Source of the DNA: Solirubrobacteraceae bacterium
Lineage (GTDB): Bacteria; Actinomycetota; Thermoleophilia; Solirubrobacterales; Solirubrobacteraceae
Length of the DNA: 47,420 bases
Direction of reading: 5' to 3'
Assembly: GCA_030690545.1 (NCBI GenBank)
Contig: JAUYGN010000089.1
Location: forward strand, 1-47,420
The position numbers and the translations under genes were made by a program. Position 1 is the stretch's first letter. Each line of letters begins with the position of its first letter. Under the pieces are notes generated by a model. The model saw nothing but the letters and a program-made list of their open reading frames with translations. It was not told the DNA's origin and did no database searches. This document shows positions 1 to 47,420 of this stretch, piece by piece.

Positions 1-441
1 CGCCGCCCGCGGCGCCCGCGGAGCCAGCGCCTCCCGCGGCGAGGGTGCGTGCCCACGCTGCGAGCGGAGGGACGCCCACGCCGCCTCCGGCGAGCAGCGC
101 CCGGCGGCCGTCGTGCGGCGCGCGGAAGCCCTCGCCCAGCGGGCCGGTGAGCCAGAGCTCGTCGCCGCTGCCGAGCGCGCCCAGCCGATGCGTTCCGGGC
201 CCGACGTCCTCGAGCATGAAGCTCAGGCGCCCGTCGGCGGCGCGCAGATACGACAGCGCGCGCGGCAGGTAGGGCCGCTCGTCCTCGCCCGCGCCCCAGC
301 ACTGCACCGCGGCGAGCATGTAGAACTGTCCCGGCGCCGGCAGCGGGCCCTCCGGGTCGGCGACGTCCAGGACGCGGTAGGCGCCGACGCCGTCGGCGGC
401 GATCACGCGACCGCGCCGGCGGCCGAGCGGCGCGAGCGTCC

Positions 442-445
<4 letters not shown>
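1..445 (-). CDS. pyrK: Dihydroorotate dehydrogenase electron-transfer subunit, PyrK-like (3' part beyond window edge)
   Basis: Partial gene; about 148 N-terminal codons are visible and it runs off the left edge. The product is the FAD/[2Fe-2S] subunit that passes electrons from class 1B dihydroorotate dehydrogenase to NAD. The translation has a short FAD-domain start, a GQFYML strand, the flavin-binding RALS motif after RPYLP (near residues 59-67), GPLGEGF, and the nucleotide-binding GGGVGVPPL loop near residue 124. The ATG at 445 overlaps the carB stop as ATGA, so it is the next cistron of the pyr operon. The C-terminal cysteine cluster lies outside the window and cannot be checked. Another ferredoxin-reductase-type subunit is possible, but the operon context favours PyrK, with pyrD expected next. 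Confidence 0.85.
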
Positions 446-3562
<3,117 letters not shown>

Positions 3563-3570
<8 letters not shown>

Positions 3571-4693
3571 GAGCGGCGATCTGGGCCAGGAAGCGGTCGA
3601 AGAGGTAGAGGCTGTCGTTCGGGCCCGGCCCGGCCTCGGGGTGGTACTGGACCGTGCCGCCGGGCACGTCGAGCAGCGTCAGGCCCTCGACCGTGCGGTC
3701 GTAGAGGTTGATGTGGCTCAGCTGGGCAGCGCCGAAGTCCGTCTCCCAGCGGACGGGCTCGTCGCCGGGGATCGTGCGCTCGCCGTTCGGGCCGAGCACG
3801 GCGAAGCCATGGTTCTGCGACGTGATCTCGATCCTGCCGGTCTGCAGGTCCTTGACCGGGTGGTTTCCGCCGCGGTGGCCGAACGGCAGCTTGAAGGTCT
3901 CAAGGCCGACGGCGCGGCACAGCAGCTGGTGGCCGAGGCAGATGCCGAAGACCGGCTTGACCCCGACGAGCTCGCGCAGCGTCGCGACGATGTCGTCGAG
4001 CGCCGCGGGGTCGCCGGGCCCGTTGGCGAGGAAGATCGCGTCGGGGTCGCCGTCGAGCAGCTGCGCCGCGCTCACCGTGCAGGGGTGCAGCTCGACGATC
4101 GCGCCGCGCTGCACGAGGTGGCGCACGATCGAGCCCTTGATGCCGGTGTCGATCGCCGCGATCCGCGGGCCGGAACCGGCGCCGTGGACGGTCATCTGCG
4201 CCGGCGTGACGACCTTCGCGAAGTCGGCGCCCTGCATCGGCGGCTCGGCGCCGATCAGCTCGCCCGCCTCGCGCTCGCTCATCGACGCCGGAAACACGCC
4301 GCCACGCATCGAGCCCGCGTCGCGGATGTGCCTGACGAGGGCGCGCGTGTCGACGGCGCTGATCGCCGGCACGCCGCAGTCGACGAGCCAGTCGAGCCAG
4401 CCGCGCTCGGCGCCGGGCGCGTCCTCGGTGTTCATCGCGGCGCGCATGATCACCGCGCGCGCCCAGATGCGCTCGGACTCCATCGCGTCCTCCGACACGC
4501 CGTAGTTGCCGATGTGCGGGTAGGTGAACGTGATGATCTGGCCGGCGAAGCTCGGGTCGGTGACGGACTCCTGGTAGCCCGACATGCCGGTCGTGAAGAC
4601 GACCTCGCCGGTCGCCGCGTCCGACGCGCCGACGGCGATCCCGTCGAAGCGGGCGCCGTCCTCGAGCAGGACGTAGGCGGTGGCGGTCATCAT
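3563..4693 (-). CDS. carA: Carbamoyl-phosphate synthase small (glutaminase) subunit
   Basis: CarA hydrolyses glutamine and channels ammonia to CarB. The 376-residue protein has the N-terminal CPSase small-chain domain (opening [16 protein letters not shown], then [15 protein letters not shown]). The C-terminal class I glutamine amidotransferase domain has nucleophile Cys252 in [10 protein letters not shown] and the His351/Glu353 pair in [11 protein letters not shown], so the catalytic triad is complete. The reading frame stays open upstream into pyrC, but homology begins at the double ATG. The first ATG (4693) overlaps the pyrC TGA by one base (TGATG) and a GGGAGC sequence precedes it. ATG 4690 is equally possible. 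The TAG stop lies just inside carB, suggesting coupled 1:1 synthesis. Confidence 0.97.
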
Positions 4694-6081
4694 CAGCGCC
4701 CGCTCCCGCTCGCCGGGACGCTGAGGATCGTCGAGCGCTCGCGGTAGGCGACCGCTCCCGCCGCGACCGTCAGCAGCACCCGCCCGCGCAGCGTGCGCCC
4801 GGCGAAGCAGCAGTTCTCCGAACGCGACTCGTAGCCGCTCTCCCCCACGACCCACTCCGCGTCGAGGTCGACGAGCACGAGGTTCGCCGGCTCGCCGGCG
4901 GCGATCGTCGGCACGAACAGGTCGAGCAGGCCGAAGCCTGCCGTGAGCTTGGAGACGACGAGCTCGAGCGGCAGCGTGCCGGGCAGGACGAGGTCGGTGT
5001 AGACGGCGGCGAACGCGGTCTCGAGGCCGGTCGTGCCCATCGGCGCCCGCTCGAACGGGACCTCCTTCTCGTCGCGGGCGTGCGGCGCGTGGTCGGTCGC
5101 GATGCAGTCGATCGTGCCGTCGCGCAGGGCCGCGATCAGCGCCTGGCGGTCGGACTCGGCGCGCAGCGGCGGGTTCATCTTGCGCTTCGTGTCGAGGCCG
5201 CGGACGTGCTCGTCGGTCATCGTCAGGTGGTGCGGGCTCGCCTCGCAGGTGACGGCGACGCCGCGCGCCTTCGCGTCGGCGATGACCTCGACCGACTCGC
5301 GCGCGGAGAGGTGCTGGATGTGGATCCGCGCGCCCTCGTAGCCGGCCAGCGCGCAGTCGCGGGCGATCATCGTCGACTCGCTGACGCTCGGGATGCCGGC
5401 GACGCCGAGCAGCGCGCTGACCGTGCCCTCGTGCATCGCGCCCTTGCCCGACAGCGCCGGGTCCTCCTCGTGCAGTGCGAGCACGCCGCCGCAGAGGCGC
5501 TGGTACTGCAGCGCGCGGCGAAAGACGCCGGCGTCGGCGACCGGGCGGCCGTCGTCGGTGAAGCCGGCGGCGCCGAGCGCGCGCAGCTCGGCCATGTCGG
5601 TCAGCTCATGGCCGCCGAGCCCGCGCGTGATCGCCGGCATGAAGCCGACCGGGACGCGTGCCTCGCGCGCGGCGGCGTCCAGCAGCGCGCCGAGGATCGG
5701 CGCCGAGTCGATCGTCGGCGACGTGTTCGGCATCGCGATGACGGCGCAGTAGCCGCCCGCGGCCGCCGAGCGCGTGCCCGTCTCGAGGTCCTCCTTGTGC
5801 TCCTGACCGGGCGTGCGCAGGTGCACGTGCGGGTCGACGAAGGCCGGGAGCAGGTGGCGCCCCTCGCCTTCGACGGTCTCGGCGCCGGCGGGCGCGCTCA
5901 GCGTGCCGGGGGCCCCGATCTCGGCGATCGCGCCGCCGCGCACGAGCACGTCGCAGCGGCGATCGAGGCCGTTGCGCGGGTCGAGTGCGTGGACGTCGCG
6001 AAGCAGCAGCTCGGCGGGGCGCGCGGGCGCGCTGACGAGGCGGACGCCGGCGGCGCCGTTGCGGGGCTCGTGCGGCGTCAT
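4693..6081 (-). CDS. pyrC: Dihydroorotase, class I
   Basis: Catalyses reversible cyclisation of carbamoyl aspartate to dihydroorotate, the third step of UMP synthesis. The 462-residue amidohydrolase has the zinc-binding HxH in FVDPHVHLRTPG (His85, His87), the SPHHLTMTDEHV segment and CIATDHAPHARDEK with the late metal/acid residues. Length and motifs match the class I (Bacillus/allantoinase-like) group rather than the shorter E. coli class II. The N-terminus has about 20 extra residues before the usual LLLRDVHALDP start, so an internal start is possible, but ATG 6081 overlaps the pyrB stop as ATGA, which supports it. Confidence 0.96.
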   Translation of the reverse strand: MTPHEPRNGAAGVRLVSAPARPAELLLRDVHALDPRNGLDRRCDVLVRGGAIAEIGAPGTLSAPAGAETVEGEGRHLLPAFVDPHVHLRTPGQEHKEDLETGTRSAAAGGYCAVIAMPNTSPTIDSAPILGALLDAAAREARVPVGFMPAITRGLGGHELTDMAELRALGAAGFTDDGRPVADAGVFRRALQYQRLCGGVLALHEEDPALSGKGAMHEGTVSALLGVAGIPSVSESTMIARDCALAGYEGARIHIQHLSARESVEVIADAKARGVAVTCEASPHHLTMTDEHVRGLDTKRKMNPPLRAESDRQALIAALRDGTIDCIATDHAPHARDEKEVPFERAPMGTTGLETAFAAVYTDLVLPGTLPLELVVSKLTAGFGLLDLFVPTIAAGEPANLVLVDLDAEWVVGESGYESRSENCCFAGRTLRGRVLLTVAAGAVAYRERSTILSVPASGSGR

Positions 6082-7019
6082 GCGAGCTGCGGCTCGGTCG
6101 GCCGCGGGGCGCCGCGCTCGTCACGCGCGCCGGCGAGGACCTCGTAGAGGACCGCCATCCGGACGACGACGCCGGCCTTGACCTGCATCGTGATGACCGC
6201 CTGCGGCGAGTCGACGACCTCGCCGGAGAGCTCGACCCCGCGGTTGACCGGGCCGGGGTGCATGAGCACCTGGCGCGGCCCGAGCCGGCGGCCGTTGATC
6301 TGGTACTGGGCGGCGTACTCGCGCAGGCTCGGGACGAAGTGCTGATCCATCCGCTCGTGCTGCATCCGCAGCGCGTAGACGACGTCGGCCTCGCGCAGGT
6401 CGCGCAGGTCGTAGCGGACCGCGCAGCCGAGCGCCTCGATCCCGCGCGGGATCAGCGTCGGCGGGCCGCAGACCGTGACGTCGGCGCCCATCTTCTTGAA
6501 GGCGAGGATGTTCGAGCGCGCCACCCGCGAATGGGCCACGTCGCCCACGATCCAGATGTTGCGTCCCTGCAGCGATCCGAGCTTCGTCCGCAGCGTGTAG
6601 ACGTCGAGCAGCGCCTGCGTCGGGTGCTCGTGCTTGCCGTCGCCGGCGTTGACGATCGCCGCCGTCGTCCAGCTCGCGACGAGCGCCGCGGCTCCCGCGT
6701 AGGGCGTGCGGATGACGATCGCGTCGGGCGAATGCGCGGTCAGCGTCAGCACGGTGTCCTTCAGCGACTCGCCCTTCTCGACGCTCGACCCGCTCGCGGC
6801 GAAGTTCACGACGTCGGCGCTCAGCCGCTTGGCGGCCAGCTCGAACGACGAGCGCGTCCGCGTCGACGCCTCGTAGAAGAGGTTGAGCACCGTGCGGCCG
6901 CGCAGCGCCGGGACCTTCTTGATGTCGCGGTGCGAGACCTCCTCGAACGCGGCGGCACGGTCGAGGATCCGCTCGATGTCCTCGCGCGTCAGGTCGTCGA
7001 TCGAGAGCAGGTGCCTCAT
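6078..7019 (-). CDS. pyrB: Aspartate carbamoyltransferase catalytic subunit
   Basis: Condenses carbamoyl phosphate with aspartate, the committed step of pyrimidine synthesis. The 313-residue protein carries the carbamoyl-phosphate loop STRTR (residues 52-56), the HPTQALLDVYTL segment and MHPGPVNRGVEL near the C-terminus, all diagnostic for ATCase. No pyrI regulatory subunit follows, as expected when control is by PyrR. It starts at ATG 7019 overlapping the pyrR TGA by 4 nt and ends overlapping pyrC by 4 nt. Confidence 0.98.
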   Translation of the reverse strand: MRHLLSIDDLTREDIERILDRAAAFEEVSHRDIKKVPALRGRTVLNLFYEASTRTRSSFELAAKRLSADVVNFAASGSSVEKGESLKDTVLTLTAHSPDAIVIRTPYAGAAALVASWTTAAIVNAGDGKHEHPTQALLDVYTLRTKLGSLQGRNIWIVGDVAHSRVARSNILAFKKMGADVTVCGPPTLIPRGIEALGCAVRYDLRDLREADVVYALRMQHERMDQHFVPSLREYAAQYQINGRRLGPRQVLMHPGPVNRGVELSGEVVDSPQAVITMQVKAGVVVRMAVLYEVLAGARDERGAPRPTEPQLA

Positions 7020-7579
7020 GCCAGGGGCTCCGTCGTCGCGCGCGGCTGCTCGGCGATCGTCACGCAGTCGGTGCCGTCGATCTCGGTCACCTGCACGAAG
7101 ACGCGCTCGCCGCGCGCCGTCGGCAGGTTCTTGCCGACGTAGTCGGGGCGCAGCGGAAGCTCGCGGTGGCCGCGATCGGCGAGCACGGCGAGCTGGACGC
7201 GCGCCGGGCGCCCGTAGTCGAACAGCGCCTCGATCGCCGCGCGCACCGTGCGGCCCGTGAAGAGGACGTCGTCGACGATCACGATCGTGCGCCCGTCGAC
7301 GTCGAAGTCCAGGTGCGTCGCGTGGACGACCGGCGCGCCCCCGCGCAGCGTCACGTCGTCGCGGTAGAAGGCGATGTCGACGTCGCCGAGCGGGACGTCG
7401 ACGTCGTGCAGCTCGGCCAGCAGCACGCGCAGCCGCGCGGCGAGCACGGCGCCCCGACGGTGGATGCCGACGAGCGCGAGTTGGTCCGGCGCGCCCGCGT
7501 TCTCGACGATCTCGTGCGCGATGCGCGTAAGCATCCGGCGCATGTCCTCGCGGTCGAGGACGACGTTCGTGTCTGGCAT
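7016..7579 (-). CDS. pyrR: Bifunctional pyr operon RNA-binding regulator / uracil phosphoribosyltransferase
   Basis: PyrR binds pyr mRNA when UMP is high and also has uracil phosphoribosyltransferase activity. The 187-residue protein has the PRPP-binding loop IVDDVLFTGRT (about residues 101-111) and the type I PRTase fold with GIHRRGAVLA. The frame continues up to a GTG at 7603, but ATG 7579 is preferred. It is preceded by AGGAAGGAC at proper spacing, and homology starts at the VLDREDMRRML helix just after it. The Shine-Dalgarno sequence lies inside the predicted PyrR-binding hairpin, implying autoregulation of the first cistron and hence of the whole operon. Confidence 0.95.
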   Translation of the reverse strand: MPDTNVVLDREDMRRMLTRIAHEIVENAGAPDQLALVGIHRRGAVLAARLRVLLAELHDVDVPLGDVDIAFYRDDVTLRGGAPVVHATHLDFDVDGRTIVIVDDVLFTGRTVRAAIEALFDYGRPARVQLAVLADRGHRELPLRPDYVGKNLPTARGERVFVQVTEIDGTDCVTIAEQPRATTEPLA

Positions 7580-7587
7580 CGGTTGTG

Positions 7588-7620
7588 TCCTTCCTGGCCT
7601 CACCGGACCGGGTTAAAGGA
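7588..7620 (-). promoter_or_regulatory. PyrR-binding RNA hairpin overlapping the pyrR ribosome binding site
   Basis: In the transcript sense, arms TCCTT (7620-7616) and AAGGA (7592-7588) close a hairpin. A TAA-containing internal bulge and a loop bearing GTCCGGTGAGGC sit inside it. This matches the conserved PyrR-recognised loop (GTCC...GTGAGGC) known from actinobacterial pyrR leaders. The 3' arm is itself the Shine-Dalgarno sequence of pyrR, so PyrR-UMP binding would block ribosome access, giving translational rather than antiterminator control. No terminator/antiterminator pair is visible. The stem and loop are read directly; the binding role is from family knowledge. Confidence 0.8.
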
Positions 7621-7632
7621 GCGTGTGCGTCG

Positions 7633-7638
7633 AATGTA
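7633..7638 (-). promoter_or_regulatory. Probable -10 element of the pyr operon promoter
   Basis: The hexamer TACATT (minus strand) lies 13 nt upstream of the PyrR hairpin, placing the transcription start near 7626. It is one of few AT-rich hexamers in this stretch. No convincing -35 could be identified. Confidence 0.45.
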
Positions 7639-7672
7639 GCAGCGGGCCCGGCGGGGCTCGGACGCGTTCGCG

Positions 7673-8656
7673 CTACGTGGGCGATTGCAGCGGCGAGGGG
7701 GCGGCCTCCGCGCGCCGGCGTGCCTGCGACCCGCCGTCCCAGCGCACGAGCTCGGGCTCGCCGCGCTCGGGCAGCGGGATCTCGATCGTGTCGAAGTCGC
7801 GCGGGACCTCGGTGTCGGCGAAGATCTCCCGCGCCTCGTCGCGGATCGCGCCGCCGGGGTAGCGCGACGACAGATGCGTCAGCGCGAGCAGCCGGACCTC
7901 GGCGTCGGCGGCGACCTGCGCCGCCTGGCGCGCGGTGCTGTGCAGCGTCGCGGCCGCGCGATCGGCGTCCTCGTGCAGGAACGTCGCCTCGTGGACGAGG
8001 ACGTCGGCGCGGTGCGCGGCGACGACGACGGCGTCCGTCGGCGCGGTGTCGCCGGTGACGACGACCCGGCGGCCGCGACGCTGCTCGCCGACGACCTGCT
8101 CGGGCGCGACGCCGGCGACCGTCTCGCCGCGCTGCAGGCGCCCGAAGTCCGGCCCCGGCGTGACGCCCAGCCGCGTGGCGAGCTCGGCGTCGAAGCGCCC
8201 CGGGCGGGGGTCCTCGACGAGCGCGTAGCCGAACGCCGTCGCGCGATGGCGCACGGCGAACGGGACGATCTCGACATCGTCGCGGCGCACCGCCTCGCCG
8301 GCTTCCAGGTCACGGATCGTCAGGCCGTAGCGCGGCCGGCCGTAGACCGGTCGCATGCGCTCCATCAACGCCGCCGTCCCGGGCGGGCCGTGCACCGTGA
8401 GCGGCTTGTCGCGGTCGCGCAGCTCGAAGGACTTCAGCATGCCCGGCAGGCCGAGCCAGTGGTCGGCGTGCAGGTGCGTGAGGAAGACGTCGGTCAGATC
8501 GGCGAGACCGACGGAGCGCACGAGCTGGCGCTGCGTGCCCTCGCCGCAGTCGATCAGGATCCGCGCGGCGCCGCGGCGAATCAGCAGCGCCGGCAGGCCG
8601 CGCGCAGCCGAGGGAACCGAACCCGCGGTCCCGGCGAAGAAGAGCGACAGATCCAT
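7673..8656 (-). CDS. rnz: Ribonuclease Z (tRNA 3'-processing endonuclease)
   Basis: RNase Z removes the 3' trailer from tRNA precursors, needed here because the window's tRNA gene encodes no CCA. The 327-residue protein has the metallo-beta-lactamase motif HLHADH (residues 61-66), the opening FAGTAGSVPSAARGLPALL, the aspartate in VVTGDTAPTDA, and the late LTHLSSRYPG histidine, all typical of the ElaC/RNase Z group. ATG 8656 lies 7 nt from a TACCCT hexamer with no Shine-Dalgarno sequence, so the mRNA is probably leaderless. It is transcribed towards the pyr operon and away from mscL. Confidence 0.9.
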   Translation of the reverse strand: MDLSLFFAGTAGSVPSAARGLPALLIRRGAARILIDCGEGTQRQLVRSVGLADLTDVFLTHLHADHWLGLPGMLKSFELRDRDKPLTVHGPPGTAALMERMRPVYGRPRYGLTIRDLEAGEAVRRDDVEIVPFAVRHRATAFGYALVEDPRPGRFDAELATRLGVTPGPDFGRLQRGETVAGVAPEQVVGEQRRGRRVVVTGDTAPTDAVVVAAHRADVLVHEATFLHEDADRAAATLHSTARQAAQVAADAEVRLLALTHLSSRYPGGAIRDEAREIFADTEVPRDFDTIEIPLPERGEPELVRWDGGSQARRRAEAAPSPLQSPT

Positions 8657-8663
8657 GGCGGCG

Positions 8664-8669
8664 AGGGTA
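8664..8669 (-). promoter_or_regulatory. rnz: -10-like element for leaderless rnz
   Basis: TACCCT, 7 nt before the rnz ATG. The same hexamer at the same distance precedes the GTG of the phosphomannomutase at 36839, which supports both as real promoter elements. Confidence 0.55.
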
Positions 8670-8733
8670 CTGCTCGACGGTTACGGTCTCGTCGCACAGA
8701 CGTTGCGTCAATCGTCACGATGGGAGTGTCACC

Positions 8734-9153
8734 ATGCTGAAGGAGTTTCGCGAGTTCATCCTGCGGGGGAACCTCGTCGACCTGGCGGTCGCGGTCGTCA
8801 TCGGCACCGCGTTCACCGCCGTCGTCACGTCGCTCGTCGCGAACGTCATCACGCCGCTCGTCGCCGCGATCGGCGGCGAGCCCGACTTCTCGGGCCTGCT
8901 GTTCACGATCAACGGCAGCCGGTTCCTGTACGGCGAGTTCGTCAACGCGCTGCTGGCGTTCGCGATCATCGCCGCGGTCGTCTTCTTCTTCGTCATCAAG
9001 CCGGTCAACGCGCTGATGGCGCGCTTCCAGCCCGACACCGCGACCGACGTCGCGACGCGCCCCTGCCCGCACTGCATCAGCGACATCCCGCTGACGGCGT
9101 CGCGCTGCGCGTTCTGCACGTCGCACGTCAGCCCGCTGCCGGACCCCGCCTGA
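8734..9153 (+). CDS. mscL: Large-conductance mechanosensitive channel MscL with zinc-ribbon tail
   Basis: MscL opens under membrane tension to release solutes during hypo-osmotic shock. The 139-residue protein begins with the amphipathic helix LKEFREFILRGN. TM1 follows (about residues 15-45, VDLAVAVVIGTAFTAVV), then a periplasmic loop, TM2 (about 70-95) and a cytoplasmic helix. The end carries a C-x2-C-x10-C-x2-C cluster (CPHC...CAFC), a probable zinc ribbon absent from E. coli MscL but common in actinobacterial homologues. ATG 8734 follows a GGGAG Shine-Dalgarno sequence. Monocistronic; divergent from rnz. Confidence 0.95.
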   Translation: MLKEFREFILRGNLVDLAVAVVIGTAFTAVVTSLVANVITPLVAAIGGEPDFSGLLFTINGSRFLYGEFVNALLAFAIIAAVVFFFVIKPVNALMARFQPDTATDVATRPCPHCISDIPLTASRCAFCTSHVSPLPDPA

Positions 9154-9194
9154 CGCCACCACGACGCGCACGGACCCGCCGCCCGGCGGCCGGA

Positions 9195-9241
9195 GAGCGG
9201 GTCGAGTTGAGCACCCACCACGTGCACAGCTCGACCCGCTC
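9195..9241. repeat. 12-bp perfect inverted repeat (hairpin) between mscL and the mannosyltransferase fusion gene
   Basis: Arms 9195-9206 and 9230-9241 are perfect 12-bp complements, with further partial pairing (GCAC/GTGC) around a short loop that contains CACGTG. It lies 42 nt after the mscL stop and 75 nt before the next start. It has no T-tract, so it may be a factor-independent terminator of the GC-rich type, or a protein-binding site. Confidence 0.6.
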
Positions 9242-9315
9242 GGCTCGCGCCGTGTAACCACGCGGGCCTCCGCGTGTCTTGTCGACCAACGTCAACACGC
9301 TCTCTGGAGGGCCGC

Positions 9316-11049
9316 ATGGATTCGCTCGCCCGCCGCTGCAGGACCGCCGGACGCTGGGCATGGCAGCACTTCCAGCTCGTCGCCGGCGTCGCACTCGTCG
9401 TCGGGCTGGCGCTGACGCTCGCGGCCAACCGCGAAGCGCTGAGCGCGGTGAGCTGGACGATCGACCCGCTCGCGCTGCTCGGCGCGATCGCGCTGCTCGC
9501 CGGCGCGCCGCTGACCCAGGCCCTGACGCTGCGGATCGCGCTGCGCCGGCTCGGCGCCAGCGCTCCGGTCGTCCCCGCGCTGCGCGTCTGGGCGCGCTCG
9601 TTCCTGCTGCGCTACGAGCCCAGCGGGGCGGTCGGCTTCGTCTACCGCGTGCGCGAGCGCGACCGGCTCGGCGCGACCACGCCCCAGGTCCTGACCGCCA
9701 GCGGCTACGAGCAGCTCGCGGCGGTCACCGCGGGGGCGCTCGTCGCGGTGTTCGCGTTCGTCGTCGCCGGCGGACACACGCCGCTGCTCGCGCTCGTCCT
9801 CGCTGCGCTGCTGAGCGCGGCGGCGATCGCGCTGCGCCCGGCCCTGCTCGGCGACCGCCTCGCGCGCTGGTCGGCGCGGCGCGGGATCGTCGTGGCAGGC
9901 CCGATGCGCGGCCGCACGCTGGCGCTGCTCGTCGCGATCAACGCCGGCGGCTGGGCCGCCACGGCGGCCGGCGCGGCACTGCTCGCCGGTGGCCTGCTCG
10001 GCGCCGCCGCGCCGGCGGCGTTCACGCTGCTCGGGGCCTTCGCGCTGGCCAGCGTCGTCGGCGCCCTGCTGCCGCTGCTGCCCGCCGGGCTCGGGCCCCG
10101 CGACGCGGTGCTGATCGCCGCGCTGGCGCCCGTCATCGGGCCGGCGCGCGCAGCGGTCCTCGCGATCGCGCTGCGCGCGGTGTCGGTCGCCGCCGACCTG
10201 CTCGCGGCCGGCGTCGCGGAGATCGCCGCGCTGATGCTGGCCCGTCGCGCGCGCAGCGCGGCCGTCGCGACAGCTCCCGCGCCGCCGGCGCGCGCGATCT
10301 CATCCAGCGACGGCGACCGCACGATCGTCGTCGTGCCGACCTACGACGAGCGCGAGTCGCTGCCGCTGTTCGTCGAGCGCTTCGCGCCGACCGGCATGGA
10401 CCTGCTGATCGTCGACGACAGCTCGCCCGACGGCACCGGTGAGCTCGCCGACGCGCTGGCGGCACAGCGGCCGTGGATGCACGTCCTGCACCGCGCCGAC
10501 AAGGACGGTCTCGGGATGGCGTACCGCGCCGGCTTTCGCTGGTGCCTGCGGCGGGGCTACTCGATCATCGGACAGATGGACTGCGATCTCTCCCATCCGC
10601 CGGAGAAGCTGGCCGAGATGCGCGCCGTGCTGCTCGAGCGCGGCGCCGGCCTCGTGCTCGGCTCGCGCTACCTGCCCGGCGGCGGGACCGACGGCTGGAG
10701 CGCGACCCGGCTGGCGCTCAGCCGCGCCGGCTGCAGCGCCTCACGACTCGCGCTCGGACTGCCGTTCTCGGACCTCAGCGGCGGCTTCAAGCTGTGGCGC
10801 ACCGACTGCCTCGGCGCGATCGACATGGACGAGCTGCTGAGCACCGGCTACGCCTTCCAGGTCGAGATGACGCAGCTCGCCCATCTCGCGGGCGCGCGCA
10901 TCGAGGAGGTCCCGTTCGTCTTCTCCGAGCGCGTCGCCGGCGCGTCGAAGATGACGCTGCGGATCTCGCTGGAGGGCATCCGCATCACGCTCGCCCTGCG
11001 CCGCCACCATCGCCCGGCGCGCCGCCACGGATCCGCCGCGGCCCTGTAG
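9316..11049 (+). CDS. Fusion: LPG-synthase/flippase-type membrane domain + polyprenol-phosphate mannosyltransferase (DPM1-like GT2)
   Basis: A 577-residue two-domain protein. Residues ~15-320 are about eight transmembrane helices, ending around LLPAGLGPRDAVLIAAL; they match the lysylphosphatidylglycerol-synthase membrane domain (UPF0104) type. Residues ~333-577 are a GT2 domain of the dolichol/polyprenol-phosphate mannose synthase group, with VVPTYDERESLP, DDSSPDGTG (Asp367-368), QMDCDLSHPP (Asp422, Asp424) and DLSGGFKLWR. It probably makes polyprenyl-phosphomannose for extracytoplasmic mannosylation, with the N-terminal part anchoring it or moving lipid substrates. The ATG at 9316 has a GGAGG Shine-Dalgarno sequence 5 nt upstream; an earlier ATG at 9274 lacks one. 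Mycobacterial Ppm1 is also a fusion, but with an Lnt-like domain. Confidence 0.88.
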   Translation: MDSLARRCRTAGRWAWQHFQLVAGVALVVGLALTLAANREALSAVSWTIDPLALLGAIALLAGAPLTQALTLRIALRRLGASAPVVPALRVWARSFLLRYEPSGAVGFVYRVRERDRLGATTPQVLTASGYEQLAAVTAGALVAVFAFVVAGGHTPLLALVLAALLSAAAIALRPALLGDRLARWSARRGIVVAGPMRGRTLALLVAINAGGWAATAAGAALLAGGLLGAAAPAAFTLLGAFALASVVGALLPLLPAGLGPRDAVLIAALAPVIGPARAAVLAIALRAVSVAADLLAAGVAEIAALMLARRARSAAVATAPAPPARAISSSDGDRTIVVVPTYDERESLPLFVERFAPTGMDLLIVDDSSPDGTGELADALAAQRPWMHVLHRADKDGLGMAYRAGFRWCLRRGYSIIGQMDCDLSHPPEKLAEMRAVLLERGAGLVLGSRYLPGGGTDGWSATRLALSRAGCSASRLALGLPFSDLSGGFKLWRTDCLGAIDMDELLSTGYAFQVEMTQLAHLAGARIEEVPFVFSERVAGASKMTLRISLEGIRITLALRRHHRPARRHGSAAAL

Positions 11050-11052
11050 CCT
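11047..11052 (+). promoter_or_regulatory. -10-like element for the tRNA-Arg gene, overlapping the upstream stop codon
   Basis: TAGCCT, whose first three bases are the TAG stop of the mannosyltransferase fusion gene. Initiation about 7 nt downstream would be just before the tRNA 5' end at 11064, giving a very short leader for RNase P. Confidence 0.4.
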
Positions 11053-11063
11053 GCGTCACGCAC

Positions 11064-11137
11064 GCGCCCGTAGCTCAGCTGGATAGAGCGCCGCCCTCCG
11101 GAGGCGGAGGTCGCAGGTTCGAATCCTGCCGGGCGTA
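11064..11137 (+). tRNA. tRNA-Arg (anticodon CCG)
   Basis: The full cloverleaf folds by eye. The acceptor stem is GCGCCCG/CGGGCGT with a G1-U72 wobble, followed by U8-A9, a GCTC/GAGC D stem, and the anticodon stem CCGCC/GGCGG with loop CTCCGGA (anticodon CCG, reading CGG). The T stem is GCAGG/CCTGC with TTCGAAT, and the discriminator is A73. It is 74 nt long and the CCA is not encoded, so maturation needs a tRNA nucleotidyltransferase. Confidence 0.96.
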
Positions 11138-11175
11138 TCGCGGCTTCGTCGCGTCGCTCGCGCGTGGCAACGCAG

Positions 11176-11191
11176 TGTGAGGGTGCTCACA
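11176..11191. promoter_or_regulatory. CRP/FNR-type palindromic operator upstream of the peroxidase gene
   Basis: A perfect TGTGA-N6-TCACA palindrome; as written it is TGTGAG GGTG CTCACA. This is the consensus of CRP-family regulators, including mycobacterial CRP (Rv3676). The centre is about 95 nt before the peroxidase start codon and about 60-65 nt upstream of a TSS placed after the TACATG hexamer at 11237-11242, a class I activator position. It is also about 40 nt downstream of the tRNA-Arg gene. Confidence 0.6.
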
Positions 11192-11278
11192 GGCCCGCAT
11201 CGGCGTGCACGGCCGGTCTCTGACGGGGAAGGACCTACATGTCTGTGATCCCGATTCCATGGTCCAAGGAGATCCGCG

Positions 11279-13000
11279 ATGCTCAGAATGAAGCACGGCG
11301 GTCACGCGCCCGAGCCCGCGCCGAACGAGACGCCGTTTGACTACCTGCTGCCCGATCTGCCCGGCGACCCCGGCAGCCTGATCCCGGGCGACCCGGCGAC
11401 GGTCGTGGCCGGCCTCAAGGCACTCGGCAGCGCGATGGTCGACGACGCCGCCCCGGACGGGGCGCAGGTCAACTCGACGATCCCCGCGATCTACACGTAC
11501 TGGGGACAGTTCATCGACCACGACATGACGGCGACGATGGACAGCCCGGCGATCGGCGACATCACGTCGGAAACGCTCCGGCCGGCCGACCCGTCGCTGA
11601 TCGCCGCCAAGCTCAAGAACGAGCGCCGGCCGACGTTCGACCTCGACAGCGTCTACGGCAACGGACCCGGTCTGGACGCCGACTGCTACCGGCCCGACCC
11701 CGGCTCCGCCGATACGGCGATGTACGACGGGATCCGCATGCGCGTCGGCGCGAACGCCGACGAACCGGACATCCCCGGCGCGCGGATCCCCCCGGTCGAC
11801 GACCTCAGCCGCGACCTGCCGCGCGTCGGCCCGCTGCTGCAGGCCGGCGCGATCGCCCCCGATGAGCTCCCGGAGGACCTGCGCGACACCTCCACGCAAG
11901 CGCTGATCGGCGACGCGCGCAACGACGAGAACCTGATCGTGGCGCAGCTGCACCTCGCGTTCCTGCGCTTCCACAACAGGGTCGTCGACGCGATCGAGGC
12001 CGACCCCGCGACGTACGGCCTCGCCGCGGACTCCGGCGACGCCGAGCGCTTCGCGGAGGCACAGCGGCTCGTGCGCTACCACTACCAGTGGCTCGTCGTC
12101 CACGACTACCTCAAGACGGTGGCGCTGCCGGGGATCGTCGACAGCATCCTGCTCGGTGGCGCGAAGCACTACGAGCCACTCGCCGACGGCGAGCTGCACG
12201 CGCCGCTGGAGTACGCGGTCGCGGCGTACCGCTTCGGCCACTCGATGGTGCGCGGCGCGTACGACCACAACCGCAACTTCGGCACCGCGGTGGCGCCCGA
12301 CGAGAGCCTCGAGCCGGTCGCGTCGTTCGAGGACCTGTTCCTGTTCACCGGCAACGGCCACGAGCTCGACCCCGACGACATCACGAAGAGCACGCGCAAC
12401 CCCTTCCGCGGCGCGAGCGCGCTGCCGTTCAACTGGATCGTCGAGTGGGACCGCATGTCGAGCAAGGTCGATCCCGACGCGAGCCACTTCGCGCGCAAGA
12501 TCGACGCGCGCCTCGTCCCGCCGATCCACAACATGGTCAACGAGGGCACCGACGAGGGCGAGCTGCAGTCCGACGCGAGCACCGCGGTGCGCGAGCTGCT
12601 GCGCAGCCTCACGCAGCGCAACCTCCTGCGCGGCTACCTGCTGAGCATCCCGACCGGCCAGGCCGTCGCGGCGGCGATCGGCGTCGACGCGCTGTCCGAC
12701 GACGAGCTGCGCGCCGGCAACACCGACGCCGTCAACGCCGCGCTGGACGCGGGCGGGTTCGTCGAGCACACGCCGCTGTGGTACTACGTCCTCAAGGAGG
12801 CCGAGACGCGCGCGAACGGAAACGCGCTCGGCGAGCTCGGCAGCCGCATCGTCGTCGAGACTCAGGTCGGCATCATGCAGCACGACCCGGCCTCGTTCCT
12901 CAACGCGGGCTGGGACCCGTCGCAGGGCGTCAAGCTCTCAAACGGCGACCCGATCGTGACGATTCGCGACTTCCTCGCGTTCGCCGACCTGCCGGTCTGA
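11279..13000 (+). CDS. Animal-type haem peroxidase (peroxidase-cyclooxygenase superfamily)
   Basis: A 573-residue member of the animal haem peroxidase family, which uses H2O2 to oxidise halides or organic substrates. Motifs include the distal-side WGQFIDHDMT, with Gln77, Asp80 (haem-linking position) and distal His81. HLAFLRFHNRVVDAIE corresponds to the REHN motif but has Phe where the second haem-ester Glu sits. FGHSMVRGAYDHN carries the proximal His321. There is no signal peptide, so it is probably cytoplasmic or non-classically exported. ATG 11279 follows a strong AAGGAG at 7 nt. Upstream is a CRP-type palindrome and downstream a GC-rich hairpin, so it is probably monocistronic. The physiological substrate is unknown. 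Confidence 0.88.
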   Translation: MLRMKHGGHAPEPAPNETPFDYLLPDLPGDPGSLIPGDPATVVAGLKALGSAMVDDAAPDGAQVNSTIPAIYTYWGQFIDHDMTATMDSPAIGDITSETLRPADPSLIAAKLKNERRPTFDLDSVYGNGPGLDADCYRPDPGSADTAMYDGIRMRVGANADEPDIPGARIPPVDDLSRDLPRVGPLLQAGAIAPDELPEDLRDTSTQALIGDARNDENLIVAQLHLAFLRFHNRVVDAIEADPATYGLAADSGDAERFAEAQRLVRYHYQWLVVHDYLKTVALPGIVDSILLGGAKHYEPLADGELHAPLEYAVAAYRFGHSMVRGAYDHNRNFGTAVAPDESLEPVASFEDLFLFTGNGHELDPDDITKSTRNPFRGASALPFNWIVEWDRMSSKVDPDASHFARKIDARLVPPIHNMVNEGTDEGELQSDASTAVRELLRSLTQRNLLRGYLLSIPTGQAVAAAIGVDALSDDELRAGNTDAVNAALDAGGFVEHTPLWYYVLKEAETRANGNALGELGSRIVVETQVGIMQHDPASFLNAGWDPSQGVKLSNGDPIVTIRDFLAFADLPV

Positions 13001-13009
13001 TCGTCGCTC

Positions 13010-13049
13010 CCCGGGTCCGGGTCGGGTGCCTCCGTTCGCCCGGCCCGGG
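13010..13049. terminator. GC-rich hairpin after the peroxidase gene
   Basis: Arms 13010-13021 and 13039-13049 pair over 11 bp with one bulged T, 10 nt after the peroxidase stop. It sits between two convergent genes, so it could serve both. No T-tract. Confidence 0.45.
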
Positions 13050-13140
13050 ACGAGCGCCTGACCGTCGAGACGATGACGTGCCCGCGGCACGAACGCAGCA
13101 CCCCGCCGTGGCCGACGGCACGACCGAGCTGGGCCCGTGA

Positions 13141-14019
13141 CTACGAGAAGAACGCCAGCAGGTGCTCGGCGACGACGTCCGGGCACTCCTCGGCCGGGAA
13201 GTGGCCGCAGTCGGACAGGTACTCGATCCGCACGTCGTCGGCGTGCTCGACGATGTCCTTGAACATCCCCGGCTTGAAGAACGGGTCGGCGAGGCCGTGC
13301 AGCCACATCGTCGGCGTCGTCAGCCGGCGGTCGGCGTACCGGCCGCGCACCCACTTCGGGTACTCGTAGAGCTGGAAGGTCCGGTAGACCTGCGCCGCCG
13401 CGCGCGCCCGCGCCGGATCGGCCATGCGCGGGGCGAACTGCGCCGCGTACTCGGCGGCGACGTCGTCGCCGGTCGAGATCGCGTCGACGACCCTGCCGAC
13501 GACGCGCGGCGAGGCGTTGAGGCGGCGCCCGAGGCCGGGGCTCGCGAGCATGCCCTGGTAGGCCATCGCGCCGAGCTGCTTGGGGATGCCCTTGACCGAC
13601 AGCGTCGGCCAGACGTGGCCGGTGTTGATCGGCACGAAGCGCTCGACGCGCGAGGTGTGGTGCAGGCAGACGAGAAAGCCGACCACGCCGCCCCAGTCGT
13701 GCCCGACGAGGTTGACGCGCTCGATCGCCAGCGCGTCGAGCACGCCGGCGACGTCGTCGGCGAGCTCCGCTTTGCGGTAGCCGCGGCGCGTCGGCTCGCT
13801 CCAGCCGAAGCCGCGCAGGTCCAGCGCGAGCACGCGGTGACGGGCGGCGAGCAGCGGCATCAGCGCGCGCCACGACCACCAGTGCTGCGGCCAGCCGTGC
13901 AGCAGCAGCACGGGCACGCCGTCGCCGGTGCCGAGCTCCGCGACGTGCAGGCGGGCACCGCGCACATCGACGAAGTGATGCTGGACGCCCTCGAGGGCGG
14001 GCATGTCGTGCTGTCCCAC
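13141..14019 (-). CDS. Alpha/beta hydrolase, epoxide hydrolase/haloalkane dehalogenase-like
   Basis: A 292-residue cytoplasmic alpha/beta-hydrolase. The oxyanion motif is HGWPQ (residues 41-45). The nucleophile is Asp108 in VGHDWGG rather than Ser, as in epoxide hydrolases and dehalogenases. A later acid is in HGLADPFF, and the catalytic His is in DCGHFPAEE. Substrate not predictable. The GTG at 14019 is preceded by TAGCCT at 8 nt and no Shine-Dalgarno sequence, indicating a leaderless start; ATG 14004 is the alternative. It lies 51 nt downstream of ligD on the same strand but seems to have its own promoter. Confidence 0.88.
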   Translation of the reverse strand: MGQHDMPALEGVQHHFVDVRGARLHVAELGTGDGVPVLLLHGWPQHWWSWRALMPLLAARHRVLALDLRGFGWSEPTRRGYRKAELADDVAGVLDALAIERVNLVGHDWGGVVGFLVCLHHTSRVERFVPINTGHVWPTLSVKGIPKQLGAMAYQGMLASPGLGRRLNASPRVVGRVVDAISTGDDVAAEYAAQFAPRMADPARARAAAQVYRTFQLYEYPKWVRGRYADRRLTTPTMWLHGLADPFFKPGMFKDIVEHADDVRIEYLSDCGHFPAEECPDVVAEHLLAFFS

Positions 14020-14027
14020 TGCCGCGC

Positions 14028-14033
14028 AGGCTA
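14028..14033 (-). promoter_or_regulatory. -10-like element for the leaderless alpha/beta hydrolase gene
   Basis: TAGCCT, 8 nt upstream of GTG 14019, fitting the window-wide TANNNT plus 6-9 nt pattern. Confidence 0.5.
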
Positions 14034-14070
14034 CCCGAGCACGCGCGCCGCGCAGGCGAGCGAGGCGCCG

Positions 14071-16458
14071 TCAGCCGAACGACGGGATCCGCTGCACGAG
14101 CGAGAGCACGGGCGCGTGCAGGTCGCCCTGCTCGCCGACGCGCTCGACGACCTGACGGGCGTCGAAGGCGAGCCGCTGCGGGTCGCCGCCGTCGAGGCAG
14201 TCGCGCACCTCGTCCCAGCTGACCGGCGTCGACGCGGTCGGTCGCTCGCGAGCGCGCAGCGAGTACACGCAGACCGTCGTCTTGTGCTCGTCGTTCTGGC
14301 TGTAGTCGATGAAGACCCTGCCCGCGCGCGCGTCCCTGCTCATCCGCGCGACGACGAGATCGGGCTCGGAGGAGGCCAGCAGCTCGGCCACCGCGCGCGC
14401 GAAGCCCTTCGTCTGCTCGTAGGTGACGTCGGGCGCGTTGAGCGGCACGTAGACCTGCAGTCCCTTGGAGCCCGAGGTCTTGGGAAACGCCTGCAGCCCG
14501 AGGTTCTCGAACATGCCCTGCAACCAGAGCGCCACGCGGCAGCACTCGACGACGGTCGCCGGCGGACCCGGATCGAGGTCGAAGACGATCGTCGTCGGCG
14601 TCGTCTGCCGCTCGGCGCGGTGCAGCGACGCATGCAGCTCCAGCGCGGCGAGGTTGGCGAGCCAGACGAGCGTCGGCAGGTCCTCGCAGACGCAGAAGTC
14701 GACGGTCTTCTTCGACAGGTGCACGGCCGCCGTGGCGACCCACTCGGGCCGGTGCGATGGGCACTGCTTCTCGAAGAAGCTCTTGCCCTCGACCCCGTTG
14801 GGAAACCGGACGCGGGTCAGCGGCCGGCCCTGCAGGTGCGCGAGGATCGCCGGGGCGGTCGCGACGTAGTAGTCGATCACGTCGCGCTTGCTGAAGCCGA
14901 CGGCGGGATACATGACCTTGTCGAGGTTCGTCACCTTCAGCGCGCGGCCGCCGACGCTGACCTCGAGACCGTCGCGCACCGGCGTGCCGGCATCGAGCAA
15001 CGCCGACCGCGGCGCCTCCTCGCGCAGTCCCTTGTAGGAGGGGTGGCGCAGCATCCCGTCCTCGGTCCACTCGCTGAACTCGACCTCGGCGACGCGCGTC
15101 GGCTCGACGAAGACCGCGCCGCGCGGCGGCTGCGGCTCGCCATGAAACGGCGAGTCGGCCCGTGGCTCGAACGTCCGCTCCAGCCGCGTCAGCTCGGCGT
15201 CGCTGAAGCCCGTCCCGACGCGGCCGGCGTAGCGCAGCCGGCCGTCGTCGGGAACGCCGACGAGCAGCGCCCCGATCCGCTCGCGGCGCTTGCCCTCGCC
15301 GGCCAGCCAGCCGCCGACGACGACGTCCGTGCGGCGCACGTGCTTGAGCTTCAGCCAGTGCGGCGAGCGCCGGCCGGGCACGTACGCGCTGTCCAGGCGC
15401 TTGGCGACCACGCCCTCCAGGCCGTTCTCCAGGCTCGCCGCCAGGACGGCGGCGCCGTTGCCGACGACGTGGTCGGGCGTCTGCCAGTGCGGGCCCTGCA
15501 GGCCGAGCTCCTGCAGGCGCGCGCGGCGCTGCTCGTAGGGCAGCTCGATCAGCGAATGGCCGTCGAGCCACAACAGGTCGAAGACGAGGTAGGCGACCGG
15601 CGTGTCCTTGATCCGCCGCCGGGCGGCGCGCTCGGAGCTGATGTGCATCCGGCCCTGGAGGCGACCGAAGCTGGGGCGGGGCGGGTGGGAATCTGATTCC
15701 TCGAAGGCGACGATCTCGCCGTCGAGGATCGCGCGGTGCGAGCTCAGCGCGCGGTTGAGCGCCTTCAGCTCCGGATAGGAGGCGGTGATGTCGTTGCGGT
15801 TGCGGCTCTCCAGGCGCAACCGCCCCGGCTCGGAGTAGGCGAGCGCGCGCACGCCGTCCCACTTGATCTCGTAGGCCCAGCGGTCGTCGTCGGGCGGCAG
15901 CCCCTTGCCGGCCCTGGCGAGCATCGGCTGAAGGCGCGCGGGCATCGGCTCGCGGGTCGGGTCCTCGGCCGGATCCATGCGGTGGATCATCCAGTCCTTG
16001 CCCGGCGGCTCGCCCTTGCGCCTGTTCAGCGGGAAGAGCCCGTAGCGCCCGCGCAGGCGCTCGCCGTGGAAGGTGACCTCGACCTTGTCGTCGTCGAACT
16101 TGTGCGTCTCGTAGACGCCGCGATCCCAGATCCGCATCGTGCCGGCGCCGTAGGAGCCCTGCGGGATCTCGCCCTCGAAGTCGAGGTACTCGAGCGGGTG
16201 GTCCTCGGTGCGGACCGCGAGGCGGTTGTCCTCGGGATCCTCGGGGATCGCGTTGGGGATCGCCCACGACGCGGCGACGCCGTCGCGCTCCAGGCGCAGG
16301 TCCCAGTGCAGGCGCGTCGCGTGGTGCTCCTGGACGACGAAGCGATCGCCGCCCTGCGCGTGCCCGTCGCCGTCGCCGTCGCCCGCCGGCTCGGGCGTGC
16401 GCTGCGGGTCGCGCTTGCGCTTGTACTCGTCGAGCCGGTCGCGGGCGGGCACATCCAC
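14071..16458 (-). CDS. ligD: ATP-dependent DNA ligase D (PE-LIG-POL)
   Basis: LigD is the multifunctional end-processing ligase of bacterial non-homologous end joining. The ~795 residues order as 3'-phosphoesterase (1-~165; RFVVQEHHATRLHWDLRLE, GEIPQGSYGAG), ligase (~185-480; nucleophile Lys199 in EIKWDGVR, GVVAKRLDSAY), then primase-polymerase (~510-795; LDKVMYPAVGFSKRDVI, FDLDPG). This is the Pseudomonas-type order, not the mycobacterial POL-PE-LIG. No ku gene is in the window. The frame is open far upstream, but homology begins at RLDEYKRKRDP, just after GTG 16458 or 16452, the only nearby starts. GTG 16458 lies in the loop of a 14-bp hairpin. Confidence 0.9.
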   Translation of the reverse strand: MDVPARDRLDEYKRKRDPQRTPEPAGDGDGDGHAQGGDRFVVQEHHATRLHWDLRLERDGVAASWAIPNAIPEDPEDNRLAVRTEDHPLEYLDFEGEIPQGSYGAGTMRIWDRGVYETHKFDDDKVEVTFHGERLRGRYGLFPLNRRKGEPPGKDWMIHRMDPAEDPTREPMPARLQPMLARAGKGLPPDDDRWAYEIKWDGVRALAYSEPGRLRLESRNRNDITASYPELKALNRALSSHRAILDGEIVAFEESDSHPPRPSFGRLQGRMHISSERAARRRIKDTPVAYLVFDLLWLDGHSLIELPYEQRRARLQELGLQGPHWQTPDHVVGNGAAVLAASLENGLEGVVAKRLDSAYVPGRRSPHWLKLKHVRRTDVVVGGWLAGEGKRRERIGALLVGVPDDGRLRYAGRVGTGFSDAELTRLERTFEPRADSPFHGEPQPPRGAVFVEPTRVAEVEFSEWTEDGMLRHPSYKGLREEAPRSALLDAGTPVRDGLEVSVGGRALKVTNLDKVMYPAVGFSKRDVIDYYVATAPAILAHLQGRPLTRVRFPNGVEGKSFFEKQCPSHRPEWVATAAVHLSKKTVDFCVCEDLPTLVWLANLAALELHASLHRAERQTTPTTIVFDLDPGPPATVVECCRVALWLQGMFENLGLQAFPKTSGSKGLQVYVPLNAPDVTYEQTKGFARAVAELLASSEPDLVVARMSRDARAGRVFIDYSQNDEHKTTVCVYSLRARERPTASTPVSWDEVRDCLDGGDPQRLAFDARQVVERVGEQGDLHAPVLSLVQRIPSFG

Positions 16459-16474
16459 AGTGTGCCCGCCCGCG
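16440..16474. repeat. 14-bp perfect inverted repeat enclosing the ligD start codon
   Basis: Arms 16440-16453 and 16461-16474 are perfectly complementary, with a 7-nt loop (CTGTGGA on the minus strand) that contains the likely GTG start of ligD. It lies 34 nt after the stop of the upstream same-strand gene. It may terminate that gene, hide the ligD start, or act as an operator. Confidence 0.65.
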
Positions 16475-16508
16475 CACCCGCTCGTGGTCGTCGCGTCTCG
16501 CTCTCCGG

Positions 16509-17513
16509 CTACGGCCTGAGGTCGAAGCTCAGCGGACCGGTCAGCTGCACGACGCAGTGGTTCACGCCGGCGTCGGTGCACGCGCCCGGCGTGTCCTGGC
16601 CGGACAGCGACGAGGCGGTCGCGGCGCCGAGCGTGTCGCCGGCCCAGGCCGTCGAGCTGTAGGACGACGCGCCCTGCGCATAGGTGAGCTCCGAGCCGCG
16701 CAGCGCGTAGCGGACGATTCGGTTGCCGGTGCCCGAGCCGATGTTGGTGCGCGCCCAGACGAAGCCCTCGGGCTGTGCGACGAACGCCGGACGCGTGACG
16801 TTGGCGAAGTTCGCGCCGCCCGACGTCGCGCGGTAGACCTCCCGGTCGGCGCCGGTGCTGAGGTTGCGGACGCGCACGGAGAGCATGCCGGTCGAGCTGA
16901 TCGGGCCGGAGCCCACGACGACGTACGCGACGTGCCGGCTGCCGAGCTCGGCGGACGCGATCGCGCGCTTCTTGACGATCAGGCGACTGCCCTTCGACGC
17001 GCTCGTCGTGTTGCCGATGCGCAGCTGGTCCTGGCCGTGCTCGCGGCGGATGAAGGCGATCTCGCCGCGCTGGATCGTCGGATCGCGCTCGACGAGCGTC
17101 GGCGAGCTGAGCTTGGTGATCTTCGCCTCGCCGCCGGTCCTGACGTTCAGGCGGTAGATGTCGCCGTCGTCGCGGGTGTAGACCGCGTACGTCGAGCCCG
17201 TGCGGTTCGTGCCGAGGTCGACGTCGAACGGCCCGCTGCGGCGCGGCGCGACGCCGACCGGCAGCGGCGGGCCGCCGTCGACGGACTGCACGAGCGAGTA
17301 GCTCTCGGTGGCCGGATCGAAGCTCGACCACATGGCCGTTCCGTTCCAGGCGGCGACGCGGGTCGGCGCCTGCTCGACGGAGAGCGTGATCGGGAACTGC
17401 TGCTGCGCCTGCGCGACGGCCGTCGACGCCAGCATGGCGGCAGCGGCAGCGGAGGTCGCGAGCAGCGCGGAGCGCAGGTGGGTCTTCTTGGGAGATGTGG
17501 GGTGGTGGAACAT
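16509..17513 (-). CDS. Secreted beta-propeller-like protein, function unknown
   Basis: A 334-residue exported protein. A Lys/His n-region, a hydrophobic Ala-rich core (about residues 15-33) and an AQA-type cleavage site near residue 36 form a Sec signal peptide. The mature part has repeating units such as YAVYTRDDGDIYRLNVRTGG and AFIRREHGQDQLRIGN, resembling TolB/WD40-like propeller blades. Two cysteines near the C-terminus (ACTDAGVNHC) may form a disulphide. No catalytic motif is recognised. ATG 17513 follows GGAG at short spacing. It precedes ligD on the same strand, but a hairpin separates them and no functional link is evident. Confidence 0.75.
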   Translation of the reverse strand: MFHHPTSPKKTHLRSALLATSAAAAAMLASTAVAQAQQQFPITLSVEQAPTRVAAWNGTAMWSSFDPATESYSLVQSVDGGPPLPVGVAPRRSGPFDVDLGTNRTGSTYAVYTRDDGDIYRLNVRTGGEAKITKLSSPTLVERDPTIQRGEIAFIRREHGQDQLRIGNTTSASKGSRLIVKKRAIASAELGSRHVAYVVVGSGPISSTGMLSVRVRNLSTGADREVYRATSGGANFANVTRPAFVAQPEGFVWARTNIGSGTGNRIVRYALRGSELTYAQGASSYSSTAWAGDTLGAATASSLSGQDTPGACTDAGVNHCVVQLTGPLSFDLRP

Positions 17514-17603
17514 GGCTCCATGGTCACCCCGCGCAACCGCGAGCGGGAGCCACCAAGGTGGCGGGTTGGCACACCCACAGGCGGCGCCGGCAAGTCAAGC
17601 TCG

Positions 17604-17619
17604 CGGGACCGCCGTCCCG
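17604..17619. terminator. Short GC hairpin downstream of cysO
   Basis: CGGGAC-CGCC-GTCCCG, a 6-bp stem with a 4-nt loop, 24 nt after the cysO-like stop; candidate end of the thrC-cysO transcript. No T-tract. The rest of 17514-17643 holds only another small palindrome (GCCACC AA GGTGGC, 17549-17562) ahead of the secreted-protein gene. Confidence 0.35.
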
Positions 17620-17643
17620 ACGGGCGGACGTGGCCCGCGGCGG

Positions 17644-17916
17644 TCAGCCGCCGGCGACGGCCGGCAGGATCGTCAGCGACGAGCCGTCCGGCACCGCCGT
17701 CTGGAGCCCGTCGAGGAAGCGGATGTCCTCGCCGCCGATGTAGACGTTGACGAAGCGGCGCAGGTCGCCGTCGAGATACATGCGCTCGCGCAGCTCGCCG
17801 TGCTCTGCGAAGACGGACTCCAGCGCCTCACCGACGGTGGCGCCGGCGGCCTGCAGCGTCGCGGCGCCGCCCGCGGCGTCGCGCAACTGGGTCGGAAGCT
17901 TGACGGTGATCGCCAT
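17644..17916 (-). CDS. cysO: CysO-like ubiquitin-fold sulfur carrier protein (MoaD/ThiS family)
   Basis: A 90-residue beta-grasp protein with the C-terminal di-glycine (PAVAGG) that is adenylated and converted to a thiocarboxylate. The sequence resembles M. tuberculosis CysO more than MoaD or ThiS, sharing RRFVNVYI, EDIRF and the ILPAVAGG end. CysO donates sulfur to O-phosphoserine via CysM. Here the partner next door is threonine synthase, ending 24 nt upstream on the same strand. No adenylating enzyme, CysM or Mec protease is visible. A role in cysteine or homocysteine synthesis is likely but unproven. Confidence 0.85.
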   Translation of the reverse strand: MAITVKLPTQLRDAAGGAATLQAAGATVGEALESVFAEHGELRERMYLDGDLRRFVNVYIGGEDIRFLDGLQTAVPDGSSLTILPAVAGG

Positions 17917-17940
17917 CAGGGTCGCATCCTAATGCTCGTC

Positions 17941-19185
17941 CTAGACATGCGCCGACCCCGCGAACGCCTCTTCGAAGGACTCGATCGTCGGATCGACCTC
18001 GTGCTCGGTGAACGAGCCTCGCACCGCGTCGAGCGTCTTCAGCCCGTCGCCCGTGATCACGATCACGACGCGCTCGTCAGGACCGATCGCGCCGCTCTCG
18101 GCGAGCTTCTGCAGCACCGCCGTCGTGACGCCGCCGGCGGTCTCGGTGAAGATGCCGGTCGTCTCGGCCAGCAGCCGGATGCCGGCGCGGATCTCCTGGT
18201 CGTCGACCGCGTCGATCGAGCCGCCGGTCGACCGCGCGAGGTCGAGCGCGTAGGGCCCGTCGGCGGGGTTGCCGATCGCCAGCGACTTGGCGATCGTGTC
18301 CGGCTTGACCGGGCGGCAGACCTCCTTGCCGTCGGCGAACGCCTTCGCGACGGGCGAGCAGCCCGTCGCCTGCGCGCCGTTCATCGTCGGCACGTCGCCG
18401 TCGATCAGGCCGACGTCGATGAACTCCCGAAAGCCCTTGGCGACCTTCGTGTACAGCGAGCCCGAGGCGATCGGCACGACGACGCGGTCGGGCAGCTCCC
18501 AGCCGAGCTGCTCGGCGATCTCGAAGGCGACGGTCTTCGAGCCCTCGGCGTAGTACGGGCGCATGTTGATGTTCACGAAGGCCCAGTTCTCGCGGTCGCC
18601 CGACAGCTCCGTGCAGAGCCGGTTGACGTCGTCGTAGTTGCCGCGCACCTTGACGAGGTTCGTGCCGTAGACGCCCGTCGCGAGGATCTTCTGCTCCTCG
18701 AGGTCGGCGGGGATCAGCACGTAGGAGTTCATCCCGAGCGCCGCGCCGTGGGCGGCGACGGAGTTGGCGAGGTTGCCGGTCGAGGCGCAGGCGAGGGTGT
18801 CGAAGCCGAGCTCGCGCGCACGGGTCGCGGCGACCGAGACGACGCGATCCTTGAAGGAGTGCGTCGGGTTGGCGGCGTCGTTCTTGACCCAGACCTCGCT
18901 CAAGCCCAGGCGCTCGGCGAGCCGGTCGGCGCGGATCAGCGGCGTGCAGCCCGCCGGCAGTCCGGTCCGCGTGCGCGGCTGCGGGCCTGCGAGCGGCAGG
19001 AAGTCGTGGTAGCGCCACATGTTCTGCGGCCCGCCCTGGATCCGCCGCCGGACCTCGCCGACGTCGGCGAGCCGCTCGTGGTCGTAGCCGACCTCCAGCG
19101 GTCCGAAGCATCGCGAGCACACGTAGCGCGCCTCGAGCGGATACTCCGTTGCACATTCCCTGCACTTGAGCTTCTTCGCAGCCAT
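17941..19185 (-). CDS. thrC: Threonine synthase (zinc-ribbon type)
   Basis: A 414-residue PLP enzyme converting O-phosphohomoserine to threonine. An N-terminal zinc ribbon (CRECATEYP...CSRCFGPLEV, residues ~9-33) precedes the fold-type II catalytic domain with PLP-lysine Lys112 in SFKDRVV, the loop ASTGNLANS, and the C-terminal ITGDGLKT. The frame is open far upstream, but ATG 19185 has GAAGGGG at good spacing and homology begins there. The downstream cysO homologue raises the possibility of a sulfur-transfer reaction instead of, or in addition to, threonine synthesis; the sequence alone cannot distinguish them. Confidence 0.9.
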   Translation of the reverse strand: MAAKKLKCRECATEYPLEARYVCSRCFGPLEVGYDHERLADVGEVRRRIQGGPQNMWRYHDFLPLAGPQPRTRTGLPAGCTPLIRADRLAERLGLSEVWVKNDAANPTHSFKDRVVSVAATRARELGFDTLACASTGNLANSVAAHGAALGMNSYVLIPADLEEQKILATGVYGTNLVKVRGNYDDVNRLCTELSGDRENWAFVNINMRPYYAEGSKTVAFEIAEQLGWELPDRVVVPIASGSLYTKVAKGFREFIDVGLIDGDVPTMNGAQATGCSPVAKAFADGKEVCRPVKPDTIAKSLAIGNPADGPYALDLARSTGGSIDAVDDQEIRAGIRLLAETTGIFTETAGGVTTAVLQKLAESGAIGPDERVVIVITGDGLKTLDAVRGSFTEHEVDPTIESFEEAFAGSAHV

Positions 19186-19232
19186 ACAACCCCTTCGCCT
19201 GATCGGATCCTGTGGCGACGGCGCGATGGCCT

Positions 19233-19258
19233 GTGCCACATCTAACAGGAATTGGCAC
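19233..19258 (-). promoter_or_regulatory. thrC promoter region with an inverted repeat flanking the -10
   Basis: Minus-strand TTAGAT (19245-19240) is a good -10 candidate, giving a leader of about 50 nt. It is flanked by the inverted repeat GTGCCA (19233-19238) and TGGCAC (19253-19258), an arrangement suited to a repressor operator. The rest of the 171-nt divergent region holds a small CTGGA/TCCAG hairpin at 19319-19332 and the corA promoter. Confidence 0.4.
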
Positions 19259-19343
19259 CGTTTCCCGCGTGCTGCGAGTTGGTTGCCGGGGCTTCGTAGG
19301 GCCTGTCCCTCCACCCCTCTGGATGTGTCCAGCTCTCGAAGGG

Positions 19344-19349
19344 CACAAT
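19344..19349 (+). promoter_or_regulatory. corA: -10-like element for leaderless corA
   Basis: CACAAT exactly 7 nt before ATG 19357; no Shine-Dalgarno sequence is present. Confidence 0.45.
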
Positions 19350-19356
19350 ACCAGCC

Positions 19357-20355
19357 ATGCCGAACCTCCCGAAGCCACGGTTTGGACGGCCCGTACGCGG
19401 ACGCGGGCGCGGAAGCGGCCCGCCGGAGACCGAAGCCGAGGTCCCGAACGTCGAGCGCGTCGAGGCCGAGGGACTGCGCTGGATCCACATCGAGCGGCCG
19501 CGCGCGGCCGATCGCACGTGGCTCGAGGAGCACTTCGAGTTTCATCCGCTCGACTACGAGGACATCTTCTCGCGCAACCAGCGCCCGAAGGTCGACGAGT
19601 ACGACGACTACCTCTTCGTCGTCCTGCACTTCCCCCGCTTCGACAAGGCCGTCGGGCGCCTGAACGCCGCCGAGCTCGACATCTTCGTCGGGCCGGACTT
19701 CGTCATCACGCTGCCCAACGAGCCGATCCAGCCGCTGGAGTACCTCTTCGAGCGCTGCCGCACGCGCGATGACGTCCGCGACTCGCTGTTCGCCAAGGGC
19801 CCCGGCTACCTGCTCTACAAGATCGTCGACGACTGCGTCGACGCGTCGTTTCCGATGCTCGCGAAGATGGGCAACAAGCTCGAGGTGCTCGAGGACGAGA
19901 TCTTCGAGGGCCGCTCGGTCGAGATCGTGCGCGACATCTCCAACGTCAAGCAGGAGATCATCAACTTCCGCAAGATCGTCCGCCCGCAGCGCACGGCGCT
20001 GCAGGACCTCGAGCGCACGAAGCGCTACATCCCCGAAGGGCTGGACATCTACTTCGACGACATCAACGACGCCTCGGAGCGCATCTGGGACATGCTCGAG
20101 AACTTCAAGGAGGTCGTCGAGGGCCTCGAGTCGACGAACGAGTCGGTCCTCTCGCATCGCGTCAACGACATCCTGCGCGTGCTCACCTCGATCAGCGTGA
20201 TCGTCCTGCCGCTGACGTTCGTCGCCAGCATCTGGGGCATGAACGTGCGCGTGCCGGGCGAGGGCGACATGACGGCCTTCTGGCTGATCATCGCCTCGAT
20301 GGCCGCGCTGCTCGGCGGGATGCTCGGGTACTTCCGCCACCGCGGCTGGCTGTAG
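19357..20355 (+). CDS. corA: CorA-family magnesium/cobalt transporter
   Basis: A 332-residue homopentameric divalent-cation channel. The long N-terminal cytoplasmic alpha/beta region (FHPLDYEDIFSRNQRPKVDEYDDYLFVVLHFPRF) is followed by the stalk helix (LEDEIFEGRSVEIVRDISNVKQ) and two C-terminal transmembrane helices (~270-292 and ~303-325). The signature GMN is in SIWGMNVRVPGEG, the selectivity loop. The GMN tripeptide is intact. It is followed 19 nt later by the lipid kinase gene on the same strand, which appears to have its own leaderless promoter. Confidence 0.95.
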   Translation: MPNLPKPRFGRPVRGRGRGSGPPETEAEVPNVERVEAEGLRWIHIERPRAADRTWLEEHFEFHPLDYEDIFSRNQRPKVDEYDDYLFVVLHFPRFDKAVGRLNAAELDIFVGPDFVITLPNEPIQPLEYLFERCRTRDDVRDSLFAKGPGYLLYKIVDDCVDASFPMLAKMGNKLEVLEDEIFEGRSVEIVRDISNVKQEIINFRKIVRPQRTALQDLERTKRYIPEGLDIYFDDINDASERIWDMLENFKEVVEGLESTNESVLSHRVNDILRVLTSISVIVLPLTFVASIWGMNVRVPGEGDMTAFWLIIASMAALLGGMLGYFRHRGWL

Positions 20356-20362
20356 CGGGCCG

Positions 20363-20368
20363 TAGGCT
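20363..20368 (+). promoter_or_regulatory. -10-like element for the lipid kinase gene
   Basis: TAGGCT, 6 nt before GTG 20375, in the 19-nt gap after corA. Confidence 0.4.
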
Positions 20369-20374
20369 GCGCGC

Positions 20375-21355
20375 GTGACGCTCGAACCACTCGTCCGCCT
20401 CGCCGAGGCCGCCGCGCTCGATGCCCCGTCGCAGCGCAAGCGCATGCTCGTGATCGTCAACCCGGCGGCGACGACGATGTCGGCGCGGCTGCGCAACCTC
20501 GTCGTCGCGGCGCTGCACGGCCGCTACGAGGTCGAGGCGATCGACACGCAGGCGCGCGGCCACGCCACCGATCTGTGCCTCGAGGCGGCGAAGGAGGGCT
20601 ATGACGTCGTCGTCTCCTTCGGCGGCGACGGGACCGTCAACGAGGTCGCCAACGGGTTGTCGGGCTGCAGCACGCCGCTGACCTGCCTCCCCGGCGGGGC
20701 GACGAACGTGCTGTGCAAGCTGCTCGGCATCCCGGGCGACATCGTCGACGCGACCGAGCATCTGCTGGCGATGGCCGACACCTGGGCACCGCGCCAGGTC
20801 GACCTCGGCGTCGCCAACGGCCGCGCCTTCACGTACACGAGCGGCTTCGGCGTCGACGCGAGCGTCGTCAAGCGCATCGAGCAGTCGCCGGACCTCAAGC
20901 GCCACAAGCTGCGCGAGTACTTCTTCGTCTACGCGGCGGTCGAGACGGTCCTGCGCCAGTACGTGCGCCACCCGCCGCGGATGGAGGTCCACGTCGACGG
21001 CCGCACCGACAAGGCGATCACGACGATCGTCCAGAACGCCGAGCAGTTCACGTACCTCGACGACAAGCCGATCGCGATCGCCGAGGGCGCCGGCCTGCAG
21101 ACCGGCTCGCTGGCGGGCGTCGCGCTGCGCGGCGTCGCGCCACGCGACATCCCGGGGGTCGCCGTGCGGCTGCTGTCGGCGAAGCGCTCGGTCGTCGGCC
21201 ATCGCCAGATCCTCGACTTCCGCGACGTCGACGGCCTGCGCTGCGTGTCGGCCGACGGACGCGCGATCCCGCTGCACGTCGACGGCGACCACGTCGGCGA
21301 CGTCACCGAGGCCGTCTTCGAGGTCCGCCCGGGCGCACTCGCGGTCGTGTCGTAG
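20375..21355 (+). CDS. Diacylglycerol/lipid kinase family protein (DagK/YegS-like)
   Basis: A 326-residue cytoplasmic kinase of the DAGK catalytic family. Motifs include MLVIVNPAATT (residues 23-33), the nucleotide-binding SFGGDGTVNEVANG (about residue 84) and TCLPGGATNVLCKLLGIP. The C-terminal half is the beta-sandwich of YegS/DgkB proteins, ending HVDGDHVGDVTEAVFEVRPGAL. It probably phosphorylates diacylglycerol or a related lipid; the exact substrate is unknown. GTG 20375 is supported by TAGGCT at 6 nt; Met23 would leave the fold intact and is an alternative. Confidence 0.88.
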   Translation: MTLEPLVRLAEAAALDAPSQRKRMLVIVNPAATTMSARLRNLVVAALHGRYEVEAIDTQARGHATDLCLEAAKEGYDVVVSFGGDGTVNEVANGLSGCSTPLTCLPGGATNVLCKLLGIPGDIVDATEHLLAMADTWAPRQVDLGVANGRAFTYTSGFGVDASVVKRIEQSPDLKRHKLREYFFVYAAVETVLRQYVRHPPRMEVHVDGRTDKAITTIVQNAEQFTYLDDKPIAIAEGAGLQTGSLAGVALRGVAPRDIPGVAVRLLSAKRSVVGHRQILDFRDVDGLRCVSADGRAIPLHVDGDHVGDVTEAVFEVRPGALAVVS

Positions 21356-21450
21356 CCCCGGAAAACGGTTCGGGCATCTCCTATGTCCGGCCCCGGCGGG
21401 CCGCAGAATTTCGCTCGTGCCGCCCGACGACGGCTGATAAGACCACTGGC

Positions 21451-21687
21451 GTGCCCGCTCGCCGAGACAGCACGAGCTCCCTTCCCCGGCGGTCGGGGTC
21501 CGCCGACGCGGCGCTGCTGAGCCGCGTCCAGACGCAGCTGACGGACGCGCAGCGTCCCGCAGCCAGGCGCTGCCCGCGCTGCGGACGACCGATCCGCGCC
21601 GGCCAACCGGTCGCGCGGATCTACGGGACGGCGATGCACACGCGGTGCGAAGCGGCACGCTCGACCGCGCGGCAGCAGCGCTCCTGA
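21451..21687 (+). CDS. Small zinc-ribbon-like hypothetical protein
   Basis: A 78-residue basic protein whose C-terminal half has CPRCGRPIRAGQPVARIYGT followed by HTRCEA, a C-x2-C...H-x2-C arrangement likely to bind one zinc. The N-terminal half is Ser/Arg-rich and disordered-looking. GTG 21451 has no Shine-Dalgarno sequence, but TAAGAC sits 7 nt upstream, close to the leaderless spacing seen elsewhere. Function unknown. No overlapping better frame was found, and the Cys/His pattern argues for a real gene. Confidence 0.5.
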   Translation: MPARRDSTSSLPRRSGSADAALLSRVQTQLTDAQRPAARRCPRCGRPIRAGQPVARIYGTAMHTRCEAARSTARQQRS

Positions 21688-21797
21688 CCCCGCACGCCGC
21701 GGGCACGCAGCACCACCGGTTCACAGCACTGGGGGGGCGAAGCTCGGCGGATCGCAGCCTTGTACGGGTATGGACCACGACAAGGACGAGGCGTACG

Positions 21798-22364
21798 ATG
21801 AACACGATGCAGGTGGCGCAGCGACTGACCGCCGACGAGTACCTCGCGTTGGAGACCGACTGGCCGCGTACGTGGCTCGTCGACGGTGAAGTCGTCGTGA
21901 ACCAGCCACGACTCCTGCACCAGGTGCTCCACGGACGGCTGTTCGGAGCGCTCGACGGCTGGGTCCACGCCGCCGACCGTCGCGGGCTCGCCGTCTCGCC
22001 GCTCGACGTCCTGCTCGACGATCGCAACGTCTACGCGCCCGACCTGCTCTGGTATCGCGCCGATCGTGCTCCCGCGATCGATGCCGATCCGCCCTACCCC
22101 CTGCCGGACATCGCGGTCGAGATCCGCTCGCCGTCGACATGGCGCTATGACATCGGCACGAAGAAGCGCGTCTACGAGGAGCAGGGCCTCCCCGAGCTGT
22201 GGCTCGTCGACGGCGACGCCGCCGTCGTGCTCGCCTTCCGCCGCTCGACGCCCGACGCACCGCGCTTCGACGTCGCACTCGAGCTCGACCGCACCGCCAC
22301 GCTCAGCTCACCGCAGCTGCCCGGCTTCGCGCTCGACGTCGGCGCGCTGTTCGAGAGCGCCTGA
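21798..22364 (+). CDS. Uma2 family putative restriction endonuclease (DUF820)
   Basis: A 188-residue protein of the PD-(D/E)xK-fold Uma2 group. It has RLTADEYLAL, YAPDLLWYRAD (Asp), PDIAVEIRSPST (Asp and Glu of the active site), then a KKRVYEEQGLPELWLVDG segment in which Lys and Glu fit the family. ATG 21798 follows AGGACGAGG at about 8 nt; an upstream in-frame start gives only low-complexity sequence. It is a singleton, with no methylase or other restriction partner. It ends 12 nt before the convergent rel gene. Biological role of the family is unsettled. Confidence 0.85.
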   Translation: MNTMQVAQRLTADEYLALETDWPRTWLVDGEVVVNQPRLLHQVLHGRLFGALDGWVHAADRRGLAVSPLDVLLDDRNVYAPDLLWYRADRAPAIDADPPYPLPDIAVEIRSPSTWRYDIGTKKRVYEEQGLPELWLVDGDAAVVLAFRRSTPDAPRFDVALELDRTATLSSPQLPGFALDVGALFESA

Positions 22365-22376
22365 GCGCGCGCGGGC

Positions 22377-24680
22377 TCAGCCGCCGCCCGGCGTCACGCG
22401 GTAGGCGTCGAACACCGAGTCGATGTTGCGCAGGCGGCTGATCGCGCCCTTCAGGATCTGCAGGTCGCCGACCTCGACGACGAACCAGTTCTGGACCATC
22501 GGGTCCGAGACGACGCAGCGCGCCTCGACGATGTTGATCCCGGTTTCGGCGAGCGTCCGCGAGAGGTCCTCGAGCAGATGGTGACGATCCCAGGCATCGA
22601 CCTGCAGCTCGACCTTGAACGACGTCTCGTGGCCGCCCTCCCAGTGCACGGGGGTGAAGCGATCGGGGTCCTTGCGCAGTGCGACGGCGTTCGGGCAGTC
22701 CTCGCGATGGATCGTGATCCCGCGACCGAGCGAGATGTAGCCGACGATCGGGTCGCCCGGCACGGGGCGACAGCACTTCGCCAGGCGCAGCATGACGTCG
22801 TCGACGCCATCGACGGCGATCCCGTACTGCGTCGACGTGCTCGTCGGCTGGCGGCGCTGGCGGCGCGTCGAGAGCAGGTCCTCGGCCATCGTGCGTGTCT
22901 CGCCCTCGGCTGCCTCGCCCTGCTTGAGGCGCTGCATGATCTTGTTGACGACGATCTTCGCCGAGATCTTCGCCCCGCCCAGCGCGATGTAGAAGTCGTC
23001 GGCCTTCTTGAAGCCCATCTCGCGGATGACGTCGGCCAGCAGCGGCGACGAGACGATCTTCGACGACGGCAGGCCGCGCTTCTTGAGCTGCTCCTGCAGG
23101 ATCTCGCGCCCCGTGTGCTCGGTGTCGTCGCGCGACTCGGCCTTGAACCACTGCTTGATCTTGTTGCGCGCGCGGGTCGTGCGGACGACCGCCAGCCAGT
23201 CGCGCGACGGGCCGCGCTCGCGGTTTGAGGTCATCACCTCGACGATGTCGCCGGACCTCAGCTCGTAGTGCAACGGCACGAGCTTGCCGTTGACCTTCGC
23301 GCCGACGCAGCGGTGGCCGACGTCGGTGTGGACCTCGTAGGCGAAGTCCAGCGGCGTCGCGCCGGCCGACAGGTTCTTGACCTCGCCCTTGGGCGTGAAG
23401 ACGTAGACCTCGTCCTCGATCAGGTCGACCTTCAGCGCGTCCATGAACTCCTTGGGATCGGACGTGTCCTGCTGCCATTCGAGCATCGAGCGCAGCCAGT
23501 TGAGCTTCGCGTCGCCGTCGGAGTTCGGTCCGCCGGCCGTCCCGCCCTTGCCGGGCGCACCGGCCTTGTAGATCCAATGTGCGGCGACGCCGAACTCCGC
23601 CATGTCCTGCATCTCGCGCGTGCGGATCTGGATCTCCAGCGGCAGCCCCTCAGGCCCGATCACCGTCGTGTGCAGCGACTGGTACATGTTGAACTTCGGC
23701 ATCGCGATGAAGTCCTTGAAGCGCCCCGGCAGCGGCTTCCACAGCGAGTGCACGACGCCGACCGCGCCGTAGCAGTCCTTCACCGAGTCGACGATCACGC
23801 GCATCGCCGTCAGGTCGTAGATCTCGTTGAACTCGCGACCCTTCTTCGTCATCTTCGAGTAGATCGAGTAGAAGTGCTTCGCGCGCCCGGAGATGTCGGC
23901 CTCGATGCCGAGCGCCTCCAGCTCGCCGCGCAGGTACGCGCCGGCCTTCTCGACATACGCCTCGCGCTCGTCGCGCTGCTGGTTGACCAGGCCCTTGATC
24001 TCCTGGTACTTGCGCGGGTGCAGCGCGGCGAAGGCGAGGTCCTCGAGCTCCCACTTGATCGCGTGGATGCCGAGCCGGTGCGCGATCGGCGCGTAGATCT
24101 CCAGCGTCTCCTTCGCCTTGTCGATCTGCTTCTGCTTGGGCATCGCCGCGATCGTGCGCATGTTGTGCAGGCGATCGGCGAGCTTGATCAGGATGACCCG
24201 CACGTCGTTGGCCATCGCGACCATCATCTTGCGGTAGTTCTCGGCCTGCGCCTCGTCGCGCGACTGGAAGACGATCCCGGTCAGCTTCGTGACGCCGTCG
24301 ACGAGGTTGGCGATCTCGTCGCCGAACACGCGGCGCACCTCGACGAGCGACGCCGACGTGTCCTCGACGGTGTCGTGCAGCAGCGCGGCACACAGCGTCT
24401 CGGTGTCCAGGCGCATGCCCGCGCAGATCTTCGCGACGCCGACCGGATGGACGATGAACTCCTCGCCCGACATCCGGCGCTGATCGGCATGGTGCTCGCA
24501 GGCGAACACGAACGCCGACTCGACGAGCTTGCGATCGATCGCCATCGCGGAGGCGTCGGCGTGCTCCTCGACGATCGCGAAGACGTCCGACAGCAGACCG
24601 CGCTCGAGCTCGGTGAGATCCGCACGCTGGACCGACGGATGATGCTCCGACCGGACCGCGTCGACGGGTACGCGCGGCAT
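22377..24680 (-). CDS. rel: Bifunctional (p)ppGpp synthetase/hydrolase (RelA/SpoT)
   Basis: A 767-residue long RSH enzyme controlling the stringent response. Order: HD hydrolase (HDTVED, residues 102-107; intact), synthetase (~225-380; RAKHFYSIYSKM, LTAMRVIV, RFKDFIAMPKFNMYQSLHTTV), TGS (~400-460; VYVFTPKGEVKNL, DFAYEVHTDVGHRCVGAKVNG), conserved Cys region, and C-terminal ACT. The RFKD signature is that of bifunctional enzymes. ATG 24680 was chosen because the sequence before it is low-complexity. A TTG at 24749, overlapping the recJ end by 40 nt, is the alternative. It is the last gene of the ruv-sec-recJ-rel block. Confidence 0.94.
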   Translation of the reverse strand: MPRVPVDAVRSEHHPSVQRADLTELERGLLSDVFAIVEEHADASAMAIDRKLVESAFVFACEHHADQRRMSGEEFIVHPVGVAKICAGMRLDTETLCAALLHDTVEDTSASLVEVRRVFGDEIANLVDGVTKLTGIVFQSRDEAQAENYRKMMVAMANDVRVILIKLADRLHNMRTIAAMPKQKQIDKAKETLEIYAPIAHRLGIHAIKWELEDLAFAALHPRKYQEIKGLVNQQRDEREAYVEKAGAYLRGELEALGIEADISGRAKHFYSIYSKMTKKGREFNEIYDLTAMRVIVDSVKDCYGAVGVVHSLWKPLPGRFKDFIAMPKFNMYQSLHTTVIGPEGLPLEIQIRTREMQDMAEFGVAAHWIYKAGAPGKGGTAGGPNSDGDAKLNWLRSMLEWQQDTSDPKEFMDALKVDLIEDEVYVFTPKGEVKNLSAGATPLDFAYEVHTDVGHRCVGAKVNGKLVPLHYELRSGDIVEVMTSNRERGPSRDWLAVVRTTRARNKIKQWFKAESRDDTEHTGREILQEQLKKRGLPSSKIVSSPLLADVIREMGFKKADDFYIALGGAKISAKIVVNKIMQRLKQGEAAEGETRTMAEDLLSTRRQRRQPTSTSTQYGIAVDGVDDVMLRLAKCCRPVPGDPIVGYISLGRGITIHREDCPNAVALRKDPDRFTPVHWEGGHETSFKVELQVDAWDRHHLLEDLSRTLAETGINIVEARCVVSDPMVQNWFVVEVGDLQILKGAISRLRNIDSVFDAYRVTPGGG

Positions 24681-24709
24681 CGCGACGACCCGCTGACGGG
24701 CCGGGGCTC

Positions 24710-27169
24710 TTACGCCGCCGCTGCTGTCACCTCGCTCAGAAATCTGCAACCGTCCTCGTAGCGCTGCTGGTATGCCCGAAACGCCTCCGACCGCTCGAGC
24801 GCGGTGCGCTGCGCGGTCGGGACCGTCACGGTCCTGCTGGCCGGGTCGAGGCTGACGAGCTGCAGCTCCGCGAGGACCCTGAGGACGCGGCCGGCCAGAG
24901 TCGCCGGCCGGGGCGTCGTCGCGTCGCCGCGAAGCAGCCTCTCGAGCTCCTCGCCCGCCGCTTCGCCCGCAGCCCGCAGGGCCCGGTACGTCGCGGTGAG
25001 CGAAGCACGAAGTGCGTACTCCCGCTCGTGAATCTGTCGCGCGAAGCGTAGCTCAGGCGGACCCCAGGCCAGGTGCGTCATCGCGCCGAAGGCCCGCAGC
25101 GGCGCGGCCGGCGGGTCGAGCATCACGACGTGCGACCCGACGCCGGCCGGCCAGGCGAGCGCGGCGTCGCGCTCGAGCGCCTCGTGCGAGCACAGCGCGA
25201 AGCCACCGAGGATCGGCGCGAGGTGGCGCGCGCGGGCAGGCGCGTCGGCGGCGACGACGAGCACCGGCTCGCCGGAGGCGACGAGCGCGGCGATCGTGCC
25301 GGCGATGCCGCCCCCGCGCCGATCGCGGATGCCCGCCGCCGGATCGAGCCGCGCCGGCGCCACCGATGCCGGCGCGTGCAGCGGGCGGGTGAGCTCGGCG
25401 AGCGCGGCCGCGAGGTAGTCGTCGGGCTCCCCGACGAGCGTGATCGGCGGCGGCGCGCTCGGGCGCGCGTCACGCAGCAGCAGGCGCGGCTCGACGCTGC
25501 CGTTGTACTCGTTGAGCTCGAGCGAGAACGTCGCGTCGAGCGGCTGGTCGCAGTCGATGCTCGACTGGCCGAACGCGACGGCGCGGGCTCGCGCGCCGCC
25601 CGCGCTGACGGTGAAGCGCACGTGCTTGCCGCCCTCGCCCATCGTGCGCGGGTCGCTGCAGCGAGCGGCCGGCACGAGCAGCCGGACACCGGGGTTGCCG
25701 ATCCCGAACGGCGCCAGGCGCTCGAGCTCCTCGGCCAGCCGCAACCCGACCTCGTCGCCGGCGACGACGGCGTCGACGCGCTGCTTGGGAACGAGATCGT
25801 CCGGCGTCAGCGTGGCGGCCGCATGAGCCTCGAAGGCGACCCGGAAGGCGTCGACCTGCGACGCGAGCAGCTCGCAGCCGGCGGCGGCGCGGTGGCCGCC
25901 GTGGCGCTCGAGGTGCGCGCTCGCGGCGTTCATGCCCGCCAGCAGGTCGAACCCGGGGATCGAGCGGCCCGAGCCGGTGCCGCGCGCATCCGTCCCGCCC
26001 GCCCCGAGCGCGACGAGCACGGTCGGACGGTGGTGGCGCTCGGCGATCCGCGACGCGACGATCCCGATCACGCCCTTGTGCCAGTTCTCCCCGGCGAGCA
26101 CGTAGGCCGCGGGCTTGCTCGCTTCGCCGCGCTCGGACGACTGCTGCGCGGCGACCATCGCCTCGGCCTCGAAGAGGATCCGCGTCTCGGTCAGGCGGCG
26201 CTCGGAGTTCAGCCGGTCGAGCTCGTCGGCGATCTGGGCGGCGCGGATCTCGTCGGCCGTCAGCAGCAGCTCGAGGCCGGCGTCGGCGCGCTCCAGGCGA
26301 CCGGCGGCGTTGATCCGCGGCGCCAGGCGAAAGCCGACCGCGGTCGCGTCGATCCGCGCCGGATCGGCGCGCGCGACGCGCATCAGCGCGCGCAGCCCGG
26401 GGCGCTTCGTCGCCGCCAGCGCGCGCAGGCCGGCCCGCACGAGGCGGCGGTTCTCCCCGCGCAGCGGCACGCAGTCGGCGACCGTCGCGAGCGCGACGAG
26501 ATCGAGGTCGCCGTCGGCGCGCGCCGGGTCCTCGCCGGCGGCCTCCAGCAGCGCGGCGGACAGCTTGTAGGCGACGCCCGCTGCGCACAGGTCGACGCAC
26601 GGATAGCCGCAGATCGCCGGGTGGACGAGCGGCGCGTCGGGCAGGACGCCGTCGGCACGCGGGCTGTGGTGATCGGTCACGACGACGTCGATCCCGGCGG
26701 CGCGGGCGGCCGCCACCTGCTCGACGGCCGTGATCGCGCAGTCGGCGGTGATCAGCAGCCGCGTGCCACGCGCGGCGAGCCGCTGCACGGTCGCCGTCGA
26801 CAGTCCGTAGCCGTCCTCGGCGCGGCTGGGCAGAAACCAGTCGACGTCGGCGCCGAGCGTGCGCAGCACCCCGACGAGGATCGCCGTCGAGCAGACGCCG
26901 TCGACGTCGTAGTCGCCGTGGATCGTTATCCGCCGGCCCGCGCGCGCGTGGTCGAGGACCAGCGCGCAGACGTCGCCGATGCCGTCGAAGGCCGACGGGT
27001 CGTGGCGCTCCTCGGCGGCCAGCCAGGCGCGCGCGTCGCCGGCGTCGGCGAATCCGCGCCGCACGAGCACCTGCCCAAGCGCGTGGCTGACCCCGAGCTC
27101 GCGCTGCAGCGCGAAGACGGCGTCGAGGTCGCAGGGAGCGATCTGCAGGCGTGGTGGGTCCGGCGGCAC
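24710..27169 (-). CDS. recJ: Single-stranded-DNA-specific exonuclease RecJ with extra C-terminal domain
   Basis: RecJ degrades ssDNA 5' to 3' in recombination and mismatch repair. The 819-residue protein has the DHH phosphoesterase motifs HGDYDVDGV (84-92), TADCAITA and VVTDHHSP (DHH 166-168), then DHHA1 with GHRAAAGCELLAS and an OB domain to ~residue 575. The remaining ~240 residues contain LVVAADAPARARHLAPIL and resemble the extra C-terminal domain of Firmicutes RecJ, absent from E. coli. GTG 27169 is the only start between the upstream gene and the conserved RLQIAPCDLDAVF; no clear Shine-Dalgarno sequence. Confidence 0.92.
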   Translation of the reverse strand: MPPDPPRLQIAPCDLDAVFALQRELGVSHALGQVLVRRGFADAGDARAWLAAEERHDPSAFDGIGDVCALVLDHARAGRRITIHGDYDVDGVCSTAILVGVLRTLGADVDWFLPSRAEDGYGLSTATVQRLAARGTRLLITADCAITAVEQVAAARAAGIDVVVTDHHSPRADGVLPDAPLVHPAICGYPCVDLCAAGVAYKLSAALLEAAGEDPARADGDLDLVALATVADCVPLRGENRRLVRAGLRALAATKRPGLRALMRVARADPARIDATAVGFRLAPRINAAGRLERADAGLELLLTADEIRAAQIADELDRLNSERRLTETRILFEAEAMVAAQQSSERGEASKPAAYVLAGENWHKGVIGIVASRIAERHHRPTVLVALGAGGTDARGTGSGRSIPGFDLLAGMNAASAHLERHGGHRAAAGCELLASQVDAFRVAFEAHAAATLTPDDLVPKQRVDAVVAGDEVGLRLAEELERLAPFGIGNPGVRLLVPAARCSDPRTMGEGGKHVRFTVSAGGARARAVAFGQSSIDCDQPLDATFSLELNEYNGSVEPRLLLRDARPSAPPPITLVGEPDDYLAAALAELTRPLHAPASVAPARLDPAAGIRDRRGGGIAGTIAALVASGEPVLVVAADAPARARHLAPILGGFALCSHEALERDAALAWPAGVGSHVVMLDPPAAPLRAFGAMTHLAWGPPELRFARQIHEREYALRASLTATYRALRAAGEAAGEELERLLRGDATTPRPATLAGRVLRVLAELQLVSLDPASRTVTVPTAQRTALERSEAFRAYQQRYEDGCRFLSEVTAAAA

Positions 27170-27225
27170 GGCCGGGACGCTACGCGCAGCCCGGGACGGA
27201 ACCGTCCGCGCGCCGCTGCGACGCG

Positions 27226-27819
27226 CTACTTCAGCGCCGCGATCAACCCGCCGATCAGGACGAGCGAGACGACGGCGGGGATCGCGTAGCCGACCAGGCC
27301 GGCGAGGTACAGCAGCCAGCACAGCGCCAGCGGGGCGAACACGGCGATCGCCGCGGGCGCCCAGCCGCGCTGCTCGGCGACGGCGCCGATGCCCGTTCCG
27401 AGCAGCGCGATCAGCGCTGCGCAGAAGACGACCATGCCGATCACGAAGAGGCCGAACCCGACGGCCAGGAACGGGCTGTCGCTGGCACCGAAGACGCCGA
27501 ACCTCGACAGGAACACGACGCCGCCGGCGGTCGCGGCGGCCGCGCCGAGCACGGCGGCACCGGTCAGCCGCCGGATCGTCCAGCCGTTCTGCTGCGGTGG
27601 GCTCATCGCGGTCTTCTGCGTGGTGGCGGCCCGGGACGGATGCACCTGCTGCGCGCAACGGCGATCGGCGAGGCCCGCCAGCGGGCGCTGATCGGCGGAG
27701 CCCGGCAACGGGCGCTGATCGGCGGGGCCCGGCAACGGGCGCTGATCGGCGAGCTCGCGCGCCGGCCGTGGCTGTCTGAGCAGGACGATGCGCTGTGAGC
27801 CCGCTCCCTTCGTCGTCAT
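27226..27819 (-). CDS. Hypothetical membrane protein with 9-residue N-terminal tandem repeats
   Basis: A 197-residue protein, function unknown. Residues ~24-52 repeat a nine-residue unit like ADQRPLPGP three times, encoded by a 27-bp DNA repeat. From ~80 on there are four probable transmembrane helices (GAAVLGAAAATAGGVVFL, FLAVGFGLFVIGMVVFCAALIALL, AAIAVFAPLALCWLLYLAGL, PAVVSLVLIGGLIAAL). ATG 27819 is used because it leaves only 47 nt after the upstream gene and has TAGTCC 6 nt before it. ATG 27606 would give just the 126-residue membrane part and leave 27607-27866 non-coding. It lies 56 nt upstream of recJ. Confidence 0.6.
   Translation of the reverse strand: MTTKGAGSQRIVLLRQPRPARELADQRPLPGPADQRPLPGSADQRPLAGLADRRCAQQVHPSRAATTQKTAMSPPQQNGWTIRRLTGAAVLGAAAATAGGVVFLSRFGVFGASDSPFLAVGFGLFVIGMVVFCAALIALLGTGIGAVAEQRGWAPAAIAVFAPLALCWLLYLAGLVGYAIPAVVSLVLIGGLIAALK
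27663..27752. repeat. 27-bp tandem repeat, three copies plus a partial fourth
   Basis: Units begin at 27663, 27690 and 27717 with GATCGGCG, and a partial unit starts at 27744. Copies 2 and 3 differ at one base; copy 1 is more diverged. The period is nine codons and in frame with the overlapping minus-strand gene, so copy number could vary without breaking the frame. Confidence 0.85.
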
Positions 27820-27866
27820 GCGAGCGGACTACGAGCGCGGCGGGCCGATCCCTGCCGCTGCAACCG

Positions 27867-28172
27867 TTACGTCGCCGGCAGCTCCTGCTCGTCCTCGGCC
27901 TCGCGCGCGGCGGCGGCGTTCTCCTGGCGCACGCCGATCCAGTAGACGAACGCGAACCCGATCGCCGCGCCGGGCACGCCCTCCATCGCGGTCATGAAGT
28001 CCGTGTCGGCACGCCCGGGCACGGAGAAGCCGTGGATCGCCAGGCCGAACAGGAGCGATCCGAACAGGCAGCCAAGGAATCCCCCGATGATCCCGGCCCA
28101 GCAGCGATCGGGCAGGAAGACCATGAAATGCCACAGCGCGATGCCCATCATGACCCAAGCGAGTACACCCAT
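27867..28172 (-). CDS. Small integral membrane protein, unknown function
   Basis: A 101-residue protein with three hydrophobic segments: MGVLAWVMMGIALWHFMVFL, AGIIGGFLGCLFGSLLFGLAI and GVPGAAIGFAFVYWIGV. The Gly-rich middle helix recalls GlsB/YeaQ small membrane proteins, but that match is weak. The tail is charged (REAEDEQE). ATG 28172 overlaps the secDF stop by one base (TGATG), so it is translationally coupled to SecDF and may be a membrane or secretion accessory; that role is inference only. Confidence 0.75.
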   Translation of the reverse strand: MGVLAWVMMGIALWHFMVFLPDRCWAGIIGGFLGCLFGSLLFGLAIHGFSVPGRADTDFMTAMEGVPGAAIGFAFVYWIGVRQENAAAAREAEDEQELPAT

Positions 28173-31114
28173 CAGCGCGGCCTCCCATGCTTGCCCTTGC
28201 GCTTCGCCGCGGTCGACGGACGCTTGCGCTTGGGCGCGGCCTCCGGGTCGCGCGGCGAGACGAGATCCTCGGGCTGCGCATCGGCCGACGGGTCGCGCGG
28301 CGCGGCCGGCTTGGGCGTGCGCTTGGCCGGCTTGGCGCGGTCGACGACCGCCGCGCTCGCCGATCCCGGCGGGTCGACGTGCAGGTCGCGCACCATCTCC
28401 TCGAACTCCTCACGGGAGACGTTGCCTTCCGGATCCTCGGGCGCGGTCACACGTCGAGCGCGCGGCGGCCGCGACTTCGGCTCGGCGTGACCGACGTCGC
28501 CCGGCACGGCGGCATACGCGGGGATGAAGCCGTTGCCCTCGAGCAGCGCAGCGGCCGTGCGGCGACGGTAGATCGGCTCGCGCTCCTTCCAGGCCGTCAG
28601 CACCGGCCCGGCGATGAAGATCGACGAGTACGTGCCCGACAGCGTGCCGATCAGCAGCGCGACGGCGAACGCCTCGAGCGTCTCGCCGCCGAACAGCAGC
28701 AGCATGAGGACCGGCAGCGCCGTCGAGAACGTCGTCGCCAGCGAGCGCACGATGACCTCGGCCATCGAGCGGTTGACGATCTGCGCAAAGGTGGCGCGCG
28801 GCATCCGCGGCACGTTCTCTCGGATGCGGTCGAACACGATGATCGTGTCGTACAGCGAATAGCCCAAGATGGTCAGCAACGCCGCGACCGTCGCCGTCGA
28901 CACCTCCTGGCCGAGGAACGCGTAGATGCCGGCCGTGATGAGGATGTCGTGGGCGACGCCGATCAGCACGGGAACCGCGTACTTGGGCTCGAAGCGCAGC
29001 GCCAGGTACGCGGAGATCACGAACAGCGACGCGATGATCGCGATGATCGCCGAGTTCGCGACGGATCTGCCGAACGTCGGGCCGATCGACGTCGAGCTGG
29101 GCGTGTCGGCGAGCTCGAGCCCGCCTTCGAGCGCATCGTAGATCCCGCTGATCTGCGTCGGTCGCAGGCTCTCCGTCGAGATCTGGAACTCGCTCGTGTT
29201 CTCGGCGGCGCCGTCGCTCGTGACCCGCTGGATCTTCGCGTCGCCGAGCCCCTCGCCGCGCAGCACCTCGCGGACGGCCCGCTCGTCGACCTGCCCGCTG
29301 GTCGTGGCGTTGATCCGCGTCCCGGACTCGAAGTCGATGCCGAACGTGAGCCCCTTCGAGCCGAGCGCCAGCGCACAGATCACGAGGATCACGCCCGAGG
29401 CGGCGAAGAACCACTTCGAGTAGCCCATGTAGTCGATCTTCAGACGGTCGCCCTTCGGCCGGCCGGCACCCAGCGCCGACGGCTTCGTCAGCCATCGCGC
29501 GGTGCCCATCGTGCCGAGGATCGCCTGCGTCGCCACGACGGCGGTGAACAGCGAGACGATCACGCCGAGGCCGAGCGTCAGCGCGAACCCCTGCACGCCC
29601 GCGGTCGCCAGCACGAACAGGATGAACGCGACCATCACGATCACGACGTTCGCGTCGATGATCGCCGTCAGGCCCTTCTTGTAGCCCGTGGCGATGCTGG
29701 CGGAGATCGATCTTCCCGCGCGCACCTCTTCCTTGACGCGTTCGAAGATCACGATGTTCGCGTCAGCGGCCACCCCCAGCGTCAGGACGAGGCCGGCGAT
29801 CCCCGGCAGCGTGAGCACGACGGGGATGAGCTTCATCAGGGCGACGAAGTAGACGCCGTAGATCGCCAGCGCGATCACCGCGATGACGCCCAGCAGGCGG
29901 TAGACGGTGAGCAGGAACAGCGCGACGACGATGAAGCCGGCGGCGCCGGCGACGAGACCTCGGTCGAGCGCCTGCTGGCCGAGCGTGGCGGAGATCTGCG
30001 AGCTCGAGATGAGCTCGAGCTGGACCGGCAGCGCGCCGGTCTTCAGGACGTTGGCGAGCTCCTGCGCGGTCTGGATCGTGAAGCCGCCCTCGATCTGCGA
30101 GCCGGTGCGCCCGTCGATCCCGTCCGGGTTGCGGCGAAAGTCGATGAACGGGACCGAGACGAGCTCGTTGTCGAGCGCGATCGCGAAGTGCTGGTTGACG
30201 TCCTGGGCGCTCTGGCCGGGCAGGATGCCGACGCTGGCGCTGCCGCGCTCGGCGATCTCCCGCGTGACCTGCTGCCAGGTCCTGCGGCCCGCGTCGGTGA
30301 ACTCGAACGTGACGATCGGCCCGCCGGAGCCGGTCGCCCCGCGGTCGAAGTTCTGCTCGGGGTTCCTGATCTCCCGGCCCTCGAGCGCGACGTCGTCGCG
30401 CAGGACGAACCAGCGGTCCGACGGCACCTCGCTGCCGCGCTTCTCGGCCCGCAGGAGCACCGTGCCTGGCTGGACGGTGATCACCTCGGCGTCGCCCCGC
30501 CGCGCCGCGGGCACGTTGGCCATGGCGTCCGCGCGCGACTCCTCGCCGAGCCCGAAGACCTCCTCCTTGTCACGGTCGACGGCGAAGTACAGCGGTCCGT
30601 CGCGCGAGGTGTTCAGATCTGGCTCGGGGTCACGCTTCTCGGCGATCTCGAGCGCGTCGAAGAGCTCATGCGCGACGACCTCGCTGCCGGCCGCCCCACC
30701 GCCGCCGGTGACCTGGGGGTTGGACGGGTCGGGCCTGCCGTCGGGCCCGATGACGTTCGGCTCCCAGTCATAGAACGCCATCTGCGCGACAGTGCCGACC
30801 TGCTTGATCGCCTCCTGCAGGTTGGAGACGTCCGGGAGCGCGACGTTGATCTGATCGCTGCCGGACTGCTGCAGCTCCGGCTCGGCGACGCCGAGCTGGT
30901 CGACGCGCTCGCGCATGACGTCGATCGCGCTCTCGATCGACTCCGACGTCGGCGGCGGCTGCCCGGCGCGCGCCTTGACCTGGTAGACGAGCTCGACGCC
31001 GCCCTGCAGGTCGAGGCCGAGCTTCGTCGGCTTCGTGACGATGATCACGGCCGACGAGACGAGCAGCGCCGCCACGAGCAGCAGCACGAAGAAATGGCGG
31101 CGACGACTGGTCAC
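28172..31114 (-). CDS. secDF: Fused SecD-SecF protein translocase subunit
   Basis: A 980-residue natural fusion that uses the proton gradient to pull proteins out of SecYEG. SecD half: N-terminal TM, GLDLQGGVELVYQV, P1 domain with an acidic insertion (about residues 120-230), FEFTDAGRRTWQQVT, and a TM cluster with GVAADANIVIFERVKEE. SecF half, from about residue 562: a TM, FGIDFESGTRIN, and TILGYSLYDTIIVFDRIREN, again a TM cluster. The last ~130 residues are a charged, Pro/Lys/Arg-rich tail absent from most homologues. GTG 31114 start. Many actinobacteria have separate secD and secF; here no stop separates them. Confidence 0.95.
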   Translation of the reverse strand: MTSRRRHFFVLLLVAALLVSSAVIIVTKPTKLGLDLQGGVELVYQVKARAGQPPPTSESIESAIDVMRERVDQLGVAEPELQQSGSDQINVALPDVSNLQEAIKQVGTVAQMAFYDWEPNVIGPDGRPDPSNPQVTGGGGAAGSEVVAHELFDALEIAEKRDPEPDLNTSRDGPLYFAVDRDKEEVFGLGEESRADAMANVPAARRGDAEVITVQPGTVLLRAEKRGSEVPSDRWFVLRDDVALEGREIRNPEQNFDRGATGSGGPIVTFEFTDAGRRTWQQVTREIAERGSASVGILPGQSAQDVNQHFAIALDNELVSVPFIDFRRNPDGIDGRTGSQIEGGFTIQTAQELANVLKTGALPVQLELISSSQISATLGQQALDRGLVAGAAGFIVVALFLLTVYRLLGVIAVIALAIYGVYFVALMKLIPVVLTLPGIAGLVLTLGVAADANIVIFERVKEEVRAGRSISASIATGYKKGLTAIIDANVVIVMVAFILFVLATAGVQGFALTLGLGVIVSLFTAVVATQAILGTMGTARWLTKPSALGAGRPKGDRLKIDYMGYSKWFFAASGVILVICALALGSKGLTFGIDFESGTRINATTSGQVDERAVREVLRGEGLGDAKIQRVTSDGAAENTSEFQISTESLRPTQISGIYDALEGGLELADTPSSTSIGPTFGRSVANSAIIAIIASLFVISAYLALRFEPKYAVPVLIGVAHDILITAGIYAFLGQEVSTATVAALLTILGYSLYDTIIVFDRIRENVPRMPRATFAQIVNRSMAEVIVRSLATTFSTALPVLMLLLFGGETLEAFAVALLIGTLSGTYSSIFIAGPVLTAWKEREPIYRRRTAAALLEGNGFIPAYAAVPGDVGHAEPKSRPPRARRVTAPEDPEGNVSREEFEEMVRDLHVDPPGSASAAVVDRAKPAKRTPKPAAPRDPSADAQPEDLVSPRDPEAAPKRKRPSTAAKRKGKHGRPR

Positions 31115-31135
31115 GGATGAACCACGCGGGGCAGG

Positions 31136-31585
31136 TTACTTGCCGGGCGTGAGGACCAGGAGCAGTCCCCCGTCATCGTCGTAGGCGGGGAACAGGTCGG
31201 CGGTCGCCGTTGCGGGCAGGTCGCCCTCGGCGTTGACGCTGACGCGCTTGCCCAGCGCCCGCACGCCCCATTCCAGCACCGTGCCGACATGGTCGCTCTC
31301 GTCGTCGAAGCGCAGACCGAGGACCTCGTTGGCGTGACGGCCGATGACGCGCTCGTCGTTGAGGCCGGTCAGCTCGAAGGAGCCGCGGCCGCAGCCGATC
31401 ACGCGGCCCTGCTGATCGCAGACGAAGAATGCCGCGTTGGGCGCCGGGTAGTAGTCGTCGAGCAGCTCGAAGAGGAAGCCGAAGCCGCACTTCGAGCATC
31501 CCTTCGCCTGGCGCGTGAACCCGGCGGTGCGGTCGGTCTCCGAGCTGCGGTTGCCGCAGTTGGGGCAGATGAACAGATGGGCCAT
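31136..31585 (-). CDS. Zinc-ribbon plus PAS-like domain protein
   Basis: A 149-residue cytoplasmic protein. An N-terminal zinc ribbon (CPNC at residues 7-10 and a second CSKC pair) is followed by a PAS-like fold: NAAFFVCDQQGRVIGCGRGSFELTG, then VIGRHANEVLGLRF. It may sense a small molecule or redox state, but no output domain is present. The frame extends to 31693, but the extension is low-complexity and homology-like sequence starts at ATG 31585. It lies 21 nt upstream of secDF in the same operon; a role in secretion is only suggested by position. Confidence 0.75.
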   Translation of the reverse strand: MAHLFICPNCGNRSSETDRTAGFTRQAKGCSKCGFGFLFELLDDYYPAPNAAFFVCDQQGRVIGCGRGSFELTGLNDERVIGRHANEVLGLRFDDESDHVGTVLEWGVRALGKRVSVNAEGDLPATATADLFPAYDDDGGLLLVLTPGK

Positions 31586-31643
31586 GGCGCTGCTAAGCGT
31601 AGTCAAGCGCGGCTTAACCTCAGGTGAAGGCCCTCGCCCCGGC

Positions 31644-32192
31644 TCACTGGGTCGCCGTCCACCTGACGAGGCCCGATTCGCAGGTGTCGGCAACCGTCGA
31701 CCCGTCGGCCTCGTAGACCGTGACCTTCAGGCTCCAGGTGCCGCGCATCGTGATGCGCCCCTTCTCGCGCCGGCCGACGACCTTGCTCTCGATGTCGGCG
31801 GGAACGCCGCCGGCGTCGACGCGCTCGGGTCCGAAGCTCGCGTTGAAGCGCCCGGTCTTGCTGATCCGCAGCCGCTGGAATCCGTCCGAGGTGCCGAAGC
31901 CGTCGCCCGACGTGCAGGCGACGTCGAGGCCGATCAGCGCCCGCTCGACGCGGGTCGCGGCCTTGTTGACGATGACGACGACCGGCCAGTTGCCGGGCGC
32001 GACGCCACCGTAGGCGACGCCCCGCGGCGCGGTCGTGCTCGCCGCCGCCTTCGCGCTCGCCGCCGCCTTCGCGCTCACCGCGGCTCTTGCCTGCGGGTCG
32101 CCGGCGTCGGCGCCACCGGCCGGCACGGCCGCTGCGACGACGAGCGCGACCGCGAGCGGAGCGCCGATGAGCATTGTCCGGGTCGGTCGCAC
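31644..32192 (-). CDS. Secreted protein, unknown function
   Basis: A 182-residue exported protein. A basic n-region (RPTRT), a hydrophobic core (MLIGAPLAVALVVAAAVPAGG) and an Ala-rich cleavage region form a signal peptide. An Ala/Lys linker with a repeated SAKAAA unit, encoded by an 18-bp DNA repeat near 32038-32075, leads to a ~125-residue probable beta-sandwich with two cysteines (VACTSG and DTCESG) that could pair. GTG 32192 follows a strong GGGGAGG at 7-8 nt; GTG 32201 is an in-frame alternative overlapping that sequence. It sits between ruvB and the PAS gene on the same strand. Confidence 0.7.
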   Translation of the reverse strand: MRPTRTMLIGAPLAVALVVAAAVPAGGADAGDPQARAAVSAKAAASAKAAASTTAPRGVAYGGVAPGNWPVVVIVNKAATRVERALIGLDVACTSGDGFGTSDGFQRLRISKTGRFNASFGPERVDAGGVPADIESKVVGRREKGRITMRGTWSLKVTVYEADGSTVADTCESGLVRWTATQ

Positions 32193-32230
32193 GGCGACCA
32201 CCTCCCCTTCGTCGTTGGTGATGCGAGTCT

Positions 32231-33259
32231 CTAGAACAGGCTGACGGTCGTGTCAGCCGGCGGCTGCATGCCGATGTGCTCGTAGGCGCGCTTCGTCGCC
32301 GCCCTGCCGCGCGGCGTGCGCTTGAGCAGGCCGCACTGCAGCAGGTAGGGCTCGTAGACGTCCTCGATCGTGTCCTGCTCCTCGCCGACCGTCACGGCGA
32401 GCGTCGACAGGCCGACGGGCCCGCCCTCGAACTTCACGCACAGCGCGCGCAGCAGCTCGCGGTCGAGGCGGTCGAGCCCGAGGTCGTCGATCTCCATCAG
32501 CGCCAGCGCCGCGTCGGCCGCGCCGGCATCGACGATGCCGCCGCGGCGCACCTCCGCGTAGTCGCGGACGCGCTTGAGCAGCCGGTTGGCGACGCGCGGC
32601 GTGCCGCGGCTGCGCCCGGCGATCGCCAGCGCGCCGTCGCGCTGCAGCCCGACGTCGAGGATCTGCGCGGAGCGTTCGACGATCGTCGCGAGGTCGTCGA
32701 TGCCGTAGTGCTCGAGCCGGTGCTGCAGGCCGAAGCGGTCGCGCAGCGGCGCGGTCAGCAGGCCGGTGCGCGTCGTCGCGCCGATCAACGTGAACGGCGG
32801 CAGCTCGAGCGTCACGATCCGCGCGCCCGCGCCGAGGCCGACGGTGATCGGCAGCTGGCGATCCTCCATCGCGGGGTAGAAGGTCTCCTCCAGCGCGCGC
32901 TGGAGGCGGTGGATCTCGTCGACGAAGAAGACGCTGCGCGGCTCCAGCGCGGTCAGGAAGGCGGCGATGTCGGCCTTGCGCTCGAGCGCCGGCCCGGCGG
33001 TCTGCACGAACGGCGCGTCGAGCTCGGCTGCGACGATCTGCGCGAGCGTCGTCTTGCCGAGGCCCGGCGGGCCGGCGAGCAGGACGTGGTCGAGCGGCTC
33101 GTCGCGGGCGCGGGCCGCGGCGATCGAGATCGACAGCTGCTCCTTGAGCGACTCCTGGCCGACGAAGTCCGCCAGCTGGCGCGGGCGCAGCGAGCGATCG
33201 TGCTCCTCTTCCTCTTCGAGCAGCTGCGGGCTCTGGATGCGCGGAAACGACGACGTCAT
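32231..33259 (-). CDS. ruvB: Holliday junction branch migration ATPase RuvB
   Basis: The hexameric AAA+ motor that drives branch migration with RuvA. The 342-residue protein has Walker A GPPGLGKT (63-70), Walker B VDEIH (~113-117), sensor 1 GATTRTG, the RFGLQHRLEHY segment, and the C-terminal winged helix (EDVYEPYLLQCGLLKRTPRGR). ATG 33259 overlaps the ruvA stop as ATGA; the frame upstream is open but runs antisense-like through ruvA. Complete and typical. Confidence 0.97.
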   Translation of the reverse strand: MTSSFPRIQSPQLLEEEEEHDRSLRPRQLADFVGQESLKEQLSISIAAARARDEPLDHVLLAGPPGLGKTTLAQIVAAELDAPFVQTAGPALERKADIAAFLTALEPRSVFFVDEIHRLQRALEETFYPAMEDRQLPITVGLGAGARIVTLELPPFTLIGATTRTGLLTAPLRDRFGLQHRLEHYGIDDLATIVERSAQILDVGLQRDGALAIAGRSRGTPRVANRLLKRVRDYAEVRRGGIVDAGAADAALALMEIDDLGLDRLDRELLRALCVKFEGGPVGLSTLAVTVGEEQDTIEDVYEPYLLQCGLLKRTPRGRAATKRAYEHIGMQPPADTTVSLF

Positions 33260-33903
33260 GGCTGCGCTCCGTTGCTCTGCTGACCGTCGCGGACGGGCTC
33301 GACGACTGCGGCCGCGCGCGAGGACCGCGACGCCTTGAGCGCCTGCGAGAGCAGCTCCTCGGCGGTCTCGGCGACGAGGTCGCGCAGCAGCTCGTCGGCC
33401 TCGACGTGGCTGAAGCCAAGCTCGACGAGCCCGTCGCGCGCGAGCCGTCGCGGGCTGTCGGCGCGCGTGATGACGATCTCCTCGTCGCCGTCGCCGTCGC
33501 CGCCGCCGACCTTCTCGCGCAGCTCGACGATGATCCGCTCGGCGGTGCGCTTGCCGATGCCGGGCACGGCCTGCAGCCGGGCGGCGTCGCCGGCCGCGAG
33601 CGCCGCGACGAGCTCGCGCGGGGTGCCTGCGCTGAGCACCGCGAGCGCGACCTTCGGGCCGACCGACTGGACGCTGATCAGCGCCAGGAACAGGTCGCGC
33701 TCCTCCTCGCTCGCGAAGCCGTACAGCGCGAGCGCGTCGTCGCGCACGACGAGATGGCTGTGCAGCGCGATCGACCCGCCGACCGCCGGCACGCGGCGCA
33801 GCGTCTCGGCCGAGACGGCGAGCCGGTAGCCGACGCCGCCCGCCAGGACGACGACGTGGTCGACACGGCGGACGGCGACCTCGCCGCGCAGCAGGGCGAT
33901 CAT
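33256..33903 (-). CDS. ruvA: Holliday junction DNA helicase RuvA
   Basis: Tetrameric junction-binding partner of RuvB. The 215-residue protein has an N-terminal OB domain (MIALLRGEVAVR...GVGYRLAVS), two helix-hairpin-helix motifs (SVQSVGPKVAL at ~100, AVPGIGKRTAERIIVEL at ~130), an acidic linker (GGDGDGDEE), and the C-terminal RuvB-binding domain (ARDGLVELGFSHVEADELL). ATG 33903 overlaps the ruvC stop as ATGA and its stop overlaps the ruvB start, so ruvC-A-B form one coupled unit. Confidence 0.97.
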   Translation of the reverse strand: MIALLRGEVAVRRVDHVVVLAGGVGYRLAVSAETLRRVPAVGGSIALHSHLVVRDDALALYGFASEEERDLFLALISVQSVGPKVALAVLSAGTPRELVAALAAGDAARLQAVPGIGKRTAERIIVELREKVGGGDGDGDEEIVITRADSPRRLARDGLVELGFSHVEADELLRDLVAETAEELLSQALKASRSSRAAAVVEPVRDGQQSNGAQP

Positions 33904-34541
33904 TCGTCCGGCGGCGATGTCGCGGGCAGGTCGCCCGTGCCGGTGATCGGACCACGCCGTCCCTCGTCGCCGCTGCCGGCGACCGGGCCGCGCGAGCCGT
34001 CGTTGCGAAACACCTGGATCTCCTCATCGGCCTGCTCGGGGACCATCATGCTCTCCGCGACGGCGGCGGCATGCGGCGCGCCGTTGAGATGGCAGATCGC
34101 GATCGCCAGCGCATCGGCGGCGTGGTCGGGCCGCGGCGGGGACTCGAGCGACAGCAGCATCTGGACCATCCGTCCGACCTGGTCCTTCTCCGCCCGCCCG
34201 GCCCCGCAGACGGCGTACTTGATCTGCTGCGGCGTGTAGGAGACGCACGGCAGGCGCCGCTGGCCGGCGGCGAGCATGACGACGCCGCGCGCCTGGCCGA
34301 CGGCCAGCGCACTGGAGACGTTGCGCCCGAAGTAGACGTCCTCCATCGAGAGGACGCTGACCTTGTGCTCGTCGAGCAGCTCGCTCACGCGGCGGTGGAT
34401 GTTCGCGAGGCGGATCTGCGGCGGAGCCTCGGGGCGGGTCGTGATGACGCCGCCGTCGAGCGCGACGAGGCGGCTGCCGCGGCGCTGCACGACGCCGAAG
34501 CCGGTGTTCGCGGTGCCGGGATCGATGCCGAGGACGATCAT
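33900..34541 (-). CDS. ruvC: Holliday junction resolvase RuvC
   Basis: A 213-residue RNase H-fold nuclease that cuts Holliday junctions. All four catalytic acids are present: Asp7 (GIDPG), Glu67 (SMEDVYF), Asp139 and Asp143 (RPDHAADALA). The C-terminal ~50 residues beyond the fold are acidic and Gly-rich (including two GTG/GSG-D-type segments), longer than in E. coli (173 aa). ATG 34541 is preferred over upstream in-frame starts, which give non-homologous sequence. CAGAAT lies 9 nt upstream, so a leaderless transcript is possible. Confidence 0.95.
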   Translation of the reverse strand: MIVLGIDPGTANTGFGVVQRRGSRLVALDGGVITTRPEAPPQIRLANIHRRVSELLDEHKVSVLSMEDVYFGRNVSSALAVGQARGVVMLAAGQRRLPCVSYTPQQIKYAVCGAGRAEKDQVGRMVQMLLSLESPPRPDHAADALAIAICHLNGAPHAAAVAESMMVPEQADEEIQVFRNDGSRGPVAGSGDEGRRGPITGTGDLPATSPPDE

Positions 34542-34576
34542 CTGACCGTGATTCTGCGCGCCGCGTCGGATGCCTC

Positions 34577-34582
34577 TACGCT
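34577..34582 (+). promoter_or_regulatory. -10-like element for the leaderless DUF3817 gene
   Basis: TACGCT, 8 nt before GTG 34591. The whole divergent ruvC/DUF3817 spacer is 49 nt, so the two promoters overlap. Confidence 0.45.
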
Positions 34583-34590
34583 TCCGGCCG

Positions 34591-34881
34591 GTGAGCCCCG
34601 AAATCATCAGGCGCCGCCTGAACGTCATCCTGCCGCTGGCAATCATCGACGCGGTCCTGCTCGTGCCGCTGCTCTTGCACCGGTTCGCGGATCTCGACAT
34701 CCCCGTGTTCCCGATCGGCATGACGCACGGCCTGCTGTTCATCGCGCTGGTCGCGCTGTGCGCGAAGGGCGCCTACGACCGGCTCTGGGGCTGGTGGTTC
34801 CCGGCGGTCACGGTCGTCACGGGCGGACCGCTGGGGTCGCTCGTCGGCGACGTCGTCATCCGGCGCAGGCTGAACAGCTAA
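34591..34881 (+). CDS. DUF3817 family small membrane protein
   Basis: A 96-residue integral membrane protein with three helices (LNVILPLAIIDAVLLVPLLL, GMTHGLLFIALVALCAKGAY, WWFPAVTVVTGGPLGSLVGDVVI). The order and the central HGLLF match DUF3817, an actinobacterial family of unknown function. GTG 34591 is chosen over ATG 34570 because TACGCT lies 8 nt upstream of the GTG. It is divergent from ruvC and precedes the cyclase gene. Confidence 0.7.
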   Translation: MSPEIIRRRLNVILPLAIIDAVLLVPLLLHRFADLDIPVFPIGMTHGLLFIALVALCAKGAYDRLWGWWFPAVTVVTGGPLGSLVGDVVIRRRLNS

Positions 34882-34902
34882 CGCATCGAAACGTGTGACG
34901 GC

Positions 34903-34956
34903 ATGGCCCTCTTCGACGACACGCTCGAACTGGTCACGCGGCACAGGCACGGCTGA
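34903..34956 (+). CDS. Possible 17-residue leader ORF overlapping the cyclase start
   Basis: ATG 34903 opens a 17-codon frame (MALFDDTLELVTRHRHG) whose TGA overlaps the cyclase ATG by one base (TGATG). It could couple cyclase translation to that of a short upstream peptide. There is no clear Shine-Dalgarno sequence and no homology is recognised, so chance is possible. Confidence 0.25.
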   Translation: MALFDDTLELVTRHRHG

Positions 34957-35933
34957 TGCGCCGCTCGGTCGATCGCAAGGCCGAGGACCCGCTCGACGAG
35001 GTCGAGGGACCCGCGCGCGAGACGCGCTACAGCGCACGCGAGATCGCCGCGCAGGCCGGCGTCGACGTCGGGCTCGTCGTCGACGCGCACGCGGCGCTCG
35101 GGCTGGCGCGCGTCGATCCTCAGGCACGCTGCCTCGGCGAGGCCGACCTCGCGCTGGCGCGGCGCCTGCGGGCCGCGCTCGACGCGGGTCTGCCGGCCGA
35201 GCGCGTGATCGACGTCAACCGCGTCATCGGACGGGCGATGGCGCAGGTCGCCACCGCCGCGCGGCTGCTCGACGGCGACGCGAGCGCCGGCCGGCCGCCG
35301 GCGCCGCAGGCGGAGCGCATGACGACGGCCGTGCAGGCGCTGGCGCCGTCGCTCGAGCATGCGCTGTCGCTGCACCTGCGCGAGCTCGGCCGCAGCGACA
35401 CGCTCGACGCCGCCGCGCTGGCGAGCGGGGCGCCGGTCAGCGTCGGCTTCGCGGATCTCGTCGGGCTGGGCTGGCTGGGCGGTGAGCTGCCGGCCGACGA
35501 GCTCGGCCGCGTCGCGCGGCGCTTGGAGGATCTCGCCGGCAGCGCGCTGCAGCCGCCCGTGCGGATGGTCAAGACGGTCTGCGACGCGGTGATGCTCGTC
35601 TCCCCCGGCCCGGCGGCGCTCGTGCGCTCGCTGCTGGAGCTCGTCGAGGCGGCGGGCGCGGAGGACGAGGGCTTCCCGCGCCTGCGCGCCGGCGTCGCCT
35701 CGGGCGACGCGCGCGAGCTCAACGGCGACGTCTACGGACGCGCCGTCACGATCGCCGGCCGCCTGACGGCGATCGCCCGGCCGGGCAGCGTGCTCGTCGA
35801 CGCTGCGACGCACGACGCCGTCGGCCGCGATCTCGCGTGGTCGTTCGCCGGCGAGCGCCGGATCAAGGGCCTGCCCGGCGGGCACAAGCTGTTTCGCGCT
35901 CGCCGGCCGCCGCCGGCGCGCCCGGCCGGGTAG
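34956..35933 (+). CDS. Class III adenylate cyclase with Rv1264-type regulatory domain and altered catalytic residue
   Basis: A 325-residue soluble cyclase. Residues ~22-110 form the helical autoinhibitory domain known from pH-sensing Rv1264 (YSAREIAAQAGVDVGLVV...). Residues ~160-315 are the class III catalytic domain. By alignment to Rv1264: metal Asp167 (FADLVG) and Asp210 (KTVCDAVML), adenine-specifying Lys206 and Asp258 (NGDVYG), and Arg269 are present. The transition-state Asn of the VNxAxR motif is Thr265 (VTIAGR), and the usual GD before the second metal site reads CD. Activity may be reduced or differently tuned. ATG 34956 overlaps a short upstream ORF. It ends 2 nt from the convergent yebC. 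Confidence 0.85.
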   Translation: MRRSVDRKAEDPLDEVEGPARETRYSAREIAAQAGVDVGLVVDAHAALGLARVDPQARCLGEADLALARRLRAALDAGLPAERVIDVNRVIGRAMAQVATAARLLDGDASAGRPPAPQAERMTTAVQALAPSLEHALSLHLRELGRSDTLDAAALASGAPVSVGFADLVGLGWLGGELPADELGRVARRLEDLAGSALQPPVRMVKTVCDAVMLVSPGPAALVRSLLELVEAAGAEDEGFPRLRAGVASGDARELNGDVYGRAVTIAGRLTAIARPGSVLVDAATHDAVGRDLAWSFAGERRIKGLPGGHKLFRARRPPPARPAG

Positions 35934-35935
35934 CG

Positions 35936-36685
35936 CTATCCCACGACGCGCTCGAGCACGTCGGCGTCGATGTCGAAGTTCGCGTGCACCGCGTCGACGT
36001 CGTCGTTGTCCTCGAGCGCGTCGATCAGCCGCATGAGCTTGGCCGCGTCGCCCTCGGCGACGGGGACGCGGGCCTTCGGCAGCCAGGCCAGCTCGGCCGA
36101 TCGCAGCTCGATCTCGGCCTGCTCGAGCGCGGCGCGCACGGAGGTCAGGTCGGTCGGCTCGGTCGTGACCTCGAAGATGCCGTCCTCGGCCGCGATGTCC
36201 TGCGCGCCGGCCTCGATCGCCGGCAGCAGATCGTCCTCGCCGTAGCGCTCGCCGTCGATCAGGATCAGCCCGCGCTTGTCGAACAGGTAGGAGACCGAGC
36301 CGGGCTCGCCGAGGCTCCCGCCGTGCTTGGTCAGCAGGTAGCGCACGTCGGCACCGGTGCGGTTGCGGTTCTCGGTCATCGCCTCGATCAGCAGCGCCAC
36401 GCCGCCGGGTCCGTAGCCCTCGTACATGACGTCCTCGATCGCCGCCGCGTCGGCACCGGCGCCGGTGCCCTTGGCGATCGCGCGCTCGATGTTGTCCTTC
36501 GGCATCGACGCGTCCTTCGCCTTCTGGACGGCGAGCTGCAGCGACGGGTTGCCCTCGAGCTCGCCGCCGCCGTCGCGGGCGGCGGTCGTGATCGCGCGGG
36601 CGAGCTTCGTGAACAGCTTGCCGCGCCGCGAGTCGACGACCGCCTTCTTGTGCTTGATCGACGCCCATTTTGAGTGCCCGGACAT
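35936..36685 (-). CDS. yebC: YebC/PmpR family protein
   Basis: A 249-residue protein of the universal YebC family, described both as a transcription regulator and recently as a factor that relieves ribosome stalling at proline stretches. The start MSGHSKWASIKHKKAVVDSRRGKLFTKLARAI is diagnostic, followed by NIERAIAKGTG, YEGYGPGGVALLIE and TENRNRTGADVRYLLTKHGG. ATG 36685 has TAGACT 8 nt upstream and no Shine-Dalgarno sequence, so it is probably leaderless. The yebC-ruvCAB neighbourhood is conserved, but here it is interrupted by the cyclase and DUF3817 genes on the other strand. Confidence 0.95.
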   Translation of the reverse strand: MSGHSKWASIKHKKAVVDSRRGKLFTKLARAITTAARDGGGELEGNPSLQLAVQKAKDASMPKDNIERAIAKGTGAGADAAAIEDVMYEGYGPGGVALLIEAMTENRNRTGADVRYLLTKHGGSLGEPGSVSYLFDKRGLILIDGERYGEDDLLPAIEAGAQDIAAEDGIFEVTTEPTDLTSVRAALEQAEIELRSAELAWLPKARVPVAEGDAAKLMRLIDALEDNDDVDAVHANFDIDADVLERVVG

Positions 36686-36693
36686 GGCCGCTG

Positions 36694-36699
36694 AGTCTA
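36694..36699 (-). promoter_or_regulatory. yebC: -10-like element for leaderless yebC
   Basis: TAGACT on the minus strand, 8 nt before ATG 36685. Confidence 0.5.
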
Positions 36700-36733
36700 G
36701 GACCTCGCTCGATGCCGCCGATCGCGCGCCGCT

Positions 36734-36789
36734 CCGGGGGTCGTCGAGTTTTCGTCCGTCATTTGGACGTTCCCTCGAAGACCCCCCGG
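36734..36789. repeat. Long imperfect inverted repeat with nested hairpin between yebC and manB
   Basis: Outer arms 36734-36748 and 36774-36789 pair over about 14 of 15 bp, with one mismatch and one bulge (CCGGGGG...TCGAG with its complement). Inside lies a second stem CGTCC/GGACG (36753-36757, 36765-36769) in unusually AT-rich sequence (TTTTCGTCCGTCATTTGG). It occupies the centre of the 153-nt divergent promoter region, so it could be an operator for both genes or a structured RNA element. Confidence 0.6.
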
Positions 36790-36825
36790 CGGAACCCCGC
36801 GTCGAGCCGGTCGCAGCTCAGGCTT

Positions 36826-36831
36826 TACCCT
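36826..36831 (+). promoter_or_regulatory. manB: -10-like element for leaderless manB
   Basis: TACCCT, 7 nt before GTG 36839; same hexamer and spacing as at rnz. Confidence 0.55.
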
Positions 36832-36838
36832 TGCCGCC

Positions 36839-38209
36839 GTGTCCGTTCCGAGCGAGATCTTCAAGGCGTACGACATCCGCGGCCTGTACGGCGAGCAGAT
36901 CGACGGCGACGTCGCGGAAGCCGTCGGACGCGCGTTCGCGCGCGTGCTGTCCGAGCTCGGCGGCAAGCCGGTCGCCGAGCTGCGGATCGGCCTCGGCCGC
37001 GACATGCGCCTCAGCGCGCCCGAGCTCGCCGCGCGCTACCGCGACGGCATCGTCGCCGAGGGCGCGACCGTCGTCGACGCCGGCAAGGTCGGCAGCGAGA
37101 TGCTCTACTGGCTCGTCGGCTCGCGCGCGCTCGACGGCGGGCTGATGTGCACCGCCTCGCACAACCCGAAGGCCTACACGGGCGCGAAGCTCGTCCGCGA
37201 GGGCGCGATCGCGCTGAGCGGCGACGCCGGCATCCAGGACATCCGCCGCACGATCGAGGCCGGCCTGGGCGCACCCGCTGGGACGCCGGGCACCGTCGAG
37301 CAGGTCGAGATCTACGCCGACTTCCAGGCCGACGCGCTGACGTTCGTCGACCCGAGCGCCGTCAAGCCGCTGCGCGTCGTCGTCGACGGCGGCAACGGGA
37401 TGGCCGGGCCGATGGTCGGCCCGCTGCTGCAGCAGCTCGGCCTCGACCTCGTCACCGCCTACTGGACGCCGGACGGCGCGTTCCCCGACCACGAGCCCAA
37501 CCCGCTGCTGCCCGAGAACCGCGCGTTCATCATGCGCAAGGTCGTGCAGGAGGGCGCCGACCTCGGGATCGCCTGGGACGGCGACGCCGACCGCTGCTTC
37601 TTCATCGACGACAGCGGGGCGTTCGTCGACGGCGATTTCCTGACGGCGCTGCTCGCCGAGTCGCTGCTGCGCAAGAGTCCCGGCGAGGCGGTCCTCTACG
37701 ACGTGCGCGCGAGCCGCGCCGTCGCCGACACCGTGAGGCGGGCCGGCGGGACGCCGCACCCCAACCGCGTCGGCCACGCCTTCTTCAAGACCCGCATGCG
37801 CGACGAGGGCGCGATGTTCGGCGGCGAGGTCTCCGGCCACTACTACTTCCGCGACTTCTACTGCGCCGACAGCGGGACGATCCCGGCGCTGCTGATCCTC
37901 GAGCTGCTGAGCGTCGAGGGCGCGAAGCTCTCCGAGCTGCTTCAGCCCTATCGCGAGACGTACTTCATCTCCGGCGAGGTGAACTCGACCGTCGACGACG
38001 CCCCGGCGAGGCTCGCCGCGATCGAGGCGACGTACGCCGACGCGCGGATCGGCCATCTCGACGGCGTCTCGGTCGACTACGACGACTGGCACTTCAACGT
38101 GCGCACGTCGAACACCGAGCCGCTGATGCGCCTCTGCCTGGAGTCGATGAGCTCCTACGAGGACATGGAGCGCCGGCGCGACGAGGTCCTGGCGATCATT
38201 CGCTCATGA
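36839..38209 (+). CDS. manB: Phosphomannomutase/phosphoglucomutase
   Basis: Interconverts hexose 1- and 6-phosphates, supplying mannose-1-phosphate for GDP-mannose and hence polyprenyl-phosphomannose and surface glycans. The 456-residue alpha-D-phosphohexomutase opens IFKAYDIRGLYG. It has phosphoserine Ser107 in TASHNPKAY, the Mg loop WDGDADRCFF, the sugar loop GEVSGHYYF and the phosphate loop RTSNTEPLMR. GTG 36839 with TACCCT 7 nt upstream suggests a leaderless mRNA. It fits with the mannosyltransferase fusion gene at 9316 and the glycan genes downstream. Confidence 0.93.
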   Translation: MSVPSEIFKAYDIRGLYGEQIDGDVAEAVGRAFARVLSELGGKPVAELRIGLGRDMRLSAPELAARYRDGIVAEGATVVDAGKVGSEMLYWLVGSRALDGGLMCTASHNPKAYTGAKLVREGAIALSGDAGIQDIRRTIEAGLGAPAGTPGTVEQVEIYADFQADALTFVDPSAVKPLRVVVDGGNGMAGPMVGPLLQQLGLDLVTAYWTPDGAFPDHEPNPLLPENRAFIMRKVVQEGADLGIAWDGDADRCFFIDDSGAFVDGDFLTALLAESLLRKSPGEAVLYDVRASRAVADTVRRAGGTPHPNRVGHAFFKTRMRDEGAMFGGEVSGHYYFRDFYCADSGTIPALLILELLSVEGAKLSELLQPYRETYFISGEVNSTVDDAPARLAAIEATYADARIGHLDGVSVDYDDWHFNVRTSNTEPLMRLCLESMSSYEDMERRRDEVLAIIRS

Positions 38210-38228
38210 CGGCGCGACAGCGCGCCGT
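38209..38228 (+). terminator. Hairpin at the manB stop codon
   Basis: ACGGCGCG-ACAG-CGCGCCGT, a perfect 8-bp stem with a 4-nt loop, beginning at the last base of the manB TGA. Terminator-like, but without a T-tract. The rest of the 115-nt gap to the next gene shows nothing clear. Confidence 0.5.
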
Positions 38229-38324
38229 AGCTCGACGAGAGCCGAGCGACAACGACGATCGCGCATCCTCGCGACGCCATCGCCGCACGGCGGCTCGCGT
38301 CGGCCCGCGACGCTCGTGCTCGCG

Positions 38325-39344
38325 ATGAGCGAGGCGCAGGCGGCGCTGGCCCGCGCCGCCGACGCCGGCATCCACTGCCTGGCGATCCCGACGCCGTTTC
38401 GGATCGGCCGGGTCAACACCTACCTGATCGACGATGACCCGCTGACGCTCGTCGACAGCGGACCGAACTCCGGCACCGCGCTGGACGTGCTGGAGGGCGC
38501 GCTCGCCGCGCACGGCAAGCGCGTCGAGGATCTCGAGCTGATCGTCATCTCCCACCAGCACATCGACCATCTCGGGCTCGTCTCGATCCTCGCCCGGCGC
38601 AGCGGCGCGGACGTCGCGGCGCTCGATCTGCTGGCGCCGTGGGTGCAGCGCTGGAGCGAGGCGATGGACGCCGACGACGCGTTCGCCGAGCGGATCATGC
38701 GCGAGCACGGGGTCCCAGAGGACGTGCGCCAGGCGCTGCTCGGCGTCTCGCAGAGCTACCGCGCCTGGGGCGCGCCGGCGACCGTCACGCGACCGCTCGC
38801 GGACGGCTCGCAGCTGCGCCTGCGCGACCGCACGCTGCGCGTCCTGCACCGCCCCGGCCACTCGCCGTCGGACACGATCTTCCACGACGAGCAGCGCGCG
38901 ATCGTGCTCGGCGCCGATCACCTGATCAAGCACGTCTCGTCCAACCCGCTGATCGCGCGGCCGCTGCAGGCGACGACCGACGAGCAGCCCGCGCGCCCGC
39001 ACGCGCTGGAGACCTACATCGAGTCGCTGCGCGCGACGCGGGCGATGGAGGACGTCGATCTCGTCCTCGCCGGCCACGGCGAGCCGGTGACCGACCACGT
39101 CAGGCTGATCGACGAGCGCCTGCGCCTGCACGCCCGCCGCGCGGAGAAGATCCGTCGCCTGATCGCCGACCGCCCGCTGACGGCCTACGAGATCGCGGGG
39201 TCGCTATGGGGCAACGTCGCGGTCACGCAGGCCTATCTGACGCTGTCGGAGGTGCTCGGCCACGTCGACCTGCTCGTCACGGCCGGGCGCGTCGAGCCGC
39301 AGCGCGACGGCGGCGGCGTCGTGCGCTTCGCCGCCGTCGCCTGA
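38325..39344 (+). CDS. Metallo-beta-lactamase-fold hydrolase
   Basis: A 339-residue cytoplasmic MBL-fold protein with SHQHIDHLG (about residues 75-83), RPGHSPSDTIFHD, GADHLIKH and LAGHGEP: all five metal-binding positions. A C-terminal helical domain (~265-339) resembles the winged-helix tail of LACTB2-like and related thioesterase/hydrolase MBL proteins. Substrate unknown. ATG 38325 is chosen; GTG 38316 is three codons upstream in frame. It is convergent with the next gene, with an 11-nt gap. Confidence 0.85.
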   Translation: MSEAQAALARAADAGIHCLAIPTPFRIGRVNTYLIDDDPLTLVDSGPNSGTALDVLEGALAAHGKRVEDLELIVISHQHIDHLGLVSILARRSGADVAALDLLAPWVQRWSEAMDADDAFAERIMREHGVPEDVRQALLGVSQSYRAWGAPATVTRPLADGSQLRLRDRTLRVLHRPGHSPSDTIFHDEQRAIVLGADHLIKHVSSNPLIARPLQATTDEQPARPHALETYIESLRATRAMEDVDLVLAGHGEPVTDHVRLIDERLRLHARRAEKIRRLIADRPLTAYEIAGSLWGNVAVTQAYLTLSEVLGHVDLLVTAGRVEPQRDGGGVVRFAAVA

Positions 39345-39355
39345 GCGCTCGCCGG

Positions 39356-39793
39356 CTACTGCTGGAACAGGTTCTGCTGGTAGCGATGCGTGATGCGCTT
39401 GGAGCCCTTCGTGCAGGTCACCGTCGCGTTGAGCTGTCCGGCGCGCTCGCTGACGGTGCGGTTGGATTCCCTGCACCGCAAGCCGTTGATCGTCCTGCCG
39501 CTGCACGAGCCCCGGACGCTCTTGCCGCGACGGCACTTGTAGTACGCGAGGGCGAGGCTCCTGCCCGACCTGCAGGCGCTCGTCCGGTTCTGATAGATGC
39601 CCCGCACGCGGATGTTCGTCAGGTAGCCACCATTCAACCCGGCGGGGTTCTGGCTGCGAGGCATGTCGCCGCAGCTGAAGGACCGGACCTTGGATTGCGC
39701 CTGGCTTGCGGGTGCTCCGACAAGACCCGCCAGCAGGAGGCAAATCATCAAGGCAAGCGTCGTGAAGACGCGTGAATCGTGGAACAACGTCAT
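39356..39793 (-). CDS. Small secreted cysteine-rich protein
   Basis: A 145-residue protein with a signal peptide (FTTLALMICLLLAGLVGA, cleavage near ASQAQS about residue 33). The mature ~110 residues hold six cysteines (41, 74, 87, 97, 107, 127), enough for three disulphides, with a basic character and two C-x9-C spacings. No family is recognised. ATG 39793 follows a strong AAGGAG at 5 nt. It is divergent from the secreted SGNH hydrolase across 86 nt; both are extracytoplasmic and may share regulation. A short extracellular effector or envelope-binding protein is possible but unproven. Confidence 0.72.
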   Translation of the reverse strand: MTLFHDSRVFTTLALMICLLLAGLVGAPASQAQSKVRSFSCGDMPRSQNPAGLNGGYLTNIRVRGIYQNRTSACRSGRSLALAYYKCRRGKSVRGSCSGRTINGLRCRESNRTVSERAGQLNATVTCTKGSKRITHRYQQNLFQQ

Positions 39794-39879
39794 TGCTTCT
39801 CCTTCGCGGAAGGTCTCTCGGAACGGTACTCGGTGGGAGCGCGACAAGGCGACATGCGGACCGGGCATGATGTCGAACC

Positions 39880-41334
39880 GTGAACACCGCCGACCGCATC
39901 CTCAGACTCTTCTCATGCGTGCTCGTCGCACTGCTCGTGCCCGCGACGAGCCATGCCGCGACGCCGAACCGCGAGCCAAAGCCGCACACCGACGCCGCCG
40001 ATGCCGCGCCCAGTCCGCTCGACATCCGCTCGTATGCGATGGGTCAGCGCGGGACCGATCTCGTCCTGCGGATCACGACGGCCGGCGAGTGGGAGGCCTC
40101 GCAGCTCGCGCCGGGCTCAGGCCGCGCGCTGTGCGTGCGGTTCTTCTACGGCACCCTGCCGACGCCGCGCGGGCGCATCTGCGTCGTCGAGCGCGGCGGC
40201 GACGCCGAGGGCGACGAGGACAGGCCGCCGGTGCTGGCGTATTCGCGACTCGACCCGTTCGGGGTCACCGTCGAGAGCGTGATCGTCGACGCCGACGTCC
40301 ATCGCCCGAGCAAGCGCTCGGTCGAGGCGGTCTTCGCCCCGTCGGCGGTCAACCTCACGCAGGGGCGCTACTCGTGGCAGGTGCAGTCCGAATGGTCATG
40401 CGCCGTTCCTGCCAGCTGCAGCGACCTGGCGCCCGACCGCGGCAACGTGATCGCCCAGATCCGGCCGCTGGCCGAGCCGGCCTGCTTCGGTGCCGCGTCG
40501 CGCAACCCGCGCTATCGCTGCCGCAACCGCGAGCTGCGACGTGCGGTCGTCCCGTCGCCTCAGCAGGCTGCGGTGTCGCCGAACTCGCCCTGCACGATCG
40601 TCTCGCTCAGGGTCCCCTACACCTGCGGCTTCGGCGTCCGGCCGAACATCGCCAACCGCACGATCGCGCTGATCGGCGACAGCCACGCCGCTCACTGGCG
40701 CGGCGCGCTGGAGGTCGTCGCGCAGGCCCGGCGCTGGCGCGGCTACTCCCTGACGCGTGCCGGCTGCCCGCTGTCGACCGCCACGCCGGCCGGGCCGAAG
40801 GCGCGCCGCGACAGCTGCGCGCGCTGGCGGCAGGCCGTCCACAACTGGTTCAAGCGCCGTCCCGAGGTGCAGACCGTGTTCGTCTCGCAGCTCGCCGGGC
40901 TGGGCGTCCGCGCCCCCGCCGGGCGCAATGCCCGCAACTACGAGATCCAGGGCTTCATCCGGGCCTGGCTGCGCCTGCCCCGGACGGTGCGCCAGGTCAT
41001 CGTCCTGCGCGACACGCCGGTGACGACGTCGCGCTCCCCGCTCTGCGTCGAGCGGGCGGTCCGCGCGCGCCGGGCGACCGCCAACGTGTGCGCGATCGCG
41101 CGCACGCGGGCACTGCGTCGCGACCCTGCGGCGGTCGCCGCGAACCGGACCCGCGCGCGGCGCGTGCACCTGTTCGACCTGACGCGGCACATGTGCGGCC
41201 CGCGGTGGTGCTTCCCGGTCGTCGGGGGCGTGCTCGTGCACAAGGACACGACGCACATGACGAACATGTTCGCCACGACGCTCGGGCCGTTCGTCATGCA
41301 GCGCGTCGACCGCCTGCTCGGCGCCCGCCGCTGA
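39880..41334 (+). CDS. Secreted SGNH-hydrolase-domain protein (OafA C-terminal-domain-like)
   Basis: A 484-residue exported protein. A signal peptide (residues 1-27, ending SHA) is followed by a ~180-residue beta-rich N-terminal domain with paired cysteines, then an SGNH domain: IALIGDSHAAHW with Ser268, and the C-terminal DTTHMTNMF holding the catalytic Asp and His. This SGNH type normally sits behind the acyltransferase-3 membrane domain of OafA-like O-acetyltransferases; here it is free-standing. It probably acts on O-acetyl groups of cell-surface glycans. GTG 39880 start; no Shine-Dalgarno sequence. It neighbours an acetyltransferase and glycosyltransferase. Confidence 0.82.
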   Translation: MNTADRILRLFSCVLVALLVPATSHAATPNREPKPHTDAADAAPSPLDIRSYAMGQRGTDLVLRITTAGEWEASQLAPGSGRALCVRFFYGTLPTPRGRICVVERGGDAEGDEDRPPVLAYSRLDPFGVTVESVIVDADVHRPSKRSVEAVFAPSAVNLTQGRYSWQVQSEWSCAVPASCSDLAPDRGNVIAQIRPLAEPACFGAASRNPRYRCRNRELRRAVVPSPQQAAVSPNSPCTIVSLRVPYTCGFGVRPNIANRTIALIGDSHAAHWRGALEVVAQARRWRGYSLTRAGCPLSTATPAGPKARRDSCARWRQAVHNWFKRRPEVQTVFVSQLAGLGVRAPAGRNARNYEIQGFIRAWLRLPRTVRQVIVLRDTPVTTSRSPLCVERAVRARRATANVCAIARTRALRRDPAAVAANRTRARRVHLFDLTRHMCGPRWCFPVVGGVLVHKDTTHMTNMFATTLGPFVMQRVDRLLGARR

Positions 41335-41335
41335 G

Positions 41336-41362
41336 GGTCGTCCCGTGCGCATGGGGACGACC
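41336..41362. terminator. Hairpin after the SGNH gene, between convergent genes
   Basis: GGTCGTCCC (41336-41344) pairs perfectly with GGGACGACC (41354-41362) around a 9-nt loop, starting 2 nt after the stop and ending 16 nt before the convergent methyltransferase stop. Well placed as a bidirectional terminator; no T-tract. Confidence 0.55.
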
Positions 41363-41378
41363 GCTTGCGACCGGGCCA

Positions 41379-42050
41379 CTAGGCCAGCGGCTTGCGCGCC
41401 TCGATCTCGGCGCCGGTGTAGAGCGTCTTGAGCTTGAGCTTGCCGACGCGCTCGTCGAGCGGGTAGCCCATCCGCGCGATCAGGAACAGCGCCTTGTTGA
41501 GCGGGCGCACCCAGCGGCGGTGGTCGGTGCGCGGCAGGACGAAGTGGACGAGGTTGGAGAGCTGCAGGAACGCACCCGAGTAGGGCCGCTCGTCGACCCG
41601 CACGACCTCGAAGCCGGCGCGCTCGAAGAGCCGCCGCATCCCGAACGTCGTGAAGCGGCTGACGTCCTCGGGGAAGCCGTGGACGCCGAACGTGAACGGG
41701 ATCCAGGCGAGCACCGGCGCGCCGGGCTTGAGCACGCGGTGCATCTCGCGCACGACCTGATAGGGGTCCTCGACGTGCTCGAGCACGCTGATCGCGAGCG
41801 CGCCGTCGAAGCGGTCGTCGTCGATCGGCATCGCGTGCGCGTCGCCGACGATGTCGGGGCTCTGCGACGTGTCGGCGTCGAACTTCGTCAGCGTGCATCG
41901 GAAGAGCGGTCGGTGGTCGTAGTGACCGGCGCCGACCTCGAGCACCTCGGCGTCGGGCGCGTGCGAGGCCGCCCAGCGCTTCAGCGTCGGCATCAGGATG
42001 CGCCGCGAGGCGCCGTGGTTCATGTCGTAGCGGACGTCGCGCAGGCCCAT
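41379..42050 (-). CDS. Class I SAM-dependent methyltransferase (type 11-like)
   Basis: A 223-residue methyltransferase with the SAM-binding VLEVGAGHYDHRPLF (motif I, ~36-50), the acidic FDAD, the post-motif AMPIDDDRFDGALAISVLEHVEDP and MHRVLKPGAPVLAWIPF. These fit methyltransferase type 11 enzymes, which often modify sugars in polysaccharide clusters. Substrate unknown. ATG 42050 has TAGGCT 9 nt upstream, so it is probably leaderless. Same strand as the methyltransferase gene upstream, with a 62-nt gap. Confidence 0.85.
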   Translation of the reverse strand: MGLRDVRYDMNHGASRRILMPTLKRWAASHAPDAEVLEVGAGHYDHRPLFRCTLTKFDADTSQSPDIVGDAHAMPIDDDRFDGALAISVLEHVEDPYQVVREMHRVLKPGAPVLAWIPFTFGVHGFPEDVSRFTTFGMRRLFERAGFEVVRVDERPYSGAFLQLSNLVHFVLPRTDHRRWVRPLNKALFLIARMGYPLDERVGKLKLKTLYTGAEIEARKPLA

Positions 42051-42112
42051 GGTCGCGCCAGCCTACGCGCTCAGCCGGCAACCACCGATCCTCATGGGCG
42101 CGGGTTGACCGC

Positions 42113-42811
42113 TCAGGGTCGCCGTGCGATCCCGATCACCTGGTAGCCGAGCAGCCCCGGCAGGCGGCGACCGAGCGCCTGCCACGCAGGCTCCACGCGA
42201 TCGCTGAGCCGCGGCGCGCCGAGGTGGTTGCGCAGCGCCGGGACGATCGCGTGCACCTCGACGTCGCGCAGCCCGGCGTCCACGAGCAGCGCGCGCAGCG
42301 CGTCACGCGTGAACCAGCGCAGATGGCTGGCGTCGAACGTGCCGCTGTCGTGCTGCGGCCAGCGTCCGCGCAGCAGCGTCAGCCGCGCCTGCCAGTGCGC
42401 GACGTTGGGCACGCTGACGAGGATCGCGCCGCCGGGGCGACACCAGCCGGCCCCCCGGCGCAGGCCGGCGGCCGGATCGGCGAGGTGCTCGAGCACGTCG
42501 GCGAGCACGATGAGGTCAAACGAGTCCGGCTCGAACGGCAGCTGCGGGTCCTGCAGCGCGCCGTGCACGATCTCGTCGCCGACGCCCGCCGCGGCGCTCG
42601 CCGCGGTCGCGGAGAGCTCGAGCCCGGCGAGGTGCCCGGCGCGCTCGCGCAGCAGGGCCAGCAGGCCGCCCGAGGCGCAGCCGACGTCGAGCACCCGTCC
42701 GCCGGGCGGCAGCAGGCGCTGCGCGTGGGCCGCGATCGTGCCGTTGCCGAACGCCGCGTACGTCTGCGCCCTGGCCTCGTAGAGCTCCTCCGACAGGGGA
42801 TCGCCAGCCAT
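42113..42811 (-). CDS. Class I SAM-dependent methyltransferase
   Basis: A 232-residue methyltransferase with RVLDVGCASGGLLALL (motif I), LELSATAASAA, FDLIVLADVLEHLADP and PGGAILVSVPNVAHW. The HLRWFTRDALRALLVDAGL segment is typical of glycan-associated methyltransferases. ATG 42811 is preferred to GTG 42814 because TACGCT lies exactly 7 nt from the ATG. It may act with the neighbouring methyltransferase on a surface sugar; direct evidence is lacking. Confidence 0.85.
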   Translation of the reverse strand: MAGDPLSEELYEARAQTYAAFGNGTIAAHAQRLLPPGGRVLDVGCASGGLLALLRERAGHLAGLELSATAASAAAGVGDEIVHGALQDPQLPFEPDSFDLIVLADVLEHLADPAAGLRRGAGWCRPGGAILVSVPNVAHWQARLTLLRGRWPQHDSGTFDASHLRWFTRDALRALLVDAGLRDVEVHAIVPALRNHLGAPRLSDRVEPAWQALGRRLPGLLGYQVIGIARRP

Positions 42812-42818
42812 CACGGCG

Positions 42819-42824
42819 AGCGTA
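42819..42824 (-). promoter_or_regulatory. -10-like element for the leaderless methyltransferase gene
   Basis: TACGCT on the minus strand, 7 nt before ATG 42811 and 4 nt before GTG 42814. Confidence 0.45.
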
Positions 42825-42835
42825 CCGGGCGCCCC

Positions 42836-42880
42836 GCCCGCCGGAGGTGCTGGGCGCTGCCCGCCGGAGGTGCTGGGCGC
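42836..42880. repeat. 22-bp perfect direct repeat (two copies, period 23)
   Basis: Copies at 42836-42857 and 42859-42880 are identical and separated by a single T. They occupy the 90-nt region between the methyltransferase and the DedA remnant, right at the 5' edge of the remnant. Confidence 0.8.
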
Positions 42881-42904
42881 GCTGAGTAGGGTTGCGCGGC
42901 CGGC

Positions 42905-43153
42905 GTGCGCTCGATCATCTCGATCCCGGCCGGGATGGCGGGCATGCCGATCGGGCTGTTCCTCGCGCTCACGACGATCGGGGCGGGCAGCTGGAACGCC
43001 GTCCTGATGACGACCGGCGCCGCGCTGGGCGGCCGCTTCGAGGAGGTCGGCGACATCATCGGACCGATCTCGACCGCCGTCGTGGCGGTGCTCGCCTTCG
43101 CCGTCCTCGGGATCCTCGTCTGGCTGCGCCGGCGACGCCTGCCGGCGGCCTGA
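42905..43153 (+). pseudogene. 5'-truncated DedA family membrane protein remnant
   Basis: Eighty-two codons match only the C-terminal third of DedA proteins: VRSIISIPAGMAGMP (the conserved arginine-containing re-entrant motif), FLALTTIGAGSWNAVLM, GAALGGRFEEVGDIIGP and a final TM helix with a basic end. Full DedA proteins are about 200 residues. The in-frame codon TAG at 42887-42889 closes the frame upstream, and none of the three frames in the preceding 90 nt encodes the missing part. GTG 42905 could still allow a short two-helix product. A deletion at the adjacent direct repeat is the simplest explanation. Confidence 0.75.
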
Positions 43154-43169
43154 CGCCGCGCCGCACCAC

Positions 43170-43175
43170 TACACT
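43170..43175 (+). promoter_or_regulatory. -10-like element for the leaderless acetyltransferase gene
   Basis: TACACT, 7 nt before ATG 43183. Confidence 0.55.
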
Positions 43176-43182
43176 GCCCGCG

Positions 43183-43872
43183 ATGCCGAGCCCGGTCCGA
43201 CGCGCCGCCCTGAAGGCCCGGCGCGCCGCCCAGCAGGCGCGCCGCCTGAAGTCCCGCTTGCAGGCCGTCGAGCACCTGCGCCGCACGCTCAACAACGCCG
43301 ACGGCACCGTCGCGCTGCAGGACAAGGCGCGCGAGCACATCGCCGACGGCACGCTCGTGATGGGCAACATGAGCTACTACGCGCCGAACGTCGTCAAGTA
43401 CAAGGGCGACACGGGCCGCGTGATCATCGGCAACTTCGCCTCCGTCGCGCCCGACGCGGACTTCTACGTCGGCGGCCTGCACCGCGTCGAGTGGGTCTCG
43501 CTGTACGGCCTGCGCGCGATGCTCGAGCTGCCGGGAGCCTACGAGGACGGCTTCACGCACGGCAACGGCGACATCGTCGTCGGCAGCGACACGTGGGTGA
43601 CGAACGGCTGCACGGTGATGTCCGGCGTGACGATCGGCGACGGCGCGGTCGTCGGCACGAAGGCCGTCGTCGCCAAGGACGTGCGGCCCTACGCGATCGT
43701 CGTCGGCAATCCGGCGCGCGAGATCGGCCGGCGCTTCGGCGACGAGCAGGTCGACGCGCTGCTGCGGATCAAGTGGTGGGACTGGCCGACCGAGGTCGTC
43801 AAGCAGCGCGTCGAGGAGCTGTCGAGCCCGGACGTCGACGCCTTCATCGCCCGCTACGACCCGGCGCGATAG
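43183..43872 (+). CDS. CatB-related O-acetyltransferase (left-handed beta-helix)
   Basis: A 229-residue hexapeptide acyltransferase of the xenobiotic/CatB type. A basic coiled N-terminus (ARRAAQQARRLKSRLQAVEH) precedes beta-helix turns (GRVIIGNFASVAPDADFYVGG, GDIVVGSDTWVTNGCTVMSG, VTIGDGAVVGTKAVVAKDV) and the C-terminal YAIVVGNPAREIGRRFG. The catalytic-type His is in GGLHRVEW. In polysaccharide clusters these acetylate sugars. The TAG stop overlaps the GTG start of the glycosyltransferase by one base, so the pair is coupled. Confidence 0.88.
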   Translation: MPSPVRRAALKARRAAQQARRLKSRLQAVEHLRRTLNNADGTVALQDKAREHIADGTLVMGNMSYYAPNVVKYKGDTGRVIIGNFASVAPDADFYVGGLHRVEWVSLYGLRAMLELPGAYEDGFTHGNGDIVVGSDTWVTNGCTVMSGVTIGDGAVVGTKAVVAKDVRPYAIVVGNPAREIGRRFGDEQVDALLRIKWWDWPTEVVKQRVEELSSPDVDAFIARYDPAR

Positions 43873-44822
43873 TGGACGCCGCCGCGGACGGCTCCGGCGT
43901 CGCCGTCGTCATCGTCAACTACAACGGCGAGCTGCTGCTGCCCGACTGCCTCGCCGCGCTCGCCGCGCAGACGCTGGCGCCCGAGGAGATCGTCGTCGCC
44001 GACAACGGCTCGCGCGACGCGTCGCTGACGATGCTGCGCGCGCGCCACCCCGACGTCCGGCGCCTGGCGCTCGGCAGCAACCTCGGCTTCGGCGGCGGCG
44101 CCAACCGCGGCGTCGACAGCACCGCAGCGCCCTGGGTCTGCGTCCTGAACTCCGACGCGACCCCCGCCCCGGACTGGCTGGCACGGCTCACCGCGGCACC
44201 GCGCGACGACCGGACCTGGGCGCTGGGCAGCGTCCTCGTGAGCGCGTCGAGCGGACGGATCGAGAGCGCCGGCGACCAGTACGCGCCGCAGGGCTTCGCC
44301 TACAAGCTGCTGCGCGACCGCCCGCTCGACGCGCTTCCGAGCGAGCCCTACCGCGTCTTCGCCGCGCCCGGCGCGGCGCCGGTCTTCCGGCGCGACGTCT
44401 TCGAGCGGCTCGGCGGCTACGAGGAGCGCTTCTTCCTGTACTACGAGGACGTCGACCTCGCCTTCCGCGCGGTGCTGGCGGGCTATCACGCGCTGCTCGT
44501 GCCGGCCGCGCGAGTCACCCACCGGCTCGGGGCGACGACCCGCTCGCGCGCCCGCGCGCGCTTCTACGTCGCCCGCAACAGCGCCTGGTGCGCCACGCGC
44601 TGCCTGCCGCAGGCCGCCGCGCGGCCGCTCGCGCGCCGCTGGGCGAGCGAGCTGCGCTCCAACCGCCCGCGCCGGCTCGTGCCGGTCGAGATCGCCGGCC
44701 GGCTCGCCGCGCTGGCCGGGATGCGGCGCGCGCTGCGCGAGCGTCGCGCGATCCAGGCGAGCCGAACCGCGTCGCTGCAGGACGTCGCCGCGATGCTCGA
44801 GCCGCCCGCCGCGGTGCGGTAG
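43872..44822 (+). CDS. GT2 family glycosyltransferase (rhamnosyltransferase-like)
   Basis: A 316-residue GT-A glycosyltransferase with AVVIVNYNGELLLPDCL, VVADNGSRDAS, NLGFGGGANRG, VLNSDATPAPDW (metal-binding position) and ERFFLYYEDVDLAFRA (catalytic ED). These match the WbbL/rhamnosyltransferase branch, which uses nucleotide sugars to extend surface glycans. The last ~90 residues are Arg-rich and may bind membrane. GTG 43872 overlaps the preceding stop as TAGTG. Sugar specificity is not predictable. Confidence 0.88.
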   Translation: MDAAADGSGVAVVIVNYNGELLLPDCLAALAAQTLAPEEIVVADNGSRDASLTMLRARHPDVRRLALGSNLGFGGGANRGVDSTAAPWVCVLNSDATPAPDWLARLTAAPRDDRTWALGSVLVSASSGRIESAGDQYAPQGFAYKLLRDRPLDALPSEPYRVFAAPGAAPVFRRDVFERLGGYEERFFLYYEDVDLAFRAVLAGYHALLVPAARVTHRLGATTRSRARARFYVARNSAWCATRCLPQAAARPLARRWASELRSNRPRRLVPVEIAGRLAALAGMRRALRERRAIQASRTASLQDVAAMLEPPAAVR

Positions 44823-44861
44823 CCGCCGAACCCGCCGTCCCGGCCGGCCCGACCCGGCGAG

Positions 44862-45842
44862 CTACTCGAGCACGATCGACGGCTTCGTCTCGCCGTTGCG
44901 ACGCCGCTGGGACTCCACGTAGGCCTCCGAGCGGAAGTGCAGGACCGGGTCGTCGGACAGCTCGATGCCCGGCGGAACGAGCGTCGGGTCGAACATCGAG
45001 TCGTCGACGGCCTGCTGGTCCTCGTGGATGCGATCGAGCACGAGCGTGCCGGCGCGCACCCGGCGACGATCCTTCGGCCAGTGCTTGGTCAGGTCGTCGA
45101 CGGGGTCGCCGGGCTCGGCCAGCTCGAAGACGAGCGTCCACTCGGCGGGCTCGCGCGCCAACCGTCCGCGGATCTCGCTGAGCAGGTGGAACGGCGGCAG
45201 CTCGCGGTGCTCTTCGGGCGTGATCGGATCGTGCGGCGCCGCCGGCTCCCAGTGGTAGCGAAACGCGCGCCGGTTGCCCTCGGCGTCGACGAGGTAGTAG
45301 GCGTGCAGCCCGCGGTAGGCGGCGGTCGCGAAGCTGCGCGGCGCCGGCGCCGCGACGATGTCGCGAAAGCCGCGCAGGCAGTGCGGGTGGGTCGCCAGGA
45401 AGGTCACGATCCGCGCCGGGTTCGGCAGGCCGGTCGGCAGGCCGCGGCGCTGCGCCGACGCCAGCTTGATGAAGTCCTCGGGAACGCGCGCGGGGAAGTC
45501 GATCAGGCTCAGCGCCGCCCACTCGGCGTTGCCCCCGGAGGGCAGCGCGAAGCGGACCGCCATCCCCATCACGATGCCGGTCTTGGCGCTGCCGCGATCG
45601 ACGTTGTACGGGTTGCCCGCCGAGTTGGACAGCCGCCCGACGACCTCGATCCGATCGCCCTGCATGTGCTCGGCGCTCGTCAGCGCCGCCGCCTCGGGCG
45701 TCGCGGTGAAGTGGCCGCGCACGCCGATCCCGCGGGCGTGCGCGCGGCGAAAGCCGGGCACGCGCGCGATGTAGGTCTCCATGTTGTGCAGCAGGCGCTC
45801 GACGCGCTCAGGGCCGCCGTGCTCGTCGGGGTGGCGGCTCAT
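44862..45842 (-). CDS. Small catalase-family peroxidase (SrpA-like)
   Basis: A 326-residue member of the short haem catalase group, lacking the C-terminal flavodoxin part and much shorter than KatE/KatA. It has the distal His in HARGIGVRGHFTAT, GRLSNSAGNPY near the distal Asn, RGLHAYYLVDAEGNRRAFRYHW, and the proximal Tyr in FRSEAYVESQRRR. It is likely a peroxidase using organic reductants, perhaps with weak catalase activity. No signal peptide. ATG 45842 lacks a good Shine-Dalgarno sequence. It lies 65 nt downstream of the flippase on the same strand. Confidence 0.88.
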   Translation of the reverse strand: MSRHPDEHGGPERVERLLHNMETYIARVPGFRRAHARGIGVRGHFTATPEAAALTSAEHMQGDRIEVVGRLSNSAGNPYNVDRGSAKTGIVMGMAVRFALPSGGNAEWAALSLIDFPARVPEDFIKLASAQRRGLPTGLPNPARIVTFLATHPHCLRGFRDIVAAPAPRSFATAAYRGLHAYYLVDAEGNRRAFRYHWEPAAPHDPITPEEHRELPPFHLLSEIRGRLAREPAEWTLVFELAEPGDPVDDLTKHWPKDRRRVRAGTLVLDRIHEDQQAVDDSMFDPTLVPPGIELSDDPVLHFRSEAYVESQRRRNGETKPSIVLE

Positions 45843-45907
45843 CGCTGGATCACGGCGCAGAGCCTTCCAGACGCGGTGCGAGCTGTCTACGGCGACCGAT
45901 GCGGGTC

Positions 45908-47420
45908 TCAGGCCGTCGCGCCGGGCGCCGGCCGGCGGCGCAGGTAGGCGAGGATCTCGCGCAGCAGCCGGCGCTCGACGAGCGCCGTCGCGGCGAGCGT
46001 CGTGAGGACGTAGAGCGCGAACAGCGCGAGCGCGGCCGGCAGCGAGCCTTCCTCTCCGAAGGCGAGGCGCAGCCCGAGCACGAGGGCGACGGCCGGCACG
46101 CATGGCAGCAGCGCGCGAGCAGTGTGTCGCAGGAAGCGGAAGTCCGGAAACAGGCGCCGCAGGTAGAACATCCGCACCGCGAAGTTCACGCCCTCGACGA
46201 TCAGCGTCGCGAGCGCGAGGCCGGCCAGCCCCTCGGAGGCCAGCAGCGGCAGCGCGATCGCGAGGTAGGCGACGATCGCGATCGCGGCGGCGATCCCGAT
46301 CGGCTTCGTGTCGGCGCGGGCGCGGTAGAACGCGTCCCAGTTGAAGCCGACCTGATGGACCGCGACGGCGACGCCGATCGCCTGCATCAGCCCGATGCCG
46401 GGCCGCCACTGCTCCCCGATACCGAAGCGGACGAGGTCCTCGGCGAACAGCGCCAGCCCGAGCCCGAACGGCGCGCCCCACATGAGCGCCAGCCGGTTGG
46501 ACTTGACGAACGTCTCGTAGAGCAGCTCGGCGCGGTCCTGGACCGCGCAGATCGTGGGGTAGATCGTCTGCGTGATCGCCTGGTCGGCGCGGTCTGAGTA
46601 CTGCGAGATCGTCGACGCCAGCGCGATGATGCCGACGCCCGCCAGGCCGAGCTTCGCCTCGCCGACGATCAGCAGCCCCTGGCCGACGACGATCCCCGAC
46701 GCGCCGGCGAAGAACAGCGGCCAGGAGAACGACGCGTAGGAGCGCAGCGTCGTGCGATCGAAGGTCCAGCGGAAGCGGTACGGCGACGCGCGCAGCGAGA
46801 CGAACGCCCCGACCCAGGCCCCCGCGACGACGCCGATGATCAGCGACCAGTAGTTCAGGCCCGCGAACAGCAGCCCGACGGCGATGATGAACGCCGCGAT
46901 CGGGTCGAGGATCTGCAGCTTGCGCTGGCGCACGAAGTTCATCTCGCGGTAGAAGATCCACAGCGGTGCCTGCAGCGCCTGGGCGGGCACGACGAGCAGG
47001 GCGAACAGCGCCGGCGCGATGATCGCGTCGTTGTCGAGGATCACCGCCAGCCCCGGAACGAGCATCAGGCCGGCGACGAGCACGATCCCCGCGACCGACA
47101 GCTCGAGCGTCATCGCCTTGCGAAACGCGAGCTCCTGATCGGGCTCGTCCTGCTGGATGTACTTGTCGCCGATGCCGACCTGGCGCAGGAACATCAGCGT
47201 GTAGAGGACGACGAGGACGACGCCCCAGACGCCGTACTCGGCGGTCGTCACGAAGGCCGCGACGAGGAAGCCGCGCAGCAGGTTCAGCGTGTTGACGCTG
47301 AGCAGGAACACGGTGTTGACGATCGTCCCGCGGGCGGTGCGGATGCGCAGCCCCGACCCGGCCTCGATCCGCCCGCCCGGGACCGGCGGCTGCTGCGGCG
47401 CGGCCGGCGACGGCTCGGGC
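45908..47420 (-). CDS. Polysaccharide flippase (Wzx/MATE-like), 5' end beyond window
   Basis: Partial gene; the frame stays open to the right edge, adding 36 codons (P/Q-rich, then GLRIRTARGTIVNT) before the GTG at 47311. The visible ~503 residues have 12-14 hydrophobic helices of the polysaccharide-transporter/MATE-like superfamily, starting NTVFLLSVNTLNLLRGFLVA and including SFSWPLFFAGASGIVVGQGLL and RADQAITQTIYPTICA. It probably flips lipid-linked oligosaccharides for capsule or other surface glycan, fitting the GT2, acetyltransferase and methyltransferase neighbours. Confidence 0.88.
   Translation of the reverse strand, partial: PEPSPAAPQQPPVPGGRIEAGSGLRIRTARGTIVNTVFLLSVNTLNLLRGFLVAAFVTTAEYGVWGVVLVVLYTLMFLRQVGIGDKYIQQDEPDQELAFRKAMTLELSVAGIVLVAGLMLVPGLAVILDNDAIIAPALFALLVVPAQALQAPLWIFYREMNFVRQRKLQILDPIAAFIIAVGLLFAGLNYWSLIIGVVAGAWVGAFVSLRASPYRFRWTFDRTTLRSYASFSWPLFFAGASGIVVGQGLLIVGEAKLGLAGVGIIALASTISQYSDRADQAITQTIYPTICAVQDRAELLYETFVKSNRLALMWGAPFGLGLALFAEDLVRFGIGEQWRPGIGLMQAIGVAVAVHQVGFNWDAFYRARADTKPIGIAAAIAIVAYLAIALPLLASEGLAGLALATLIVEGVNFAVRMFYLRRLFPDFRFLRHTARALLPCVPAVALVLGLRLAFGEEGSLPAALALFALYVLTTLAATALVERRLLREILAYLRRRPAPGATA

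What the first reader, a model, noticed from the sequence alone, without database searches (positions are those of the whole stretch)
34956..35933. Rv1264-type adenylate cyclase with Thr at the transition-state Asn position
Spacing relative to Rv1264 keeps both metal aspartates, the Lys/Asp adenine pair and the Arg, but the Asn that stabilises the transition state is Thr265 and the residue before the second metal Asp is Cys. The enzyme may be weak, regulated differently, or act mainly as a sensor or ligand-binding protein.
Basis: partly seen in the sequence, partly recalled or inferred. Interest (0 to 1): 0.6.

Follow-up and report, generated by a model that had tools for sequence, protein, structure and literature searches.

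The report
Eroded Rv1264-type adenylate cyclase, probable pseudoenzyme
A soil-actinobacterium gene descended from a cAMP-making enzyme has lost several normally unchanging parts of its active site and some of its control domain while staying an intact gene, so it is probably a worn-out or repurposed copy, and none of the six other genomes of its genus that could be searched has a copy.

Summary
The 325-aa ORF (34956-35933, +) aligns with Rv1264 over residues 23-318. It keeps both metal aspartates (D167, D210), the K206/D258 adenine pair and R269, and it has T265 for the transition-state Asn and C209 before the second metal Asp. No alternative alignment restores the Asn.

All 121 aligned relatives with letters there carry Asn and Gly at those two positions. 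The window protein also departs at F171L, T172G (FADLVGFT to FADLVGLG), R255L, S268G and others. It has four in-frame deletions (40, 2, 4 and 5 codons) in the regulatory domain and linker. It alone of 23 sampled relatives fails the Pfam cyclase profile.

The gene sits at the family's ruvC-yebC site. No orthologue was found in six other genomes of its genus, and five of them lack it at that site. Yet frame, codon bias, predicted fold and overall rate look ordinary.

Best reading: a vertically inherited Rv1264-type cyclase that is catalytically crippled, near loss or kept as a pseudoenzyme. Thr265 alone does not prove inactivity: Ma1120 (Ala there) is active and loses activity when Asn is put in. 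No assay data exist.

The parts
34956..35933 (+). Degenerate Rv1264-type adenylate cyclase ORF, 325 aa
   Evidence: GC by codon position 84/55/95, like neighbouring genes; AF2 model pLDDT 88.9, VIA Z 26.0 to Rv1264 active state 1y11
35019..35381 (+). Ad_Cy_reg regulatory domain (PF16701), residues 22-142; profile positions 56-183 only
   Evidence: 55.7 bits (cut-off 28.6)
35022..35027 (+). Junction of a 40-codon in-frame deletion (after residue 23) removing the segment after the first regulatory helix
35280..35285 (+). Junction of a 2-codon in-frame deletion (after residue 109)
35340..35345 (+). Junction of a 4-codon in-frame deletion (after residue 129)
35430..35435 (+). Junction of a 5-codon in-frame deletion of the LPGAR linker between regulatory and catalytic domains (after residue 159)
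35433..35909 (+). Class III cyclase homology domain, residues 160-318
   Evidence: PF00211 only 16.9 bits, below cut-off 21.9
35454..35456 (+). D167, first metal aspartate (kept)
35466..35471 (+). L171 G172 in place of F/Y and T of FADLVGFT
   Evidence: T in 119 of 120 relatives with letters, F or Y in 120 of 120
35571..35573 (+). K206, adenine-pair lysine (kept)
35580..35582 (+). C209 (TGC) in place of invariant Gly
   Evidence: G in 121 of 121
35583..35585 (+). D210, second metal aspartate (kept)
35718..35720 (+). L255 in place of near-invariant Arg
   Evidence: R in 115 of 121
35727..35729 (+). D258, adenine-pair aspartate (kept)
35748..35750 (+). T265 (ACG) in place of transition-state Asn
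   Evidence: N in 121 of 121
35757..35759 (+). G268 in place of near-invariant Ser
   Evidence: S in 108 and A in 11 of 121
35760..35762 (+). R269, transition-state arginine (kept)
33900..34541 (-). ruvC, flanking marker of the family-conserved site
   Evidence: start inferred from the MIVLGIDPG motif
34570..34881 (+). 103-aa conserved ORF next to ruvC in the genus
35936..36685 (-). yebC, flanking marker, convergent with the cyclase

Best explanation
The gene is the vertically inherited, ruvC-yebC-linked Rv1264-type adenylate cyclase of a Solirubrobacteraceae-type actinobacterial lineage, and its catalytic site has decayed. Shown by sequence: metal ligands, adenine-specifying pair and catalytic Arg kept; transition-state Asn, end of the FADLVGFT motif, the Gly before the second metal Asp and nearby invariant residues lost; regulatory domain and inter-domain linker shortened by in-frame deletions; orthologue not found in six other genus genomes. 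Inferred: it is still made as a folded protein and may bind metal-ATP, but makes cAMP weakly or not at all. It is either close to being lost or kept for a non-catalytic role, while the genome's other cyclase (G000:C120), with a complete residue set, can supply cAMP to its cNMP-binding proteins.
For: Unique losses at sites invariant in relatives: N265T and G209C (121 of 121), T172G (119 of 120). Among 112 sequences it has the most violations (3 of 15) at catalytic-domain sites conserved in 98% or more; median 0. It is the only one of 23 relatives without a PF00211 match at 1e-3 and is below the Pfam cut-off. 51 codons lost in frame. Orthologues at the same ruvC-yebC site in other genera. In the family search 86 of 146 genomes match at E<=1e-30, and none of the six other genomes of its genus does; five of these have the site assembled without a cyclase. 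The marker tree implies at least two losses in the genus if the gene was ancestral. Second cyclase with all key residues; three cNMP-binding proteins.
Against: The residues most often called essential (two Asp, Lys, Asp, Arg) are intact. Asn is dispensable in known active cyclases (PMC4215837, PMC4886424). Overall rate is ordinary (root-to-tip 1.27 against median 1.18; 36 of 112 rows longer), codon bias is full and the predicted fold is confident, so neutral decay is not visible. No activity data.
Confidence: 0.6

Rival explanations
1. It is a working adenylate (or mixed adenylate/guanylate) cyclase with a re-tuned active site, in which Thr265 and other compensating changes replace the canonical Asn chemistry, and altered regulation follows from the shortened N-terminal domain.
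For: Metal Asps, Lys/Asp pair and Arg kept. Ma1120 has Ala at this position, is active, and A164N drastically reduces activity; Rv1900c has His there. Intact frame, codon bias, fold and ordinary overall rate.
Against: Loss also of T172, the Gly before the metal Asp, R255 and S268; failure of the catalytic Pfam profile; absence of the gene from sister species.
Confidence: 0.22
2. It is a retained pseudocyclase that acts by binding ATP/metal or a ligand of the Ad_Cy_reg domain, for example as a sensor or as a dimer partner of another protein.
For: Selective loss of catalytic positions with the rest of the domain at ordinary divergence. Mclx2 and Mclx3 of M. tuberculosis are proposed to be ATP/cAMP-responsive cyclase-domain proteins lacking canonical residues (PMC4452763). 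MerR-like HTH match in 5 of 23 relatives.
Against: No partner gene in the immediate neighbourhood, no close relative in which conservation of the altered form can be shown, and the gene is absent from sister species.
Confidence: 0.15
3. It is an assembly or sequencing artefact.
For: The genome is a fragmented draft of 149 contigs.
Against: Flanking genes match sister-species order; several altered codons need two base changes (T265 ACG from AAC/AAT, L171 CTG from TTC/TTT, G172 GGC from ACN) and all indels are in frame.
Confidence: 0.02

Closest known systems
Rv1264 of Mycobacterium tuberculosis (PDB 1y10, 1y11)
   Same: Domain order Ad_Cy_reg plus class III catalytic domain; 23-318 aligned at E 6e-48; model Z 26.0 over 301 residues; metal Asps, Lys/Asp pair and Arg kept
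   Different: Asn319 is Thr265, Gly before D265 is Cys209, FADLVGFT ends LG; 40-codon deletion in the N-terminal domain and 5-codon linker deletion
Syntenic orthologue in G008 (L003), same family
   Same: Same ruvC-yebC site, 47% identity, sister in the tree (98% SH-aLRT)
   Different: Catalytic residues canonical, full N-terminal domain
Ma1120 of Mycobacterium avium and Rv1900c of M. tuberculosis
   Same: Class III cyclases without the transition-state Asn but with the Arg (Ala164, His); similar catalytic fold, Z about 23
   Different: No Ad_Cy_reg domain found in these chains; only 24-27% identical; Ala or His rather than Thr
Mclx2 and Mclx3 of M. tuberculosis
   Same: Cyclase homology domains lacking the transition-state Asn, proposed to be regulators rather than cyclases (PMC4452763)
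   Different: Different architecture (cyclase, NB-ARC and LuxR domains); they also lack the substrate-selecting residues

Membership tests
Rv1264-type adenylate cyclase (by descent) | Ad_Cy_reg domain before the catalytic domain | tested here: met
   PF16701 55.7 bits, cut-off 28.6, though profile positions 1-55 are not matched
Rv1264-type adenylate cyclase (by descent) | Homology and fold of Rv1264 over both domains | tested here: met
   E 6e-48; VIA Z 26.0, 301 residues, rmsd 4.9
Rv1264-type adenylate cyclase (by descent) | Orthologous position in related genomes | tested here: met
   ruvC-cyclase-yebC in several genera of the family
Rv1264-type adenylate cyclase (by descent) | Complete N-terminal regulatory domain | tested here: not met
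   40-codon in-frame deletion after residue 23, smaller ones after 109, 129 and 159
Functional class III adenylate cyclase | Two metal-binding aspartates | tested here: met
   D167, D210
Functional class III adenylate cyclase | Lys/Asp adenine-specifying pair | tested here: met
   K206, D258
Functional class III adenylate cyclase | Asn/Arg transition-state pair | tested here: not met
   R269 kept, Asn is T265
Functional class III adenylate cyclase | Match to PF00211 above curated cut-off | tested here: not met
   16.9 bits against 21.9; only one of 23 relatives to fail at 1e-3
Functional class III adenylate cyclase | cAMP formation | not testable with these tools
   needs an enzyme assay

The most novel reading that the evidence does not exclude
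A class III cyclase scaffold in which catalysis was given up selectively, with the metal- and ATP-specifying residues kept, to become a non-catalytic nucleotide- or ligand-responsive regulator, with a MerR-like helix-turn-helix region of its Ad_Cy_reg domain now near the N-terminus.
Probability: 0.1. Interest if true: 0.5.

Novelty: new variant of a known kind. Interest (0 to 1): 0.3.

Why it matters
It is one clear natural case of a bacterial signalling enzyme losing its catalytic signature site by site while the fold and reading frame persist, in a genus where the gene is otherwise missing. It offers a natural set (canonical, eroded, absent) at one chromosomal site for asking which class III residues go first and whether a cyclase body can have a non-catalytic job. 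It also corrects a common shortcut: lack of the transition-state Asn alone does not mean an inactive cyclase.

Tried and rejected
Alternative alignment restoring Asn: none; the GDxYGxxVN block aligns without gaps in the relatives. Assembly or frameshift artefact: rejected from codons, in-frame indels and conserved flanks. Hidden upstream N-terminus in another frame: three frames were scored against relatives' N-termini; the ORF's own frame scored best for most relatives, matching the first conserved helix (the script stopped with an error after printing these results). General fast evolution as the cause: root-to-tip length is ordinary. First genome-contig scan with the single protein found nothing; the second used patterns that demand Gly and Asn, so its hits were used for names and folding only, not for residue statistics. 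First alignment script misread minus-strand loci and was redone.

Full report
OBSERVATION. The 325-aa ORF at 34956-35933 (+) is intact. Pfam finds the adenylate cyclase regulatory domain Ad_Cy_reg at 55.7 bits (cut-off 28.6) but the catalytic domain PF00211 at only 16.9 bits, below its cut-off of 21.9. The best solved relative is Rv1264, E 6e-48, residues 23-318. In that alignment D167, D210, K206, D258 and R269 match the metal Asps, adenine pair and Arg; T265 stands at the transition-state Asn and C209 before the second metal Asp.

HOW UNUSUAL. The protein was searched in 61 relatives, the genus and 146 family genomes. In 122 matched relatives aligned (a few repeated between overlapping loci), every one with letters there, 121 of 121, has Asn at 265 and Gly at 209. 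Also lost are T172 (T in 119 of 120), F171 (F/Y in 120 of 120), R255 (115 of 121) and S268 (S in 108, A in 11). After removing repeats and poor rows (112 rows including the window protein), it breaks 3 of 15 catalytic-domain sites conserved in at least 98% of the others, the highest count; the median is 0. Of 23 relatives scanned, it alone has no PF00211 match at 1e-3.

DELETIONS. Relatives start with a conserved DFEAEGLLxGLEGxAR helix followed by about 40 residues before RYTAxE. The window protein keeps a recognisable version of the helix (SVDRKAEDPLDEVEGPARE, matched in the ORF's own frame) and then jumps to RYSAREI. In alignment A1 four deletions are seen: 40, 2, 4 and 5 codons, the last being the LPGAR linker before the catalytic domain; all are in frame and no insertions are seen. 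Rv1264's N-terminal domain is described as autoinhibitory (title of Linder et al. 2002, seen in reference lists), so regulation is expected to differ; this is inference.

STILL A CODING GENE. GC by codon position is 84/55/95, like RuvA (82/47/95), and GC3 stays at 91-99% in windows along the gene. The AlphaFold2 model has pLDDT 88.9 and aligns to active-state Rv1264 with Z 26.0 over 301 residues. Its root-to-tip length in the tree is 1.27 against a median of 1.18 (36 of 112 rows longer), though its end branch of 0.62 is the fourth longest. In-frame indels in a high-GC genome are only modest evidence for selection, and no close relative was available for dN/dS.

LOCUS AND HISTORY. In several other genera of the family the orthologue sits at the same place between ruvC and yebC (L003, L006, L017, L018, L022 and others), and the tree joins the window protein to one of these, L003, at 98% SH-aLRT. 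Eighty-six of 146 family genomes have a match at E<=1e-30, yet of the seven genomes of the window's genus only the window's own does. Five genus-mates have the site assembled: G001, G003 and G006 have the neighbours with only a short gap; G002 and G004 carry another gene there; none has a cyclase. A marker tree places the window's genome beside G002/G003 (88/86), so if the gene was ancestral there were at least two losses in the genus. A loss followed by a regain is not excluded. By names of matching records these are Solirubrobacteraceae-type actinobacteria.

CELL CONTEXT. The genome holds one other PF00211 protein, a 173-aa cyclase domain with FADLVGFT, VKNLGD and the VN..AR block complete, and three cNMP-binding-domain proteins. 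So cAMP signalling may go on without this gene.

FUNCTION. Asn is not strictly required: Ma1120 has Ala at the position, is active, and A164N drastically cut activity (PMC4215837); Rv1900c has His (PMC4886424). So T265 alone would not settle the matter. The combination of lost positions beside both metal Asps and in the Asn/Arg helix makes a crippled enzyme the likeliest reading (0.6). A re-tuned active cyclase (0.22) and a retained pseudocyclase with a regulatory role (0.15) remain open. Precedent for suspected non-catalytic cyclase-domain proteins exists in Mclx2/Mclx3 (PMC4452763).

VERDICT. By descent this is an Rv1264-type cyclase; as a functional adenylate cyclase it fails two tested features (Asn/Arg pair, PF00211 cut-off) and is not filed as one. 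Interest 0.3: a clean case of catalytic erosion, not a new kind of system.

Noticed in passing
window 34904-34957 (+): A 17-codon mini-ORF (MALFDDTLELVTRHRHG) ends in a TGA that overlaps the cyclase start codon, a pattern seen in translational coupling; it may be chance.
   Followed up: no
L077 (G004) about 1558-4038 and L076 (G002) 6806-8707: In two sister species the ruvC-yebC interval carries a 600-800-aa ORF that reads like a PEP-synthase/pyruvate-phosphate-dikinase-type protein where the cyclase would be, so the site looks variable within the genus. The family name is from reading the sequence, not a database search.
   Followed up: partly
window 34570-34881 (+): A 103-aa, probably membrane-spanning ORF of unknown function next to ruvC is conserved (77-82% identity) in four of the five sister species whose site was read.
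   Followed up: partly
alignment A1, relatives of the window 34956-35933 protein: Five of 23 relatives match the MerR_1 helix-turn-helix profile (best E 2e-4), hinting that the Ad_Cy_reg domain contains a MerR-like winged helix.
   Followed up: no
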